Assembly: GCF_003722335.1 (NCBI RefSeq)
Contig: NZ_CP026100.1
Span: forward strand, 62,001-126,000
Length of the DNA: 64,000 bases
From: Caulobacter flavus
GTDB lineage: Bacteria > Pseudomonadota > Alphaproteobacteria > Caulobacterales > Caulobacteraceae
Direction of reading: 5' to 3'
A model generated the notes under the pieces. It was not told where the DNA came from, did not search any database, and saw only the letters and a program-made list of their open reading frames with translations. Both the position numbers and the translations under genes were made by a program. Each line of letters starts with the position of its first letter. The first letter of the stretch is position 1. Positions 1 to 64,000 of this stretch are shown here, one piece after another.

Positions 1-3
1 TGG

Positions 4-1767
4 TCAAAGTCCCGCCCCTGGCGTGGTGGCTTTCGGCTGGGCGCCGGCAATGATGAGTTCGTTCCGGCGCTGGACGCCGAGGAACGGGGCGATGCGGTCG
101 ATGACGCGGCCGGCGGCCGGCGTGGCCACCCACCCCCCGGTCGAGAAGCCGAAGGTCTTGGCCGTGCCGTGCGGTTCATCCAGCAGGATCAGGACGAAAT
201 AGCGGTCGGCCTCCAGCGGCCCCTCGGTGGGGAACACCGCGGCGAAGGACGAGACCTGGCGCTGGTGGTTGTAGCCCCGGATCGACGGGTCGTACTTCTC
301 GCCGGTGCCGGTCTTGCCGCCCACCGACAGCCCCTTGACGTCGGCGGTCTTGCCGCTGCCGCCGGTGACGTTGGCGCGCATGATCTGCAGCATCTGCTGC
401 GAAGTTTCCTCCGACAGCACGCGCGGACCTTCCGGGCGCACGCCGGGCGCCAGCTTGCGGATGGTCAGCGGCGGCATGGTGCCGCCGTTCAGCAGCGGGC
501 CGAAGGCGCGGGCCAGCGCCAGCGGACTGACGTTCATGCCGTGGCCGAACGAAGTGGAGGCCACCGCGTCCTCGTCCCACTTCTTGGGGGTAAGGGGGCG
601 GGCGGACTCGCGCAGTTCCACCTTGGCCGGCTTGGTCAGGCCCAGGTTGTTGTAATACTGGCTCAGCCGCTGGGCGCCGACGCCCTCGGCCAGGCGCGCG
701 GTGCCGATGTTGGACGAGTGCTGGAACACCTCGACCAGGGTCAGGATCTTGCGCGAGGCGTGGTAGTCGTGGATCGTGCGGTAGCCCAGCTTGTAAGGCT
801 CGCGGGCGTCGAAGGTCGAGCTGGGCGTGGCAACGCCCGTGTCGAGGCCGATGGCGACGGTGAAGGCCTTGAAGGTCGACCCCATCTCGTAGACCGAGGC
901 GGCCGCACGGTTCAGCTTGGCGTCGTCGCTGGCCTTGCCCGGGTCGTTGGGATCGAAGTCCGGATAGCTGGCCAGCCCCAGGATCTCGCCGGTGTGGACG
1001 TTGGTGACGATGCCGACGGCGCCGCGCGGACCAAACTCCAGGGCGGCCTTGCGCAACTCGTCCTCGAGCGCGGCCTGAACGCGCAGGTCGATCGACAGGG
1101 CGATGGGCGCGGCGCCCTCGCCTTTCGCGGCCGCCGCGTGGATGTCGTCGTTCAGCGCGCCCTCGGCGCCGGCCAGGCCCTTGCCGCCGCCGTCGACGAA
1201 GCCGACGAAGTGCGCGGCCGAGACGCCCAGCGGATAGACCCGGCGGGCCTGTTCCTCGAACTCCACGCCCGGCAGGCCCAGGTTGAAGATGGCGTCCTTC
1301 TGGGCCGGATCCAGGCCGCCCAGCAGGAAGGTGCGGCGATCGCCGAAGATGGCCTTGTCCAGGCGCTTGGCCGGCACCTGCGGCAGGGCCTTGCCCAGCG
1401 CGGCGCGGGTGGCCTTGGCGTCCCACACTTCCTTGGGGTCGATGTAGAGCGCGTAGTGGGTCAGGTCGACCGCCAGCAGCTTGCCCTCGCGGTCGGTCAG
1501 GTCGCCGCGCGCGCCCTCCATGGCCGCCAGGTAGCCGCCGTTCTTGCCGGCGTTGGAGAACACCGCCGCCCATGTGGCGCCGACCGCCAGCACCATGAAG
1601 GCGCAGCCGAACAGGGCCAGGACGAAGAAGATGCGGATGCTGGTGTCGTCCTCGGGCTTGGCCGCGGCGCGCGAGCGCTCGAAGGCGTGCTCCAGGCGCC
1701 AGACGCGCTCGATCAGCCAGCGCCAGGCCGGACCGCCGCCATGGGGGACGAGGTTGGCCAGGCTCAT
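4..1767 (-). CDS. ftsI: Peptidoglycan D,D-transpeptidase FtsI (PBP3)
   Basis: Septal class B penicillin-binding protein that cross-links peptidoglycan at the division site. The 587-residue protein has a cytoplasmic tail, one membrane helix at about 45-69, a PBP dimerisation region, then the transpeptidase domain. All three active-site motifs are visible: STFK at 297-300 (nucleophile S297), SSN at 351-353 and KTG at 485-487. The start overlaps the ftsL stop by 4 bp (ATGA), so the two are translationally coupled. It is the last gene of the mraZ-rsmH-ftsL-ftsI run inside the window; murE would be expected next, beyond the left edge. Identity is very secure. Confidence 0.96.
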   Translation of the reverse strand: MSLANLVPHGGGPAWRWLIERVWRLEHAFERSRAAAKPEDDTSIRIFFVLALFGCAFMVLAVGATWAAVFSNAGKNGGYLAAMEGARGDLTDREGKLLAVDLTHYALYIDPKEVWDAKATRAALGKALPQVPAKRLDKAIFGDRRTFLLGGLDPAQKDAIFNLGLPGVEFEEQARRVYPLGVSAAHFVGFVDGGGKGLAGAEGALNDDIHAAAAKGEGAAPIALSIDLRVQAALEDELRKAALEFGPRGAVGIVTNVHTGEILGLASYPDFDPNDPGKASDDAKLNRAAASVYEMGSTFKAFTVAIGLDTGVATPSSTFDAREPYKLGYRTIHDYHASRKILTLVEVFQHSSNIGTARLAEGVGAQRLSQYYNNLGLTKPAKVELRESARPLTPKKWDEDAVASTSFGHGMNVSPLALARAFGPLLNGGTMPPLTIRKLAPGVRPEGPRVLSEETSQQMLQIMRANVTGGSGKTADVKGLSVGGKTGTGEKYDPSIRGYNHQRQVSSFAAVFPTEGPLEADRYFVLILLDEPHGTAKTFGFSTGGWVATPAAGRVIDRIAPFLGVQRRNELIIAGAQPKATTPGAGL

Positions 1768-2195
1768 CGCGGAGCCTCCTCGGCGCCGGCGCTGACGCCG
1801 TCGGGGGCGTCGGCGGCGGCCAGGGCCGGGTCGGGCGTGGCGGCGATCGGCGGAGCCGGCGACTTCGAGGGGGGAACGGGCTTGCGGGCCACGTCGATCA
1901 GCGCATCCTCGCTGGTCTCGCGGTCGGGCGAGATCGGGGCCAGCTGCGCGGCCTGGGCCAGCGACTCGATGCGGCGCGGCTGCTCCAGGTGGGCGACCTC
2001 GGCCTGCAGCAGGCGCACCTTGATGCGCTCTTCCTCGATCTGGCGCTCGACCGAGGCGATCTCGGCGCGCTCGCGGCCGGCGAAGGCCTTGGCCATGTAG
2101 ACGCCCAGCACCAGGGTCAGCAGCACGCCGACGCCGACGATGTCGACGACGCGGAAGCCCCGCACGCGGCGATCGAAGACCTCCGAGATCCTCAT
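1764..2195 (-). CDS. ftsL: Cell division protein FtsL
   Basis: Small bitopic protein expected to join FtsB and FtsQ and to activate the FtsW/FtsI synthase. The 143 residues show a short basic cytoplasmic end, one membrane helix at about 18-38, then a charged heptad-like coiled-coil segment at about 42-75. The tail after about residue 100 is rich in Pro and Ala and looks disordered, which makes it longer than the enterobacterial protein. FtsL sequences diverge fast, so the call rests on topology plus position between rsmH and ftsI, with 4-bp overlaps on both sides. Confidence 0.88.
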
Positions 2196-3133
2196 GCCGA
2201 GGCCTCCCAGACGGGGGCCTCGGTGCGGATGGCCGCGCGCAGCTTGGACGAGCGGGCGCGCGGGTTGGCGGCCAGCTCTTCCTCGCCCGGCGCGATGGCC
2301 TTGGTCTGGATCAGCTTGAAGCTGGCCGGCGCGCCCTGGGCGGTCGGCGGCGCGTGGCGCGAGCCGCCCGGCGTGCGACCGGCGCGCTCGGCCAGGAAAT
2401 TCTTGACGATGCGGTCTTCCAGCGAATGGAAGGTGACCACGGCCAGGCGGCCGCCCGGCTTCAGCACGGCCTCGGCAGCGGCCAGGCCGGCTTCGAGCTC
2501 GCCCAGCTCGTCGTTGACGGCGATGCGCAGCCCCTGGAACGAGCGCGTGGCGGGATGGACCTTGGCGCCCTTGCGCCCGCCCAGGGCGCGCTCGATCACG
2601 GCGGCCAGATCGAGCGTGCGGGTGAAGGGCTGCTCGGCGCGGCGCTTGACGATGAAGCTGGCCACGCGCCGCGAGGCGTGCTCCTCGCCGTAGACATAGA
2701 GGATGCGGGCCAGCTCGACCTGGTCGAGCGTGTTGACCAGGTCGGCCGCCGTGGGGCCGTCGTCGCCCATGCGCATGTCCAGCGGACCGTCGCGCATGAA
2801 GGAGAAGCCGCGCTCGGCTTCGTCGAGCTGCATGGAAGACACGCCAAGATCCAGGGTTACGCCGTCCACCGACGCAGGCCCAAAATAGGCGGTGATTTGC
2901 GAGAAACGGTCCTGAATCAGCCGAAAGCGACCATCCGTCGCGGGAAGATCGGCCGTGAAGCGCTGCACCGTCGGATCGCGGTCGAAGGCGGTGACCGAGG
3001 CGCCGCTGGCCAGGATCGCGCGGGTATAGCCGCCCGCCCCGAAGGTGCCATCGAGGATCATGTCGCCGGGCTTGGCGTCGAGCGCCTCGACCACTTCGCC
3101 CAGCAGGACCGAGATGTGCGGCGCGGCGCTCAT
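2192..3133 (-). CDS. rsmH: 16S rRNA (cytosine(1402)-N(4))-methyltransferase RsmH
   Basis: S-adenosylmethionine-dependent enzyme that N4-methylates C1402 of 16S rRNA (formerly MraW). The protein of 313 residues begins with [11 protein letters not shown]; the early glycine-rich motif [10 protein letters not shown] is the SAM site, followed by the [11 protein letters not shown] and FHSLEDR blocks diagnostic for the family. The reading frame stays open upstream to 3745, but the ATG at 3133 is chosen because it overlaps the mraZ stop by 4 bp and matches the family start. Second gene of the division cluster. Confidence 0.96.
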
Positions 3134-3597
3134 GCGACGCCTCCCAGGCGGGCGGCGCGCTGCTGGGCGCGCAGGGCGGCCAGGCCGTCGCGGGCCAGTT
3201 CGCGCTGGGTCGCGCGGTGGGCCTGGAAGGCGTCGCGCGACCAGATCTGGAAACGCTCGCCCAGGCCCACGATCGTGACCTCGTCGGTCAGGCCGAACAT
3301 GTCGCACAGCACGTCGGGCAGGGTGATGCGGCCGGCGGTGTCGAACGACAGGCGGGCCATGCCGCCCAGGACGCTGGTCTCCAGCGCAGAGCGCACCGGA
3401 TCGCCGAAGGGCAGCTCGTCGATCACCGCCTGGTAGCGGTCGAACAGAGCCTTGCCGCCGGCTTCCAGGCAGTCGGCCTCGATCGAGGGGAAGCAGAAGA
3501 TGCCGTCGAAGGGGCCCGAGACGGCGGCGCGGAACTCCTGCGGCACCACGAGGCGCCGCTTGCTGTCCAGCTGCTTCTCGAACGTCGAGAGGAACAC
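3130..3597 (-). CDS. mraZ: Transcriptional regulator MraZ
   Basis: DNA-binding regulator at the head of the division and cell-wall cluster. The 155-residue protein has the two tandem AbrB-like halves of MraZ, each with its DxxxR motif: D11-R15 within DSKRR and D86-R90 within DTAGR. MraZ of other bacteria forms a ring that binds short TGGG repeats upstream of its own gene, and three such repeats with 10-bp period lie at 3654-3677. The next genes rsmH, ftsL and ftsI follow with 4-bp overlaps, so autoregulation would set their level too. Confidence 0.95.
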
Positions 3598-3653
3598 CCC
3601 GCCAACCCTTGCCCAAAACGCCGTCGCCCCAGCACGAGTCCGACCGGCCCGAA

Positions 3654-3677
3654 TGGGTTAACATGGGATGAAGTGGG
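3654..3677. promoter_or_regulatory. Candidate MraZ operator: three TGGG boxes
   Basis: TGGG occurs at 3654, 3664 and 3674 on the plus strand, exactly 10 bp apart, 57-80 bp upstream of the mraZ ATG. The known MraZ site is a series of TGGG-type boxes with the same period. A fourth position (3684) reads TGAC and is degenerate. Confidence 0.65.
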
Positions 3678-3866
3678 AAACAATGACACCAGAGGCCATT
3701 TCGCCAGGAATTCAAAGGCGCTAGCGGTAATATCGAACCGCTCAAATTGGTTAATTTCGGAACATACAGACAACTGGATTTCTATCCACAGACTCGCGCA
3801 CAGACGCGTCCCATCGCCGCCCATTTCGGGGAGCCTTGGGGCGCTTGGGGTTGCGGAAAGTTTGAT

Positions 3867-4253
3867 GGACCAGACGGCCTGTAAGCCGGGTTCTGTGCCG
3901 CCCCTGTGAACAGGGACGCGACGATCATTCCTCTTGGCCGCCCATTGCTGGACGACTCTCGCGACCAACCCGGATCCTCTCGGCCAGTGACGACCTAGCC
4001 GGCAAGCCGGCGCGGGATCCCTATTCGGTCTTGCTCCAGGCGGGGCTTGCCATGCCGTCCCTGTCGCCAGGTCCGCGGTGGGCTCTTACCCCACCCTTTC
4101 ACCCTTCCCGCCCCGTAGGGAGGAGGTTTGCTTTCTGTGGCGCTTTCCCTGGGATCGCTCCCGGTGGGCGTTACCCACCGCCTTGTCACCGTGGAGCCCG
4201 GACTTTCCTCGACTCCCTTGCGGGATACCGCGATCGCCCGGCCATCTGGTCCG
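3867..4253 (-). ncRNA. rnpB: RNase P RNA (class A, alphaproteobacterial)
   Basis: Catalytic RNA of RNase P, which trims the 5' ends of tRNA precursors. Read on the minus strand, the conserved 5' block GAGGAAAGTCCGGGCTCC (with the P4 strand) lies near 4195-4215 and the 3' block ACAGAACCCGGCTTACAG near 3880-3897. The terminal stem P1 is formed by 4240-4252 and 3867-3879, which pair over 13 bp with one G-U. Open reading frames drawn through this stretch are spurious. Ends are inferred from the P1 helix and may be off by a few bases. Confidence 0.93.
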
Positions 4254-4301
4254 CGCTCTCTTTGACGGCGGATGGACCGGCGGTCAATGACGGATCGCCG
4301 C

Positions 4302-4402
4302 GCGTCCTTCGAGGCTCGCCTTCGGCTCGCACCTCAGGACGAGGTGTTCAGTGCAAGGAAGTCCTCATCCTGAGGCGCCCGCGCAGCGGGCCTCGAAGGA
4401 CG
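4302..4402. repeat. Dispersed palindrome, GCGTCCTTCGAGG type
   Basis: Long imperfect inverted repeat: GCGTCCTTCGAGG at 4302-4314 pairs with CCTCGAAGGACGC at 4390-4402, and CCTCAGGACGAGG at 4332-4344 pairs with CCTCATCCTGAGG near 4363-4375. I recognise this as a type of extragenic palindrome common in alphaproteobacterial genomes. It lies between two minus-strand genes (paiB-like and rnpB); one copy in this window. Confidence 0.8.
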
Positions 4403-4409
4403 CAAGGCC

Positions 4410-5015
4410 TCAGCCCTCGCCCCGCATCCACTCAGCCACCGGGTGATCGCCCAGCGCCGCGATCACGCCGGCGCGTTCGGCCTCGCGCTTGTTCTGGCCG
4501 AGCTTGAACGTGCCTTCCAGGCGCTCGACGTGCAGCCGGGCGCCGACGATGCCGCGCAGCAGGGCGTCGAACTTGGCGGGGGTCATCTTGTCCCGCGTCC
4601 AGACCGGCTTGGGCAGGAGGCGCGCCTCCTCCTGGGCCGACAGGTCGTCGAGCAGCTGGATGGTCTCGGCGCCCGACAGCGGCGTCACGAAGCCCTCGGC
4701 CTCGACCGAGACGTAGTTCCAGGTCGGCACCTGGTCGTCGGTTCCGTACCAGTCGGGACTGACATAGGCGTCCGGACCGCTCGCCAGGGCCACGGCGGAA
4801 AAGCCGGTGACCACCGCCCCGGCCAGCGCGTTCATCCGCGACAGGTGGAAATCCAGGAACAGGCCGTCGGCGTCCAGGTCGCGCACGACCACCGGCGCCT
4901 GGGCCACGAACGGCCGGCCGCCGACGCTGGCGCACAGCGTCACGAACGAATGCTCGGCGAGGAAGGCGAGCAGGCGCGCGCGGTCCTCGACGTGGAACGA
5001 CCTGGCCGGATGCAT
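4410..5015 (-). CDS. PaiB-type FMN-binding protein
   Basis: Member of the PaiB / FMN-binding negative regulator family (split-barrel flavin fold). The 201-residue protein begins MHPARSFH and carries the family blocks around PxWYG (SPDWYGTDDQVPTWNY) and the central DLSAQEE stretch. Family members are described as negative transcriptional regulators or flavin-dependent enzymes; the real substrate is unknown. The frame is open upstream to 5267, but the ATG at 5015 overlaps the amidase stop (TGATG) and fits the family length. Confidence 0.83.
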   Translation of the reverse strand: MHPARSFHVEDRARLLAFLAEHSFVTLCASVGGRPFVAQAPVVVRDLDADGLFLDFHLSRMNALAGAVVTGFSAVALASGPDAYVSPDWYGTDDQVPTWNYVSVEAEGFVTPLSGAETIQLLDDLSAQEEARLLPKPVWTRDKMTPAKFDALLRGIVGARLHVERLEGTFKLGQNKREAERAGVIAALGDHPVAEWMRGEG

Positions 5016-5740
5016 CAGGCGCCCGCCGCCGCCCGCAGCAGGCCCACCAGACGCGCGCGGGTCTCGCCGTCGGCGACCCCGTCGAAGCGGCTCTGCAACC
5101 AGTGGCGCTGGAAGGCGGCGACCACGGTCTCGGTCCATTCGTCGTACTGGCCCGAGGGCGCGCAGTCGAAGCCCAGGCGGGTCAGCCCGGCCTGCAGCGC
5201 GAAGACGCCGGTCCCCTCCTCGCCCCGCCCCAGCGGCGCGCCGGGCGACGACGGCGGCTCGACCCACAGGCCGTGGCCGCTTTCCGCCAGGCGCTTCCAG
5301 GGGAACAGCTCGCCCGGATCGATCTTGCGGGCGGGGGCGACGTCGGAGTGGCCGATGATGCGGTCGTCGTCGATGGTCCAGCGCGAGCGGATGTCGGCCA
5401 GCAGGTTGATCACCGAGGCGACCTGCGCTTCGGGAAAGGCGCGGTAGCCGAACTCGTGGCCCGGGTTGACGATCTCGATGCCGATCGACGACGAGTTGAT
5501 GTCGCGCACGCCCTTCCAGAAGGCCGCGCCGGCGTGCCAGGCCCGCCGCTCCTCGGCGACCAGGCGGAACACCCGGCCGTCTTCTTCCACCACGTAGTGG
5601 GCGCTGACCTTGGCCTCGGGATCACGCAGGCGCTCGATGGCCGCCTCGCCGCTCTCCATGCCGGTGTAGTGCAGCACGACGGTGTCGGGCACGGCCTTGC
5701 GGGCGTCGAAGTTCGGCGACGGGGCCTCGACGATGGTCAT
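5015..5740 (-). CDS. N-acetylmuramoyl-L-alanine amidase, AmpD/AmiD type
   Basis: Zinc amidase that cuts the bond between MurNAc (or anhydro-MurNAc) and the stem peptide. The 241 residues hold an N-terminal Amidase_2 domain with ligands H24, H131 and D141, catalytic E89 and K139 in the AmpD-like block HSDVAPARKIDPG, and a C-terminal peptidoglycan-binding (PG_binding_1) domain at about 175-235. No signal peptide is evident, which favours a cytoplasmic recycling role. That role would affect beta-lactamase induction in species with AmpR. Translationally coupled to the exporter upstream (ATGA at 5737-5740). Confidence 0.9.
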   Translation of the reverse strand: MTIVEAPSPNFDARKAVPDTVVLHYTGMESGEAAIERLRDPEAKVSAHYVVEEDGRVFRLVAEERRAWHAGAAFWKGVRDINSSSIGIEIVNPGHEFGYRAFPEAQVASVINLLADIRSRWTIDDDRIIGHSDVAPARKIDPGELFPWKRLAESGHGLWVEPPSSPGAPLGRGEEGTGVFALQAGLTRLGFDCAPSGQYDEWTETVVAAFQRHWLQSRFDGVADGETRARLVGLLRAAAGA

Positions 5741-6630
5741 TGCGAGCGGTCCTTGAGAAACATCAACAGCGGCGTCACCTGGTTGCGGCGCAGGGCCACG
5801 ATCAGAACGCCGGCAAGCGCCAGAGCCGCGCCCAGGCCCATGCGCAGGTCGAAATGGTCATGGGTGATGGCCACGCCAAGACCTATGGTCATCAGCGGCG
5901 TCATCAGGGTGAGCGGAGCGATCAGGTTGGCCTCGTAGCGCTGGATCAGCCCGTAATAGCCGGTGTGGGCGATCACCGACACCACCAGCGCCGAATAGGC
6001 CACCGCCCCGACGAACGGCCAGCCGACGGCCAGGGCCTTGCCGGTCGCGCCGGGCTCCAGGGCGAGACTCGCCGCCGCCAGCAGCCACACCGAGGTAAAG
6101 CCCACCCAGGCCTGCAGCTGCAGCGGCTTCACCCGCTGGATCTGCTTCATCATCACCGCCCCCAGCGAGCCGGCCAGGGCCGAGGCCACGACCAGCCACA
6201 GCCCCAGCGACAGGGAAAAGCCGTGCGGGTTCCAGATCACGATCAGCGCGCCGGCCAGCGTAAGCGCGATGCCGACGCCGCGCCGCCAGTGGATCTTCTC
6301 GCCCAGCATCAGCACCGACAGCAGGGTGGTGAACGGCACGCCGGCCTGCACCACCACCGCCGCGGCCGACGGCGAGGCGGTCTGGAAGCCCATGAACAGC
6401 AGGGCGAAACCTCCTGCCCCCATCAGCACGCCGACCGCCAGCATCCGCCAGGTCGGCCGGGGCGCGGGCAGCAGCCACGGCAGGGTCACCGCCGCGACCA
6501 GGGCGAAACGCACCGCCGCGTAGAACAGCGGCGGCACGCCCCAGTGGGCGACCACGATCTTGGAGACGATGTTGTTGCTGGCCCAGATCAGGCAGATCAG
6601 CACCAACAGGCCGAAGTCGCGTAGGGACAT
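5737..6630 (-). CDS. EamA/DMT-superfamily permease
   Basis: Ten-helix drug/metabolite transporter with two EamA repeats, starting MSLRDFGLLVLICLIW. The first repeat covers about 4-130 and the second about 140-285; the end is basic and hydrophilic. Start chosen at 6630 because GGAGAGG precedes it; an in-frame ATG at 6642 and a longer frame to 6735 are possible but would add a poorly hydrophobic leader. Substrate is not predictable. The gene is divergent from the monooxygenase at 6789, and two palindromes lie in the shared promoter region. Confidence 0.86.
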   Translation of the reverse strand: MSLRDFGLLVLICLIWASNNIVSKIVVAHWGVPPLFYAAVRFALVAAVTLPWLLPAPRPTWRMLAVGVLMGAGGFALLFMGFQTASPSAAAVVVQAGVPFTTLLSVLMLGEKIHWRRGVGIALTLAGALIVIWNPHGFSLSLGLWLVVASALAGSLGAVMMKQIQRVKPLQLQAWVGFTSVWLLAAASLALEPGATGKALAVGWPFVGAVAYSALVVSVIAHTGYYGLIQRYEANLIAPLTLMTPLMTIGLGVAITHDHFDLRMGLGAALALAGVLIVALRRNQVTPLLMFLKDRSQ

Positions 6631-6710
6631 GCCTCTCCGCATACGCGGCCACGAGGACCATGCGCAATGAAAACCGACGCCGTCGCACGCGCCGCAATTG
6701 ACGTCGGGTC

Positions 6711-6724
6711 CAAACGGTCGTTTG
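6711..6724. promoter_or_regulatory. 14-bp palindrome CAAACG-GT-CGTTTG
   Basis: Perfect inverted repeat between the divergent exporter and monooxygenase genes, of a size typical for TetR-family operators. Only 3 bp separates it from a second palindrome. Confidence 0.55.
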
Positions 6725-6727
6725 CTG

Positions 6728-6742
6728 GTGAACATCGTTCAC
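6728..6742. promoter_or_regulatory. 15-bp palindrome GTGAAC-ATC-GTTCAC
   Basis: Perfect 6-bp arms with a 3-bp centre, 47 bp upstream of the monooxygenase ATG. Candidate operator for one or both divergent genes. Confidence 0.55.
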
Positions 6743-6788
6743 TTAAAACAGGATCCGGGCTCACCGGACCACGGGGACGGAGACGGCC

Positions 6789-8264
<1,476 letters not shown>

Positions 8265-8283
8265 CCGGCCGCCGCCCCGCGCG

Positions 8284-8754
8284 TCAGTTGATCGCGACCG
8301 GCGCGGGCGAGGTCACTCCCAGATAGCCCAGAACCCCGTAGTACGACACGACATCGGTGAAGATGCCGCCGCCCGAATAGCCGGCGCTGGGGTTGGTCCA
8401 GTAGACCGAGATGGTTTGCTTGCCCGTCGGGTGGAGCGGCCCCAGCAGCATCTCGAAATTGTCGATGTAGAGCATGCCGGGGGCCACCCGGACGTTCCAT
8501 GGCGTGCCCACGAAGGTGAACTGGTCGCAGCCCGAGCCGCCGGTGACCGTGGCGCTGGTGACGCTGGCCGAGGCGCCGCCCGCTGGAACACTGAAGGTCA
8601 TGGCGATGTCGCACGACGCCCCGCCGTCGAAATTCATGATGCCCACGGTGGTGAAGGTGGTCGGATTGGGCGTGATCACCTGGGCGTGGGCGCCAGTGGC
8701 GGCAAGCGCCCCCGACATCAGGACGAGCGCGAAGACGCGCGAGATCCAGGACAT
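8284..8754 (-). CDS. Secreted protein of unknown function
   Basis: 156-residue protein with a clear signal peptide (MSWISRVFALVLMSG... ending at AHAQ, about residue 24) followed by a Gly/Ser/Thr-rich, beta-strand-like mature part. The pattern of alternating hydrophobic and small residues resembles small secreted beta-sandwich proteins, but I recognise no family. Start at ATG 8754, preceded by GGGAG at good spacing; an upstream in-frame start at 8793 would add a hydrophilic leader. Only two cysteines in the mature part (in the ASCDI and SGCDQ contexts), which could form one disulfide. Confidence 0.68.
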   Translation of the reverse strand: MSWISRVFALVLMSGALAATGAHAQVITPNPTTFTTVGIMNFDGGASCDIAMTFSVPAGGASASVTSATVTGGSGCDQFTFVGTPWNVRVAPGMLYIDNFEMLLGPLHPTGKQTISVYWTNPSAGYSGGGIFTDVVSYYGVLGYLGVTSPAPVAIN

Positions 8755-8800
8755 TGGCGACTCCCTAGTCGTTGGTTGCTTTTGCACAACCATCGGTACA

Positions 8801-8818
8801 ATTTACAGTCATGTAAAT
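8801..8818. promoter_or_regulatory. 18-bp palindrome ATTTACA-GTCA-TGTAAAT
   Basis: Perfect 7-bp arms in a locally AT-rich stretch, 47 bp upstream of the secreted-protein ATG (8754, minus) and about 107 bp upstream of the lipoprotein start at 8925. Candidate repressor or activator site. Confidence 0.5.
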
Positions 8819-8924
8819 CAATGCCGGGAGCGACTTGCGACGGCATGGAACCCAAGGCCCAGCTTGCCGTTCCTGATCAGCGTTCACACCCTATGATGGG
8901 CGCGAAGCAGTGGAGCGGGGCATC

Positions 8925-9499
8925 ATGCGGGCGGTTCTGACGAAGATTGCGATTCTGGGCGCGGCGGCGTCCCTGGCCACCGGCTGCGCCACGGCCCAGC
9001 CCAGCTATCCGGCCAAGCCGTCCCAAGCCGCCACGGCCAGCAAGCCTCCCCCGCCCCCGCCAGGGACTCCGACGGCGACGGCCGCCCCGACGGCTGGCGC
9101 GAGAAGTCGATGGAGATCGGCACCCAGCCGGCCCGCGACGTCGGCCTGTCGAAGAAGAAGATCCCGCCGGTGCTGGAAGAGGCCCTTGCCGATCCCTACA
9201 GCCTCAAGGGGCTGAAGACCTGCGCCAAGCTGGTGGCCGAGATCCAGCGGCTGAACGACGTCCTGGGTCCGGACTACCAGACCGGCAACGAGTACACCGA
9301 AAACCGCACCGGCAAGCTGGCCGAGGCCGGCGGCAAGGCGATCGTCAACTCGATCATCCCGTTCCGCAGCCTGGTGCGCGAGATCTCTGGCGCGGCGCCG
9401 GCCGACCGCCACCTTGAAGCCCTCGGCGACGCCGGCCTGGCGCGGCGCGGCTTCCTGCGCGGGGTTCACCAGAAGCAGGGCTGCAAGCAGCGGTTCTAG
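8925..9499 (+). pseudogene. Lipoprotein gene split by a frameshift
   Basis: The first part (ATG at 8925 after GGAG) encodes a lipoprotein signal ending in the lipobox LATGC (C21) and a Pro/Ala-rich linker. At a C-rich tract near 9047-9060 the good coding frame moves: from 9065 the other frame reads DSDGDGRPDGWREKSMEIG and continues to a stop at 9497-9499, with a helical C-terminal part. Adding one C in the tract joins both halves into one protein of about 191 residues. Either a real inactivating deletion, phase variation in a homopolymer, or a sequencing error. I recognise no family. Confidence 0.72.
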
Positions 9500-9521
9500 A
9501 CCACGCCTGCGGCCGGCGCCG

Positions 9522-10175
9522 TCAGCTACTCTCGTCGTCGAAGCCTTCGTCCTCGACGACGACCGGGGCGCTTGCACCCTTGCGCCGCACGAACCGCAGG
9601 GCGGTGTGGGTCTTGGAGAAGGCGCAGACCTTGGTGTCGACCAGGCCCACGCCGCGGGCGGAGGCCATGACGTCGACGTCCTTCAGCGGCGCGGCCTTGC
9701 CCTTCTGGGAGACCACCCAGATCGCCCCCTTCTCGGCCAGGGCGCCCTGCAGGTCCTCCAGGCGATCGAGCTGGCCCAGGTCGTCGGCGGCCAGGAACAG
9801 CAGGTCGACGTCCTCGAAGTCCTCGCCCGGTCCGATCTCGGCCTCGACGCGGCCGGCCAGTTCCTCGAGGAAGGCCTCGTCGTCGACGCCGTCGACGACC
9901 ACCGTCATGCCCGGCTTGACGCCCAGCTTGTCCAGCCGCGTGGGCGGGTTGAGGATGGCGTGCACCCACTTTTCGGCCTGGCCCGGATCGAGGGAGAAGC
10001 GCGTGCCGTCCGACAGCACGATGTCGTCGCCCTCGGCGCGGATCCCGCGCAGGGCGTGACCCTGATAGATGCCGCGAACCGCCCCGCGGAAGATCAGCTT
10101 GGGCGGCTCCCACAGGAGCTTGCCGTCGCTTTCGCCGTCGCTGAGCTGGCCCCAGGCGCGCGCTTCCCTGCCCAT
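9522..10175 (-). CDS. DUF3052-like protein
   Basis: 217-residue soluble protein. The C-terminal two thirds (from LDKLGVKPGMTVVV at about 80) match the general look of the DUF3052 family: a small alpha/beta domain with a VDLLFLAAD strand, an acidic middle and a final strand-rich part with VDTKVCAFSKTHTALRFV. The acidic C-terminal tail is probably disordered. The start codon lies 3 bp beyond the end of the enoyl-CoA hydratase gene, which points to one transcript. Function is not known. Confidence 0.7.
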   Translation of the reverse strand: MGREARAWGQLSDGESDGKLLWEPPKLIFRGAVRGIYQGHALRGIRAEGDDIVLSDGTRFSLDPGQAEKWVHAILNPPTRLDKLGVKPGMTVVVDGVDDEAFLEELAGRVEAEIGPGEDFEDVDLLFLAADDLGQLDRLEDLQGALAEKGAIWVVSQKGKAAPLKDVDVMASARGVGLVDTKVCAFSKTHTALRFVRRKGASAPVVVEDEGFDDESS

Positions 10176-10178
10176 GCC

Positions 10179-10982
10179 TCAGGCGCCCCGGAACGTGGGC
10201 TGGCGCTTTTCGAGAATGGCGTCGACGCCTTCCATGTGGTCCTCGGTGTGGTGGGCGATGGCCTGAGCGGCGGCGCTCATCTCCATCAGGGTGTCGTAGC
10301 TCGCCGTCTGGCCGTGCTTGAGCAGACTCTTGGCCATGCGCAAGGCATGAGGCGGCTGCTGGGCGATCCTTTCGGCCAGGGCCAGGGCCTCGCCCATCAG
10401 GTCGCCCGACGGCACGGCGCGGCTGATCAGGCCCCACTCGGCCGCCTTGGCCGCGTCGATGACGTCGCCGGTGAACAGCAGTTCGGCCGCGCGGCTCATG
10501 CCCACGGTGCGCGGCATCAGCCAGGCGCCGCCGTCGCCGGGGATCAGGCCGAGCTTGAGGAAGGTGACGCCGAACCTGGCGGTGTCGGCGGCGATGCGGA
10601 TGTCGGTCATGCAGGCCACGTCGCAGCCCAGGCCGATGGCCGCGCCGTTGACCGCCGCGATCGACGGGACCTCCAGGCCGTAGATGGCCCGCACGATGCG
10701 GTGGATGTTCTTGCGGTAGCCGTCGCGCACGGCCACGCCGTTGCCGCCGAACGCGCCCTCGCGAGCCTTCATCGCCTTGACGTCGCCGCCGGCCGAGAAC
10801 GCCTTGCCGGCTCCGGTCAGGATCACGCAGCGGATGTCCTGGTCGTCGTTGATCGCCTCGCAGGCGGCCGCCACCTGGTCGCCGTCGCCGGGCGCGCCCA
10901 GGGCGTTCAGCGCTTCGGGGCGGTTGAGGGTGAGGATGGCGACGTGGCCGCGTTTCTCGGTCAGGACCAGCGGTTGGGTCAT
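10179..10982 (-). CDS. Enoyl-CoA hydratase/isomerase family protein
   Basis: 267-residue crotonase-fold enzyme. The oxyanion-hole blocks are visible: the GKAFSAGGD segment and the AAVNGAAIGLGCD segment. The residue after the second block is a Cys-Asp pair rather than the classic Glu of mitochondrial-type hydratases, so the exact reaction (hydration, isomerisation or other) is open. Start taken at ATG 10982 (MTQPLVLTEKRG); the longer frame to 11087 adds a non-family leader. Followed 3 bp later by the DUF3052-like gene. Confidence 0.87.
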   Translation of the reverse strand: MTQPLVLTEKRGHVAILTLNRPEALNALGAPGDGDQVAAACEAINDDQDIRCVILTGAGKAFSAGGDVKAMKAREGAFGGNGVAVRDGYRKNIHRIVRAIYGLEVPSIAAVNGAAIGLGCDVACMTDIRIAADTARFGVTFLKLGLIPGDGGAWLMPRTVGMSRAAELLFTGDVIDAAKAAEWGLISRAVPSGDLMGEALALAERIAQQPPHALRMAKSLLKHGQTASYDTLMEMSAAAQAIAHHTEDHMEGVDAILEKRQPTFRGA

Positions 10983-11213
10983 GGGTGTGGGCGCTCCTGC
11001 AATCTTGTTTTTCCCTTTGCATAGAGACTTTCGGCCAGGGAGGGAAACGGCCTCGCCCGGCTCTCGCCCGGCGGGCGGCGCCATCACGGCGACGTGAGCG
11101 CCCGTGCGTGCAGCAACACATTTCTGAGGGCGAACACGTGAAATCGATTGGCGAGAACTGAAAGTTCGGGTTGTAGTCTTGTAAGGGACGACAGCGGATT
11201 GGCGTTAAGTGCA

Positions 11214-11576
11214 GTGAAACGGTCCCAAGGCCACGCGCTCATCATCGAGGACGAGATCCTCATCGCGCTCGAGGTCGAGGCCCTGCTGGCCGCCCAGGGC
11301 TATTCCAGCTTCGACATCGCCGACAGTCCGCAGGAAGCGCTGACCTGCGCCCTCGCCCGCGCGCCCGACCTGATCACCGCCGACTTCCGCATCATCGGCG
11401 GCACCGGACTGGAGGCGGTCGAGGCTATCGAGGCCAAGCTCGGCGCCATCCCGACGGTGTTCGTCACCGGCAACGCCGACCAGCTGGCCAACGCCCGCCG
11501 CACGATCGTCGACAAGCCGATCTCGCCCCGGCGCCTGGCCGAGGCCTGCCAGCAGGCGCTGGGCCGCCGGGCCTGA
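11214..11576 (+). CDS. Single-domain response-regulator receiver
   Basis: About 120 residues forming one CheY-like receiver and nothing else. Acidic pocket in ALIIEDE, phosphoacceptor Asp in DLITADFRI, conserved Thr in VFVTGN and Lys in IVDKPIS. No output domain, so it should pass phosphate on or act by protein binding. No kinase gene is next to it. The start is unsure: GTG at 11214 is preferred on codon use, but TTG at 11199 (preceded by AGGGA) and a frame open from 11148 are possible. Confidence 0.82.
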   Translation: MKRSQGHALIIEDEILIALEVEALLAAQGYSSFDIADSPQEALTCALARAPDLITADFRIIGGTGLEAVEAIEAKLGAIPTVFVTGNADQLANARRTIVDKPISPRRLAEACQQALGRRA

Positions 11577-11627
11577 CAGGCGCCGCCCGCCGCTGCTAGG
11601 CTCGCCGTCGACGACGGGAGACGACGC

Positions 11628-12242
11628 ATGGCGATCATCGACACCCTGGACGCGCTGGAGGCGATCTACCACGCGGCGCCCGTGGCGGCCTCCACCGTCA
11701 AGGTCAGCGACCGCCTGACCCCGGACTATCGCCGGCTGGTCGAGGCCTCGCCGTTCCTGGCCCTGGCCACCGTCGGCCCCGAGGGGCTGGACTGCAGCCC
11801 GCGCGGCGACGCCCGCGGCCTCGTCTCCATCGCCGACGACCGCACGCTGGTCCTGCCCGACCGGCGCGGCAACAACCGCATCGACAGCCTGCGCAACGTC
11901 GTCCGCGACCCGCGCGTGGCGCTGCTGTTCCTGATCCCCGGCTCGGGCACGACCTTCCGGGTCAACGGCCGCGCGGTGATCAGCGCCGATCCGGCGCTGC
12001 TGGACGGGCTGGCGGTGGACGGCAAGGCCCCCCGCACGGCGCTGATCGTCACCATCGAGGAGTGCTATTTCCAGTGCGCCCGGGCGGTGATGCGCGCGGG
12101 CCTGTGGAACCCCGACGCCCAGGTCGACCCGAAGTCCCTGCCCACGGCCGGGGCGATGCTGGCGGCGGTCACCGCCGGCGAGGTGGGCGGCGCGGCCTAT
12201 GACGAGGCCTGGCCGGCGAGAGCGGCGGCGACGATGTGGTGA
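11628..12242 (+). CDS. Pyridoxamine 5'-phosphate oxidase-fold protein
   Basis: 204-residue split-barrel flavin-binding protein of the MSMEG_1061-like branch of the PNPOx superfamily. Recognisable blocks are FLALATVGPEGLDCSPRGD (strand with flavin contacts), LVLPDRRGNNRIDSLRN and the FRVNGRAVIS strand. Members often bind F420 or FMN and their reactions are mostly unknown. GGGAG lies just before the ATG at 11628. The ATGGTG end runs straight into a small hairpin at 12251-12273. Confidence 0.82.
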   Translation: MAIIDTLDALEAIYHAAPVAASTVKVSDRLTPDYRRLVEASPFLALATVGPEGLDCSPRGDARGLVSIADDRTLVLPDRRGNNRIDSLRNVVRDPRVALLFLIPGSGTTFRVNGRAVISADPALLDGLAVDGKAPRTALIVTIEECYFQCARAVMRAGLWNPDAQVDPKSLPTAGAMLAAVTAGEVGGAAYDEAWPARAAATMW

Positions 12243-12250
12243 ACGAAGAG

Positions 12251-12273
12251 AACCTCCCCCACAGGGGGAGGTT
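12251..12273. repeat. Short hairpin AACCTCCCCC-ACA-GGGGGAGGTT
   Basis: Perfect 10-bp arms with a 3-nt loop just after the stop of the flavin-fold gene. Same CTCCCCC/GGGGGAG core as the longer palindromes at 37.9, 42.2, 51.4 and 54.2 kb. It has no T-run on the plus strand, so terminator activity is uncertain. Confidence 0.6.
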
Positions 12274-12361
12274 CACGTCGGCGCAAAATGGATTGTCACC
12301 GGTGTCATGGTTCGTGCTAGCCCTAGCGGCAAGCTCGTCAGAAGCGCCGGAGGACAACACC

Positions 12362-13978
12362 ATGGATCGTCGCAGCCTGCTGCTGGCCGCCGGCGCGGCG
12401 GCCGCCGCCAGCGCCCTGCCCGCCTACGCCGCCAAGCCCGCCGGACCGGTCCGCTCGCCGATCGTGACCACCGCCGCGGGCAAGGTGCGCGGCGCGACCA
12501 CCGCCGACGGCGTGCACGTGTTCAAGGGCCTGCGCTACGGCGCCGACACCGGCGGCCAGAACCGATTCGCCCCGCCCCGCAAGCCCCAGCCCTGGACCGG
12601 CGTCGCCGACGCCCTGGCCTACGGCGCGGCCTCGATGCAGGCCGGCAAGGGCGAGGAAGGCGAGACGCTGTCGGAAGACTGCCTGTTCCTGAACGTCTGG
12701 ACGCCGGCGAAAGCCTCCAAGACCGGCCTGGCCGACGGCGGCAGGCGGCCGGTGATGGTCTACATCCACGGCGGCGCCTACAACGGCGGCTCGGGCGCCA
12801 GCCCCTGGTACGACGGGACCCGCCTGGCCAGGCGCGGCGACGTGGTGGTGGTGACGGTCAACCACCGCCTGAACGCCTTCGGCTACCTGTATCTGGCCCG
12901 CCTGTTCGACGATCCCAGCGTCGCCGACAGCGGCAACGCCGGCCAGCTCGACCTGGTGCTCGCCCTGCAGTGGGTGCGCGACAACATCGAGGCCTTCGGC
13001 GGCGATCCCGACCGGGTCATGCTGTTCGGCCAATCGGGCGGCGGGGCCAAGATCGCCACCCTGCTGGCCATGCCGGCCGCCAAGGGCCTGTTCCACCGCG
13101 CCGTGACCATGAGCGGCCAGCAGGTCACCGCCGGCGGCCCGTTCAACGCCACCAAACGGGCCAGGCTGTTCCTGGAGAAGCTGGGGATCAGCGACCTGGC
13201 CGCCCTGCGCGCCCTGCCCGCCGACCAGCTGCTGAACGGCCTCAAGGCCATCGACCCGGTGGCCGGCTCCGGCGGGGTCTATATGGGACCCGTGCTGGAC
13301 GAGCGCTCGCTGACCCGCCACCCGTTCTTCCCCGACGCCTCGCCGCTGGGCCTGGACGTGCCGCTGATCTGCGGCAACACCCACGACGAGACGCGCGGCT
13401 TCGTCGGCTCCGATCCCAAGGTGTTCGACATGACCTGGGACCAGGTGGTCGAGAAACTGCCCGGCCAGTTCAACGCCCGCATCGACATCGACCCGGCCAC
13501 GGTCGTCGCCGCGTACCGCAGGATGTATCCGCACTATTCGCCGTCGGACGTCTATTTCGCCGCCTCGACGGCCGGGCGCTCGTGGAAGGCGGCGATCCTG
13601 CAGGCTGAGGCCCGCGCCCCGACGCGCGCGCCGGCCTGGGTCTATCAGCTGGACTGGAAGTCGCCCAAGGACGGCGGGGTCTGGGGGGCGCCGCACACCC
13701 TCGATATCTGCCTGGCCTTCGGCACGCTGGACGCCAAGGGCGCGATCGTCGGCGCGGACGCCCGCAGCCAGGCGATGTCCAACACCCTGCAGGACGCCTT
13801 CGTCGCCTTCGCCCGCACCGGCGATCCCAACTGCGCGGCGATCCCCAGGTGGGAACCCTACACCCTGCCCCGCCGCCAGACCCTGGTGTTCGACGAGACC
13901 ACGCGAATGGCCGACGACCCGCGCGGCGGCGAGCGCGAGCTGTTCAACAAGGTGCCGTTCACGCAGTTCGGGACCTAG
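12362..13978 (+). CDS. Type B carboxylesterase, exported
   Basis: 538-residue alpha/beta hydrolase of the carboxylesterase/para-nitrobenzyl esterase family. An N-terminal Tat-like leader (DRRSLLLAAG, cleavage near AYAA, residue 24) predicts export. Family motifs: EDCLFLNVW at 105-113, oxyanion hole HGGAY at 136-140 and the nucleophile elbow GQSGGG with S225. The acidic and His members are expected in the C-terminal half. Start at ATG 12362; the longer open frame lacks the leader at its front. Natural ester substrate unknown. Confidence 0.9.
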   Translation: MDRRSLLLAAGAAAAASALPAYAAKPAGPVRSPIVTTAAGKVRGATTADGVHVFKGLRYGADTGGQNRFAPPRKPQPWTGVADALAYGAASMQAGKGEEGETLSEDCLFLNVWTPAKASKTGLADGGRRPVMVYIHGGAYNGGSGASPWYDGTRLARRGDVVVVTVNHRLNAFGYLYLARLFDDPSVADSGNAGQLDLVLALQWVRDNIEAFGGDPDRVMLFGQSGGGAKIATLLAMPAAKGLFHRAVTMSGQQVTAGGPFNATKRARLFLEKLGISDLAALRALPADQLLNGLKAIDPVAGSGGVYMGPVLDERSLTRHPFFPDASPLGLDVPLICGNTHDETRGFVGSDPKVFDMTWDQVVEKLPGQFNARIDIDPATVVAAYRRMYPHYSPSDVYFAASTAGRSWKAAILQAEARAPTRAPAWVYQLDWKSPKDGGVWGAPHTLDICLAFGTLDAKGAIVGADARSQAMSNTLQDAFVAFARTGDPNCAAIPRWEPYTLPRRQTLVFDETTRMADDPRGGERELFNKVPFTQFGT

Positions 13979-13997
13979 GCTCGAGCCGCGTTTGGAT

Positions 13998-14020
13998 AAC
14001 CTCTCCCAGAGGGAGAAGGT
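13998..14020. repeat. Short hairpin between convergent genes
   Basis: AACCTCTCCC-AGA-GGGAGAAGGT lies between the esterase (ends 13978, plus) and the globin-like gene (ends 14027, minus). It shares the CTCTCCC core with the long element at 18.5 kb. Probably a two-way terminator. Confidence 0.55.
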
Positions 14021-14026
14021 GAGAAG

Positions 14027-14431
14027 TCAGGCCGCGACTTCGCCTTCCTCGTCTTCGTCCTCGTCGTCGTAGTCTTCCTCGTCCGGACCCAGGGCCAGGT
14101 CGCGGAGGAGTTCGATCTGGTCGGCGACGTCGGCGGTGATCTCGTCGTCGACGCCGGCGGCTTCGAGGGCGGCGGCCAGGTGGCCGATGATCAGGTCGAG
14201 TTCGTCGTCCTCGACGGCGTTGGCGCCGAACCACACTTGAGCCAGTTCGAGGTCGCCGCGGGCCTCACCGGCCTCGGGGTCGAGGGCGCCAGCCACCACG
14301 GCCCGGGCGCCGGGCGCGATCTCGCCGCCGAACAGGCCCTTGAGCCGCTCGTCGCCTTGGGCGCGCTGGAAGAAGTCGGCGATCACCGACTGGGCGGCGG
14401 CCTCGCCGCCGATGCGTTCATAAACGCTCAT
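14027..14431 (-). CDS. Truncated-globin-like protein lacking the proximal His
   Basis: 134 residues. The first 115 align by eye with group 1 truncated haemoglobins: YERIGGEAA at 4-12, the FF..A..D.RL stretch at 20-30, and the H-helix pattern IIGHLAAALEAAGV at 81-94. At the proximal haem position, where the family has DLxxAH, this protein has DLELAQ (Q65), so canonical haem ligation is doubtful. The last 20 residues are almost all Asp/Glu. Start at ATG 14431 behind GAGGACGG; the long open frame upstream is antisense to nothing useful and is non-coding. Confidence 0.7.
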   Translation of the reverse strand: MSVYERIGGEAAAQSVIADFFQRAQGDERLKGLFGGEIAPGARAVVAGALDPEAGEARGDLELAQVWFGANAVEDDELDLIIGHLAAALEAAGVDDEITADVADQIELLRDLALGPDEEDYDDEDEDEEGEVAA

Positions 14432-14530
14432 GCCGTCCTCACGAGGTCTGGGGAACGGCTGAAACGCTAACACGGGTCGCTCAATCGGTGCGTGAACCCT
14501 GGGCGATGGTTTCGTGACAGGGTCCGCAAC

Positions 14531-14561
14531 GAAAAACGCCCCGCTTCTCAGCGGGGCGTTT
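14531..14561 (-). terminator. Rho-independent terminator of carA
   Basis: 12-bp stem AAACGCCCCGCT / AGCGGGGCGTTT (14534-14545 with 14550-14561) with a TCTC loop, followed on the minus strand by a T-run. It lies 5 bp past the carA stop. Confidence 0.9.
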
Positions 14562-14565
14562 GATC

Positions 14566-15732
14566 CTATTTCGCCTTGTCCATCAGGCCGGCGAAGCGCT
14601 CGAAGATGTAGAGGCTGTCGGTCGGGCCAGGCGAGGCTTCCGGGTGGTGCTGGACGCTGAACACCGGCTTGTCCTTCAGGGCGATGCCGGCGTTGGTGCC
14701 GTCGAACAGCGAGACGTGGGTCTCCTGCACCGGCTCGGGCAGGCTTTCGCTGTCCACGGTGAAGCCGTGGTTCATCGACACGATCTCGACCTTGCCCGTG
14801 GTCAGGTCCTTGACCGGGTGGTTGGCGCCGTGGTGGCCCTGTTCCATCTTCACGGTCTTGGCGCCCAGGGCCAGGGCCAGCATCTGGTGGCCCAGGCAGA
14901 TGCCGAACACCGGCTTGCCGCTGGCGACGAGCTTCTGGATTTCGGGCACGGCGTACTCGCCGGTCGCGGCCGGGTCGCCCGGGCCGTTGGACAGCAGCAC
15001 GCCGTCGGGATTGCGGGCCAGGATGTCCTCGGCCGAGGTGTCGGCCGGAACCACGGTGGCGCGGGCGCCGACATGGGCCAGGGCGCGCAGGATGTTGCGC
15101 TTCACGCCGTAGTCGATGACGACCACTTCGTACTTGGGCTTGTCGAGCTTGGCGTAACCGGCCGGCCACGACCACAGGCCCTCGTCCCAGGTGAAGGTCT
15201 GGGTGGTGGAGGCGTCCTTGGCCAGATCCAGGCCGACCACGCCCGACCAGTCGCGGGCCTTGGCCTTCAGGGCGTCGAGGTCGAACTTGCCTTCGGGCGA
15301 GTGGGCGATGACGCCGTGCGGCATGCCGGTCTCGCGGATCTTGCGGGTCAGGGCGCGGGTGTCGACGCCGGCCAGGCCCACGACGCCGCGGCGCTGCATC
15401 CAGCCGTCGAAGTCGCTGTTGGCGCGCCAGTTGGCCGGATCGGTCGGGACGTCGCGGAAGATCGCGCCGCGGGCGGCCGTCTCGGCCACGCCGGTGATCT
15501 GCTCGACGTCTTCGACGTTCGTGCCGACGTTGCCGACGTGCGGGAAGGTGAAGGCCACGATCTGGGCCATGTAGGACGGGTCGGTCAGGATTTCCTGGTA
15601 GCCGGTCATGGCGGTGTTGAAGCACACCTCGCCGACCGCGTCGCCGACCGCGCCGCAGCCCACGCCCTGCAGGACCGTGCCGTCGGCCAGAACCAGAACG
15701 CCGGTGACGCCAGGGAGAAGGTCTTGGGACAT
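14566..15732 (-). CDS. carA: Carbamoyl-phosphate synthase small subunit
   Basis: Glutaminase subunit that releases ammonia from glutamine for the large subunit CarB, feeding arginine and pyrimidine synthesis. The 388 residues show an N-terminal CPSase small-chain domain ([13 protein letters not shown] at 42-54) and a class I amidotransferase domain with nucleophile C279 in GICLGHQ and the closing HHPEASPGP. Length matches the family. carB is not in the window. The gene is divergent from the TM2-protein gene at 15927. Confidence 0.96.
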
Positions 15733-15926
15733 CTCGAGAAGCGCCTCCAGAACGCGTGGAAAGCCCGGACCGGGCGGATCATTTTCGCAAAAAGGCGGGC
15801 CGGGGAGAACCCCGCCCGCCTGCGCAAACGGCGGCGTGTTTAGGGGGGCGCCGAAGGGGGGTCAACCCCCGACTTGCGTTCGCCGTCCGGCATGCCATGC
15901 TGAACTCAACCTTAGAGGGATCATGC

Positions 15927-16181
15927 ATGCACAAGAGTAGCGGAACGGCCTTCGTTCTCTGGCTTCCCTGCCTCTTGGGCGTGTGCGGACTGCACCGTTT
16001 CTACATGGGAAAGTACGTCACCGGCACGCTCTGGCTGCTCACCTTCGGCCTGTTCGGCGTCGGGCAGTTCATCGACCTGTTCCTGATCAACGGCATGGTC
16101 AGGTCCGCGAACGAAGACGACGCCCTCGCCCGCGCCTACGACGCCGTCCTGCGCAACGCGGCCGCGCGTCCCCGGGCCTGA
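15927..16181 (+). CDS. TM2-domain membrane protein
   Basis: 84-residue protein with two membrane helices joined by a short turn, carrying the TM2 signature: [16 protein letters not shown] after the first helix and [12 protein letters not shown] in the second. TM2 proteins are common but have no agreed bacterial function. Start at ATG 15927 after AGAGGGA; an upstream ATG at 15902-region in the same frame would add a Caulobacter-unlike leader. Short charged C-terminal tail. Confidence 0.85.
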
Positions 16182-16287
16182 CGCCCTCCCACAATCCCGT
16201 GATCTGCGAACGCGCCCCCTCGCGCTCGCGCCGTTCCGACCCTTATGGTGTGGGGCTTCAACGCATAAGAACACGGGAGGACGGCCC

Positions 16288-16575
16288 TTGCTCGAACTGC
16301 GCCCAAACTGCGAGTGCTGCGACCGCGACCTGCCGCCCCAAAGCGGCGAGGCCCGCATCTGCACCTTCGAATGCACCTTCTGCGTCGAGTGCGCGGACAG
16401 CCGATTCCACGGCGTCTGCCCCAACTGCGAGGGCGACCTGGTGGCCCGGCCCATCCGTCCGGACAGCAAGCTGCATCGCTTTCCCGCCTCGCTGCGACGG
16501 GTCAACAAGGCCCATACGGCCTGCGCCAAGCCCCCGCCGAGGCAGTCTCCCGACGGCTGGGGTGTGGCGCTTTAG
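16288..16575 (+). CDS. DUF1272 zinc-binding protein
   Basis: 95-residue cysteine-rich protein of the DUF1272 family. Cysteines occur as pairs typical of zinc ribbons: CECC near 8-11, CTFECTFCVEC near 29-39, and CPNC after FHGV. The C-terminal third is basic. Start is TTG at 16288, which has GGGAGG at good spacing; no in-frame ATG precedes the first Cys. Function is unknown, likely metal binding or a small nucleic-acid contact protein. Confidence 0.82.
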   Translation: MLELRPNCECCDRDLPPQSGEARICTFECTFCVECADSRFHGVCPNCEGDLVARPIRPDSKLHRFPASLRRVNKAHTACAKPPPRQSPDGWGVAL

Positions 16576-16678
16576 GCGCACCCTGGATCAATCGGTCGCA
16601 CGCCTGCATCCGCCGGCGGTTCACCGCCGTTAACTCCTCGGACGCCACAAGCTTGGGCGTAAACGAGGAGATGGAATC

Positions 16679-16837
16679 ATGACCGCCGCCGTCCACGATC
16701 GAGCCGCCCACAAGCGCGCGCCGAAGATCGCCTGGACGCGCCTTCCGGGTCAGTCGCTGGCCGGCCAGGCGCTGGGCCTGATGCTGAGCGCGGGCGTGGT
16801 GGTCAGCGGCGTGGTGTTCGTCGTCCTCACCTTCTGA
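16679..16837 (+). CDS. Small single-helix membrane protein
   Basis: 52-residue protein: a basic N-terminal part (MTAAVHDRAAHKRAPK), the segment TRLPGQSLAGQALG, then one membrane helix to the C-terminus. AGGAG lies upstream. It resembles the 50-residue protein at 48617 in size, topology and a GQS motif before the helix. No family recognised. It lies between DUF1272 and the dienelactone hydrolase gene, each with its own apparent ribosome site. Confidence 0.62.
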   Translation: MTAAVHDRAAHKRAPKIAWTRLPGQSLAGQALGLMLSAGVVVSGVVFVVLTF

Positions 16838-16918
16838 AGACCTTTCTGGCCAGCGACCGATTGCCTTCGGCGTCGGGTCGTGCACCGTGCGGGCGCCCGC
16901 TAGAGAGGAGCCCTCCCG

Positions 16919-17785
16919 ATGTGCGACGACGACATCCACCCAGGCCTGGTCCATGACCCCCGCGTCTCGCGCCGCGCGTTCGGCCTGATGACCGCCGCCG
17001 TCGGCGGGCTCGCCGCCACGGCCGCACACGCCGACGACAAGGTCGTCGAGACCGACGTCGTCATCAAGACGCCCGACGGGCAGGCCGACGCGGCGCTGTT
17101 CAAGCCGGCCGGCAAGGGCAAATGGCCCGCCGTGCTGATCTGGCCCGACGTCATGAGCCTGCGCCCCGTGTTCCGCGACATGGGCCGCCGCCTGGCCGCC
17201 GCCGGCTACGTGGTGCTGGTCCCCAACCTCTATTACCGCGTGAAGAAGGCGCCGGTGATCGACGGGACCTTCAACTTCGCCAATCCGGAAGACCGGGCCA
17301 AGATCACCCCGTTGCGCACCACCGTGACGCCCGAGGGCACCGACAGGGACGCCCTGGCCTATGTCGCCTTCCTCGACGCCCAGAAGGAAACCGACAAGGG
17401 CCGGAAGATCGGCGTGCAGGGCTACTGCATGGGCGGGCCGCTGTCGTTCCGCACCGCCGCCGCCGCCCCGGGCCGTATCGCCGCCGTCGCCAGCTTCCAC
17501 GGCGGGGGCCTGGTCACGGCCGATCCGACCAGCCCGCACCTGCTGATCCCCAAGACCCACGCCGAGTTCCTGATCGAGGTCGCCGACAACGACGACAAGA
17601 AGGAGCCCGACGTGAAGGACAAGCTGAAGGCGGCCTTCGCCGAAGCCAAGCGCCCGGCCAAGGTCGAGGTCTTCGCCGGCGCCGCCCACGGCTGGACGGT
17701 CAAGGGCAGCCAAGTCTACGACGAGACCGCCGCCGAACAGGCCTGGACCAACCTTCTGGACCTCTACAAGCGCACGCTGCGCTGA
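16919..17785 (+). CDS. Dienelactone hydrolase family protein, exported by Tat
   Basis: 288 residues. The leader carries a twin-arginine motif SRRAFGL at 17-23 and a hydrophobic stretch ending AHADD near 40, so the mature enzyme is likely periplasmic. The alpha/beta hydrolase core has the family's Cys nucleophile in GYCMGG (C170) and a late His in AAHGW. Classic enzymes open dienelactones in chloroaromatic breakdown; exported members usually have other, unknown substrates. Followed 14 bp later by the HAD phosphatase gene, so co-transcription is likely. Confidence 0.87.
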   Translation: MCDDDIHPGLVHDPRVSRRAFGLMTAAVGGLAATAAHADDKVVETDVVIKTPDGQADAALFKPAGKGKWPAVLIWPDVMSLRPVFRDMGRRLAAAGYVVLVPNLYYRVKKAPVIDGTFNFANPEDRAKITPLRTTVTPEGTDRDALAYVAFLDAQKETDKGRKIGVQGYCMGGPLSFRTAAAAPGRIAAVASFHGGGLVTADPTSPHLLIPKTHAEFLIEVADNDDKKEPDVKDKLKAAFAEAKRPAKVEVFAGAAHGWTVKGSQVYDETAAEQAWTNLLDLYKRTLR

Positions 17786-17799
17786 TGTAGACGGAGGGC

Positions 17800-18513
17800 A
17801 TGAGCCTCATCACCACGGTCGGCGTCGACGCCGACGACACCCTCTGGCACTGCGAGAGCCTGTTCCGCCTGACCCACCAGCGGTTCGTGCAGCTGCTCGC
17901 CGACTTCGGCGACGAGGAGCGGATCAACAGCCAGCTGGCCGCCGCGGAGAAGCGGAACCTGCGGGTCTACGGCTACGGCGCCAAGGGCTTCACCCTGTCG
18001 ATGATCGAGACCGCGCTGGACCTGACGGACGGCGCGGTCTCCACCCGCGTGATCCGCGAGATCCTGGCCGTGGGCCGCGAGATGCTGACCGAGCCCGTCG
18101 AGCCCCTGCCGGGCGTCGAGAAGGCCCTGGGCGAGCTTTCCAAGCGTTACCGCCTGATCCTCATCACCAAGGGTGATTTGCTGCACCAGGAGCAGAAGCT
18201 GGCCGCCTCGGGCCTGGGCGACCTGTTCGCCGCCGTCGAGATCGTCTCGGAGAAGGACGCGGGCACCTATCGCCGGGTGTTCGAGCGCTACGGCACCGGG
18301 GCCGAGCAGGGCCTGATGGCCGGCAACTCGATGCGCTCCGACATCCTGCCGGCGCTGGAGGCCGGGGCCTGGGGCGCGCTGATCCCCTACCCGCTGGTCT
18401 GGGCCCACGAGGCCGCCGAGGCGCCGCAGAACCACCCGCGCTACGTGGAGCTGGCCTCGATCGCCGAACTGCCGGCGTTCGTGGATCACGTGTCCAAACC
18501 CCTTCTCCCATAG
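17800..18513 (+). CDS. HAD-family hydrolase
   Basis: 237-residue haloacid-dehalogenase-superfamily phosphatase. Motif I is DADDTLW with D10 and D12, motif II the Thr in LILITKGD, motif III the Lys in VSEKDAG, motif IV GNSMRSD. A helical cap sits between motifs I and II. Substrate not predictable. The last residues and the TAG stop (18511-18513) lie inside the palindromic element that starts at 18499, giving the C-terminus KPLLP. Confidence 0.88.
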   Translation: MSLITTVGVDADDTLWHCESLFRLTHQRFVQLLADFGDEERINSQLAAAEKRNLRVYGYGAKGFTLSMIETALDLTDGAVSTRVIREILAVGREMLTEPVEPLPGVEKALGELSKRYRLILITKGDLLHQEQKLAASGLGDLFAAVEIVSEKDAGTYRRVFERYGTGAEQGLMAGNSMRSDILPALEAGAWGALIPYPLVWAHEAAEAPQNHPRYVELASIAELPAFVDHVSKPLLP

Positions 18514-18632
18514 GGAGAAGGAGGGGCCCGCGCCGCAGGCGTGGGAGGATGCGGGGTTAGAGCGGTCGAGGGTTTATCCCCTCACCCTCCCACCGCTGCG
18601 CGGCGGGCCCCTCCCTCTCCCTATGGGAGAGG
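18499..18632. repeat. Palindromic element that ends both flanking genes
   Basis: Two arms of a long inverted repeat with CTTCTCCCATAGGGAGAAGG at the left end and CTCTCCCTATGGGAGAGG at the right, joined by GGGGCCCGC...GCGGGCCCC. It lies between convergent genes. The CCATAG core supplies the TAG stop of the HAD gene on one strand and of the acyltransferase gene on the other, giving C-termini KPLLP and KKPLP. Confidence 0.8.
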
Positions 18633-19733
18633 TTTCTTCGAGGCGGGCTTGCCCCATCGCGCGATGGCGTCCCGCGCGGGTTTCTCGAAATACATCAGCG
18701 ACAGATAGCTGACCGGAATCAGCGCCAGGCCCCAGGCCAGGCACCACAGGCGCATGAGGTCGCCGGTGAGATGCAGCATCCCCAGCCCCACCCAGTTCAG
18801 GGCGATCTTCAGCGCGATCGGGTGGAGCATGTAGACCGAGTAGGAAAGCTGCCCCCACGGGGCCAGCCAGCGTACGACGGGGCCGGGCTTCACCGGGGCG
18901 TTGTCGGCCGCCACGCCCAGCACGCCGACCGCGTAGCAGACGAACAGCAGCAGACCGCGCTCCATCTGCACCGCCGCCCCGGCGAGGAAGGCGAGGCACG
19001 AGGCGAAGAACCACCAGCGCGCCCCGGGCAGGCGGCCCAGGGAACCGCGGATCCCATAAGCGATCATGCCGATCATGAAGCCCGGCGCGGCGCGGGCCAC
19101 GCCGAAGTCGGCGGTCCACATGTGGAAGGGCTGGTTGGCGGCGGGAGCGAACAGCGGGAGCGCGAACAGGGCCGCCAGGATCACGGCGGTCGCCAGCGTC
19201 AGCCAGGCCGTCCCGCGCCCCGCCAGCCACAGCAGCACGGGCAGCAGCAGGTACATCGCCCACTCGGCGCTGATCGACCAGCTGACGAAGTTGAAGGTCT
19301 GGGCCCGGCAGATGCCGAAGGCCTGCAGGTTCAGGAGGTTGGGCACGACGCAGGCCGGGTCGTAGCGGCTGGGGTCGCGGTCGTTGACCAGCCCCATCAC
19401 CCCGGCGACGGCGATGACGATGAAGACGCCCAGCGTCAGCCAGTGCAGCGGCATCAGCCGCGCCACCCGCTTCTGCAGGAACCAGCGGAAGTCGGAGACC
19501 GTGCGGATCCGGCCCGTATAGACGGCGCTGATCACATAGCCGGAGATGACGAAGAACAGGTCGACGAGCAGGCTGAAGCTCTTGACCGTGTCGTCCACCG
19601 CCTGCCAGCGGCCGTCGATGTTGATGAACCGGTTGAAGTGGAAGACGACGATCAGCACCGCGCCCAGGGCCCGCAGGGCGTCCAGGTGCAGCATGTCGTC
19701 GGAATCGGTCTTGAGCGGCGGAAACGGTTTCAC
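18621..19733 (-). CDS. Acyltransferase 3 family membrane protein (OafA/YrhL type)
   Basis: Membrane O-acyltransferase of about 370 residues with ten or so helices. The conserved N-terminal LDALRALGAVLIVVFHF (with the active-site-type His) and FFVISGYVIS are diagnostic. Such proteins acetylate or acylate surface polysaccharides, peptidoglycan or lipids. GTG at 19733 is used as start; ATG at 19694 is the alternative, and the frame open to 19820 overlaps the VanZ gene. Its last codons are provided by the repeat at 18499-18632. Confidence 0.85.
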   Translation of the reverse strand: MKPFPPLKTDSDDMLHLDALRALGAVLIVVFHFNRFINIDGRWQAVDDTVKSFSLLVDLFFVISGYVISAVYTGRIRTVSDFRWFLQKRVARLMPLHWLTLGVFIVIAVAGVMGLVNDRDPSRYDPACVVPNLLNLQAFGICRAQTFNFVSWSISAEWAMYLLLPVLLWLAGRGTAWLTLATAVILAALFALPLFAPAANQPFHMWTADFGVARAAPGFMIGMIAYGIRGSLGRLPGARWWFFASCLAFLAGAAVQMERGLLLFVCYAVGVLGVAADNAPVKPGPVVRWLAPWGQLSYSVYMLHPIALKIALNWVGLGMLHLTGDLMRLWCLAWGLALIPVSYLSLMYFEKPARDAIARWGKPASKKPLP

Positions 19734-19764
19734 GCCGCAGTCGTGAGCGCCCTCACGCGGACGG

Positions 19765-20139
19765 TCAAGCTCGGCCGGCGGGCAGTTTCCGGCGGATCGG
19801 ACCGACCAGGCTGTAGGCATAGGCCGCCGACACGCCGCAGACGTCGGCCAGCAGGTCGCCCCACGAGGCGTCGCGTCCCACGAAGTGCTGGACGACCTCG
19901 ATCAGGCCGCCGAACGCTGCCAGCACCAGGCCGATGCGCCACAGCCGGCTCTTGGGCAGGGCCAGGCACCCCAGCACCGCCAGGACGTAGAAGACGATGA
20001 AGTGCTTGGCCTTGTCCCACGGGATCAGGCCGACGCTGTCGTCGCCAGGCGTGATCGCCTTCCAGAACGCATAGGCGGCCGCCGCCACGAATACGGCGAA
20101 GGCCAGCCAGTTGATCTTGCGCTTGAAGCTGCGGGACAT
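19765..20139 (-). CDS. VanZ-like membrane protein
   Basis: 124-residue protein with four membrane helices and the VanZ-like features: DKAKHFIVFYVLA in the second helix and GLIEVVQHFVGRDASWGDLLAD before the last. Original VanZ gives low-level teicoplanin resistance, but most relatives have no known role. It ends 32 bp before the acyltransferase start, so both may be one envelope-related transcript. Confidence 0.82.
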   Translation of the reverse strand: MSRSFKRKINWLAFAVFVAAAAYAFWKAITPGDDSVGLIPWDKAKHFIVFYVLAVLGCLALPKSRLWRIGLVLAAFGGLIEVVQHFVGRDASWGDLLADVCGVSAAYAYSLVGPIRRKLPAGRA

Positions 20140-20291
20140 CGGGGCTCCTGGACGAGACGCGTGAGCCCTGCCCTAGCCGCTCACCTGGGGCGTGAAAATG
20201 GCCCTGGAGTCATTCGGGACCATTCTTGTCGCGCTCTGCACGCGATCTGCATACGTCCAGCGAAAGGCGAACCGAGCCATCCCCCAAACTG

Positions 20292-20405
20292 CTTCCCTCG
20301 CCCTCGTGGCGAGGGCCCATGCCGGAAACCGCTCAGACCCACGCCAACCCGTCGAGGTCTGAGCAGGCTGAACCATGGATCCTGGGCACGAGGCCCAGGA
20401 AGGCA
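20292..20405. repeat. Dispersed palindrome, CCCTCGCCCTCGTGGCGAGGG type, copy 1
   Basis: About 114 bp. Shares with the element at 35096-35212 (inverted orientation) the blocks CCCTCGCCCTCGTGGCGAGGG, CCATGCCGG, GCTCAGA, GGTCTGAGCAGGCTGA and ATGGATCCT. The two copies are in unrelated intergenic regions, so this is a mobile or amplified repeat family. Confidence 0.82.
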
Positions 20406-20420
20406 GGAGAGAAGGCAAAG

Positions 20421-20456
20421 AAGAAGCGGCGGACAGGCGACCCCGTCCGCCGCTCT
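20421..20456 (-). terminator. Terminator of serA
   Basis: Stem AGCGGCGGAC / GTCCGCCGCT with a loop around GGGGTCGCCT, followed on the minus strand by a pyrimidine run TTCTTC TTTG. It starts 7 bp after the serA stop. Confidence 0.82.
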
Positions 20457-20462
20457 TCACCC

Positions 20463-22040
20463 TCAGAAGGTCAGCGCGCGGGCTTCCTTCACGTGCGGCA
20501 GGGCCTGGATCTTGCCCAGCAGGGCCTCGTCCGGGGCCTGGTCGACGCCGACCAGGGCGATGGCGTCTTCGTCCGCCGAGACACGGCCCAGGTTGAAGGT
20601 GGCGATGTTCACGCCCGCCTCGCCCAGCAGCATGCCCAGGGCGCCGATGAAGCCCGGCTTGTCGAGGTTGTTGATGTAGAGCATGGCCGGCGAGAAGCCC
20701 GCGTCCAGTTCCATGCCCTTGACCTCGACGACGCGCGGAGCGCCGGCGATCACCGTACCGGCGAAGGCGCGCTTGCCCTTCTCGGTGGTGATGGTCACGC
20801 GCAGCAGCGAGTCGTAGGTCGGGCTCTTTTCCTGGCGGCTTTCCGAGACGGTCACGCCGCGCTCCTTGGCCACGGCCGGGGCGGAGACCATGTTGATCTC
20901 GGCCAGCATCGGCTTGAGCACGCCGGCCAAGGCGGCCGAGGTCAGCGGCTTGACGTTGAGGTTGGAGACCTCGCCCTCGAAGGCGATGTCGATGGCCTTG
21001 ATGCCGAAGTCGACCATCTGGCCGGCCAGGGCGCCGATCTTCTCGGCCAGGGCCACGAACGGCTTCAGCTTGGGGGCCTCCTCGGCGCTGACCGAGGGGC
21101 TGTTGAGCGCGTTGGTCACGGCGCCGGTCAGCAGGTAGTCGCTGACCTGCTCGGCGACCTGCAGGGCCACGTTCTCCTGGGCTTCCGAGGTCGAGGCGCC
21201 CAGGTGCGGGGTGGCCACCACCTTGTCAGAGCCGAACAGCGGGTTTTCCTTGGCCGGCTCGGTGACGAACACGTCGAAGGCCGCGCCGCCCACGTGACCG
21301 TCGTCCAGCAGCTTGCGCAGGGCGACTTCGTCGACCAGGCCGCCGCGGGCGCAGTTGACGATCAGCACGCCCTTCTTGGTCTTGGCCAGGTTCTCGGCCG
21401 ACAGGATGTTGCGGGTCTTGTCGGTCAGCGGGGTGTGCAGGGTGATGACGTCGGCGCGGGCCAGCAGCTCTTCCAGCTCGACCTTCTCGACACCGATCTC
21501 GATGGCGCGCTCGGGGCTCAGGAAGGGGTCGTAGGCGACGACCTTCATCTTCAGGCCGAGAGCGCGGTCGGCGACGATGCCGCCGATGTTGCCAGCGCCG
21601 ATCAGGCCCAGGGTCTTGGCGTAGAGCTCCACGCCCATGAAGCGGTTCTTCTCCCACTTGCCGGCCTGGGTGCTGGCGTCGGCGGCGGGGATCTGGCGAG
21701 CGAGGGCGAACATCATGGCGATGGCGTGCTCGGCCGTGGTGATCGAGTTGCCGAACGGGGTGTTCATCACCACGATGCCCTTGGCGGTGGCGGCGGGGAT
21801 GTCGACGTTGTCGACGCCGATGCCGGCGCGGGCGATGACCTGCAGCTTGTTGGCCGCGGCGATCACGTCCTTGTCGAGCTTGGCGCCCGAGCGGATGGCG
21901 ATGCCGTCATAGTCGCCGATGACGGCGATCAGTTCGTCCTTCGACAGGCCGACCCTGATGTCGAAGTCGAGGCCGCGGTTCTTGAAGATGTCGACGGCGG
22001 CGGGGGAAAGCTTGTCGGCGATGAGGACGCGAGGAGCCAT
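20463..22040 (-). CDS. serA: D-3-phosphoglycerate dehydrogenase
   Basis: First committed enzyme of serine synthesis, oxidising 3-phosphoglycerate with NAD. The 525-residue protein starts MAPRVLIADK; it has the NAD-binding Rossmann motif GAGNIGG, the DNVDIPAAT and ARGGLVDE blocks, an intervening domain and a C-terminal ACT domain (FIGALGMLLGEAGVNIATF) for serine sensing, i.e. the long type-1 form. It is the third gene of a serC - HEAGH protein - serA transcript, which runs into a terminator. Confidence 0.95.
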   Translation of the reverse strand: MAPRVLIADKLSPAAVDIFKNRGLDFDIRVGLSKDELIAVIGDYDGIAIRSGAKLDKDVIAAANKLQVIARAGIGVDNVDIPAATAKGIVVMNTPFGNSITTAEHAIAMMFALARQIPAADASTQAGKWEKNRFMGVELYAKTLGLIGAGNIGGIVADRALGLKMKVVAYDPFLSPERAIEIGVEKVELEELLARADVITLHTPLTDKTRNILSAENLAKTKKGVLIVNCARGGLVDEVALRKLLDDGHVGGAAFDVFVTEPAKENPLFGSDKVVATPHLGASTSEAQENVALQVAEQVSDYLLTGAVTNALNSPSVSAEEAPKLKPFVALAEKIGALAGQMVDFGIKAIDIAFEGEVSNLNVKPLTSAALAGVLKPMLAEINMVSAPAVAKERGVTVSESRQEKSPTYDSLLRVTITTEKGKRAFAGTVIAGAPRVVEVKGMELDAGFSPAMLYINNLDKPGFIGALGMLLGEAGVNIATFNLGRVSADEDAIALVGVDQAPDEALLGKIQALPHVKEARALTF

Positions 22041-22104
22041 GGTCGGGTGTTCCTTGTCGGCGGCGGCCGGTCGGGCCGCGATGTTCGGATCGGAAGAGCC
22101 GCGC

Positions 22105-22584
22105 TCAGCGAAGCCAGCGCAGCATGTGCGGGAAGGGAGCGACCCCGCGCTCGGCCGCCTGTCGCGGCTCGAGGGCAAGGCCGTAGTACTGGAGCAGCGG
22201 CACGCCGATGGCGCCCCCCGACGTGAAGGTCTCGACCAGCCACCCGGCGTCGCCCTTGTAGCCTTCCGGATGGAAGACCACGCCGGGGTCGAGCTCCAGG
22301 TGGGTCAGGGCGGCCCACGACCACGCCAGGGCGGCCATCTCCTCGCCGTCGGTGGGTTCGAGCCGTTCGGCCTTGCGGCCTTCAGGCTCGGTGACGGCGA
22401 TGTGGCCGGCCTCGTGCAGGATGTCGCCGGGATGGGCCAGGCGCCGCTCGTCGATCACCAGTCCCCCGAAGCGGATGTCCACTCCGGGAAGAAAGGTGTC
22501 GTCGGGCAGCTCGCCCGCCGTGACGTCGATGCCGAGGCCGATCACGAAATCGGCCAGGCGCTGCGTCAGGGGATCGGCGAACAC
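22105..22584 (-). CDS. HEAGH-motif protein of unknown function
   Basis: 159-residue protein inserted between serC and serA. It contains HEAGH (in DILHEAGHIAV) followed by a Glu-rich helical part, which looks like a zinc metallopeptidase core, but the rest of the family signature is weak and no signal peptide or membrane anchor is evident. GTG at 22584 is used as start, 5 nt after the serC stop. The position inside a biosynthetic operon suggests a linked role, yet none is known. Confidence 0.68.
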   Translation of the reverse strand: MFADPLTQRLADFVIGLGIDVTAGELPDDTFLPGVDIRFGGLVIDERRLAHPGDILHEAGHIAVTEPEGRKAERLEPTDGEEMAALAWSWAALTHLELDPGVVFHPEGYKGDAGWLVETFTSGGAIGVPLLQYYGLALEPRQAAERGVAPFPHMLRWLR

Positions 22585-22589
22585 CGGCT

Positions 22590-23765
22590 TCAGGCCGCCT
22601 GGAGCGTGGCCGCCTTGGTCTCGGCGAAGGCCCAGTCGAGCCACGGCGTCAGGGCCTCGAGGTCCGAGGCCTCCACCGTCGCGCCGCACCAGATGCGCAG
22701 GCCGGCCGGGGCGTCGCGATAGCCGCCGATGTCGAGGGCCGCGCCCTCCTTCTCGAGCAGGCTGGCCAGCTTCTTGGCGAAGTCGGCCTGGGCGTCGGCC
22801 GGCAGGGCGGCGATCTGGGCGTCCACCACCTTCAGGCACACCGAGGTGTTGGAGCGGATTTCCGGCGAGGCGGCCAGGAAGTCGACCCATTCGGTCTTCT
22901 CGACCCAGTCGGCCAGGACCTTGAGGTTCTGGTCGGCGCGGGCCTGCATGGCCTGCAGGCCGCCGATCGAGGCGCCCCATTGCAGGGCGTCCAGGGCGTC
23001 CTCGACGCAGAGCATCGACGGGGTGTTGATCGTCGCGCCCTCGAACAGGTCCAGCGTGACCTTGCCGTTCTTGGTCATGCGGAAGAGCTTCGGCATCGGC
23101 CAGGCCGGGACGTAGCTTTCCAGGCGGGCCACGGCGCGCGGCGACAGGATCAGGATCCCGTGCGCGCCCTCGCCGCCCAGCGCCTTCTGCCAGGAGAAGG
23201 TCACGACATCGAGCTTGGTCCAGTCCAGGTCCTGGGCGAAGGCGGCGCTGGTGGCGTCGCAGATGGTGATGCCTTCACGGTCGGCCGAGATGAAGTCGGC
23301 GTTGGGCACGCGCACGCCCGAGGTCGTGCCGTTCCAGGTGAAGACCAGGTCCTTGGCCGGATCGACCTTGGCGGTGTCGGGCAGCTCGCCGTAGGGCGCG
23401 CTGAGCACTTCAACGTCGGGCAGCTTGAGTTGCTTGGTAACGTCCGTGACCCAGTCCTTGCCGAAGGACTCGAAGGCCATCAGTTGCACGGGGCGGGCGC
23501 CGAGCATCGACCACATCGCCATTTCGACGGCGCCGGTGTCCGAACCGGGGACGATGCCGATCAGGAAGTCGGCGGGCACTTCGAGCACGTCGCGCGTCTG
23601 GTCGATGGCGGCCTTCAGGCGCGCCTTGCCCAGCTTGGAGCGGTGCGAGCGGCCCAGGACCGCGTTCCTCAGATTTTCGGGGGACCAGCCGGGGCGCTTG
23701 GCGCAGGGGCCGGAAGAGAACTCGGGGCGAGCCGGACGGATTGCCGGCTTGGCGAGGGTAGTCAT
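22590..23765 (-). CDS. serC: Phosphoserine aminotransferase
   Basis: PLP enzyme that converts 3-phosphohydroxypyruvate and glutamate to phosphoserine (also used in pyridoxine synthesis). The 391-residue protein is of the alphaproteobacterial/archaeal-like subgroup; the PLP lysine is K194 in [12 protein letters not shown], and [11 protein letters not shown] at 144-154 is a substrate-side loop. Start at ATG 23765, not the upstream ATG at 23780, because the latter would overlap the leader hairpin. First gene of the serine operon. Confidence 0.95.
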
Positions 23766-23773
23766 AGCGATGT

Positions 23774-23890
23774 CTCCCATCCTTACAGATGGACTGCGCC
23801 CCGTTGGGGGGGCGTGGCCCGCCGGCGAAAAACCCCGTTTTCAGCCGGAAGGCAAGCGCCAAATTTTGAAATTTTATTCCACGCGCCGCG
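23774..23890 (-). ncRNA. Candidate serC leader RNA motif
   Basis: The 5' leader of serC folds into a series of hairpins: CCGGC...GCCGG near 23822-23846, CGCCCC / GGGGCG around 23797-23814, and CCATC-TGTAAG-GATGG at 23777-23792, the last directly before the GGAGAC ribosome site. The serC RNA motif is described upstream of serC in Alphaproteobacteria with a hairpin near the start codon. Assignment rests on position and structure, not on a covariance-model hit. Confidence 0.6.
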
Positions 23891-23912
23891 ACGGATCGTC
23901 CGGCCGGGGCAA

Positions 23913-24338
23913 TTATTTTGCTGCGCGGGCGTTGCGGCGCCAGGCCAGCAGCGTGCCCACCAGAACCGCCAGCAGCACGCCGATGGTGTTGATGTTGTTG
24001 ACGCTTCTGTAGAGGTAGTCGTGCGGCTTCTCGACCACGAGATAGTAGGCGTGCAGGCTGAACTGCACCGCCTGCAGCAGCATGGCCACGCCCAGCCACT
24101 GGCTGACGAAGCGCATCGCCAGCAGCAGGAAGGCGACGGCCAGCGCCGCGTCGATGACCAGCAGCACGACCGACTGCACGCCTTCCGGCGCCAGCTTGTG
24201 GGTGATCATGACGGCCAGCGCGCCGAGCAGCACAGCCAGGGATCCCATGCGTTCGGGACGACTTCCCTTCAGCCATGCGAAAGCCACCAGCGAGACGATC
24301 GCAATCCAGATCGCGGCGGAGATGGCGCTAGCAAGCAT
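23913..24338 (-). CDS. Four-helix membrane protein of unknown function
   Basis: 141 residues with four hydrophobic helices (about 1-22, 32-48, 54-78 and 115-135), short loops and a basic C-terminus (RRNARAAK). No motif recognised. The gene begins right after the terminator at 24341-24369, so it has its own promoter or depends on read-through. It lies upstream of serC but is separated by the serC leader. Confidence 0.68.
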   Translation of the reverse strand: MLASAISAAIWIAIVSLVAFAWLKGSRPERMGSLAVLLGALAVMITHKLAPEGVQSVVLLVIDAALAVAFLLLAMRFVSQWLGVAMLLQAVQFSLHAYYLVVEKPHDYLYRSVNNINTIGVLLAVLVGTLLAWRRNARAAK

Positions 24339-24340
24339 GC

Positions 24341-24369
24341 AAAAGGCCCCTAACGCAAATTAGGGGCCC
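24341..24369 (-). terminator. Terminator after the 24399 gene
   Basis: 9-bp stem GGCCCCTAA / TTAGGGGCC (24345-24353 with 24360-24368), followed on the minus strand by TTTT. It sits 30 bp past the stop of the gene at 24399-24743. Confidence 0.85.
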
Positions 24370-24398
24370 TGCTAAGTTAAAGTCTTGCAACTTTGCCG

Positions 24399-24743
24399 TC
24401 AGGCGACGGTGCGAAGACCTTCGGCGTGACCGGTCGTGCCACCGAGGTCGCCCGACTTGTCTTCGACGCCCGCCAGCTTGGTGCGGATGCCCATGCGCAG
24501 CTTCACTTCGTTCAGCTGGCCATGCATGTCGACCATGGCGCTGCGGGCTTCTCCCAGCGCGGCCAGGGCCTCGACCAGCTTCGCGCTGGCCTTGTCGCCG
24601 ACGACCGCCGACAGGCCGAGGTCCTTACGGGCCTTCAGCATGTCCGCCATCAGTTCGGCGGCTTCCATCATCGCCGTATCGACGGCGTTCTCGGTCGCGA
24701 ACAGCTTATTTGCGACCCGTTGAGCTACGAAAACTTTTTCCAC
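24399..24743 (-). CDS. Small helical protein of unknown function
   Basis: 114 residues, almost entirely predicted alpha-helix: MEKVFVAQRVANKLFATENAVDTAMMEAAELMADMLKARK then a second helical run AKLVEALAALGEARSAMVDMHGQLNE. No signal peptide or membrane helix. Divergent from the hybrid kinase at 24908, with which it shares a 164-bp promoter region. It is followed by a strong terminator, which supports it as a real single-gene transcript. Confidence 0.68.
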   Translation of the reverse strand: MEKVFVAQRVANKLFATENAVDTAMMEAAELMADMLKARKDLGLSAVVGDKASAKLVEALAALGEARSAMVDMHGQLNEVKLRMGIRTKLAGVEDKSGDLGGTTGHAEGLRTVA

Positions 24744-24907
24744 ACCCGACTCCTCCAGAGAACCGAGTGATTAGGTAAACGAATCATTAACGTGGCCGCA
24801 ATCGAAAATGCGCCCTAGCGTTGTTTTGTCGCGACTGCACCTGGGACTGGAAGCGAGTCGTTAGGAACCTTGCGGCAAAATGGCCATGTTTGACCTGTGG
24901 AAGGGCC

Positions 24908-26800
24908 ATGGACGACACACGTCGCAATTCGGAAGCTGCCGCTCACGCGCCTTTGCAGGCGCGAATCGCCGGCGTGGCTCTCGGCACGACGGTCGCCGCG
25001 CTCACCGCCGCCTGCCTGTGCTTCATGCTCCAGCAATGGAGCGTCGCGCGGCAGGAAGCGCGCGAGAACCACCGCGTCCTGGCCGAGATGGTGGCGGCCG
25101 GCGCCGCCCCGTCCCTGGCCGATCACAACGCCGTCGGCGCCAGCCGCGCCCTCGACGCCGTCATCCGCGCCCCGCACGTGGCCGGCGCGCGCCTCACCGA
25201 TCTTTCCGGCCAGACCGTCGCGCGCATCGGCGTCGACAACGAGGCCAATGTCGAGACCCTGACCCGTCCGGTCGTGCTGCAGGGCCGCAAGGTCGGCGAA
25301 CTGGCCCTGGTGGCCCGCCAGCCCAGCCTGATCGAGATCCTGGCCCGCGACCTGGCCCTGACCGGCGCCCTGTTCTTCGGGGCCGCGGGCCTGGCCATCC
25401 TTCTGGCCAACAGCCTGGCCCGGCGGATGACCAAGCCGATGCAGCGGCTGTCGGACGCCATGCACGACATGGCCCAGGGCGGTCGCTACAGCCCCGTGCA
25501 GCAGGCCAGCGACGACGACGTCTTCCATAGCCTGACCGACAGCTTCAACCACCTGGTCTCGCGCCTGGAGGCCAACGACCACGACCTGCGCTCGGCCATG
25601 GGCGAGCTGGTCAAGGCCCGCGACGACGCCAACGCCGCCAACGTGCTGAAGTCGCACTTCCTGGCCAATATGAGCCACGAGATCCGCACGCCGCTGAACG
25701 GCGTGCTGGCCATGACCGAGGTGATGGCCATGGACGACCTGTCGGCCAGGCAGCGCGAGCGCCTGTCGGTGATCCGCGAGTCCGGCGGCCTGCTGCTGGC
25801 CGTGCTGAACGACGTGCTCGACCTGTCGAAGATCGAGGCGGGCCGCCTGGAGCTGGTCGAGCGCGACTTCGACCTTTCCGCCCTCGCCGCCTCGCTGCGC
25901 GAGACCTTCGTCGGCCAGGCCCGCGACAAGGGCCTGGATTTCGGCGTCATGGTCGCCCCCGAGGCCCTGGGCAGTTGGCGCGGCGACGCCGACCGTCTGC
26001 GCCAGATCCTGACCAACCTGGTGTCCAACGCCCTGAAGTTCACGCTGGAGGGCGCGGTCTCGGTGCGCTTCGCCTCGGCCGAGGACGGCTCGGGCCTGCG
26101 CATCGACGTCACCGACACCGGCATCGGCATCGCCGCCGACATCGTGCCGCGCCTGTTCGACAAGTTCGTCCAGGCCGACAGCTCGACCACCCGCCGCTTC
26201 GGCGGCTCGGGCCTTGGCCTGTCGATCTGCCGCGAACTGGCGGCCGTCATGGGCGGCGGCATCCACGTCCAGAGCCGCGAGGGCCAGGGCTCGACCTTCA
26301 CCGTCGTGGTGGCCATGCCGCGCGGCCAGGGCGAGGTCCAGCCGCCCGCGCCGGTCGCCGTCGAGCCGGTCGACGAGAGCGCTCCCCGCCGCCTGCGCGT
26401 GCTGGCCGCCGACGACAACCTGACCAACCAGAAGGTCATCGCGGCCGTCCTGGCGCCCCTCGGCGCCGAGGTGGCCCTGGTCGCCGACGGCGCGGCCTGC
26501 GTCGAGGCCTGGCGCGCCGGCGGCCACGACGTGATCCTGATGGACATCCACATGCCGGTGATGGACGGCGTCGAGGCCGCCCGCACCATCCGCTCGCTGG
26601 AGAAAGCCGAGGGCCGCGCCCGCACCCCGATCGTGGCGGTCACCGCCAACGCCCTGGTCCACCAGGTCGAGGGCTATCTGGCCGCCGGCATGGACGGCCA
26701 CGTAGCCAAGCCGATCGAGGTCACCAAGCTCTACGCCGCCATCGAGGACGCCGTGGCCGCCGCCGCGCGCCTGACCGCGGCCGGGGCCGCCGCCGCCTGA
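24908..26800 (+). CDS. Hybrid sensor histidine kinase with receiver domain
   Basis: 630-residue inner-membrane kinase. Membrane helices at about 21-41 and 148-168 enclose a periplasmic sensor of about 105 residues; then a HAMP-like linker, a dimerisation domain with phospho-His H257 in NMSHEIRTPLNG, an HATPase domain with N, G1 (DTGIGI) and G2 (GGSGLGLS) boxes, and a C-terminal receiver with D546 in ILMDIHMP. A separate phosphotransferase and regulator are needed to complete a relay; none is next door. Start at ATG 24908 behind GGAAGGG; the frame is open to 24821. Confidence 0.9.
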   Translation: MDDTRRNSEAAAHAPLQARIAGVALGTTVAALTAACLCFMLQQWSVARQEARENHRVLAEMVAAGAAPSLADHNAVGASRALDAVIRAPHVAGARLTDLSGQTVARIGVDNEANVETLTRPVVLQGRKVGELALVARQPSLIEILARDLALTGALFFGAAGLAILLANSLARRMTKPMQRLSDAMHDMAQGGRYSPVQQASDDDVFHSLTDSFNHLVSRLEANDHDLRSAMGELVKARDDANAANVLKSHFLANMSHEIRTPLNGVLAMTEVMAMDDLSARQRERLSVIRESGGLLLAVLNDVLDLSKIEAGRLELVERDFDLSALAASLRETFVGQARDKGLDFGVMVAPEALGSWRGDADRLRQILTNLVSNALKFTLEGAVSVRFASAEDGSGLRIDVTDTGIGIAADIVPRLFDKFVQADSSTTRRFGGSGLGLSICRELAAVMGGGIHVQSREGQGSTFTVVVAMPRGQGEVQPPAPVAVEPVDESAPRRLRVLAADDNLTNQKVIAAVLAPLGAEVALVADGAACVEAWRAGGHDVILMDIHMPVMDGVEAARTIRSLEKAEGRARTPIVAVTANALVHQVEGYLAAGMDGHVAKPIEVTKLYAAIEDAVAAAARLTAAGAAAA

Positions 26801-26923
26801 CATCCACTTCAGGTAGATGAACCCAACATAACGACGGGCTCAGAACCGCTTCAGGCGGGACGTGGTTTCTTGTCTTCAACGTCGTCGCGACCGGCGACGG
26901 ACCAGTTGAAAGGAACCGAACCG

Positions 26924-27271
26924 ATGAAGAAGATCATTCTGCCGATCGTTGCGGTCTCGGCCCTGGCGGCCGCCACCGTCCCCGCCGCGGCCATGGCCCA
27001 GCCCATCAACCAGCGCCAGGCGCAGCTCGAGCAGCGGATCGACCGCGGCGTGCGCACCGGCGACCTGAACCGCCACGAAGCCCGCCGCTTGCACGGCGAG
27101 CTGCGCGAAGTCTCCCGTCTCGAGTACCGGTACCGCGCCGGCGGCCTGAACGGCTGGGAACGCGCCGACCTCGACCGTCGCCTGGACCGCATCAGCGCCC
27201 AGATCCGCTACGAGCGTAACGACCGCGACTACGGCCACGGCTACGGCCGCGGCGGCCAGAACCGCTGGTAA
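26924..27271 (+). CDS. Periplasmic protein of unknown function
   Basis: 115 residues with a signal peptide (MKKIILPIVAVSALAAATVPAAAMAQ). The mature part is rich in Arg, Gln and Asp, helical, and ends in a Gly/Tyr-rich tail (GHGYGRGGQNRW). Arrays such as RQAQLEQRIDRGVRTGDLN repeat loosely through it. Small proteins of this look are common in Caulobacterales, without known function. Start at ATG 26924 after AGGAA; the frame open to 26870 lacks a signal. Confidence 0.72.
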   Translation: MKKIILPIVAVSALAAATVPAAAMAQPINQRQAQLEQRIDRGVRTGDLNRHEARRLHGELREVSRLEYRYRAGGLNGWERADLDRRLDRISAQIRYERNDRDYGHGYGRGGQNRW

Positions 27272-27277
27272 CCCGCT

Positions 27278-28102
27278 CTAGAAAGCCGGCTCCACCCGGA
27301 GCCGGCTCTCCACCACCGTGAGGCCGCGGCCGCGCAGGATCACGCGCGCGCCGCGGCTTTCGCACGAAAGGTCCCCGCCCCGGCCCGGATAGGCCTGGTG
27401 GAATTCCAGCGCCGTCGCGCCCAGCTTGTCGCCATAGAGCGGCATCAGGATGCAGTGGGCCGAGCCCGTGGTCGGATCCTCGGGAATGCCCGCCGCCGGC
27501 GCGAAGAAGCGGCTGACCACCGCATAGGGCCTGCCGGGATCGGCCTTGGCCACGACGATGACCTGCCCGGGTCCGTCGCCGGCCTCTTCGCCCAGGCGCT
27601 TGATGGTCGCGAGATCAGGCTGCAGGCCGCGTACGCTCGCCTCGTCCTCCAGCACCGCGACCAGATAGGCCCCGGCCCAGGTTTCGACCACCGGCGCGTC
27701 CAGCGCCTCGGCAAGGCCCGGCGGCGTCTCGACCCGGCGCGGCGGATCGGCGGGAAAGTCCATCTCCAGCCGCTCGCCGTCGCGCCGCACGCGCAGCTCG
27801 CCCGACAGGGTGTCGAAGGCCAGCACCTCGACGTCCACGCCCAGTTCGGCGAACAGCGCGTGGGCCGAGGCCAGGGTCGCGTGGCCGCAAAGCGGCGCCT
27901 CGCGGGCCGGCGTGAACCAGCGCAGGCCGTAGCGGCCCGGGTCGGCGGTCTTCAGCAGGAAGGCCGTCTCGGCCTGGTTGTTCTCGGCCGCCAGGGCCTG
28001 CATCCAGGCCGCGTCCGGCCAGCGGTCGAACGGCTCGACCACGCAGGCCGGGTTGCCCTTGAAGGGCGCGGACGCGAAGGCGTCGATGGTCCACTGGCGC
28101 AT
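27278..28102 (-). CDS. PhzF-family epimerase/isomerase-like protein
   Basis: 274 residues with the two-lobed diaminopimelate-epimerase-like fold of the PhzF family. Key blocks: [16 protein letters not shown] at the start, [11 protein letters not shown] (with the catalytic-type Glu), [10 protein letters not shown] and DPTTGSAHC. PhzF itself isomerises DHHA in phenazine synthesis; no phenazine genes are present, so the substrate is another. It begins 17 bp after the DJ-1-like gene and shares its promoter. Confidence 0.85.
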
Positions 28103-28119
28103 GGAAAGGCTCCTCGAAT

Positions 28120-28737
28120 TCAGGCCGCGGCGCTGGACGCCGGCAGGTAGGGGGTGATCGCGGCCAGGGCGCGGGCGACGAAGGTCGCCTTCTCCCCCAC
28201 CGGCGCGACGTAGTGGATGGCCTCCTCGGCCGCGGTCAGGCCGGCCAGACGCGCGATGGTCCAGGCGGCCAGGTACTGCGAGGCCAGGCAGCCGCCGGCG
28301 GTGGCCACATTGCCGTGGGCCACGAACGGCGCGTCCAGCACCTTCACCCCGGCCTCGACGACCCAGGGCCTGGTGGTCAGGTCGGTGCAGGCCGGCAGGT
28401 CGCCGATCAGGCCAAGCCTGGCCAGCAGCAGGGTTCCCGAGCACTGGGCGCCGACCAGCTGGCGCGACGGGTCCAGGGCGATGCGCGACAGCAGGCCCGC
28501 GTCGGCGGCGATCTCGCGCGTCTTCGAGCCGCTGCCGATCAGCACGGCGTCGGCCTCGGCGGCGAATTCCAGGGGCTTCTGACGCAGGATGGTCACGCCG
28601 TTCAGCGAGGTCACTTCCGGCGTCGGCGACGTGATGCTGGCGCTCCAACCGTGCGCCTTCATGCGATTGAGGATCCCCGAGGCGATGAACGAGTCCAGCT
28701 CGTTGAAACCGTCGAACGTCAGGACCGCGATCCGCAC
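28120..28737 (-). CDS. DJ-1/PfpI-family protein
   Basis: 205-residue class I glutamine-amidotransferase-like fold. The start [15 protein letters not shown] and the nucleophile elbow [12 protein letters not shown] (Cys in an A-x-C-S context) mark the GlxA/ThiJ-like branch. No AraC output domain, so not a full GlxA regulator. GTG at 28737 is used as start because GAGGAGG stands at ideal distance; the longer frame to 28926 runs back into the neighbouring gene. Second gene is phzF-like. A 25-bp palindrome at 28799-28823 may be its operator. Confidence 0.85.
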
Positions 28738-28798
28738 CGGAGCCTCCTCTTCAGGGCGAGGCCACAGCGGTAGCGGGCAATGCTCCATGAAGCAAAAG

Positions 28799-28823
28799 GA
28801 GTATTGCCACAGTGACAATACTC
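28799..28823. promoter_or_regulatory. 25-bp palindrome GAGTATTG-N9-CAATACTC
   Basis: Perfect 8-bp arms with a nearly symmetric centre (CCACAGTGA). It lies 62 bp upstream of the DJ-1-like start (minus strand) and just after the GH43 stop. Size and symmetry fit an operator for a dimeric regulator. Confidence 0.6.
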
Positions 28824-28840
28824 CCGCCGAGCTTCGTTCC

Positions 28841-30481
28841 CTAGCTCTCGACTGCCTTCGGCAGGCCCGCGCGATAGACGAAGTCGCGCAGCCGCACCTG
28901 GCCGCTTCCGGCCGCGTAGATCCCAAGCTTCAGGCTGATGAAGCCGCCGAACACGTTGTGGTGCATGCCCGACACCTCCATCCGCGTGCCGTGGCGGGTC
29001 CAGCTCGCGCCGTCGTCGTAGGAGTACCAGTAGGTGACGACGTGCTCGTCGTTGCGGACCTTCAGGCGCAGGCGGCGTGTCTCGTGCCTGATCCGCGCCC
29101 AGGCCAGTTCCTCGGCGTATTGGAAGGTCTTCAGCGCCATGGGCGAGAAGCCCAGGCCCACGAAGGCCTTGTGATTGTAGAACAGCAGGATCCCCGCCTC
29201 GGCCTCGCCCGTCAGCTCCAGCGAGATCTCGGCTTCGTAGGATCGGTCGCCAACGATGCAGGTCAGGGGCGAGCTGTCGATGGGCGAGGTCCCCCGGCCC
29301 TTCAGCGTCAGGGCCTTGCCGCCGTAGGTCGCGCGGGAGGCCTCGTCGGGCCTGGGCTCGTGGAAGGCCCACTGCACGCCCATGCGGTCGGCCGAGAAGT
29401 CGTCCGACAGCGCCAGGCCCGAGGCGCCCGACTTGCCGCCGCGCGGCTTTCTGATGGGCTTGGAGAGATCGCCGCCCAGCGGCTTGAACCAGCCGTCGGC
29501 GGTCCATTCGATCGGCTCCAGCAGGGTCTGGCGGCCCAGCGTCCAGTAGCCGTTCTCATAGCCGTGATAGACCATCCACCAGTCGCCGGCGGGGCCTTCG
29601 ACGAGGCTGGCGTGGCCGCGCGACCACCAGGGCTCGTCGACGCTTCTCGTGCGCACCAGCGGATTGTGCGGACAGTGCTCCCAGGGGCCATGCACCGAGC
29701 GCGAGCGGGCGGCGATGACCATGTGGCCGGTCACCGGCCCGGCCGTGCCGCCGACCGCGGTGATCAGGTAGAACCAGCCATTGCGGCGCAGCAGCTTGGG
29801 GCCTTCGGGCGCGAAGTTCTCGACGATCCAGTCGTCGGGATAGCGCCAGGGGTCGTAGGCCTTCTCCAGCTGGCCGTCGGTGGCCAGGCCGTCGTCGGTC
29901 AGGCGGATCTTGCGCACCCCGTTGACGAACAGATAGCGCTTGCCGTCCTCGCCGACGACGTGGCCGGGATCGATGCAGCCGCTGATCTTCAGGTCGACCG
30001 GATCGCTCCACGGCCCCTCGATGCTGTCGGCCCAGATGGCGAAGATCGACCAGCCCTGCCCCGTCGGGTCGGCCGGGATGTAGATGAAGTAGCGGCCCTC
30101 GTGCCTGACCAGGTCGACGGCCCAGATCGTGCCCAGAGGCTTGCGTAGCGCCGGACCCACGGGCGTCCAGTTCACCAGGTCCGTCGACTTCCAGATCACC
30201 AGGCCCGGATAGGCCAGGAACGACGAGAAGGTCATGTAGTAGACCTCGCCGTCCTTGAGGATCGTCGGGTCGGGATGGTCGCCCGCGATGATCGGGTTCA
30301 GGTACGTCCCGTCGCCGAGGTCAGCCTTGCGGCGGCCGTCGGCTTCCCTGCCCCAGGTCGGCGCGGCCTTGCCGGCCGGCTTGGCCTCGGCGGCTTGAGC
30401 GGCCAGGGCAGGCGCGGCGGCGGCCCCCGCCAGGAGGCCTTTGAACAGGGTGCGGCGCGGCAGGGCCATGGGGTCGCTCAC
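28841..30481 (-). CDS. GH43 glycoside hydrolase, exported
   Basis: 546-residue secreted enzyme of family 43 (beta-xylosidase / alpha-L-arabinofuranosidase type). A Tat leader PRRTLFKGLLAG precedes a five-bladed propeller with base D71 in DHPDP, transition-state D171 in CIDPGHVV and acid E226 in FAPEGPKL. The C-terminal half (from about 350) is the beta-sandwich seen in xylan-active members. It would act on plant xylan or arabinan side chains in the periplasm. GTG at 30481 or ATG at 30469 can be the start. A LacI-type operator lies 6 bp upstream. Confidence 0.9.
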   Translation of the reverse strand: MSDPMALPRRTLFKGLLAGAAAAPALAAQAAEAKPAGKAAPTWGREADGRRKADLGDGTYLNPIIAGDHPDPTILKDGEVYYMTFSSFLAYPGLVIWKSTDLVNWTPVGPALRKPLGTIWAVDLVRHEGRYFIYIPADPTGQGWSIFAIWADSIEGPWSDPVDLKISGCIDPGHVVGEDGKRYLFVNGVRKIRLTDDGLATDGQLEKAYDPWRYPDDWIVENFAPEGPKLLRRNGWFYLITAVGGTAGPVTGHMVIAARSRSVHGPWEHCPHNPLVRTRSVDEPWWSRGHASLVEGPAGDWWMVYHGYENGYWTLGRQTLLEPIEWTADGWFKPLGGDLSKPIRKPRGGKSGASGLALSDDFSADRMGVQWAFHEPRPDEASRATYGGKALTLKGRGTSPIDSSPLTCIVGDRSYEAEISLELTGEAEAGILLFYNHKAFVGLGFSPMALKTFQYAEELAWARIRHETRRLRLKVRNDEHVVTYWYSYDDGASWTRHGTRMEVSGMHHNVFGGFISLKLGIYAAGSGQVRLRDFVYRAGLPKAVES

Positions 30482-30486
30482 GAAAA

Positions 30487-30500
30487 TGATAGCGCTATCA
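30487..30500. promoter_or_regulatory. LacI-type operator TGATAGCGCTATCA
   Basis: Perfect 14-bp palindrome with the central AGCGCT core that marks LacI/GalR-family sites, placed 6 bp before the GH43 start codon. Caulobacter sugar regulators use very similar palindromes, so this is a strong candidate for substrate-dependent repression. Confidence 0.75.
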
Positions 30501-30579
30501 ATTTCCGTAGAGCGGTGCGCGGCGGACGTCCACCGCAGAAGAACCGAGCCGCGAAGTCGCTAGTCTTTCCGCAAGCCGC

Positions 30580-31203
30580 TCACAGGCCGGACGCGTGGGA
30601 GGAAAGCCATTGGCGATACTTCGCCTTCAGCGCGGCGACCTGCTCCGCCTCGGCCAGGAAGAGATCGACGCCGCCGTCGTAGGGCGCGAACACCGAGCCG
30701 GTCGCCTCCGACATCCAAAGCGTAAAGCCGGCCCGGTCTTCGGCGATGTCCGCCAGCAGTTCGTCAAAGACGCGGTCCGTCCATCGGGTCACTCCGGCAT
30801 GAACGCGCCAGCTGGACGGGTCTTCGTCGTCCTCGTCTTCGTCGTCCACGTACGCGAAGGCCGGCTCGAGATTGAATTGCCGGGTGGCGGCGAACGGATC
30901 GTTCTGGTCCGCAACGTCGATCACCCCGTCGGGCGTGGTCCAGTGCGTCTGGACCAGCCAGCACGGATCCGACGCGAAGAGCTCGGCGGCGAGGGCGTTC
31001 TGGCGCCGCAGGATGATGCCGCGCTCCTCGTCGGTCTCCGCATAGCGCTTGGATTCCGGAAGCGAATGGAATCGGACCCAGTTGGCGGCCCCGCCCTGCC
31101 GCAGCCTGTAGCCGATCGGCCGATGGCCCTCGTGAAAGCGCGCCCACAGATCCTGGAACTGGTTCATGCGCAAAGCCTGGCGAAGTAGGTCACTCGAACT
31201 CAC
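30580..31203 (-). CDS. Protein of unknown function, possibly DUF3885-like
   Basis: 207 residues, soluble, acidic. The C-terminal block VFAPYDGGVDLFL ahead of a KYRQWLSS end resembles the DUF3885 family, where a YDGGAD-type motif is typical, but the N-terminal half is not clearly related. The GTG at 31203 overlaps the stop of the nucleotidyltransferase-like gene (GTGA); ATG at 31167 is an alternative start with better codon use. Co-transcribed with the genes upstream. Confidence 0.62.
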   Translation of the reverse strand: MSSSDLLRQALRMNQFQDLWARFHEGHRPIGYRLRQGGAANWVRFHSLPESKRYAETDEERGIILRRQNALAAELFASDPCWLVQTHWTTPDGVIDVADQNDPFAATRQFNLEPAFAYVDDEDEDDEDPSSWRVHAGVTRWTDRVFDELLADIAEDRAGFTLWMSEATGSVFAPYDGGVDLFLAEAEQVAALKAKYRQWLSSHASGL

Positions 31204-31778
31204 CCCTCGACGGTGATCTCCGGCCAGCGGGCCTTGGCCGAGCCGGTGGTGCGCGCCCAGCCGCCCGCGCCCTTCACCCGCAGCGGGTTGGGCCGTAGAC
31301 GCATGGCGAACAGGTCGTCCAGCCCGAACGGCGCCCAGACGCGCAAGGTCTCGTCCGCCTCCAGCCGCACGCCCACGCAGAAGGCCGTGGCCACGAAGCG
31401 CTCCAGGGCCTCGGCGCTGGAGCGCAGGGCCGGATAGGGCTCGTCGGCGCCGAACTTCTTCTCGAACCAGAGATGTACCCGGGCCTGGTTGCGCACCTCG
31501 ACCAGCTCGCGCAGCGGCGGCTCGAAGGCGGCGGCGACGCGCTGGATGACCACGTCCTCGGCCTCGTACGAGGTGTCGCTGTCGTCGTGATAGGCGACGT
31601 CGTAGTCCTTGATCCCGTAGTCCAGCGGCCGGCCGGTCAGGTGGTTGAAGACCGGCTGGTAGACCGCCCCGGAGAAGATCATCCAGTCGGGCAGGGAAAG
31701 GTCGCGCACGGTGCGCAGCACCTGCATGGTCGTCGGCGTGGCGCGGACGATCTCGATCAGGCGGGTCTCAAAGGTCAT
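31200..31778 (-). CDS. Nucleotidyltransferase-like family protein
   Basis: 192 residues of the COG3575-type nucleotidyltransferase-fold family. The core LPDWMIFSGAVYQPVFNHLTG followed by YGIKDYDVAYHDD gives the GS-like strand and the DxD metal motif (D in KDYDV). Family members have no known substrate. It overlaps the upstream lipoprotein stop by 4 bp (ATGA) and the next gene by 4 bp, so the group thiD - lipoprotein - this gene - 30580 gene reads as one operon. Confidence 0.83.
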   Translation of the reverse strand: MTFETRLIEIVRATPTTMQVLRTVRDLSLPDWMIFSGAVYQPVFNHLTGRPLDYGIKDYDVAYHDDSDTSYEAEDVVIQRVAAAFEPPLRELVEVRNQARVHLWFEKKFGADEPYPALRSSAEALERFVATAFCVGVRLEADETLRVWAPFGLDDLFAMRLRPNPLRVKGAGGWARTTGSAKARWPEITVEG

Positions 31779-32242
31779 CGCGGGCTTTCCGGTGCGTTCA
31801 TCAGGCGAGGCTCCGGCGCATGGCCGACGATGAGCCGGTCGGGGGTAGTGCAGAAGTCGTCCGGGGCGCCGTCGAGCGCACGGCGCTCGCCCATCGCGAT
31901 CGACCTGACGCCGACGACCTCACAGTTCCTGAGACCCAGGACCACCGTCTCGTAGGAGGCCACCCAGCGCCCCCGACGCCAAAGTCCCCGCACCTTCGGG
32001 CAGTGGGCTTGGACGACGCTGGACCTCTTCAGCGACTGCCCCAGCGCCGTGAAGCTGATCGTGTCGAACTGCCAGGGCGGGGCCGGAGCGTGGACGCAGA
32101 CGAGGTCGGCGTCGTCGCCGAACGCCTGGGCCAGCGGGATGTCGCCGGCGCGGTCGGCGACCGCCAGCGGCTCGACCCGGACGCAGCCGGCCAACCCCAG
32201 GCCGGCGACGACCATCGCCATCGCGACCCCGGCTCGTTTCAT
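31775..32242 (-). CDS. Lipoprotein of unknown function
   Basis: 155 residues with a lipoprotein signal ending in LGLAGC (C20). The mature part contains two well-spaced Cys (VCVHAP and QAHCPK) and a C-terminal CTTPDR; no family recognised. ATG at 32242 overlaps the thiD stop by 4 bp, so translation is coupled. The longer open frame upstream is antisense-like and lacks a signal. Envelope localisation is predicted; function unknown. Confidence 0.7.
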   Translation of the reverse strand: MKRAGVAMAMVVAGLGLAGCVRVEPLAVADRAGDIPLAQAFGDDADLVCVHAPAPPWQFDTISFTALGQSLKRSSVVQAHCPKVRGLWRRGRWVASYETVVLGLRNCEVVGVRSIAMGERRALDGAPDDFCTTPDRLIVGHAPEPRLMNAPESPR

Positions 32243-33060
32243 CCCCGCACAGGCCAGGCGTGGTCGAGCGGGCCGTGGCCCTTGCCCAGGCCCGGCGCGC
32301 GCAGCATGGCCTCGTGCACGTAGTTCCACGCCCGGGCGACCGCGTCGGTCAGCGGCAGGCCCTGCGACAGGCCCGCGGCGATCGCCGAGGCCAGGGTGCA
32401 GCCGGTGCCGTGGGTGTGACGGGTGTCGATCCGTTCGCCCTCGAAGCTGGTCTCGCCGTGCGGGGTGATCAGCAGGTCCACGACGCGCTCGCCCGCGACG
32501 TGGCCGCCCTTCATCAGCACTGCCTGGGCGCCCAGCGCCAGCAGGGCCTCGCCAGCGCGGCGCTGGTCGTCGAGGGTTTCGACCGCCAGGCCGGTCAGGG
32601 CGCTGGCCTCGGGGGCGTTGGGGGTCAGCAGGGCCGCGCGCGGGATCATCAGCGATTTCACCGCGTCGATCGCCCGGTCGGCCAGCAGGGGCGCGCCGCC
32701 CTTGGCGATCATCACCGGATCGACCACCGCCGGGACGCCCGGCGCGCTGGCCAGCACCCGGGCCACGGTCTCGACCACGCCCACGTCGCCCAGCATGCCG
32801 GTCTTGAAGGCGTCGGCGCCGATGTCGTCAAGCACGGCGCGGGCCTGGGCCTCGATCACCTCGAGCGGGATCGGATGCACGCCGGTGACGCCCAGGGTGT
32901 TCTGCACGGTGACGGCGGTGATCGCCGTGGCCGCGTAGGCGCCGAGCGCGGTGATGGTCTTGATGTCGGCCTGGATGCCCGCGCCGCCGCCGGAATCGGA
33001 TCCGGCCAGGACGAGCACGCGGCCCAGAAATCGTGAATCGGAGGATGGCGCTTGGGTCAC
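32239..33060 (-). CDS. thiD: Hydroxymethylpyrimidine/phosphomethylpyrimidine kinase
   Basis: Bifunctional kinase of thiamine synthesis, making HMP-PP. The 273-residue ribokinase-fold protein has GSDSGGGAGIQADIKT at the substrate loop, DPVMIAKGG in the middle and HGTGCTLASAIAAGL at the anion hole with the catalytic Cys. Start is GTG at 33060. No other thi gene is near. The three genes after it are joined by 4-bp overlaps. Confidence 0.93.
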   Translation of the reverse strand: MTQAPSSDSRFLGRVLVLAGSDSGGGAGIQADIKTITALGAYAATAITAVTVQNTLGVTGVHPIPLEVIEAQARAVLDDIGADAFKTGMLGDVGVVETVARVLASAPGVPAVVDPVMIAKGGAPLLADRAIDAVKSLMIPRAALLTPNAPEASALTGLAVETLDDQRRAGEALLALGAQAVLMKGGHVAGERVVDLLITPHGETSFEGERIDTRHTHGTGCTLASAIAAGLSQGLPLTDAVARAWNYVHEAMLRAPGLGKGHGPLDHAWPVRG

Positions 33061-33114
33061 GCGCCTCTCCTACCCCGCTTTCGAGCGGAGTTGAACGGGG
33101 CCCCCTGTCGGACT

Positions 33115-33627
33115 TCAGGCCGCGCCGAAGGCGGCGGTCAGGCGATCGAACTGGGCCTGGACGGGGCGCGGAGCCTCGTCGACGGCGGCGGCCTCGACAT
33201 ACATGCGCTGGTCCAGGTGGCGGACGCGCTCGTACAGACGCTCGGAGCGCTGCAGCAGGCTGACCAGGCCGAAGGGCAGATCCTCGACGGCGGCCTGCTG
33301 CTCGCCGGCCTCCAGGGCCAGGCGGTAGTTCTCGGCGCAGGCGGCCTCGGGCGCCATCTCGCCTTCCTTCACCGCGCGCTGCACCAGCAGCCACGAGGCC
33401 ACCTGCATCAGGCGGGTGGTCAGGCGCATGCTTTCGCTCGCATAAGCCAGGGCGGCGTTACGCGACAGGATCTTGCTGTCGTGGCGGCCGGCCCCGTCGA
33501 GATAGGCCGCGGTCTCCTCGACCAGCAGCATGCCCTCGTCGAAGGTGCGGTCGAACAATTCCGAGCGGGCGAAGTCCTGAATGACTCCCGCCCGCCAGGG
33601 GGCCGTGGACGCGTTCGGATCGGTCAT
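33115..33627 (-). CDS. rcdA: RcdA, adaptor for CtrA proteolysis (DUF1465)
   Basis: 170-residue helical protein of the DUF1465 family, to which the Caulobacter regulator of CtrA degradation belongs. With CpdR, PopA and ClpXP it forms a stepwise adaptor that removes CtrA at the cell pole when chromosome replication starts. Recognisable segments are GVIQDFARSELFDRTFDEGM and TAAYLDG, and LTTRLMQVASWLLVQRAVKEGEM. The DUF1192 gene lies directly upstream on the same strand. A degenerate CtrA-like site is at 33700-33714. Confidence 0.85.
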   Translation of the reverse strand: MTDPNASTAPWRAGVIQDFARSELFDRTFDEGMLLVEETAAYLDGAGRHDSKILSRNAALAYASESMRLTTRLMQVASWLLVQRAVKEGEMAPEAACAENYRLALEAGEQQAAVEDLPFGLVSLLQRSERLYERVRHLDQRMYVEAAAVDEAPRPVQAQFDRLTAAFGAA

Positions 33628-33699
33628 GTCTACTCAATGCCCCTAAGGCCGCGAGGACGTCTCGCTTGTCGGGGAAGACTGCAACCCCCGTGCCAAGTC

Positions 33700-33714
33700 T
33701 TAACGTCCCGTTTC
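33700..33714. promoter_or_regulatory. Degenerate CtrA-like box upstream of rcdA
   Basis: TTAA-CGTCCCG-TTTC matches the TTAA-N7-TTAA consensus at 6 of 8 fixed positions, 73-87 bp upstream of the rcdA ATG. rcdA is described as part of the CtrA regulon in C. crescentus. A weak match, reported as a candidate only. Confidence 0.35.
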
Positions 33715-33780
33715 GCGACCGCCCGACTCGGTGCGACCGACCGGCGCACGTCAGCGTCCACTGCTAGCGTAAACCTTTCG

Positions 33781-33987
33781 TTAGTCTAGGCGACCAAACA
33801 GCGCATCGGCCGCCGCGCGTCCCGCTTTCTTCTTGCTGAGTTGGGCCTTGGTGCGGGCGATCTCGGCTTCCAGCGCCTCGATCCGCTCTTCCAGTTCGCG
33901 CACGCCGTAGATCTCGAGATCCTCGTGCGTGGCCGTGTTCAGCGCGTCGCCGCGGAACGCGCGCGGCTCGACCGGCTCTTCGATCAT
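33781..33987 (-). CDS. DUF1192 family protein
   Basis: 68-residue protein starting MIEEPVEPRAF. The DUF1192 hallmark EDLEIYGVRELEERIEALEAEIAR forms a short coiled coil, with a basic KKKAG end. Such genes commonly sit beside rcdA-type genes in Alphaproteobacteria, but no function is established. ATG at 33987 is chosen for family length; the frame open to 34041 adds a basic leader. Confidence 0.8.
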   Translation of the reverse strand: MIEEPVEPRAFRGDALNTATHEDLEIYGVRELEERIEALEAEIARTKAQLSKKKAGRAAADALFGRLD

Positions 33988-34061
33988 GGATGACCTCCCT
34001 TTCCGACCGACCATGAGACGCCTACCTAGGGCCCAACGCAAGCGCGACGGAGCCAGAGCCG

Positions 34062-35036
34062 ATGCCGGAAACCATGACCGCGATCGAGATCGAGGGCGGC
34101 AAGGGGGCGGCCGACGCCCTGCGCCCCGTGCAGGTCGAACGCCCCCAGCCGGGCCCCGGCGAGATCCTGATCCGCGTGCGCGCGGCGGGCGTGAACCGCC
34201 CCGACCTGTTGCAGCGCCTGGGTTTCTACCCCCCGCCCCCCGGCGCGCCGGCCACGCTGGGCCTCGAGGTCGCCGGCGAGGTCGAGGTCGCCGCCGGCCG
34301 CTGGAAGGTCGGCGACAGGGTCTGCGCCCTGCTGGGCGGCGGCGGCTATGCCGACTACGCCGTGGTCGACGCCCGCCAGGCCCTGCCGATCCCCGAAGGC
34401 TTCGACTTCGTCCAGGCCGCGGCCCTGCCCGAGACCGTCTTCACGGTGTTCGCCAACGTGTTCGAACACGGCGCGCTGAAGCCTGGCGAGACCATTTTGA
34501 TTCATGGTGGCACGTCCGGTATCGGGACAACGGCGATCGCCATGGCCAAGGCGGCCGGCGCCATCGTCATCGCCACGGGGCGCGGCGCCGACAAGAAGGC
34601 CAAGGCGCTCGAACTGGGCGCCGATCTGGCCGTCGACGCCAAGACCGAGGACTTCGCGCAGATCGCCAAGGACGTCGGCGGCGTCGACGTGGTGCTCGAC
34701 ATGGTCGGGGGCGCCTATTTCGAAAAGAACCTCGACGCCCTGAAGACCGGCGGCCGGATCGTCTACATCGCCGCCCTGGCCGGCGGCGTGCTGGAGGTGC
34801 CGGTGATGAAGGTGATGCAGAAGCGGGCCGTGATCACCGGCTCGACCCTGCGCCCCCGCCCCGCCGACGAGAAGGCCCGCCTGGCCGCCGAGGTCGAACG
34901 CGTCGTCTGGCCGTGGATCGCCGCTGGCAAGCTGGCGCCCATCGTCGACGCGACCTTCCCGCTGGCCGACGCGGCCAAGGCGCACGCGCACCTGGAGGCC
35001 GGCGAGCACGTGGGCAAGGTGGTGCTGGTGGCCTGA
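34062..35036 (+). CDS. Quinone oxidoreductase-like zinc-free MDR protein
   Basis: 324 residues of the medium-chain dehydrogenase/reductase superfamily, close to NADPH:quinone oxidoreductase and PIG3. Blocks: RAAGVNRPDLLQR at the N-terminus, GGGGYADYAVV, and the Rossmann motif GGTSGIGTTAIA (alanine/glycine pattern with HGG before it). The zinc ligands of alcohol dehydrogenases are missing. Expected to reduce quinones or enones with NADPH. Divergent from the DUF1192 gene. Confidence 0.88.
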   Translation: MPETMTAIEIEGGKGAADALRPVQVERPQPGPGEILIRVRAAGVNRPDLLQRLGFYPPPPGAPATLGLEVAGEVEVAAGRWKVGDRVCALLGGGGYADYAVVDARQALPIPEGFDFVQAAALPETVFTVFANVFEHGALKPGETILIHGGTSGIGTTAIAMAKAAGAIVIATGRGADKKAKALELGADLAVDAKTEDFAQIAKDVGGVDVVLDMVGGAYFEKNLDALKTGGRIVYIAALAGGVLEVPVMKVMQKRAVITGSTLRPRPADEKARLAAEVERVVWPWIAAGKLAPIVDATFPLADAAKAHAHLEAGEHVGKVVLVA

Positions 35037-35383
35037 GGGCCGCGGCGGATGATGGAGGCGCAGACAGTTCTGCATCATGCAAGCCAACCTGTTCCTGCCT
35101 TCCTCGCCCTCGTGGCGAGGATCCATCGCTCAGCCTGCTCAGACCTATCGAGCCCGATCACGATCTGAGCAGCGGCCGGCATGGACCCTCGCCACGAGGG
35201 CGAGGGAAGCGGCGTTTTGTCGGGCAGGAGTTTGGCCAGGGGTGAAGACTGCCGAGCACAACGCGCGCGCCGAACAGGAGATGATCGATCCCCGTTCCCT
35301 TTCGCCGAGAACCGCATTATAGCTCGGTGTTGAACAACCCCGCCCGGCCGAAAGGTCGGGCGCCGTCATTTCTGGAGGACCGC
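35037..35383. other. Intergenic region 35037-35383
   Basis: 347 bp without a gene. It holds the palindromic repeat at 35096-35212, then the trcR promoter region, where a hairpin GCCCGGCCGAAAGGTCGGGC (35342-35361) forms in the leader just before GGAGG. I see no open frame with coding character here. Confidence 0.6.
35096..35212. repeat. Dispersed palindrome, CCCTCGCCCTCGTGGCGAGGG type, copy 2
   Basis: About 117 bp with ends CCTCGCCCTCGTGGCGAGGAT and ATGGACCCTCGCCACGAGGG, and an inner CTGCTCAGA / TCTGAGCAG pair. Reverse complement matches the element at 20292-20405 block by block, so it is the same family in the opposite orientation. Confidence 0.82.
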
Positions 35384-36097
35384 ATGTCCGACATCCTGAT
35401 GCCCAAGGCGACCGCCGTCTGGCTCGTGGACAACACCTCGCTGAGCTTCGAGCAGATCGCCGACTTCTGCGGCCTGCACCCGCTGGAAGTTCGCGGCATC
35501 GCCGACGGCGAAGTGGCGCGCGACATCCGCGGCGCCGATCCCATCGGCAACGGCCAGCTGACCCGCGAAGAGCTGGACAAGGCCCAGGGCAACCCGAACT
35601 ACCGCATGAAGGCCCAGGTCAGCCGTCACGCCGAGCTGCTGAAGCCGGCCAAGAAGGCCCCGCGCTACACCCCGGTGTCGCGCCGCCAGGACCGTCCGGA
35701 CGCCATCGCCTGGTTCATCCGCCACCACCCGGAAGTGACCGACGCCCAGATCTCGAAGATCCTCGGCACCACCAAGGCCACCATCGAGCAGGTGCGCAAC
35801 CGCACCCACTGGAACGCGGCCAACATCAAGCCGGTCGATCCGGTGACCCTGGGCCTGGTCGGCCAGCTGGAACTCGACGCCCTCGTCAAGAAGGCCGCCG
35901 AGAAGAAGGCCAAGGACGACGCCAAGAAGGGCATCGTCGCCGAAGACCCCACCCTGCGCCCGGCGACCGAAACCGCCTACCTCACCGAGGAAGAGCAGGA
36001 AGAGCGCGACATCCGCGCCTCGCGCGCCGAGCCGAAGGCCGAGGACGTGTTCGGCTCGTTCTCGGGCAATGTCGACGACGAGGACGACGAGGACTGA
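35384..36097 (+). CDS. trcR: Cell-cycle transcriptional regulator TrcR (DUF1013)
   Basis: 237-residue protein of the DUF1013 family, named TrcR as a cell-cycle transcriptional regulator in alphaproteobacterial annotation. Two helix-turn-helix-like parts are visible: SFEQIADFCGLHPLEVRGIADGE near 21-43 and DAQISKILGTTKATIEQVRNRTHW near 118-143. The C-terminus is acidic and probably flexible. ATG at 35384 with GGAGG 6 bp before. Ends in a strong terminator at 36120-36152. Confidence 0.8.
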   Translation: MSDILMPKATAVWLVDNTSLSFEQIADFCGLHPLEVRGIADGEVARDIRGADPIGNGQLTREELDKAQGNPNYRMKAQVSRHAELLKPAKKAPRYTPVSRRQDRPDAIAWFIRHHPEVTDAQISKILGTTKATIEQVRNRTHWNAANIKPVDPVTLGLVGQLELDALVKKAAEKKAKDDAKKGIVAEDPTLRPATETAYLTEEEQEERDIRASRAEPKAEDVFGSFSGNVDDEDDED

Positions 36098-36119
36098 TCC
36101 TCGTCCGCTCCGAACAGCA

Positions 36120-36152
36120 AAAAGGCCCATCCGACGCTCGGATGGGCCTTTT
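36120..36152 (+). terminator. Rho-independent terminator of trcR
   Basis: 15-bp stem AAAAGGCCCATCCGA / TCGGATGGGCCTTTT with a CGC loop, ending in a T-run on the plus strand. The convergent gene at 36167 (minus) may use it too. Confidence 0.88.
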
Positions 36153-36166
36153 CCATGTTCTGAAGG

Positions 36167-36340
36167 CTAGTGGAGTCGGGCTCGAAGCCCCTCTATCTCC
36201 TCCTTGAGCCTGAGCTTCTGCCTCTTGAGCTCTCGGAGCCTGGTGGCGTCGCTACCCGGACGGTTGGTCTCCTCCTGGATCGTGCGGTCGAGGTTCTCGT
36301 GGCGGGACCCCAGCTCGCGGATACGGGATTCGATGGCCAT
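36167..36340 (-). CDS. DUF465/YdcH-like small protein, copy 1
   Basis: 57-residue helical protein starting MAIESRIRELGSRHENLD, with the typical DUF465 ending of RELKRQKLRLKEEIEGLRARL. Predicted antiparallel coiled coil; no known function. AAGGAGG precedes the ATG. A second DUF465 gene lies at 37641. Convergent with trcR. Confidence 0.8.
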   Translation of the reverse strand: MAIESRIRELGSRHENLDRTIQEETNRPGSDATRLRELKRQKLRLKEEIEGLRARLH

Positions 36341-36456
36341 CGGTGAGGCCTCCTTTTGGGCTGTTGACGCAAGGAGTGAACACCCGCTGGCCCGGACTGT
36401 CAGATCACATATGATTGCAACCAGCAGCGCTTGACGTGGCGCCGCTTAATCCCGTG

Positions 36457-36469
36457 ACGGACGAAAATT
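36457..36469 (+). repeat. Direct repeat ACGGACGAAAATT, copy 1
   Basis: Identical 13 bp also at 37089-37101. Both copies sit just before a start codon (ubiX at 36474 and the next gene at 37109). Confidence 0.6.
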
Positions 36470-36473
36470 CACC

Positions 36474-37103
36474 ATGACGGACGCCGCCGCACCCGCTTCC
36501 AAGCCCCGCCTGGTCGTCGGAATCTCGGGCGCTTCGGGCGCGCTGTACGGCCTGCGGGCCCTGGCGGCCTGCCGCGACCTGGGCGTCGAGAGCCATCTGG
36601 TGATGAGCAAGTCGGCGGCCCTGACCCTGACGCAGGAAACCGGCCTTTCGGTCGGCGACGCGGCGGCCATGGCCGACGTGGTCCACCGCGTGGGCGACGT
36701 CGGGGCCTCGATCGCCTCGGGTTCGTTCCGCACCCTGGGCATGATCGTCGCCCCCTGCTCGGTGCGGACCATGAGCGAGATCGCCACCGGCGTGACCTCG
36801 TCGCTGCTGACCCGCGCCGCCGACGTGGTGCTGAAGGAGCGCCGCCCGCTGGTGCTGATGGTGCGCGAAAGCCCGCTGCACCTGGGCCACCTGCGCACCC
36901 TGACGCGCCTTTCCGAAATGGGCGCGGTGATCGCCCCGCCGGTGCCGGCGTTCTACGCCAGGCCCGCCTCGATCGAGGAAATGGTCGACCAGTCCGTCGG
37001 CCGCGCCTTGGACCTCTTCGGCCTGACCTGGGGGCCCGTGAAGCGCTGGGGCGAGGACCTGCCGCCCATCGGGCCGACCGTCAACCAAACGGACGAAAAT
37101 TAA
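36474..37103 (+). CDS. ubiX: Flavin prenyltransferase UbiX
   Basis: Makes prenylated FMN, the cofactor of UbiD decarboxylases in ubiquinone synthesis. The 209-residue flavodoxin-like protein has GISGASGALYG near the start, the SKSAALTLTQET block and the MVRESPLHLGHLRTLTRLSEMGA signature, and PAFYARPASIEEMVD. No ubiD gene is in the window. The coding region is bracketed by a 13-bp direct repeat (36457-36469 and 37089-37101). Confidence 0.93.
   Translation: MTDAAAPASKPRLVVGISGASGALYGLRALAACRDLGVESHLVMSKSAALTLTQETGLSVGDAAAMADVVHRVGDVGASIASGSFRTLGMIVAPCSVRTMSEIATGVTSSLLTRAADVVLKERRPLVLMVRESPLHLGHLRTLTRLSEMGAVIAPPVPAFYARPASIEEMVDQSVGRALDLFGLTWGPVKRWGEDLPPIGPTVNQTDEN
37089..37101 (+). repeat. Direct repeat ACGGACGAAAATT, copy 2
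   Basis: Same 13 bp as 36457-36469. This copy overlaps the last ubiX codons and precedes the TIGR02444-type gene. Confidence 0.6.
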
Positions 37104-37108
37104 CGGCT

Positions 37109-37558
37109 ATGCGGTTCTGGGACTGGGCGCTTTCCGTCTATGCGCGACAGCCTGTCGCAGGCGCATGCCTGCACCTGCAGGACGACCACGACCAGAACGT
37201 GCCGTTCCTGCTGTGGGCCGCCTGGGCGGCGCTGGAAGGGCGGCCCGTCGACCTGCCGCGCGCCGCGGCCCTGGTCCGCGCCTGGGAGGCCGAGGTCGGC
37301 GCGCCCCTGCGCGAGGTCCGCCGGGCGCTGAAACCCGCCCGCGTCGACGTGGCCGACGCCGCCCGGCAGGCCTTGCGCGAGCAGGTCAAGGCCGCCGAGC
37401 TGGCCGGCGAGAAGGTGCTGATGGAAAGCCTGGAGGCGACCTGCGGCCCGGTCGACGCCACCCGCGACGTCTACGGCGCCCTGCTGGCCGCCGCCCACGC
37501 CACCGGCGACCCGCCGCGCGAGGCCGCGCTGGCGAGGCTCGCCGACGCGCTCGCCTGA
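37109..37558 (+). CDS. TIGR02444-type protein of unknown function
   Basis: 149-residue helical protein of the DUF2390/TIGR02444 group. The start MRFWDWALSVYARQPVAGACLHLQDDHDQNVPFLLWAAWAA matches that family's pattern of an aromatic N-terminus, then a short ACLxLQDxHDQNV block and a helical bundle. No enzymatic motif. The start is 5 bp after the ubiX stop, so both are on one transcript. Function unknown. Confidence 0.78.
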   Translation: MRFWDWALSVYARQPVAGACLHLQDDHDQNVPFLLWAAWAALEGRPVDLPRAAALVRAWEAEVGAPLREVRRALKPARVDVADAARQALREQVKAAELAGEKVLMESLEATCGPVDATRDVYGALLAAAHATGDPPREAALARLADALA

Positions 37559-37640
37559 AGAACCCCGACAGACCTTTACCGGCCGTCAGGCTTTGCTATC
37601 TATCACCGCCTTCGGACAGGGGCCCACGGGAGGAACGTCC

Positions 37641-37862
37641 ATGAATGACGACGATCCTTCGGAAGACACCGTCATCGCGGTAGAGCGCCGCCTGGCGACG
37701 CTGCGCGAGGAGCACCAGGACCTGTCGGACGCCGTCGCGGCCCTGGAGGAACGCCCCCAGCCCGACATGCTGCAGATCGCCCGCCTCAAGCGCCGCAAGC
37801 TGGCCCTGAAGGACGAGATCGTGCGCCTGGAAGACCAGGTGACCCCGGACATCATCGCCTAG
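37641..37862 (+). CDS. DUF465/YdcH-like small protein, copy 2
   Basis: 73 residues with an acidic N-terminus (MNDDDPSEDTV) and the DUF465 core ERRLATLREEHQDLSDAV and RLKRRKLALKDEIVRLEDQ, a predicted helical hairpin. GGGAGG precedes ATG 37641. Its stop (TAG, 37860-37862) abuts the palindromic element. Same family as the gene at 36167, though the two differ in length and charge. Confidence 0.82.
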   Translation: MNDDDPSEDTVIAVERRLATLREEHQDLSDAVAALEERPQPDMLQIARLKRRKLALKDEIVRLEDQVTPDIIA

Positions 37863-37870
37863 GGGCTGCG

Positions 37871-37984
37871 CACCCCCTCAGTCGCTACGCGACAGCTCCC
37901 CCAGAGGGGGAGCATCTGGGCGCCAAAGATCCTCCCCCTCTGGGGGAGGTGGCCCAGAGGGCCGGAGGGGGTCCCCCCAGCCCC
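37871..37984. repeat. CCCCCAGAGGGGGAG palindrome, copy 1
   Basis: About 114 bp between convergent genes. Contains CCCCCTCAGTCGCTACGCGACAGCT, then CCCCCAGAGGGGGAG and CTCCCCCTCTGGGGGAGG in a large inverted arrangement, and GAGGTGGCCCAGAGGGCCG. The same blocks occur at 42208-42294. Likely bidirectional terminator. Confidence 0.82.
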
Positions 37985-38416
37985 CTACTCCAGATCCGCC
38001 GGCCCGAACGCTTCGGGCAGCAGACTCCAGAACGGCGTGCGCACGGTGGCGGCCCCGCCCTGCACCGACACGATCTCGCAGGTCCTGGCCGCGAACTCGC
38101 CGATGCGCTGGCGGCAGGCGCCGCAGGGCTGGACGACGGCGTCCGAGCCGGCGGCGATGTAGACGCGCGCGATCCTGCGCCCGCCGGCGGTGATCATCGC
38201 CCCGATCGCGGTCTGCTCGGCGCAGGTGCCCGACGGATAGGCCGCGTTCTCGACATTGACGCCGAAGTGCACGCCGCCCTGCTCGTCGACGACGGCGCTG
38301 GCGACGGTGAAGTTCGAATAGCGGGCGTAGGATCGCGCCAGATAGTCCGGCAGCCGCGCGGCGATGGCGGCTTCGTCGGAAGCTGAAACGTCGGAAGAAA
38401 GTCGTGCGGCGCTCAT
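37985..38416 (-). CDS. cdd: Cytidine deaminase
   Basis: 143-residue zinc enzyme that turns cytidine to uridine. The Zn site shows as the CAEQTAIGAM stretch (Cys with catalytic Glu) and PCGACRQ with the other two ligands; NVENAAYPSGT is the substrate loop. Tetrameric class. Start at ATG 38416. It is the only nucleoside-salvage gene here. Followed on the minus strand by the palindromic element at 37871-37984. Confidence 0.93.
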   Translation of the reverse strand: MSAARLSSDVSASDEAAIAARLPDYLARSYARYSNFTVASAVVDEQGGVHFGVNVENAAYPSGTCAEQTAIGAMITAGGRRIARVYIAAGSDAVVQPCGACRQRIGEFAARTCEIVSVQGGAATVRTPFWSLLPEAFGPADLE

Positions 38417-38505
38417 GCCATCCCTCGGATCCCGGCAGGATCGCGCCGGGAACCGAGGCAATCAGTCGCGGGGCGGTTATGCAAGCGCAAACCGCTCCTC
38501 CCGGT

Positions 38506-38793
38506 TCAGCTTTCGCCCGGCGCCAGGGCGACGATCGACAGAGCGTGCACGGGCCCGGCCATCTCCTCGCGCAGGGCCTGGAAGATCAGCCGCTGGCGGG
38601 CCACGCGCGGCTTGCCGGCAAAGGCCTGGGCCTCGATGGTCAGGTTGAAGTGGCTCTCGCCGCCTTCCCGGTGGCCGGCATGGCCGTTGTGGCGATCGCT
38701 GTCGTCCACCAGTTCCAGCCGGGTCGGCGAAAAGGCGGCGTTGAGCTTGGCTTCGATGGTGTCCGCGACGGCGCCCATGGCGATCTCCGACAT
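38506..38793 (-). CDS. BolA family protein
   Basis: 95-residue class II KH-like protein starting MSEIAMGAVADTIEAKL. The motif DDSDRHNGHAGHREGGESHFNLTI has the His and Glu typical for glutaredoxin-linked iron-sulphur partners. BolA proteins work with monothiol glutaredoxins in [2Fe-2S] trafficking. ATG 38793 is used; the longer frame reaches into the divergent J-domain gene's promoter. Convergent neighbour is none; it ends 90 bp before the cdd start region. Confidence 0.9.
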   Translation of the reverse strand: MSEIAMGAVADTIEAKLNAAFSPTRLELVDDSDRHNGHAGHREGGESHFNLTIEAQAFAGKPRVARQRLIFQALREEMAGPVHALSIVALAPGES

Positions 38794-38836
38794 GTCAATC
38801 CTTGAACGGAAATAGCCTGCGCTTACTCTAAGCGCC

Positions 38837-39490
38837 ATGAGCCGCGCGTTCGAGTATCGCCCCAAATTCTTCGACATCCGGGTCCGCCCGCCCAAGCCGG
38901 GCGAGGAGGAGGGTCCGCGCGCCGACGACGTCTACAAGCTCAAGCCCGGCCAGAAGCGCTGCGACCATGCCGATTGCCTGCGCCCGGCCGACGCCAAGGC
39001 GCCCAAAAGCCGTGACCTGCCCGGCCAGTACTACGACTTCTGCCAGCAGCACGCGGCCGAGTACAACAAGAACTGGAACTTCTACGCCGGCATGAACGAG
39101 GGTCAGATTCGCGCCGAGCAGGAGCGCGAGAAGATGACCGGCGGCCGGCCGACCTGGAGCATGAAGGCCGACGCTGGCTCGCGCGAGGCCGCCGCCGCCG
39201 CCGCCCGCGACGCCCGCAACATGGCCGACCCCTTCGGCCTGTTCCGCGCCCAGCAGCGCCGCGCGGAATCGGCCGGCTCGGGCCGCGCGATCGGCAAGCT
39301 GGAACGCCAGGCCCTGGCCGACATGGACCTGGACGCCGACGCCGACGCCGCGGCCATCCGCACGCGCTACAAGGAACTGCTCAAGCGCTGCCACCCCGAC
39401 ATGAACGGCGGCGACCGCAGCGCCGAGCACAAGCTCCAGCGCGTGATCAAGGCCTACAAGACGCTGCAGAAGTCGGGCCTGGCGAAATAG
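38837..39490 (+). CDS. J-domain protein
   Basis: 217 residues. The C-terminal 60 residues form a J domain with the HPD motif (RCHPDMNGGD) that stimulates DnaK ATPase. The N-terminal part is conserved-looking, with CDHADC and FCQQH giving Cys/His positions that could bind zinc, and an Ala-rich linker. The order is reversed compared with DnaJ (J domain at the C-terminus), as in Caulobacterales DjlA/CbpA-like small co-chaperones. Divergent from bolA. Confidence 0.85.
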   Translation: MSRAFEYRPKFFDIRVRPPKPGEEEGPRADDVYKLKPGQKRCDHADCLRPADAKAPKSRDLPGQYYDFCQQHAAEYNKNWNFYAGMNEGQIRAEQEREKMTGGRPTWSMKADAGSREAAAAAARDARNMADPFGLFRAQQRRAESAGSGRAIGKLERQALADMDLDADADAAAIRTRYKELLKRCHPDMNGGDRSAEHKLQRVIKAYKTLQKSGLAK

Positions 39491-39520
39491 CCGCCCACTT
39501 CGCCGCAACCGCCCGCAACG

Positions 39521-39562
39521 CAAGACGCCGCGACGACCGAAGGGCCGCCGCGGCGCCTTTCC
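39521..39562 (+). terminator. Possible terminator of the J-domain gene
   Basis: GACGCCGCG...CGCGGCGCC stem followed by TTTC about 31 bp past the stop. The loop is long and the T-run short, so support is moderate. Confidence 0.45.
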
Positions 39563-39596
39563 GTATGGGCGCCCCGCGCAGGGACGCGTGACCTGC

Positions 39597-39902
39597 TCAG
39601 CGGATGCGGATGCGGATCGGCACGTCGATGAACGAGCCGGCGCGGCTCTTGCCGTCGGGGCCCAGCAGCTCGACCTGGATCTGCGAGGCCATCTGCAGGG
39701 CGGCGTCGCCGACGCCCAGGTCGCGGGGGCTTTCGGCCTGAACGCTGCAGTCGGCCAGACCGCCGTTGTTCTTCACCATGCAGCTGAGCAGGGCGACGGC
39801 TTCGCGCGGTTGCGCCACCTGGACCACGCGGGCCTGCGGCTCGGCCGGCAGGACCGGAGCGGCGGTGGTGACGGCGGCGGCGAGAACGAACGAAGCGATC
39901 AC
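39597..39902 (-). CDS. Secreted TonB-C-like protein
   Basis: 101 residues with a signal peptide (start GTG at 39902, MIASFVLAAAVTTAAPVLPAE). The mature part has two Cys (SCMVKNNGGLADC) followed by a strand-helix-strand pattern ending VPIRIRIR, which resembles the C-terminal TonB domain (VKNGGxxxxCxV...AALQMA). No membrane anchor or proline linker as a real TonB. Function unknown; may bind a receptor or simply be a periplasmic relative. Confidence in the gene is good. Confidence 0.62.
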   Translation of the reverse strand: MIASFVLAAAVTTAAPVLPAEPQARVVQVAQPREAVALLSCMVKNNGGLADCSVQAESPRDLGVGDAALQMASQIQVELLGPDGKSRAGSFIDVPIRIRIR

Positions 39903-39963
39903 TGTATCATCCCTATGGTCTTGTCGGACGTCCGCCGAAGCGGCGTCCGCGTTTCATTTCGGA

Positions 39964-41346
39964 TCAGGCGGCGTTCGCCTGCTTGATCCGTTGCAACCCC
40001 TGGGCCGCCATGTCGGTCAGCGACCGCAGGCCCAGCTCGGCGAAGATGTCGAAGGCCACGGCCAGGGCGGTGGCCGCCCGGTCGAGGCGGCCGTCGTCGC
40101 GGCCGGTGATCTCGACCCGGGCCTCGTACAGGCGGGCCAGGTTCATCTGCGCCACGGCCCAGCCGGCCGGGTCGCGAGCGCCGGGTTGATCGGCCAGCTC
40201 GGCCTTGAAAGCCATTTCGGCGGCGTCGAGCACGGCCAGGTCGGCGGTCAGTTCGGCGCAGCGCGCCAGGCTGAGGGCGCGGTTGTTGGCCACGGCGGCG
40301 CGCAGGGTCAGGGCCGGCTGCACCTTCACGATGTGGGTGGCGCGGTCGAAGCAGGTGACGGCCTGCTCGAAGCAGCGTTCGGAGGTCGTGGCCTCGCCCA
40401 TCGTCTGCAGGGTCTCGCCCAGCGAGGCCTGGGCGCGGGCCCAGTCCAGCGGGCTGTGGCCGGGGTCCAGCGGCTCCAGCGCCTGGGTCGCGGCCTCGAC
40501 CGCGTCGGCGATCAGCGACAGTTCGCCGTCCAGATCGCCCAGCCGGGCCAGGGCGTCGGCGCGCAGCAGCTCGAGGCGCGACCAGGTCAGAGGCTCGAAA
40601 TCGGGGTCCAGCGCGGCCAGCGCCGTGCGGCATTCGGACAGGGCCACCTCGACCAGCGCGCGATCCTTCAGGCGCACGGCGCAGGCCAGCAGCAGGTCGA
40701 TTCGGGCGGCTCGCTGCTCGGCCAGTTGCAGGCGGGCGCCGCCGCACTTGGCGCCGCGCTCGCCGGCCAGGATCGCCAGGGGCGCCTCGAAGGCCTGGGC
40801 GGCGGCCAGGGCGCGGTCGACGTCGTTTTCCGACAGCGCCATGCGGCCGTCGACGGCGGCCAGCAGGCTGGCGGCCAGGGCCGCGTGCGGACCGTGGCTG
40901 GTCTTGGCCAGGGACAGCGTGGCGCCGGCGGCGGCGTGCAGGCCCTCGTCGCCGAACAGCTCGGCGCCCAGCATGGCCAGCACCGCCTGCTCGCAGCGCG
41001 CGGCGCAGACGAGATCGGTCTTGCGTTCGGCGTCGGCCAGCCTGGCGGCGGCCTCGGCCTGGGCCGCGCCCTTGCGCAGGGCGGCCGCGTCGCCGGTGCG
41101 GCGGGCCACTTCGCGCCAGACCACGGCGGCTTCCAGGAGGCGCACCGCGCGGTCCTTGCAGCCGATGCGGCCGGCGGCGACGTCGGCGGCGCGGGCTTCG
41201 TTGGTCAGCAGGCGCAGGTCCATCAGCTCCAGCAGCGCGGTGTCGCCGCCGGTCAGGCCTTCGCGATGCGCCGCGGCGTGGGACAGCCGTCCCTGGCCCT
41301 CGACGCCCAGCAGTCGCTTCAGATCGCGCCCCACGAATTCGAACAT
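39964..41346 (-). CDS. Helical-repeat (TPR-like) protein
   Basis: 460 residues of alpha-helical repeats rich in Ala, Leu and Glu, e.g. MALSENDVDRALAAAQAFEAPLAIL and WAQMNLARLYEARVE-like units, with spacing close to tetratricopeptide repeats. No signal or membrane part. ATG at 41346. A perfect CtrA box lies at 41435-41449, about 90 bp upstream, so cell-cycle control is plausible. The role of the protein is not recognisable. Confidence 0.72.
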   Translation of the reverse strand: MFEFVGRDLKRLLGVEGQGRLSHAAAHREGLTGGDTALLELMDLRLLTNEARAADVAAGRIGCKDRAVRLLEAAVVWREVARRTGDAAALRKGAAQAEAAARLADAERKTDLVCAARCEQAVLAMLGAELFGDEGLHAAAGATLSLAKTSHGPHAALAASLLAAVDGRMALSENDVDRALAAAQAFEAPLAILAGERGAKCGGARLQLAEQRAARIDLLLACAVRLKDRALVEVALSECRTALAALDPDFEPLTWSRLELLRADALARLGDLDGELSLIADAVEAATQALEPLDPGHSPLDWARAQASLGETLQTMGEATTSERCFEQAVTCFDRATHIVKVQPALTLRAAVANNRALSLARCAELTADLAVLDAAEMAFKAELADQPGARDPAGWAVAQMNLARLYEARVEITGRDDGRLDRAATALAVAFDIFAELGLRSLTDMAAQGLQRIKQANAA

Positions 41347-41434
41347 CGCTCGCGTACTCCGCACCGGGATCGTCCCACCTCGGCACGGCCGGGATGGATT
41401 TGACGCGAGATCAGCAAAACCGGAGCCAACGCTC

Positions 41435-41449
41435 TTAACAAGGGGTTAA
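41435..41449. promoter_or_regulatory. CtrA box TTAA-CAAGGGG-TTAA
   Basis: Perfect match to the CtrA consensus TTAA-N7-TTAA, about 90 bp upstream of the TPR-like gene (minus) and about 270 bp upstream of the RNase H-like gene (plus). Confidence 0.8.
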
Positions 41450-41540
41450 CGGGTCTGAATCGGCCATTAACCACGAATATTCAGATCACATTAACTTTGA
41501 TCGCCCGGATGGCCGTGAAATCCGGGCTTTTGACCCATTT

Positions 41541-41556
41541 TGGCACGCTTTTTGCT
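41541..41556 (+). promoter_or_regulatory. Sigma-54 promoter TGGCACGCTTTTTGCT
   Basis: GG (41542-41543) and GC (41554-41555) are separated by exactly 10 bp, within TGGCAC-N5-TTGCT, which fits the -24/-12 consensus. The predicted start is near 41567, giving a 155-nt leader before the gene at 41722. Confidence 0.8.
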
Positions 41557-41721
41557 TCACCGGCGCACAACCGAGAGAAGGTGCGCACGCACAAATTATA
41601 ACCCGGTTCACCGAAGTGAAAATGACGTTAACTCTAAGATTTAGGGTATTGTTTACACTTTGTTCAGGGTCGTTACCACGCGGAGTGGCGGATAGCCGCG
41701 CAAGGCGTTAGGAACCCTTCC

Positions 41722-42207
41722 ATGACCAGCCCCGCCGTAACCCTCTGGACCGCCGCTCTCTGCAAGCAGGACCCCGGCTACGGCGGATGGGCGTTCGTAC
41801 GGAAGCTGGACGGCGGAACGGGCGCAGCCGCGATCAAGGGCGCGGCCGGCGGCGAGCGCCGCACCTCCCCCGCCAGGATGAGTCTGTCGGCCGTGATCGA
41901 GGCGTTGACCAGCCTGTCGGACCTGCCGGCCGACGCGCCCGTGACGCTGCGCTTCGCCGATCCGGCCCTGGCCGGCGAACTGGTGGCCGCCGACGGCGCC
42001 TACGCCGCGGCCGAGCCCGAGGCCTGGGCCGCCGCCCGCGCCCTGGTCGCCGCACGGCCCACGCTGAACCTCGTCCCGCTGGCCGCCGGCGCGCCGCAGA
42101 CCGGCTTCCTGGCCGCCTGGGCCGAGTTCGGACTGGACACGTCAAAGAGCCGCGGCAGCTTCAAGGCCGCGATCCCCAAGCCGAACCTGATGAAGTTTCC
42201 GGGGTAG
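41722..42207 (+). CDS. RNase H-fold protein with lost catalytic residues
   Basis: 161 residues. The first 85 line up by eye with RNase HI: VTLWTAALCKQDPGYGGWAFV against the first strand, then RMSLSAVIEALTSL against RMELMAAIVALEAL. The first catalytic Asp is replaced by A11 and the Glu by S54; D80 matches the third acid. Cleavage activity is therefore unlikely; it may bind RNA-DNA hybrids or proteins. Preceded by a sigma-54 promoter. The C-terminal part, from about 100, is Ala-rich and ends in a basic tail. Confidence 0.68.
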   Translation: MTSPAVTLWTAALCKQDPGYGGWAFVRKLDGGTGAAAIKGAAGGERRTSPARMSLSAVIEALTSLSDLPADAPVTLRFADPALAGELVAADGAYAAAEPEAWAAARALVAARPTLNLVPLAAGAPQTGFLAAWAEFGLDTSKSRGSFKAAIPKPNLMKFPG

Positions 42208-42294
42208 CGCCTACGGCGCCCCCTCAGTCGCTCCGCGACAGCTACCCCAGAGGGGGAGGTGGCCCAGAGGGCCGAAGGGCGCCGCCGAAGGCGG
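42208..42294. repeat. CCCCCAGAGGGGGAG palindrome, copy 2
   Basis: Shares CCCCCTCAGTCGCT-CGCGACAGCT, CCCCAGAGGGGGAG and GAGGTGGCCCAGAGGGCCG with the element at 37871-37984. It lies between the convergent RNase H-like gene and mgsA. Starts at the RNase H-like stop (42205-42207). Confidence 0.82.
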
Positions 42295-42672
42295 TTACTG
42301 CAGCCCCTTCACCACCAGCGTCGCGGTGGCCGCGTTGCAGGCGAACGGGATGTCGGCCAGGGTCGCCAGGCGGATCAGCGCCTTGACGTCGACGTCGTGG
42401 GGCTGGGGCGACAGCGGGTCGACGAAGAAGATCAGGATATCCAGGCGCCCCTCGGCGATCATCGCGCCCAGTTGCTGGTCGCCGCCCAGCGGGCCGCTCT
42501 TGAGGCGGGTCAGCTGCAGCTGCGGCAGCGCCTCCAGCACCCGGCCGCCGGTGGTGCCGGTGCCGTAGAGGACGTTCCTTTCCAGGAACGCCGCGTTCGC
42601 CTTGGCCCAGGCCACCAGGTCGGCCTTCTTGTCGTCGTGGGCCACGAGGCCGATGGCGAGCTGGCGGGTCAT
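42295..42672 (-). CDS. mgsA: Methylglyoxal synthase
   Basis: Converts dihydroxyacetone phosphate to methylglyoxal, relieving sugar-phosphate stress. 125 residues starting [16 protein letters not shown]. The conserved HD.K (phosphate contact), TGTTGG and [14 protein letters not shown] (with catalytic Asp/His) and [18 protein letters not shown] are all present. It is divergent from the GH53 galactanase gene. Confidence 0.93.
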
Positions 42673-42770
42673 GCGGGGACGGCTCCGGTTGCGAACGTCC
42701 CTCCTATAGCGGCTGGCGAGGCCGCCGCCAGCCCGCCGCGCCCCTTCCCTTTTGGCGCGCATTGCCGCTA

Positions 42771-42793
42771 GGATATATATTGAAATGATATCC
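42771..42793. promoter_or_regulatory. Imperfect palindrome GGATAT-N11-ATATCC
   Basis: Perfect 6-bp outer arms with partial symmetry inside, in an AT-rich stretch between mgsA (minus) and the galactanase gene (plus). Candidate site for a sugar-responsive regulator or part of a promoter. Confidence 0.45.
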
Positions 42794-42840
42794 CAAATAA
42801 TGAGACCGCCCGCCTAGGCGGTCCCTGGAGGAAGCCGCCG

Positions 42841-44052
42841 ATGACCCTCGACCGCCGCGCCTTCGCCGCGGGCCTGACCGCCCTGCCCCTGCTGTCGGCC
42901 GCGCCGCACGCCCTCGCATCGACACCCGGCGCCCGCCCCGGTCCGTTCCTGCTGGGCGCCGACGTCACCTGGATCCCGCAGGACGAGGCCGACGGCGCGC
43001 AGTTCTTCGCCAATGGCCGCAGGCAGGACATTCTCGCCATCCTCGGCGACGCCGGCTTCAACGCCATCAAGATCCGCGTCTTCGTCAATCCCGAGAACGG
43101 CTATTCGGAGCGTCGCAAGACCGATCCGTGGGCGGGCCTGGCCCAGACCGTCGCCATGGCCAAGCGGATCAAGGCCGCGGGCATGCACCTGACGATCAGC
43201 TTCCACTACAGCGACACCTGGGCCGACCCGCAGAAACAGGGCAAACCCGCCGCCTGGAAGGACATGCCGTTCGACGCCCTGGTCAAGGCGGTCGGCGACC
43301 ACACCCGCCAGGTGCTGACCGCGCTGGTCAAGGCCGGCGCCAAGCCCGACATGGTGGTGATCGGCAACGAGATCACCTTCGGCATGCTGTGGCCCGACGG
43401 CCGCGTGCCCCTGCCCGTCCCGACGGGCAACCCGGCCACCGACGCGGTGCACCTCAACGTTCCCGACGCCGGCGGCTTCGACAAGCTGGCCCGCCTGCTG
43501 AGCGCGGGCCTGGACGCCTCGCGCGAGACGGTTCCGGGCGTGAAGACCAGCCTGCACAATCACCTGGGCCGCCACTGGACCATCGTCAGCCACTGGATGG
43601 ACAGCCTGCTCTCGCGCGGCGTGCGCTTCGACGCCACGGGCTTCTCCTGCTACCAGCAGGCGGCCGAGGGCGACTGGGCCAACACCTTCGCCCGCTTCGG
43701 CGAGCGCTATCGCGACCACGGCTTCTACGTGGCCGAATATTCCAGCCGGAAGCGCTACGTGAACGACCTGGTGTTCGACGCGCCGGGCCAGCGCGGCTGG
43801 GGCACGTTCATCTGGGAACCCACCCGCCACCAGGAGGCGATCTTCGACCAGGACGGCAAGAACGCCGGCGAGGGCCCGCGTCCCAACCTGCTGTCGCAGG
43901 GGATCAACGCCGCCGAGGCCCCCGGCGCGGCGATCGCAGGCGCGCCGGCGCCCCATCCCGAGAAGATCGACAACGGCGGCCGCTACGACGCCAACGCCTT
44001 CATGGAACTCTACCGCCAGATGGCGCGGGACTACGGGCTGCGAAAGGCGTGA
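42841..44052 (+). CDS. GH53 endo-beta-1,4-galactanase, exported
   Basis: 403-residue secreted enzyme of glycoside hydrolase family 53. A Tat-like leader (DRRAFAAGL) is followed by GADVTWIPQ, and the catalytic pair is visible: acid/base E177 in GNEITFGMLWP and nucleophile E299 in YVAEYSS. It cleaves beta-1,4-galactan side chains of pectin, feeding galactose oligomers to the cell. TonB receptors that usually sit near are not in the window. Divergent from mgsA. Confidence 0.93.
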   Translation: MTLDRRAFAAGLTALPLLSAAPHALASTPGARPGPFLLGADVTWIPQDEADGAQFFANGRRQDILAILGDAGFNAIKIRVFVNPENGYSERRKTDPWAGLAQTVAMAKRIKAAGMHLTISFHYSDTWADPQKQGKPAAWKDMPFDALVKAVGDHTRQVLTALVKAGAKPDMVVIGNEITFGMLWPDGRVPLPVPTGNPATDAVHLNVPDAGGFDKLARLLSAGLDASRETVPGVKTSLHNHLGRHWTIVSHWMDSLLSRGVRFDATGFSCYQQAAEGDWANTFARFGERYRDHGFYVAEYSSRKRYVNDLVFDAPGQRGWGTFIWEPTRHQEAIFDQDGKNAGEGPRPNLLSQGINAAEAPGAAIAGAPAPHPEKIDNGGRYDANAFMELYRQMARDYGLRKA

Positions 44053-44070
44053 AGGCTCTAAATCAAACAT

Positions 44071-44123
44071 CTAGAGCGCGTTAATCGGCGAAACCGCTCA
44101 CGCTTCCGCCTGACGCGCTCTAG
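44071..44123. repeat. CTAGAGCGCG...CGCGCTCTAG palindrome
   Basis: 53 bp; ends CTAGAGCGCG and CGCGCTCTAG pair perfectly, and inner GGCGAAA / GCCT-like arms extend it. This CTAGAGCGCG-type element is common between genes of alphaproteobacteria. It lies between tandem plus-strand genes (galactanase and 44157 gene). Confidence 0.8.
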
Positions 44124-44156
44124 AACCGCCTCCGCGAACGCCTGGAGGGTCGAGGG

Positions 44157-44972
44157 ATGAGCGAAGTCGAGATCGACGGGCGCCTGCTGCAGCGGTGGCT
44201 GAAGACAGACGCGGCCGATCCGGCCCTGCTGGACGGCTGCGCGCTGGACGACGGCGAGAGCGACGAGCCCCTGCCGATCCTCGAGGTCGACCTCGCCCGC
44301 CAGGCTCTGGTCTGCGGCGGGCCGAAGGGCCGCATGCGTTTCCCGTTCGGGCGACTGCCCGACGGCCTTCTGGTGGCGCCCGCATCGGATCACCCGGCGG
44401 TCGCGGCGGTCAGGGCCGCCGTGTCGCCGCAGGAGCGCGCCCACCAGAAAATGCGCGACGAACTCGGCCCGGAATATCCCCGCCCCTTCGCCACGGTGGC
44501 CGACCTGGAGGCCGTCCACGCCGCCGAGATGGCCCGGCGGGACGGCAAGCTGCCGGAACGCGCCCTGCGCGGGCCGTGGGTGCGGGCGCTGAAGCGCAAC
44601 GAACTGCACCGGCAGGGCGCGCAGCTGGCGCAGTCCTGGCGCGAGCTGGCCAACGCCTGCGGCGCGCCGTGGTCGGACATCGCCCTGCACCTGGCCTGGT
44701 TCCAGCGCGCCGCCGGTCATCCCAACCGCGCGATCGAGACGGCCCGCGACTTCTGGCGCTCCAAGGCCCCGGCCTCGCAGACCGAAACCGCCATGCTGGC
44801 CACGGTCGAGGCGGCGGCCTGGATCGACCGCTTCGAGCGCAAGGGCGGCGCCCCGCCCGATCTGGTCGAGGCCCGCCGCGCGGCGGCCAAGGCCTACGCC
44901 ATCTCGCCGACCGATCCGGAGATCCAGACCGTCTACCAGCGCCTGAAGTCGGCCGAGGCCGGACCGGGCTAG
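44157..44972 (+). CDS. Soluble protein of unknown function
   Basis: 271 residues. The middle and C-terminal parts are helical and TPR-like (HLAWFQRAAGHPNRAIETARDFW, ATVEAAAWIDRFERKGGAPPD, AYAISPTDPEIQTVYQRLK). The N-terminal 80 residues are acidic with a possible beta-strand pair. No catalytic motif or signal. The TAG stop is the first part of the palindromic element that follows. Confidence 0.68.
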   Translation: MSEVEIDGRLLQRWLKTDAADPALLDGCALDDGESDEPLPILEVDLARQALVCGGPKGRMRFPFGRLPDGLLVAPASDHPAVAAVRAAVSPQERAHQKMRDELGPEYPRPFATVADLEAVHAAEMARRDGKLPERALRGPWVRALKRNELHRQGAQLAQSWRELANACGAPWSDIALHLAWFQRAAGHPNRAIETARDFWRSKAPASQTETAMLATVEAAAWIDRFERKGGAPPDLVEARRAAAKAYAISPTDPEIQTVYQRLKSAEAGPG

Positions 44973-45178
44973 GCTGCGCACTCAATTGCGCGAGTACTTT
45001 CTAATCGTCATCCCGGCCGAAGGGCCGCGTAGCGGACCGTAGAGCCGGGACCCAGGGGCCGCCTGCATTGCGCCGGCCCCTGGGTCCCGGATAAGCGCTT
45101 CGCGCTTTCCGGGATGACGAGCAATAAGCGATTGAAATGCTTAGACCCGACTCGCAGCGCAATTGAGTCCGCAGCCTA
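44970..45178. repeat. Nested 209-bp palindromic element between convergent genes
   Basis: Outer 19-bp arms GGCTGCGCACTCAATTGCG (44973) and CGCAATTGAGTCCGCAGCC (ending 45177) enclose a second palindrome: CGTCATCCCGG...CCGGGATGACG and CCGGGACCCAGGGGCCG with its complement. TAG at 44970-44972 and CTA at 45176-45178 are the stop codons of the flanking genes. Confidence 0.85.
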
Positions 45179-46774
45179 ACCCCGTTCCTTCGTCCGCTCG
45201 AAGCGCACCTTCGGATAGCGCTCGGCGACGTAGTTGATCTCCCAGGACGACTTGCCCAGGAACACCGGCTGGTCGTCGATGTCGCGGCCCATGGCCGACT
45301 TGTGCTTGTTCTCGAAGTCCTCGACGTCGGCGCGCTCGCCGACCAGCCAGCGGGCCTCGGCGTAGGGGCTGGCCTCGAAGATCACGTCCAGCTGGTACTC
45401 GTTGCCCAGGCGGTCGGCCATGACCTCGAACTGCAGCTGGCCGACGGCGCCGACGATGAAGTCGGACCCGATCATCGGGCGGAACAGCTGGGTGACGCCT
45501 TCCTCGGCCAGGCCTTCCAGCGCCTTCTTCAGGTGCTTGGCCTTCAGCGGATCCTTCACGCGAACGCGGCGCAGGATTTCCGGCGCGAAGTTGGGCAAGC
45601 CCGCGAAGCGCAGGGCGCCGGTCTCCGACAGGCTGTCGCCCACCCGCAGCACGCCGTGGTTGGGAATGCCGATCACGTCGCCGGCGAAGGCGTCTTCCGC
45701 CAGTTCGCGATCGGAGGCGAAGAACATGATCGGCGCGTTGACGCTCATGGCCTTGCCGGTGTTCTGGGCTTTCAGCTTCATGCCGCGCGTAAAGCGGCCG
45801 CTGGTCAGGCGCAGGAAGGCGATCCGGTCGCGGTGATTGGGATCCATGTTGGCCTGGACCTTGAAGACGAAGCCCGAGACCTCGTTGTCGCCCGGGGCGA
45901 CGTGGGTCTCGGCCCCGGCCTTGCTGGCCTTGGCCGGCTTGGGCGCGGGCGCATAGGCGCCGATGCCGGCCAGCAGCTGGTCGACGCCGAAGTGGCGCAG
46001 CGCCGAGCCGAAGAACACCGGCGTCATGTGGCCTTCGAGGAACGACTGCACGTCGAACGGCTTGCCGGCCTCGGTGACCAGCATGGCGTTGTCCTCCAGC
46101 TCCGAACGCTCGTCCGGATCGAGGTACTGGACGATGGCGTTGCCGTTGAAGGCCACGGCGTCGGGGTGGCCCTCCTCGTCGGTCGAGCTCTTCTTGGCGT
46201 AGGGCAGGAACTGCTGGCTGCGCAGGTCGAGCATGCCCTTGAAGCGCCCGCCCGAACCGGCCGGCCAGTACAGCGGCGCCGGATCGAGGGCCAGCTTCGA
46301 GGAGACCTCGTCGAGCAGCTCGAACGGGTCCTGGGCCTCGCGGTCCATCTTGTTGATGAAGGTGATGATCGGGATGTCGCGCAGGCGGCACACCTCGAAC
46401 AGCTTCAGGGTCTGGGGCTCGATGCCCTTGGCGGCGTCCAGCACCATCACGGCCGCGTCGGCGGCAGTCAGGGTGCGATAGGTGTCTTCCGAGAAGTCTT
46501 CGTGGCCCGGGGTGTCGAGCAGGTTGAACATCAGGCCGTCGTGGTCGAACGTCATCACCGAGGCGCTGACCGAGATCCCGCGCTCGCGCTCGATCTTCAT
46601 CCAGTCCGACTGGGTGCGGCGGGCCTGGCCGCGCGCGCGCACCGCGCCGGCCGCGCGGATCGCCCCGCCGGCCAGCAGCAGGTTTTCCGTCAGCGTCGTC
46701 TTGCCGGCGTCGGGGTGGCTGATGATGGCGAAGGTGCGCCGACGGGCGGCTTCAGCGGCGGGAGAGGTGCTCAT
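45176..46774 (-). CDS. prfC: Peptide chain release factor 3
   Basis: GTPase that removes RF1/RF2 from the ribosome after peptide release. The 532-residue protein has G1 SHPDAGKTT, the RG[IV] effector and G3 DTPGHEDF, G4 NKMD, then domain II/III and the class-specific C-terminal part ending in a KERG tail. Similar in length to RF3 of other bacteria. ATG at 46774; the frame is open to 46783. A TAG inside the palindromic element provides the stop. Confidence 0.95.
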   Translation of the reverse strand: MSTSPAAEAARRRTFAIISHPDAGKTTLTENLLLAGGAIRAAGAVRARGQARRTQSDWMKIERERGISVSASVMTFDHDGLMFNLLDTPGHEDFSEDTYRTLTAADAAVMVLDAAKGIEPQTLKLFEVCRLRDIPIITFINKMDREAQDPFELLDEVSSKLALDPAPLYWPAGSGGRFKGMLDLRSQQFLPYAKKSSTDEEGHPDAVAFNGNAIVQYLDPDERSELEDNAMLVTEAGKPFDVQSFLEGHMTPVFFGSALRHFGVDQLLAGIGAYAPAPKPAKASKAGAETHVAPGDNEVSGFVFKVQANMDPNHRDRIAFLRLTSGRFTRGMKLKAQNTGKAMSVNAPIMFFASDRELAEDAFAGDVIGIPNHGVLRVGDSLSETGALRFAGLPNFAPEILRRVRVKDPLKAKHLKKALEGLAEEGVTQLFRPMIGSDFIVGAVGQLQFEVMADRLGNEYQLDVIFEASPYAEARWLVGERADVEDFENKHKSAMGRDIDDQPVFLGKSSWEINYVAERYPKVRFERTKERG

Positions 46775-46783
46775 CCCGCGCAA

Positions 46784-48418
46784 CTACCCCCCCGGCGCGT
46801 CCTTGTCACCTTCCCCCGAGGCCGCGGCGGCGGTCGCGGGCTTCAGGGCCTCGCCGTCGGCCTTGCCCTCCAGCGTCGTCAGCAGCTGGCCCGCGCGCCT
46901 GGCCTGGGCCCCGCCATGCGGATTGCCGGCCACGGGCTCCAGCAGCTCCCGCGCGATCTCGTACTGCTTGGCGCGGATGAACAGCCGCGCTGCGTTGACG
47001 CGGATGGCCGGGTTCTGCGGCGCGATCGAGGCCGCGCGGAAGACCACGTTGAGCGTATTCTGCGACGGCTCGCGGTCCAGCGACTTGGTCTCGGCGTAGC
47101 CGTAGAGCGTCAGGTAGTTGTCGCCGTCCAGCTTGTGGGCGCGACCAAGATAGGTGGCGGCCTCGGCGTAGACGGCCTTGGCCTTGTCACGGTCGGCCGG
47201 CGTTCGGGCCAGGCGCCGCGCGGCCTCCAGCCGGCTGTAGGCCATGACCTGCAGGGTCTCCAGGTCGTCAGGCCGCTCGTCGAGCAGGGTGGTCAGGATC
47301 GCCTCGCCCTTGGCGCGGTCGCCCAGGTCGATCTCGGCCCGGGCCAGGGCCAGGCGGCTGTAATACTCGTTGGGGCGCTTGGCGGCGATCTGCTGGAACT
47401 GGGCCAGCAGCGCCGGAGCCTCGGCCTTGGCCACCCCGCCCTTCAGGCGCTGGACCTCCAGGATCAGGTCGTCCGCGCCGGCCGGCAGGCGCGAGAAGGC
47501 GATCTGCGGCTTGGGCGGCTCGCGCCCGATGGTCAGCACCGGCAGCGACTTCATGTAACCGCGCAGCGTCTTCTCCAGGGTCGCCGAATCCTGGCCGTAG
47601 AGCTTGGTCCAGCTGGCTATCGGGTCCTGGTGGTCGCGCACCAGCTCCAGATAGTCCTGCAGCTTCTTGCGCCGCTCCTTGTCGCTCCAGATGTAGTGGG
47701 TCAGCAGCCAGGACTGGGCGTAGAAGGTCAGGGCGTCGTCGCGATCGAACTGCGAGGCGCGCTTGGACAGGATGTCCGACATCGGCAGCCACTTGTCGTT
47801 CAGCAGCGAACTGGCCCGGCCGCGGCTGAAGTCGCCGATCCTCACCCGCTTCATCTGCAGGTCGATGGTCTTGTAGTACTCGGCCAGCCCCTCGACGAGC
47901 CAGCCCGGATAGGCGTCCGGGAAGTACTGCATCATGAAGTGGTGGGTGTACTCGTGCAGCACCGTGTCGTCGCCGTTGGTGCGGTCGCCCAGATTGTCGT
48001 CGTTGCGGATGGCCAGGACGAAGATGTCCTCGACGCCCGTCAGGTAGATGCCCTGCAGGCGCTCGTCGGCGTTCGGGATCACCCGCCGCAGCTGGCGGGT
48101 GTCGGACAACAGGTACAGCGGCAGCTTGCGCGGGGTCTCGACGTCGGTCTTGCCGTGCAGGGTTCGCAGGACGGCATCGAAATCCTCGAGCATCGTCACG
48201 TAGCGGCGGATCAGGGCCTCGCTGCGGTCGGAATAGACGATGAAGTGCTCGCTCTCGCCGCGGATCCAGCGACCGGGCGCGTCTGCCTGCACGACAGGGG
48301 CCTGGACGACGGGCGACGCCGGCGGCGCGCCTCCGCCCTGCGCCCAGGCAGGACCACAGACACCCAGGGCCGTCGCCAGGGCCAGCCCAACGCCCACCAT
48401 CCGCGAAACCAAGCTCAC
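46784..48418 (-). CDS. Gluzincin-like periplasmic metallopeptidase with TPRs
   Basis: About 544 residues with a signal peptide (ending near AWAQGGG). The catalytic-type motif HEYTHH followed about 17 residues later by EGLAEYY gives the HExxH...E pattern of gluzincins (peptidase MA-like). The C-terminal half is a tetratricopeptide-like repeat domain. Start is unsure: GTG at 48418, ATG at 48400 or the frame start at 48430. The substrate is unknown; it ends 10 bp before prfC, so both could share a transcript. Confidence 0.78.
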   Translation of the reverse strand: MSLVSRMVGVGLALATALGVCGPAWAQGGGAPPASPVVQAPVVQADAPGRWIRGESEHFIVYSDRSEALIRRYVTMLEDFDAVLRTLHGKTDVETPRKLPLYLLSDTRQLRRVIPNADERLQGIYLTGVEDIFVLAIRNDDNLGDRTNGDDTVLHEYTHHFMMQYFPDAYPGWLVEGLAEYYKTIDLQMKRVRIGDFSRGRASSLLNDKWLPMSDILSKRASQFDRDDALTFYAQSWLLTHYIWSDKERRKKLQDYLELVRDHQDPIASWTKLYGQDSATLEKTLRGYMKSLPVLTIGREPPKPQIAFSRLPAGADDLILEVQRLKGGVAKAEAPALLAQFQQIAAKRPNEYYSRLALARAEIDLGDRAKGEAILTTLLDERPDDLETLQVMAYSRLEAARRLARTPADRDKAKAVYAEAATYLGRAHKLDGDNYLTLYGYAETKSLDREPSQNTLNVVFRAASIAPQNPAIRVNAARLFIRAKQYEIARELLEPVAGNPHGGAQARRAGQLLTTLEGKADGEALKPATAAAASGEGDKDAPGG

Positions 48419-48616
48419 CCCCCGACACAATTTGACGTTGAGCCTTGCCGGACATTGGGGTGCGGCACAAGGGCCCAGCTTGCCTGTACGAGGTTTTCGC
48501 CGCCCGACGAACAGGCGTTCGAAAAGACCCTATTCAACTTGGGGAATTGGAGTCATGCTCTTGTTTGTCGCCGACGTTCGGCCCCCGAGAGCCATCGGGG
48601 CGACGGAGGAAACGAC

Positions 48617-48769
48617 ATGGCTCTGGCCGAAGACCCTCGTGATCACATCCGCCACCGTTCCCTGGGAAGCCGCCCGCTGGGGCAGAGCGCGCTCTGCCTG
48701 GGCACGGTGCTGGCCGGACTGGTGGTGATCGCCCTGGTCCTGAACATCGTGGCCGGCTTGTTAATGTAA
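48617..48769 (+). CDS. Small single-helix membrane protein
   Basis: 50 residues: a charged N-terminus (MALAEDPRDHIRHRS), then LGSRPLGQSALCLG and a membrane helix (VLAGLVVIALVLNIVAGLLM). Preceded by GGAGGAAACG, a strong ribosome site, and by a GC-rich hairpin (48581-48602). It resembles the 52-residue protein at 16679 in length, topology and the GQS turn before the helix. Convergent with the next gene on the minus strand. Confidence 0.7.
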   Translation: MALAEDPRDHIRHRSLGSRPLGQSALCLGTVLAGLVVIALVLNIVAGLLM

Positions 48770-48783
48770 GCCAGCCGGCGACG

Positions 48784-49164
48784 TCAGGCCGCCAACCGAC
48801 GCCAGACCTGGCGGTCGGCTTCCAGATTGGTCAACTGGCCCGCCTTCTGGCGCTGATGCAACGCGCCCATGACCTCGAGGCCGATCTGGGCGTAGCGCAC
48901 CTGCACCTGCTCGATCAGGCAGCCGCGCGCCGGCGCGACGAACAGGACCGCGTTGATCTCCGGCGCCTTGGCGATGATCAGGGCCGCCAGGCGCTTGGCC
49001 TTCTCCAGCTGCTTGTGGTGCAGCAGCGGCTCCTCGGCGAAGAGCTCCTTGCCCAGCTCGGCGACGAAGTTCAGCGACAGGGCGGCGAAACGGTCGCGCG
49101 TCATCGGCGGCGACAGTTCGGCGGCGTCCAGGCTGAGCACGACGTCGTTCATCAGGAAGAGCAT
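48784..49164 (-). CDS. Protein of unknown function
   Basis: 126 residues, mostly helical, with an N-terminal LFLMNDVVLSLD and a middle KQLEKAKRLAALIIAKAPEINAVLFVAPARG. A fairly constant size and no signal or membrane segment. No family recognised. ATG at 49164. The gene is convergent with the small membrane protein at 48617. Confidence 0.66.
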   Translation of the reverse strand: MLFLMNDVVLSLDAAELSPPMTRDRFAALSLNFVAELGKELFAEEPLLHHKQLEKAKRLAALIIAKAPEINAVLFVAPARGCLIEQVQVRYAQIGLEVMGALHQRQKAGQLTNLEADRQVWRRLAA

Positions 49165-49295
49165 GGTCGGATGACGGGGGCTGCTGGGAGACCTGCGACA
49201 TCCTGACGCGCTCTACTTTAGGTCTGGTTTAGCGGCAGGGTTAATGCTGTGGATCGTTGCATGAACGCCGTGCGGCTCGTCGTCCCGGCCAGCGC

Positions 49296-49625
49296 TCAGC
49301 CCTCGACCGCCTCGGTGAGGAAGTGACGGCCCTCGCGGTCCTCGATCTCCACCACCCAGACGTCGGGGTCGATGCGGGCCGCCCGCTCGGCATAGGCGTC
49401 GAGATCCGGCTCGAAGTCGGACTTGGTCGGCTGCATCCACACCCGCTCGCCGTCGCCGCGCGTGGCCTCGCTGTAGAGGCGCACCGTGCCCGCCTTGCGG
49501 TCGACCACCTTGACCAGCACCACGCCGGCCCGCGCGTCGCCCTTGCGCACCACCATGGCGAAGGCGCCGCCCAACTCGGCGCGGCGGATCAGCGCGCCCA
49601 CCCATAGATCCGTCGAAAGAAGCAT
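49296..49625 (-). CDS. DUF1491 family protein
   Basis: 109-residue protein with DUF1491 features: VGALIRRAELGGAFAMVVRKGDARAGVVLVKV, a strand-rich N-terminal half and the acidic DLDAYAERAARIDPDVWVVEIEDREG ending. Small, soluble, widespread in Alphaproteobacteria, function unknown. ATG at 49625. Its promoter region is shared with the divergent secreted-protein gene at 49695. Confidence 0.82.
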   Translation of the reverse strand: MLLSTDLWVGALIRRAELGGAFAMVVRKGDARAGVVLVKVVDRKAGTVRLYSEATRGDGERVWMQPTKSDFEPDLDAYAERAARIDPDVWVVEIEDREGRHFLTEAVEG

Positions 49626-49694
49626 CGCTAACCGAACCGCAACCAGGAGCGGCTAAGGTCCGCTCGAACATCCTCTCTCGCAGAATACGAGAAA

Positions 49695-50594
49695 ATGGCC
49701 ACCGTGAAGACCTCCGCCCCGCGAAAGCGGCGCCTGGCGGCGACGCTCGTCGCCGCGGCCGCGCTCGGCGCGGCCCAGACGGCCACGGCCACCCCCTCCG
49801 ACGTCTTCTACGAACGCAGCCTGATGAGCGCCGCCGGCGCGCGCTGCGGCCTGTTCAGCCCCTCGCTATCGGGCGCCCTCGACGCCGGGCGGGCCCAAGC
49901 CCGGGGCGCGGCTCTGCGCGCCGGCGCCAGCGTCGAGCAGCTGGACGGCGTGCAGCAGCGCGCCCACGCCAAGGCGGCCTCGGTTCCCTGCGGCTCCAAG
50001 GACCTGACCACCGCTGCGGGCCGCGTGCGCAAGGCCTTCGAGGGCTACGCCCTGCTGCAGCGGATGAACTATCCGGGCGACCGCGCCAGCTGGCAGGCCG
50101 ACCGCGCCAGCTCGGCGACCATCCCGTTCTGGCGACTGTCTCAGCCCTCGACCTTCGGCGGCGACCGGCTGGTGTTCGGCCTGGCCGGCCGCAACACCGA
50201 ACTGCTGGCCGTGGCGACCTTCGCCGACGGCGCCCGCCCCTACGCCGCGCGGCTGGTCATGCGCGACCCGGGCCGCACCCAGGGGCCCTACCTGAAGGCC
50301 CGCAACGGCGGCGGCCTGGCCGACAACGCCGCCCCCCGCGCCGCCAGCCGGGTGTTCGGCGCCGAGACCCGCGACGCCGCCCCCGCCCCGACCTTGATGC
50401 CGACCGGGGCCAAGACCGGCATGGCCTTCCGCTTCCCGCGCGAGGCCGGCGACGTCATCGCCCGGCTCGACCCCCGCGAGGCGATGACCGTGGAGTTCGT
50501 CATCCAGGGCCGCGACGGGCGCGAGACCGTCCGCCGGGCCTATGTCGAGGTCGGCGACTTCGCCGCCGGCCGCGCCTTCCTGCGAGTCAGCTGA
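49695..50594 (+). CDS. Secreted protein of unknown function
   Basis: 299 residues. A basic start and hydrophobic stretch (KRRLAATLVAAAALGAAQTATAT) form the signal peptide. The mature part has two Cys (RCGLF, VPCGS) near its N-terminus and beta-rich parts with RLVMRDPGR and VIQGRDGRETVRRAYVEVGDF. No family recognised. It is followed 56 bp later by the exonuclease gene. Confidence 0.68.
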   Translation: MATVKTSAPRKRRLAATLVAAAALGAAQTATATPSDVFYERSLMSAAGARCGLFSPSLSGALDAGRAQARGAALRAGASVEQLDGVQQRAHAKAASVPCGSKDLTTAAGRVRKAFEGYALLQRMNYPGDRASWQADRASSATIPFWRLSQPSTFGGDRLVFGLAGRNTELLAVATFADGARPYAARLVMRDPGRTQGPYLKARNGGGLADNAAPRAASRVFGAETRDAAPAPTLMPTGAKTGMAFRFPREAGDVIARLDPREAMTVEFVIQGRDGRETVRRAYVEVGDFAAGRAFLRVS

Positions 50595-50650
50595 CAGTTT
50601 TGGGCGCCGGGCCGTTTGGCCCCGAGCCCGCCAAGGCCCATATTGGCCTG

Positions 50651-51394
50651 ATGACACGCATCCGCGTCATCGACCTGGAGACCGCCGGCAACGGCCCCCA
50701 AGACGTCTGCGAGATCGGCTGGCAGGACGTGGTCCAGGACCCGGACGGCCGCTGGCGCGTCGACGAGGATCGAGGCGCGCTGCTGGTCAATCCCGGCCGC
50801 CCGATCTCGCCGGAAACCATGGCGGTTCACCACATTCTCGACGCCGAGGTCGCCGGCTCGCCGTTCTGGAAGGACGCCGCGCCCGGCGTGCTGCGGCCCG
50901 ACGGCGGCGTTGCGGCCCTGGCCGCCCACCGGGCGTCGTTCGAGCAGCGCTACTGCACGCCGGCGCTGGCCGGCGGGGCGGCCTGGATCTGCACCTGGAA
51001 GTGCGCCCTGCGGCTGTGGCCGCATCTGACCAGCTTCTCCAACCAGATGCTGCGCTACCAGCGCATGCCCCGGGGCCTGGTCCACGCGCTGGGCCTGCCG
51101 GCGCACCGCGCCCTGCCCGACGCCTATGTCACCGCCCACCATCTGCGCGACATGCTGGACGCGGCCTCCCTGGAGCAGTTGCTGGCGTGGAGCGCCGAGC
51201 CGGGCCTGCTGCCGCGCGTGCCCAGGGGCGCTGATCGCGGCAAGGCCTGGAGCCTGCTGGACGAGGACGCCCTGCGGACGCTGGCCCAGGACCGCGACCC
51301 CGACGTCCGCTTCAGCGCCCAGACCGAGCAGCGCCGGCGCGGCGAGGCGGCGACGGCGGAGGCCGTGGAGCCGGCGCAGCCAAGCCTGCTGTGA
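50651..51394 (+). CDS. 3'-5' exonuclease of the DEDDh type
   Basis: 247 residues with a DnaQ-like fold. VIDLETAGNG holds the first Asp and Glu (Exo I), VCEIGW follows, a central WICTWKCALRLW region and HRALPDAYVTAHHL give the later acid and the catalytic His. It fits short exonucleases that act on single-stranded DNA or RNA. ATG at 50651. The substrate cannot be told. Confidence 0.85.
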   Translation: MTRIRVIDLETAGNGPQDVCEIGWQDVVQDPDGRWRVDEDRGALLVNPGRPISPETMAVHHILDAEVAGSPFWKDAAPGVLRPDGGVAALAAHRASFEQRYCTPALAGGAAWICTWKCALRLWPHLTSFSNQMLRYQRMPRGLVHALGLPAHRALPDAYVTAHHLRDMLDAASLEQLLAWSAEPGLLPRVPRGADRGKAWSLLDEDALRTLAQDRDPDVRFSAQTEQRRRGEAATAEAVEPAQPSLL

Positions 51395-51428
51395 GAAGCT
51401 CATAGAACGAGTTGGCGATTTTCCATGA

Positions 51429-51547
51429 CCCCCTCCCCCTTGATGGGGGAGGGGCAGGGGTGGGGGTGGTGCGGCGTTGGATGCCGCACCGCCGCCAAGT
51501 CAGCAGTCACCCCCGTCCCCGCCCTTCCCCCATCAAGGGGGAAGGGA
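51429..51547. repeat. CCTCCCCCTTGATGGGGGAGG palindrome
   Basis: Outer arms CCCTCCCCCTTGATGGGGGAGGG and CCCTTCCCCCATCAAGGGGGAAGGG enclose a second pair (GGCAGGGGTGGGGGTG / CACCCCCGTCCCCGCC). It lies between the convergent exonuclease and MliC genes; a likely two-way terminator. Confidence 0.8.
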
Positions 51548-51560
51548 GAGAAACGCCCCC

Positions 51561-51968
51561 CTATTTCCCCGCGTCGGACGGAGCCATGCATTCGACCGGC
51601 TTGGCGCTGGCGACGTCCTCGCCGTCCTTGAGCGGGGCGACCATGCCTTCGGTCATGCCCTTGGTCCACCATTGCAGGCCCTCGCCCACATAGCGCGCGC
51701 CGCTGGCCGACATGGCCACGGTCAGCGTGCGGGTCTTGTCGCCGTAGTCGATGACGGCGGTCTTGTCGTCGGGATAGGTCGCCTTGAGCACGCTGCCGTC
51801 GGCGCAGGCATAGACGATCTGCTTGGGCTCGGCGGCGGCGGGCGTCGCCGGCGGCGGGGTCTGGGCCAGGTTGTCGGGCGTCGGCGCGGGCTTGGGCGCC
51901 TCGGTCTTCTTCTCGCAGGCGGCCAGGGCCAGGACGGCCAGGCCGGCGACGAACAGTGGGCGGATCAT
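51561..51968 (-). CDS. MliC-like lipoprotein (lysozyme inhibitor type)
   Basis: 135 residues with a lipobox LALAAC (C18), a Pro/Ala linker, then an MliC domain: VYACADGSVLKATYPDD, the SASGARY strand and WWTKGMTEGMV. MliC lipoproteins block C-type lysozyme at the periplasm. The fold is short and the Cys pair (ACADG, VECMA) fits the family disulfide. Single gene behind the palindrome. Confidence 0.85.
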   Translation of the reverse strand: MIRPLFVAGLAVLALAACEKKTEAPKPAPTPDNLAQTPPPATPAAAEPKQIVYACADGSVLKATYPDDKTAVIDYGDKTRTLTVAMSASGARYVGEGLQWWTKGMTEGMVAPLKDGEDVASAKPVECMAPSDAGK

Positions 51969-52035
51969 CGGCGGGCTCCCCGAAAAGCGAAGGTTCGAAG
52001 AGCCTACAACGTCGGCTGGCCGACGTCGTTGCCGA

Positions 52036-52350
52036 TCACTCGCCGTCGCGTTTGGCCCTCAGGCGCGCGCTCTCGGCCTTCAGCGGCCTGGAGACCGGGC
52101 AGACCTCCTGCACGAACTCGTTCAGCGTGTTGACCAGGCTGTCGCGGGTCAGGCTGTAGTGCACGAACTGGCCGCGCTTTTCGCTGCTGACCAGGCCCGC
52201 CGCTTCCAGGATCGACAGGTGCTGCGAGACCGCCGGCTTGGAGATCTCGAACCGCGAGGCGATCTCGCCCGCCGTCAGGTCGGCATGGGCCAGATAGGCC
52301 AGGATCTTGCGCCGGACCGTCGACGACAGGGCTTCGAATACGCGTTGCAT
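52036..52350 (-). CDS. ArsR-family transcriptional regulator
   Basis: 104-residue winged-helix regulator with ISKPAVSQHLSILEAAGLVSSEKRGQFVHYSL as recognition helix and wing. No metal-binding Cys pattern of the ArsR/SmtB metal sensors, so the signal is probably not a metal; the look is closer to SdpR-type regulators. Divergent from the membrane pair at 52441, sharing a 90-bp region with repeats at 52359-52408. Confidence 0.88.
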   Translation of the reverse strand: MQRVFEALSSTVRRKILAYLAHADLTAGEIASRFEISKPAVSQHLSILEAAGLVSSEKRGQFVHYSLTRDSLVNTLNEFVQEVCPVSRPLKAESARLRAKRDGE

Positions 52351-52358
52351 GGACCATC

Positions 52359-52408
52359 ATTTAAGCGGTTCGCTAATCGCTTGCAAATTAGCGATGAGGT
52401 ATTTAAGC
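52359..52408. promoter_or_regulatory. Divergent control region with paired repeats
   Basis: ATTTAAGC occurs at 52359 and 52401, 42 bp apart (about four helical turns). Between them CGCTAAT (52371-52377) and ATTAGCG (52387-52393) form an inverted repeat with a 9-bp centre. Candidate binding sites for the ArsR regulator. Confidence 0.6.
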
Positions 52409-52440
52409 AATAACTTATATTGTTTCTTATGGAGGCCGCC

Positions 52441-52878
52441 ATGGATCCGTCGCCGCGCCCAGCCCAGCCGACCAGAGGCGATGCCGTCACGGCCCTGGCG
52501 CTCGGCGTCGGAACCGGCGCCCTGCTGACGACGGCGATGGCGTTCGTCATGTCCGTGCCGACGAGCGGAAGCCTGGCGATCTTCGTGGCCGTGGTCGCCC
52601 TCATCGTCTCCGCGCCGGTCTGGCTGATCGGCCTACTCCTGCTCGGCGGCCCGGTCGGGTGGTGGCTGCATCGGCGCGGCCTCGGCTCCCCGCCAGCGGG
52701 CGCGACGGCCGGCGCCGTGCTCACGGGCCTGGCGACCGCCACCATCCTGCTGACCTTCGGAAATCACCTGCTTGCGGATATCGTGGGATCCCCCTGGGGT
52801 TTCTCCACGGGCCTGGTCGTCATTGGCGCCGTGGTGGGTCTGCAGACCATCGCCTACGCCTATAGGGCCAGGGCATGA
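52441..52878 (+). CDS. Four-helix membrane protein, first of tandem pair
   Basis: 145 residues with four predicted membrane helices, a Pro-rich N-terminus and a short basic end. The segment VSAPVWLIGLLLLGGPVGWWLHRRGLG is matched in the next gene. ATG at 52441 after GGAGG; the frame is open from 52420. It heads a three-gene plus-strand group with 4-bp overlaps and no family recognised. Confidence 0.75.
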   Translation: MDPSPRPAQPTRGDAVTALALGVGTGALLTTAMAFVMSVPTSGSLAIFVAVVALIVSAPVWLIGLLLLGGPVGWWLHRRGLGSPPAGATAGAVLTGLATATILLTFGNHLLADIVGSPWGFSTGLVVIGAVVGLQTIAYAYRARA

Positions 52879-53306
52879 ACGGCCGCACCAGCGCCGGCGC
52901 GGTCTTGGCGGCCATCATCGTTGGCGCCGCAGTCGGATCGGTCCTCGTTTCAGGCTGGCTCTTCGTCCCGAGCCTTTTCGGGGAGCTTCCCGAGCTCGCC
53001 CCGCTGGTCGCGGCGGCCGGCTTCGTCGTCGCCGCGCCGCTCTGGGTCGGCGGTCTGCTGCTGGTTGGCCTTCCCGTCTGGACGGTCCTGCACCTGTGCG
53101 GCGCCCGCTCACGCTGGATCGGCACAGCCGCCGGCGCGGTCCTTTCCCTGCCCGCCCTCGTCCCGGGCCTCGTCGTCTGGGGATCGGCCCTGTCGGACGA
53201 AGCCATGGGGCTGGCCGTCGCTCTCGCCAGCCAGGCCGGCACGGGCGCCGTGGTCGGCTGGGTCGTCGTGCATGTCGCCTATGAACGCGAAGGAACCCTA
53301 GCATGA
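52875..53306 (+). CDS. Four-helix membrane protein, second of tandem pair
   Basis: 143 residues with four hydrophobic helices. VAAPLWVGGLLLVGLPVWTVLHL in the second to third helix matches the corresponding segment of the preceding protein, and both share AGAVL-type helix starts, so the two are probably paralogues from tandem duplication. ATGA overlap with the upstream gene and 4-bp overlap with the desaturase gene. Confidence 0.75.
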   Translation: MNGRTSAGAVLAAIIVGAAVGSVLVSGWLFVPSLFGELPELAPLVAAAGFVVAAPLWVGGLLLVGLPVWTVLHLCGARSRWIGTAAGAVLSLPALVPGLVVWGSALSDEAMGLAVALASQAGTGAVVGWVVVHVAYEREGTLA

Positions 53307-54211
53307 GCGCCCACCACGACGATCCCTACGCCGTCCATTCCATCGCGCCCGACGCCGGCGGCGACGCCGTGACAGGGCGCGTGGCCTGGGCGCCGGCGAC
53401 CTCGCTGTGGCAGGGCGTCATGCTGGCCGGGACCCTGGCCGCGCCGTTCTTCTTCAGCTGGAGCGCTCTGGCCGTCTTCGTCGTCCTGACCGGCGCCACC
53501 CTGCTGGTCGGACATTCGGTCGGCTTTCACCGCCGGTTGATCCACGGCAGCTTCGAAAGCCCGCGCTGGCTGGACTATCTGATGATGTGGCTGGGCACGC
53601 TGGTGGGCATGAGCGGGCCGCTGGCGATGATCGCCGCCCACGACCTGCGCGACTGGGGCCAGCGCCAGGCCGCCTGCCACCCCTACCTCTCCAATCGCGC
53701 CGGCTTCTGGACCGACTACGCCTGGAACCTGCACGGCCGGCTGGCGCTCGACACGCCGCCCAGCCAGGTGCTGCCGCCCCGCGTCACGGGGGACCGCTTC
53801 TATCAGTTCCTGGAACGCACCTGGATGCTGCAGCAGGCGCCCGTGGCGCTGGCGCTGTTCGCGCTCGGCGGCTGGTCGTGGCTGCTGTGGGGCGTGGCCG
53901 CACGGGTCTGCGTGTCGGTGACCGGCCACTGGTACGTCGGACGCCTGGCCCACCGCACCGGCCCGCAGAGCTGGCTGGTCGAGACCTCTGGCGTCCAGGC
54001 CCACGACGTGCCGTGGGCGGCGATCCCGACCATGGGCGAGGCCTGGCACAACAACCACCACGCCTGGCCCGGCTCGGCCCGCATCGGCCTCTATCCCGGC
54101 CAGGCCGACTTCGGCTTCGCCTTCATCCGCCTGCTCGAACGCCTGGGCTTGGCCTGGAACGTCCGCACTCCGGAGACCCTGCCCGAGCGAGCGGAGCTGA
54201 CGGGGGCCTAG
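53303..54211 (+). CDS. Membrane fatty-acid desaturase
   Basis: 302 residues with di-iron histidine boxes: GHSVGFHRRLIH (H71, H76, H81), HDLRDWGQR and HNNHH near the end, and at least three membrane helices. The middle box is the HDxRDW form seen in one acyl-lipid/acyl-CoA branch rather than HxxHH. It should put double bonds in membrane acyl chains, changing fluidity. Third gene of the ArsR-divergent group; electron donor not in the window. Confidence 0.88.
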   Translation: MSAHHDDPYAVHSIAPDAGGDAVTGRVAWAPATSLWQGVMLAGTLAAPFFFSWSALAVFVVLTGATLLVGHSVGFHRRLIHGSFESPRWLDYLMMWLGTLVGMSGPLAMIAAHDLRDWGQRQAACHPYLSNRAGFWTDYAWNLHGRLALDTPPSQVLPPRVTGDRFYQFLERTWMLQQAPVALALFALGGWSWLLWGVAARVCVSVTGHWYVGRLAHRTGPQSWLVETSGVQAHDVPWAAIPTMGEAWHNNHHAWPGSARIGLYPGQADFGFAFIRLLERLGLAWNVRTPETLPERAELTGA

Positions 54212-54218
54212 AGCCCCT

Positions 54219-54354
54219 ACTCCTCCCCCGCTTTAGCGGGGGAGGTGGCGCGCTGCGGATACGCAGCGTGACGGAGGGGGCGACCGCCGGCAATGAGCCC
54301 AGCCTCGCCCCCTCCACCGCTTCGGTCCCCCTCCCCCGTTGCACGGGGAGGAGC
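54219..54354. repeat. CTCCTCCCCCGCTTTAGCGGGGGAGG palindrome
   Basis: Left arm TCCTCCCCCGCTTTAGCGGGGGAGG, right part with CCCCTCCACCGCTTCGG and TCCCCCTCCCCCGTTGCACGGGGAGGAG, and GGAGGGGGCG in between. It lies between the convergent desaturase and folP genes. Same C/G-rich core as the elements at 51.4 and 37.9 kb. Confidence 0.78.
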
Positions 54355-54360
54355 ATCGGG

Positions 54361-55176
54361 TCAGCGCCCCGCCGCCCCGATCGCCTTCCAGACCGCCAGG
54401 GCCTGGGTCATCTCGCGCACGTCATGAACGCGCACAGATTCCACGCCGCAGGCCGCGCCGTGCAGGTGCACGGCCAGCGAGCCGCCCAGGCGGTCGCGGG
54501 CGTCCTGGGCGCGGGGGTCGACGGCGGCGATGAAGCGCTTGCGGCTGGCGCCCAGCAGCACCCGATAGCCCAGCGCCACGAAGCGCGGCAGGGCGGCCAG
54601 CAGGGCCAGATTGTGCTCCAGCGTCTTGCCGAAGCCGATGCCGGGATCGAGCCAGATCTTCTCGCGCTCGACGCCGGCGGCCATGGCGGTCAGGGCGCGA
54701 GCCAGCAGGAAGGCCTCGACCTCGGCGACGACGTCGTCGTAGCGCGGCTCGTCCTGCATGGTGCCAGGCTCGCCCCGCATGTGCATGAGGATCACGTCGC
54801 AGCCCAGCTCGGCGGCGACCTCGGGGGCGTCGGGCGCGAAGCGCAGGGCCGCCACGTCGTTCCAGATATGGGCCCCGGCCGCGACGGCGGCGCGGGCCAC
54901 GCCCGGCTTCATGGTGTCGATCGAGATCGTCACGTCGCTCTCGGCGCGGAGAGCGCGGATCAGCGGGACGACGCGGGCGATCTCGTCGGCCTCGGACACC
55001 GGGGCCGAGCCCGGTCGCGTGCTCTCGCCGCCGATGTCGAGGATGGACGCGCCGTCGTCGATCAGCCGGCGGGCGTGAGACAGGGCGGCGGCGGGATCGA
55101 AGAACCGGCCGCCGTCCGAGAAGCTGTCGGGCGTGACGTTGACCACGCCCATGACGCTTGGAACGGCTTGGATCAT
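54361..55176 (-). CDS. folP: Dihydropteroate synthase
   Basis: Joins 6-hydroxymethyl-dihydropterin pyrophosphate to p-aminobenzoate in folate synthesis; the sulfonamide target. 271 residues with VMGVVNVTPDSFSDGG, DIGGESTRPG, and the LLGASRKRFI block carrying the pABA-site Lys/Arg. Typical TIM-barrel length. ATG at 55176. Confidence 0.95.
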   Translation of the reverse strand: MIQAVPSVMGVVNVTPDSFSDGGRFFDPAAALSHARRLIDDGASILDIGGESTRPGSAPVSEADEIARVVPLIRALRAESDVTISIDTMKPGVARAAVAAGAHIWNDVAALRFAPDAPEVAAELGCDVILMHMRGEPGTMQDEPRYDDVVAEVEAFLLARALTAMAAGVEREKIWLDPGIGFGKTLEHNLALLAALPRFVALGYRVLLGASRKRFIAAVDPRAQDARDRLGGSLAVHLHGAACGVESVRVHDVREMTQALAVWKAIGAAGR

Positions 55177-55207
55177 GGGGCCGGTTTAGCCCCATGACCC
55201 CCGTGCG

Positions 55208-55687
55208 TCACCAGCCGATGAACTTGGTGAAGTCGTCGATCATCGAGGTCCAGACGCCGTAGTCGTCGTCGAGCACCTCGATGGTGCGGCCCGCGTTCAG
55301 GTTGACGTCGTACTGGACGTAGGGGTCGCCATCGTCGTCGATATAGGCCTTGAGATACCGGTTGTCGCGGTTCCACTCGTTGATCTTGCCGGCCGACAGC
55401 GGCGCCTTCAGGTCGAAGCCGGCCGAGAACTGCAGCGCCTTGCAGCGCGGCTTGGCCGTGCAGTCGTAGAAGTAGATGTCGAAATTGACACCGTTGGCGG
55501 CGCTCTTGATCAGCGGATCGCCGGTCTTGTCGGTGGTCAGCTCGGCCTTGTAGCCGGCGTCCTGCAGCCACTTGACCACTTCCGGGCCGGTCATGCCGTC
55601 GACATGGATCGGCTTGGAGGCGGCCAGCGCGGCGGCGGGCGCGAACGCCATGGCGGCGGCCAGCAGGAGCGGCATCGACGTCTTCAT
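55208..55687 (-). CDS. YbjN-domain periplasmic protein
   Basis: 159 residues with a signal peptide (MKTSMPLLLAAAMAFAPAAALAA) and a YbjN-like domain: EVVKWLQDAGYKAEL early, FDIYFYDC, then LSAGKINEWNRDNRYLKAYIDDDGDPYV. YbjN proteins are linked to stress tolerance and motility in E. coli but lack an enzymatic role. Two Cys flank TAKPR (YDCTAKPRCK). Start at ATG 55687. Confidence 0.83.
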   Translation of the reverse strand: MKTSMPLLLAAAMAFAPAAALAASKPIHVDGMTGPEVVKWLQDAGYKAELTTDKTGDPLIKSAANGVNFDIYFYDCTAKPRCKALQFSAGFDLKAPLSAGKINEWNRDNRYLKAYIDDDGDPYVQYDVNLNAGRTIEVLDDDYGVWTSMIDDFTKFIGW

Positions 55688-55721
55688 CGACTTCCCTTTC
55701 ATTCAACTTCGAAGGGAAGCT

Positions 55722-56723
55722 CTACCGGCCTTCGCCGAGGAAGGCCAGAACGGCGGCGTCGAAGCGCTCGGTCCGTTCCAGGTGCAGCAGGTGGCCGGCG
55801 TCGAAGGCCTCGACCCTGGCGTTCCGCATGGTCGGCGCCAGGGCCTTGGCGCGGGCCAGCACGTGGCCGAACTTCGGCTTGTCCTCAGGCTTGGCGTAGC
55901 CCTTGCCGGGCGCGGTTCCGTCGCGATCGCCGGCCAGGATCAGCACTGGGACCGACACCTTGGGCAGGTCCTGCAGGTAGGGCTGATCGCGGATGGCAAC
56001 GGCGCTGGCGGCGAAGCTGCGGGCGTAGCGCGGCCACTCGCCCGAACGCTTGAGGCCTTCGCGCAGCTCGACATAGGGCGCCATGGCCTCGCGCGGCAGG
56101 GTCAGGCCGTAGCTGGTCATCAGCTCGTTCAGATAGGCCTCGGGGCCCTTGGCCTCGTCGTCGGCGACCAGCTTGGCCAGCGGCGTGGTCGGCGTGTAGA
56201 GGCGATAGTCCTCCAGTCCGACCGGACCGTACATCACCAGGCGTCCGGTGCGGGCCGGATGGGCCAGCGCCCAGCGCACGCCCACATGGTTGCCCATCGA
56301 GTGGGCGATGACCTCGACCTTGTCGATCTTCAGGTGATCCAGCAGGGCGGCAGTGTCCTGCACCATGCGATCGAAGCTGACGGGCTCGTCGTCGAGCTTG
56401 GACGACTTGCCGAACTGGATCTGGTCGGGGGCGACGACGCGATAGCCGGCGGCGGTCAGGGCCTTGATCGTCGACGCCCAGTAGCCGGCCGGGAAGTTGC
56501 GGCCGTGCAGCAGCAGCGCCGTGCGGCCGTTGGCGGGGCCGGTCGGAGCGACGTCCATATAGGCCATGCGCACCGCGTGGCCGCCGTGCTCCAGCGGCAG
56601 AAACGCGACCGGGTGCGGATAGGCGTAGTTCTCCAGCGCGATCCCCACCGCGGCGGGCTCGGCCGCCCTGACGGCGACGGGTAGCGAAAGCGCCAGCATG
56701 GCGGCGGCGAGAGCGATCTTCAT
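55722..56723 (-). CDS. Alpha/beta hydrolase, exported
   Basis: 333 residues with a signal peptide (MKIALAAAMLALSLPVAVRA). The alpha/beta hydrolase core shows LLLHGRNFPAGYW (oxyanion strand), the nucleophile elbow VIAHSMGNH (Ser), and a late His in FDAGHLLHL. Substrate unknown; a peptidase, esterase or haloalkane-type activity is possible. ATG at 56723. It follows the ftsH terminator, so has its own promoter or read-through. Confidence 0.87.
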   Translation of the reverse strand: MKIALAAAMLALSLPVAVRAAEPAAVGIALENYAYPHPVAFLPLEHGGHAVRMAYMDVAPTGPANGRTALLLHGRNFPAGYWASTIKALTAAGYRVVAPDQIQFGKSSKLDDEPVSFDRMVQDTAALLDHLKIDKVEVIAHSMGNHVGVRWALAHPARTGRLVMYGPVGLEDYRLYTPTTPLAKLVADDEAKGPEAYLNELMTSYGLTLPREAMAPYVELREGLKRSGEWPRYARSFAASAVAIRDQPYLQDLPKVSVPVLILAGDRDGTAPGKGYAKPEDKPKFGHVLARAKALAPTMRNARVEAFDAGHLLHLERTERFDAAVLAFLGEGR

Positions 56724-56740
56724 GGAGCTACCTAACGCGC

Positions 56741-56776
56741 AAAACAAAAGCCGGACCCGCGAACGGATCCGGCTTT
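56741..56776 (-). terminator. Terminator of ftsH
   Basis: Stem AAAGCCGGA / TCCGGCTTT (56747-56755 with 56768-56776) with a GC-rich loop, followed on the minus strand by T-rich TTTTGTTTT. It lies 28 bp after the ftsH stop. Confidence 0.85.
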
Positions 56777-56803
56777 CGCATTATTCGCGAAGGTGATCGA
56801 CCT

Positions 56804-58684
<1,881 letters not shown>

Positions 58685-58760
58685 ACGCGTCGTCTTCCCA
58701 AAGATAGCGCTCGTCGACCCAAGATAGGACGGCGGACGGCTTTTCGCCACGCGCGCGATG

Positions 58761-59981
58761 TCATGTCGCGGGTTCTTGATCGATGAGACCGGTCGCGGCC
58801 TCGAACCTTTCCCGGATCAGCACGCGCGCGCGGATCGTCCCGTCCCCTGCAAGGATCGGGCTAGAGACCCCGCCGAGGGCGTCGACCGCCGCCGGCAGCA
58901 CCGGCCGGACGGAGGCGGCAAACGCCTTCAGCGCCTGGCTTTCGTCCGCCGGCAGACGGCTGGCCAGCCCGCCGAGCGGCCGGATGGTCGTCGGCGCGTC
59001 GGACGCCGTCACCTCGTAGCGGCCGTCCCAGACGCCGGTCTCGCCGGCCGCCAGGACCAGCGGCGATAGGCCGCTGCGCCCGCCCTCCCCCGCTTCGCGT
59101 ACGAACAGCGCGCCGGCCTCGTCGGCGACGATCCGGGCGCCGGCCAGGGTGGCGGTGAAGGTCTCGCCCGACCGCAGCCGGCTCACCAGCCGCTCCAGCC
59201 TTTCGCCGCGCGGCGGCGTGGTGGTGCCCGCCGCGCACAGGCAGGCGGCGGCGACCTGGACGGCGGAGGCGGCGCGCGGCAGGCGCAGGGCGTGCTCGCC
59301 CTCGAACGCGACTGTCGGCGCCGAAACGCGCGCCTCCGACGCAACGACCGCGTCCTCGCGCGCCAGGGCGGCGCGGGCCCGCGCGCGGGCGAAGCGAAGG
59401 TCGTCGTTGGCCGGATCCTCCAGCCAGGTCTCGCCCTGTTCGGACAGCCAGTCGCGCAGGGCCTGGCGACGGGCGTCTAGCAGGGGCCGCAGGACGAAGA
59501 CGCCGCGCCCCTCCGGCCAGGCCGGAGACGGCCCCCACGATCGCGGATCGGAGGTGGTCGAGCCCTCGGCGCGCATCCGCGCGGCCTCCAGGCGATCGTC
59601 GGCGGTGTGGCCCAGAAGCAGGACCCGCGCCCCGGCCTCGCGGGCGGCGGCCGCCAGCAGGGCGTGGCGGGCGGCCCGAGCGGCGGCCGGCACGCCCGTC
59701 GAGGGCTTGTCGCCGGTCCAGCGCAGCGCCCTGGCGTCCGCCCCCAGCGCCCTGGCCTTGGCGAGGGCGTCAGCGGTCCAGCCGGCGCTGGCGGGGTTGA
59801 GGCCGTGGTCGACCGTCAGGGCCAGGACCGGCCGCCCCCGGGCGACGGCCCAGGCCAGGGCCAGCCTCAGCAGGGCCAGGCTGTCGCCGCCGCCAGAAAA
59901 GCCGACGGCCAGGGGCGTGGTCGCCCCTGGCCGCAGACGCCGTTCCAGAACGGCCTCGAAGTCCTCGGTCAGGCCGCGCAC
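58761..59981 (-). CDS. tilS: tRNA(Ile)-lysidine synthase
   Basis: Attaches lysine to C34 of the isoleucine CAU tRNA, which changes its codon and its charging. The 406-residue protein has the PP-loop SGGGDS at 29-34 and DHGLNPAS further on, then a shorter, more diverged C-terminal domain. GTG at 59981 overlaps the cpoB stop by 13 bp, giving coupled translation. Essential in most bacteria; known to sit next to ftsH in many genomes. Confidence 0.93.
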
Positions 59982-60823
59982 TTGGCCTGGGCGCGCGTGC
60001 TCTTGGCCTTGCCGACCACGTCGGCCGGCGCCTTGGGATAGCGCTTGGCCAGCTCGTCCAGCGTGCGGCAGGCGTCGGCGGGCTTCTTCAGCGCCACCAG
60101 CGAGCGCGACAGCTTCAGCACCGCGTTCGGCGCCCAGCTGGTCTGCGGCCAGCCGCGCACCGCGCCCAGATAGGATCCGGCCGCGTCGCCGTAGGCCTCG
60201 CGGACGAACTGGGTCTCGCCCAGCCAGTAGCGGGCCTCGGGGGCCTTGGCGTCGTCGGGATAGGCGTCGACGAAGCCGCCGAAGGCGTTCTCGGCGCCGG
60301 CGTAGTCGCCGTCCAGCAGCAGCTGGCGGGCCTGCTTGAAGGCGGTCGCGGGATCGGCCGCGACGGCCGGCGCGGCCGGAACCTGGGCGGCGGCGGCGTT
60401 GGCGGCGGCGGTTTCCAGCGTGGTGATCTTGCCCTCGAGGGCGGCCAGGCGCTGCTCCAGCTGGTCGGCGCGGGTCTTCTGGCTGTCGGCGCCGCGGCGG
60501 GCCTGGTCGATGTCGTGGGTCAGAACCTCGTTCTGGCCGTTCATCTTCTGGATGGTCTGCTCCAGGTCGGAGATCCGCTCGTTGAGGGCGGCGATCTGGG
60601 CGTCGGTCTCGGCGGTCTGGACGACGACCGGCTTGCCGGTGTCGCGCCCCTGGAAGACGATCGCCCGCAGCTCGCGCACGACCTTCTCCATCTTCTCGAT
60701 GCGCTTGGCCGAACGGTCGTCCAGCGGGTCGGGCATCGGCGTCTGCGCCAGGGCCGGCGCGGCGGCGGCGATGACCAGGGCGACGGGCAGGACGGAGGCG
60801 AGGAGCGCGGTTTTCAGCTTCAT
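59969..60823 (-). CDS. cpoB: Tol-Pal system protein CpoB (YbgF)
   Basis: Periplasmic protein that links outer-membrane constriction by Tol-Pal with peptidoglycan synthesis at the septum. 284 residues: a signal peptide ending ALAQ, a coiled-coil part (about 35-130), an Ala-rich linker, and TPR repeats in the C-terminal half (AFKQARQLLLDGDYAGAENAF). Separated from pal by a terminator. Its stop overlaps the tilS start. Confidence 0.93.
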   Translation of the reverse strand: MKLKTALLASVLPVALVIAAAAPALAQTPMPDPLDDRSAKRIEKMEKVVRELRAIVFQGRDTGKPVVVQTAETDAQIAALNERISDLEQTIQKMNGQNEVLTHDIDQARRGADSQKTRADQLEQRLAALEGKITTLETAAANAAAAQVPAAPAVAADPATAFKQARQLLLDGDYAGAENAFGGFVDAYPDDAKAPEARYWLGETQFVREAYGDAAGSYLGAVRGWPQTSWAPNAVLKLSRSLVALKKPADACRTLDELAKRYPKAPADVVGKAKSTRAQAKCAA

Positions 60824-60875
60824 GTCGACGATTATGCCCCGGTTGCGGACAAAAGTGCGGCCAGAAACACGGCCA

Positions 60876-60912
60876 GAAAAAAGGCCCCCCTCCGCTAGGA
60901 GGAGGGCCTTCG
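60876..60912 (-). terminator. Terminator of pal
   Basis: Stem GGCCCTCCTC / GGAGGGGGGCC with a short CTAGC loop, followed on the minus strand by T6. It lies 20 bp after the pal stop and before cpoB. Confidence 0.88.
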
Positions 60913-60931
60913 TTCAGATCAGGCGTAAGCC

Positions 60932-61489
60932 TTAGCGCGCGCCCTCGGTGATGGCGGTGCGGGCGTTACGGTTCTTGGCCCACGCGTCTTCGGTGGTGCC
61001 CGGATCCAGCGGACGCTCCTTGCCGAACGAGATCGTCTCGATGCGCGAGGCGGCGACGCCCTGGGCGATCAGGAACTCGCGGACGGCGTTGGCGCGACGG
61101 GCGCCCAGGGCCAGGTTGTACTCGCGGGTGCCGCGTTCGTCGGCGTTGCCTTCGATGCGCACGCGGACGGCCGGGTAGCGGGCGAGCCACTGGCCTTGGC
61201 CGGCCAGCACCGGCTGGGCGTCGGCGCGGACCGAGTAGGAGTCGGTGTCGAAGTAGACGCGGTCGCCGACGTTGACGACGAAGTCCTGCACGGTGCCCGG
61301 CAGCGGGCCTTGGTCGACCGGGCCCGGAGCCGGCGGCGGGGTGTAGGGCTGTTGCGGGGTCGCCGGTTGGGTCGGGGCCGGCGGGGTTTCGACCGGGCCA
61401 GCGGGCTTCGGGCGCGTACAAGCCGCGACCGAAGCGACGGCCAGACCGATCAGCGCCAGTCGGACGGCGCTCTTGGTGTCGAAGCTCAT
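60932..61489 (-). CDS. pal: Peptidoglycan-associated lipoprotein Pal
   Basis: Outer-membrane lipoprotein that binds diaminopimelate in peptidoglycan through an OmpA-like domain. 185 residues: lipobox near VAAC (C24), a Pro-rich linker, then the OmpA domain with NADERGTREYNLALGARRA. Partner of TolB. ATG at 61489. Ends in the terminator at 60876-60912. Confidence 0.95.
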   Translation of the reverse strand: MSFDTKSAVRLALIGLAVASVAACTRPKPAGPVETPPAPTQPATPQQPYTPPPAPGPVDQGPLPGTVQDFVVNVGDRVYFDTDSYSVRADAQPVLAGQGQWLARYPAVRVRIEGNADERGTREYNLALGARRANAVREFLIAQGVAASRIETISFGKERPLDPGTTEDAWAKNRNARTAITEGAR

Positions 61490-61731
61490 ACAGTATCTCC
61501 TCAAGTCTAGGTACGGCCTGGGTTCAAAACTCTTACCGGCGCTGCTCTTGCTCCGCCCCGCAAAAACGTTCCCTGGACCTCACAATGGCGTCAGTGGGAC
61601 GCTGTTCCACCTCGTTTCACCTGTCGGGTGCCACCCCTCTGGTGAATGGCGGATGAACAGCCACGCTCCAACGCGCCGAGCCTGTGGAAAGTTGCGAAAC
61701 CTTCTTGTTCCGCCTCTTTTCACGCCCGAAA
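61490..61731. other. Intergenic region 61490-61731
   Basis: 242 bp between tolB and pal, both minus. The base pairs nearest pal (61490-61520) contain AGGAGATACTG on the minus strand, a ribosome site. I see no clear hairpin for a tolB terminator; a promoter for pal is likely here. Confidence 0.5.
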
Positions 61732-63069
61732 TCAGTCCAGCAGGGGCGACCAGGCCGGATCCGACGCCGCGCCCGGATAGGCGGCCGGACGCAGGATCCG
61801 GCCGGTGATGTCGACGGTCCAGAGCCGCGGATTGCCCGCCGAGCTCTCGCGGAAGAACATCAGCACGCGCCCGTTGGGGGCCCAGGTCGGGCCCTCGTCC
61901 AGATAGCTGGTGGTCAGCAGGCGCTCGTCGCCGCCATCGGTGCGCATGACGCCGATGTGGAACTGGCCGCCGGTCTGCTTGGTGAAGGCGATGTAGTCGC
62001 CGCGCGGGCTCCACACCGGCGTCGTGTAGCGGCCGCCGCCGTAGGAGATGCGGCGCACGCCCGAGCCGTCGGCGTTCATCACATAGAGCTGGGCCTGGCC
62101 GCCGCGGTCGGAGTTGAACACGATCTTGCTGCCGTCCGGCGAGAACGACGGCGAGGTGTCGATGGCCGGGTCGGTGGTGATGCGGGTCGACTGGCGGGTG
62201 CGCAGGTCCAGCACGTAGATGTCGCTGTTGCCGCCCTTCTCGACCGAGAAGGCCACCTTCTTGCCGTCGGGCGAGAAGCGCGGGGCGAACACCATGCCGG
62301 GGAAGCGGCCGACCGTCTCCTGGCGGTTGGTCTGCAGGTTCAGCAGGTAGATGCTCGACCCCGTCGGCCGCAGGGCCATGTAGGTCAGCTCCTGGCTGGT
62401 CGACGAGAAGCGCGGGGTCATCACGATCGATGAGCCGTCGGTGATGAACTGCGGGTTGGCGCCGTCCTGGTCCATGATGCCCAGGCGCTTGACGCGATTG
62501 AGCTTGGGACCGCTCTCGGCGACGAAGGCCACGCGGGTGTCGAAATAGCCCTTCTCGCCGGTCAGGCGCTCATAGACCGCGTCGCTGATCTTGTGGGCCA
62601 CGCGGCGCCAGTTCTCGGCCGTCGAGGTGAACTGCAGGCCCAGCAGCTGCTGCTGGCTGAAGGTGTCCCACAGGCGGAAGTCGACGCGCAGCGAGCCGTC
62701 GGCGCCGACCGTCACCTGGCCGTTGATCAGCGCCTGGGCGCCGGTGCCCTGCCAGTCGGGAAAGCGCGGCTGGATGTTCACGTCGGTCAGCTTGTCGGGC
62801 ACGCCGGCCACGTTCAGCGGCTGAAACAGGCCCGAGCGTTCGAGATTGCCGCTGATGACCTGGGCGATGTCGGCGCCGCGCTGGGCGCCGGCGAAGGCCG
62901 GGATCGCCACGGGCATCGGCTTGACCGCGCCCTTGTCGATGTCGATCTCGATCTGGGCGGCGGCCACGCCCGGCAGGGCGGCGGCGAACGCGCCGCCCGC
63001 CAGGGCGAGGGTCAAGGCGAGAAGCGGCGTGGCGAGGGTCCGCTTGGCGCGGGCGCTCTTGGCGTTCAT
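61732..63069 (-). CDS. tolB: Tol-Pal system protein TolB
   Basis: Periplasmic six-bladed beta-propeller that connects Pal with TolA. 445 residues with signal peptide (ending near AAAQIEID), an N-terminal alpha/beta domain and propeller blades carrying repeats of the SPDGxK type such as [19 protein letters not shown] at 63069. Separated from pal by 242 bp with its own probable promoter. Confidence 0.95.
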
Positions 63070-63115
63070 CGTCGGGCTTCCTTCCATTCTTCTCTTTGCG
63101 GCGTCCCTGGAACGC

Positions 63116-63982
63116 CTAACGCGCGGCGCAGGCGTCGCGCGCCTTGAAGTTCAGGTTCAGCTGGGTGTTGTAGTAGTCGGGCGGCAGGCCTTCGAACGGC
63201 GCCGACTGGAAGACGGCGCGGATCGCCCGCTCGGCCTCGGTCTTGACGATCGGATCGCTGGAGTTCTCGGCGCCGCCGGCGGTCACCTGGCCCGAGACGC
63301 GGCCGTTGCCGGCCAGCTTGAAGCTCAGCTTGATCTGCATCGAACCGCCGCCCACGACCTCGCAGTTGGGGTTCCAGCGCCGCTGGATCTCGTCCTTCAT
63401 GCCGCTGATCGCCGCCGCCTGCATGGCCGTCATCTGGCCCGCGCCCGGACGGGCCTGGTTGGCGGTTTCGGGACGGTTGGTCGCTCCCTTGGGCGCGGAC
63501 GAAGCCGGCTTGCCGGACGGCTTGGCGGTCTTCGACAGCGTCTTTTCCAGCGACGAGAAGAAGTCCGGCTCGGGCTTGGCCGGGGTCGGCTTCTGCGGCG
63601 TCGGCTTGGGCGCCGGCTGCGGCGGCTTGGGAGCCGGGCTCGGCGTCGGCTTGGGCGGCGTCGGCTGGGGCTTGGGCGTGGGGGTCGGCTGCGGCTTGGG
63701 CGGCGCCGGCTGGGGAACCGGCGCGGGCGTCGGGGCCGGCGGCTCGGGCGTGGCCTCGGGAACCGGATCGACGGTCTCGGCCGGCTGCTCGACCGGGTCC
63801 TCGATGGCCGGGCGCACGTTGGTCGGCCCCTCGGTGACGATGGTCACCGGCACGCTCTCGCCGATGACGATCTTCTTGGACGTCTTCCACGGCCAGCCGA
63901 CCATCACCGCCGCCACCACCAGGGCGTGGAGGGCGACCGAACCCAGCAGGGCCGGAGACAGCTTGTTGCGTTCTTCCCGCAT
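63116..63982 (-). CDS. tolA: Tol-Pal system protein TolA
   Basis: Inner-membrane protein with one N-terminal helix (about 11-30), a long Pro/Lys-rich periplasmic linker (about 70-150) in place of the helical domain of enteric TolA, and a C-terminal TonB-like domain (from about 190, with [24 protein letters not shown]). It energises outer-membrane constriction together with TolQ and TolR. The start overlaps the stop of the upstream gene (TGATG at 63980-63984). Confidence 0.92.
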
Positions 63983-64000
63983 CAGCCTGGGACGTTCCTT
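63982..64000 (-). CDS. 3' end of an upstream gene, probably tolR
   Basis: Only the last residues RNVPG and a TGA stop are inside the window. Position directly before tolA and the overlapping TGATG make tolR the likely identity, but the sequence is too short to prove it. Confidence 0.4.

Follow-up and report, generated by a model that had tools for sequence, protein, structure and literature searches.

The desaturase regulators DesT, FabR and DesK/DesR are TetR-type proteins or two-component systems and not of the ArsR type. To our knowledge, the controls of lipid unsaturation known from bacteria are few, and all of them come from other regulator families. The SdpR family belongs to the ArsR regulators, whose metal-sensing members carry a set of cysteine or histidine ligands in helix 3 or 5. 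sdpR and sdpI of Bacillus subtilis form one operon, in which an autorepressor adjoins a polytopic membrane protein (PMC1626106), SrnR works together with SrnQ and nickel (PMC7055735), and RexT has vicinal cysteines, Cys40-Cys41, in helix 3 (PMC8960804). An ArsR-controlled desaturase was not found among the open-access papers listed, as judged from titles, the beginnings of abstracts and selected passages: in the latter, desaturase genes are described without an ArsR (PMC8552747, PMC10725011), an ArsR and a desaturase stand in separate table rows (PMC4005646), or the ArsR belongs to an arsenic operon (PMC3264485).

Gene layout and genomic setting

The locus described here is located in the 5.66-Mb genome of Caulobacter flavus, which is a single contig, within a stretch of 64,000 nucleotides (the window) whose numbering is used for all positions of this locus. 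An ArsR-type regulator of 104 amino acids (52036-52350, minus strand) is encoded divergently from three genes on the plus strand. These are MP1 (52441-52878, 145 amino acids), a four-helix membrane protein gene with GGAGG just 5' of it and a possible alternative start at 52429, its paralogue MP2 (52875-53306, 143 amino acids) and DES (53303-54211, 302 amino acids), encoding a predicted membrane desaturase of the SCD fold. The MP1/MP2 and MP2/DES junctions both consist of ATGA, i.e. overlaps of 4 bp. Open reading frames, junctions and family matches bear out the layout given in the first-pass annotation, which placed an ArsR regulator opposite a desaturase and a pair of paralogous four-helix proteins, with 4-bp overlaps joining the genes.

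As in SdpR/SdpI, a putative ArsR-type autorepressor adjoins polytopic membrane proteins. In contrast to sdpRI, the regulator and its cargo are divergent, the conserved partner is a desaturase, the regulator often occurs without the MPs, and the latter lack a Pfam family. With DesT, FabR and DesK/DesR, the locus would share local control of lipid unsaturation. Judged from the sequence comparisons below, we consider it likely that a local, self-regulating repressor controls a lipid-modifying MP1-MP2-DES operon.

The unit is flanked by a gene for an MliC-type lipoprotein and by folP. Among 28 folP loci of Caulobacter (31 genomes searched), DES adjoins folP in four, and regulator and MP are present without DES in two. 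At the other 22 loci DES, MP and a close regulator are all absent within 1.5 kb; among these, L255 and L268 are truncated where their contigs end, and L271 has a weaker ArsR-type match. The unit comes and goes at the folP site. G+C-rich intergenic inverted repeats, spotted by eye, flank the C. flavus locus on both sides (51420-51545, CCCTCCCCC..., and 54215-54350, GGGGGAGGG...).

The regulator and its predicted operator boxes

The regulator matches the ArsR/SmtB models PF01022 with 55.2 bits (cut-off 22) and NF033788 with 82.4 bits (cut-off 55). Its nearest NCBIfam model is that of SdpR (NF033789), with 89.3 bits over residues 4-79 and thus under the cut-off of 100; by this curated cut-off, it is a close SdpR relative outside the subfamily. 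Past the winged helix, the C-terminal segment EVCPVSRPLKxES contains Cys84, which was found in all 72 aligned relatives and is the sole cysteine in 71 of them (the 72 rows, chosen by profile score, represent 70 distinct loci and still include L168 and L171). The sequence does not contain the ligand set of metal-sensing ArsR proteins: no histidine is found at the usual places and there is a single cysteine. The earlier description as a regulator without metal ligands holds insofar as neither Cys nor His occupies the usual ArsR positions, and is to be qualified by the presence of C84. The closest solved structure is SrnR (7p6f, E 9.1e-16), with which a 'VCP' segment is common. The ArsR fold is shared with RexT and SrnR, whereas the one cysteine of the C. 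flavus protein is located near the C-terminus. Since Cys84 is invariant and VCP is common to the regulator and SrnR, thiol chemistry is a natural guess for the signal. The dN/dS values of the regulator are 0.07-0.25 (three or four close genomes). One genome (G022) encodes a second ArsR without Cys84 (L097:3682-3993), 53% identical to the C. flavus regulator and arranged in tandem with the conserved one.

In the intergenic region, ATTTAAGC is repeated at 52359-52366 and 52401-52408, 42 bp apart. These repeats, recorded in the first-pass annotation as about four helical turns apart, proved to be the left half of two predicted operator boxes of the form TTAR-N8-YTAA. Box 1 (52361-52376, TTAAGCGGTTCGCTAA) is an exact match adjoining the regulator start, and box 2 (52403-52418, TTAAGCAATAACTTAT), 42 bp from box 1, has one mismatch. 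The view of a regulated locus with two sites four turns apart is backed by the comparison of related upstream regions. An exact box is present within 150 bp in 62 of 70 upstream regions of related regulators, compared to a mean of 0.9 and a maximum of 6 in dinucleotide shuffles (n=300), and paired boxes at a distance of 30-46 bp, with one mismatch tolerated, were found in 39 of the 70 loci, compared to 0.2 expected by mononucleotide shuffles; both counts overstate independence, because the motif was defined on the counted regions and the loci are related (L168 and L171, whose contigs are those of L093 and L097, were removed). The spacing is 40-44 bp in 30 of the 39 loci, most commonly 42 bp. 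In L116, and similarly in some relatives, an exact palindrome, TTTAAG-N6-CTTAAA, lies at the position of box 2. The strict box 1 pattern TTTAAGNNNTNNNYTWA matches the C. flavus genome once, at this locus, as often as its backward control, which shows the rarity of the pattern and not the complete regulon; since the pattern misses box 2 and its match count equals that of the control, looser sites may exist elsewhere. A perfect inverted repeat absent from the first-pass annotation, TCGCTAAT-N9-ATTAGCGA (52370-52394), recurs exactly in three of the scanned upstream regions (L114, L115, L118), all from close Caulobacter.

Between the boxes, TTGCAA (52381-52386, plus strand) may serve the operon promoter as its -35 element; many relatives have CTTGC or TTGAC between their boxes, likely as -35 element. 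Box 2 would then overlap the -10 element. We infer these promoter positions, since a consensus scan for sigma-70 called no promoter at the locus.

In the proposed mechanism, an ArsR-type dimer would bind the two 16-bp boxes that flank the core of the promoter in the divergent intergenic region. These boxes, at a distance of 42 bp, i.e. four helical turns, would be presented on the same face of the DNA. The bound dimer would silence the MP1-MP2-DES operon as well as the regulator gene itself. Release would most likely be triggered either by a chemical change at Cys84 or by a small lipophilic ligand, upon which MP1, MP2 and DES would be co-produced via coupled translation. DES, as a divergent SCD-fold enzyme, would modify membrane acyl chains, while MP1 and MP2 may act as optional, fast-evolving helpers in the membrane, probably by partnering with DES or by tuning the system locally.

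The predicted desaturase and its linkage to the regulator

DES matches PF00487 with 35.2 bits (cut-off 29.7). Its structure model (pLDDT 85.5 overall, low near box 3) fits best to mouse SCD1 (6wf2, E 3.2e-8, TM 0.72). Fold and histidine boxes 1 and 3 agree with SCD1 and with bacterial acyl-CoA desaturases, whereas box 2 reads HxxRD (HDLRDWGQRQAACH) instead of HxxHH, and extra conserved histidines are present; of the three boxes of a canonical acyl-CoA desaturase, DES thus departs at box 2. The asparagine of WLVNSAAH in SCD1 is replaced by glycine. H[DE]xR[DE] is found in 119 of the 120 homologues listed (of 3055), with P0069 as the exception, and the changed box 2 is, among these sequences, a family trait. 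H113, D114, R116, D117, W118, C125 and H126 are invariant in all 17 aligned DES proteins; H209 is invariant as well, and H71 nearly so. The dN/dS of DES is 0.10-0.13 (three or four close genomes). One further PF00487 protein is encoded in the genome; it has HxxHH, and nothing matching the ArsR of the locus was found in its 1.5-kb flanks.

The exchange of HxxHH for HxxRD could mean that DES is a different oxidising membrane enzyme and not a desaturase, and the adjoining COQ7-family gene in G116, located between MP and DES (L095:5699-6289), as well as the DES-COQ7 fusion protein P0123, encoded on a 3.2-kb contig, would fit such an activity. This assignment is rather unlikely, however, as the fold search with E up to 0.001 matched SCD1 chains and nothing else, histidine boxes 1 and 3 are unaltered, and H71, H126, H209 and D117 could keep a two-metal site. 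Fold and family point to a role of DES as a lipid desaturase, which is the reading followed here.

Among 119 Caulobacteraceae genomes searched, a DES match was found in 24 and an ArsR match (E up to 1e-22) in 29. The two share a unit in 19 DES-bearing genomes; the other five of the 24 comprise G091, G112, G052, where a contig edge intervenes and ArsR is located on a different contig, and the remote matches of G010 and G040. In G091, just the 3' part of DES is left (L109:4663-5199) and regulator and MPs are absent, an apparent case of locus decay. In the 22 genomes with a regulator at least 70% identical to that of C. flavus, DES adjoins the regulator in 17 and an MP-profile match in 16, most of these MP matches being rows used to build the profile. 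Either DES or an MP lies beside the regulator in 21 of the 22, and G049 has neither. The counts include the DES of G061 and some MPs that gene calling had missed.

This type of desaturase is widespread: a pattern scan of GTDB genomes yielded 584 encoded relatives, of which the 80 best-scoring loci were studied; one of the two scan patterns was the box-2 motif, and this selection is biased towards relatives of the query. Of these 80 loci, 41 encode a regulator (>100 bits) at a distance of no more than about 1 kb from DES; they are mostly from alpha-, beta- and gammaproteobacteria. It is divergent in 32, upstream in tandem in 8 and just downstream in one, and a second regulator match above 100 bits was not present in any of them. 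The other 39 of the best 80 are without such an ArsR, in at least three cases (L220, L221, L234) because fewer than 600 bp of contig precede DES. In a draw of 385 alphaproteobacterial genomes, DES (E up to 1e-60) was found in six genomes outside Caulobacteraceae, with a regulator near it in three. The comparison supports the desaturase as main cargo of the regulated locus. Of the four-gene set whose conservation the first-pass annotation proposed to check, the pairing of regulator and DES is kept, while the MPs vary or are absent. On these sequence grounds, regulator and desaturase form the conserved core, and the four-helix proteins, which vary in number and order and evolve fast, look like a local addition.

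A wider reading, which we put forward tentatively and hold to be somewhat doubtful, is a widespread and so far undescribed proteobacterial lipid switch, in which a one-cysteine ArsR repressor would read oxidative or lipid-peroxide stress and, in many lineages through paired boxes at a distance of four helical turns, control a desaturase class with a rebuilt metal site, the four-helix proteins having been acquired as dedicated desaturase partners in Caulobacteraceae and perhaps in some Sphingomonas. The regulator-desaturase pair with its conserved operator and invariant cysteine gives direct, testable access to what may be a new way for many environmental bacteria to respond through their membrane lipids, and to a desaturase class whose box 2 departs from the solved SCD enzymes.

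The four-helix membrane proteins

MP1 and MP2 are 34% identical across most of their length and hence paralogues. Four helices are predicted from hydropathy for each, and the structure model of MP1 is a four-helix bundle (pLDDT 88.4), for which a Tim17/Tim23-like four-helix fold may serve as a lead. Neither protein matched a Pfam or NCBIfam model at E up to 1, including the Pfam family of SdpI. The dN/dS values of MP1 (0.37-0.64, four close genomes) and MP2 (0.61-0.68, three close genomes) are on average about four to six times those of the regulator or DES; FolP gave 0.07-0.10 and the neighbouring MliC gene 0.08-0.36 (three or four close genomes). These values fit real genes that are kept but change quickly.

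The MP profile matched at 31 places in 20 of the 119 Caulobacteraceae genomes (at most 33 candidates scored per genome). Of the 31 places, 22 adjoin an ArsR or DES gene, 16 of the 22 being rows from which the profile was built. Next to the regulator, zero to two copies are found, which precede DES in C. flavus, G064, G071, G116, G022 and G043 and follow it in G002, G003, G025, G066, G073 and G087. Four genomes (G056, G086, G107, G117) have regulator and MP without DES, so that DES is not the sole cargo. Among the best 80 of 584 DES loci, the MP profile matched in five, all from Caulobacter or Brevundimonas. In four of the 41 regulator-DES loci, a small protein with at least three helices starts within 150 bp after DES. 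With an hhalign probability of 95, that of L177 (Sphingomonas kyeonggiensis) is likely to be a distant MP; the comparison gave no support for those of L171 and L231 as MPs, and the fourth is encoded in L191. A related gene in L247 (Sphingomonas), with two predicted helices and a probability of 75, is a weaker case.

The first-pass annotation had likened the locus to SdpR/SdpI-type pairs, in which a membrane protein holds the repressor, and had suggested a membrane-state sensor that adjusts lipid unsaturation. In such a scheme, MP1 and MP2 would sense a membrane agent or membrane state and hold the regulator at the membrane, thereby freeing the operon. The relationship of the regulator to SdpR, the persistence of the MPs beside the regulator where DES is absent, the MP matches of most close regulators (largely profile-building rows) and two conserved MP motifs at the charged and, by inference, likely cytoplasmic ends of helices 2 and 4 would suit such an interaction. 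The analogy found little backing in the wider comparison, however: the regulator stays below the SdpR cut-off, the fast-evolving MPs are without a Pfam family, and MP matches occur in five of the 41 regulator-DES loci among the best 80 of 584, to which the distant candidates in L177 (probable) and L247 (weak) may be added. With the MPs in few of these loci, the regulator seems to work without them in most loci seen, and box spacing is unchanged in loci without an MP match, e.g. in G061, G005 and G012. The variability of the MPs leaves the SdpR/SdpI-like role unsupported, if conceivable within Caulobacteraceae; because regulator and paired boxes are conserved without a detected MP, we regard it as improbable, and then as a local addition to the repressor.

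It is very unlikely that MP1, MP2 and their relatives make up a rapidly evolving family of protective, immunity-like proteins directed against membrane-active agents, with DES participating in a joint membrane defence. Their dN/dS values (0.37-0.68), their copy number of zero to two by the regulator, their occurrence without DES and a tandem run of six such genes in G009 would be in line with this, but fast evolution is common among small hydrophobic proteins anyway, PADLOC gave no match for MPs or DES, and a general look at the neighbouring genes brought up no toxin gene. The preferred role is that of optional helpers of a repressor-controlled desaturase.

In five loci of one genus (L103, L105, L107, L148, L149), the regulator is followed by another four-helix protein (about 147 amino acids) and a protein of 272-276 amino acids, neither of which matched the MP profile. 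In G056, a 192-amino-acid protein without Pfam match overlaps the MP gene at the usual position of DES (L115:5088-5666). The six tandem MP-like genes of G009 are located at L117:2232-5187, with ArsR and DES absent from the 10 kb viewed, and the ArsR relative of this genome is encoded on a different contig.
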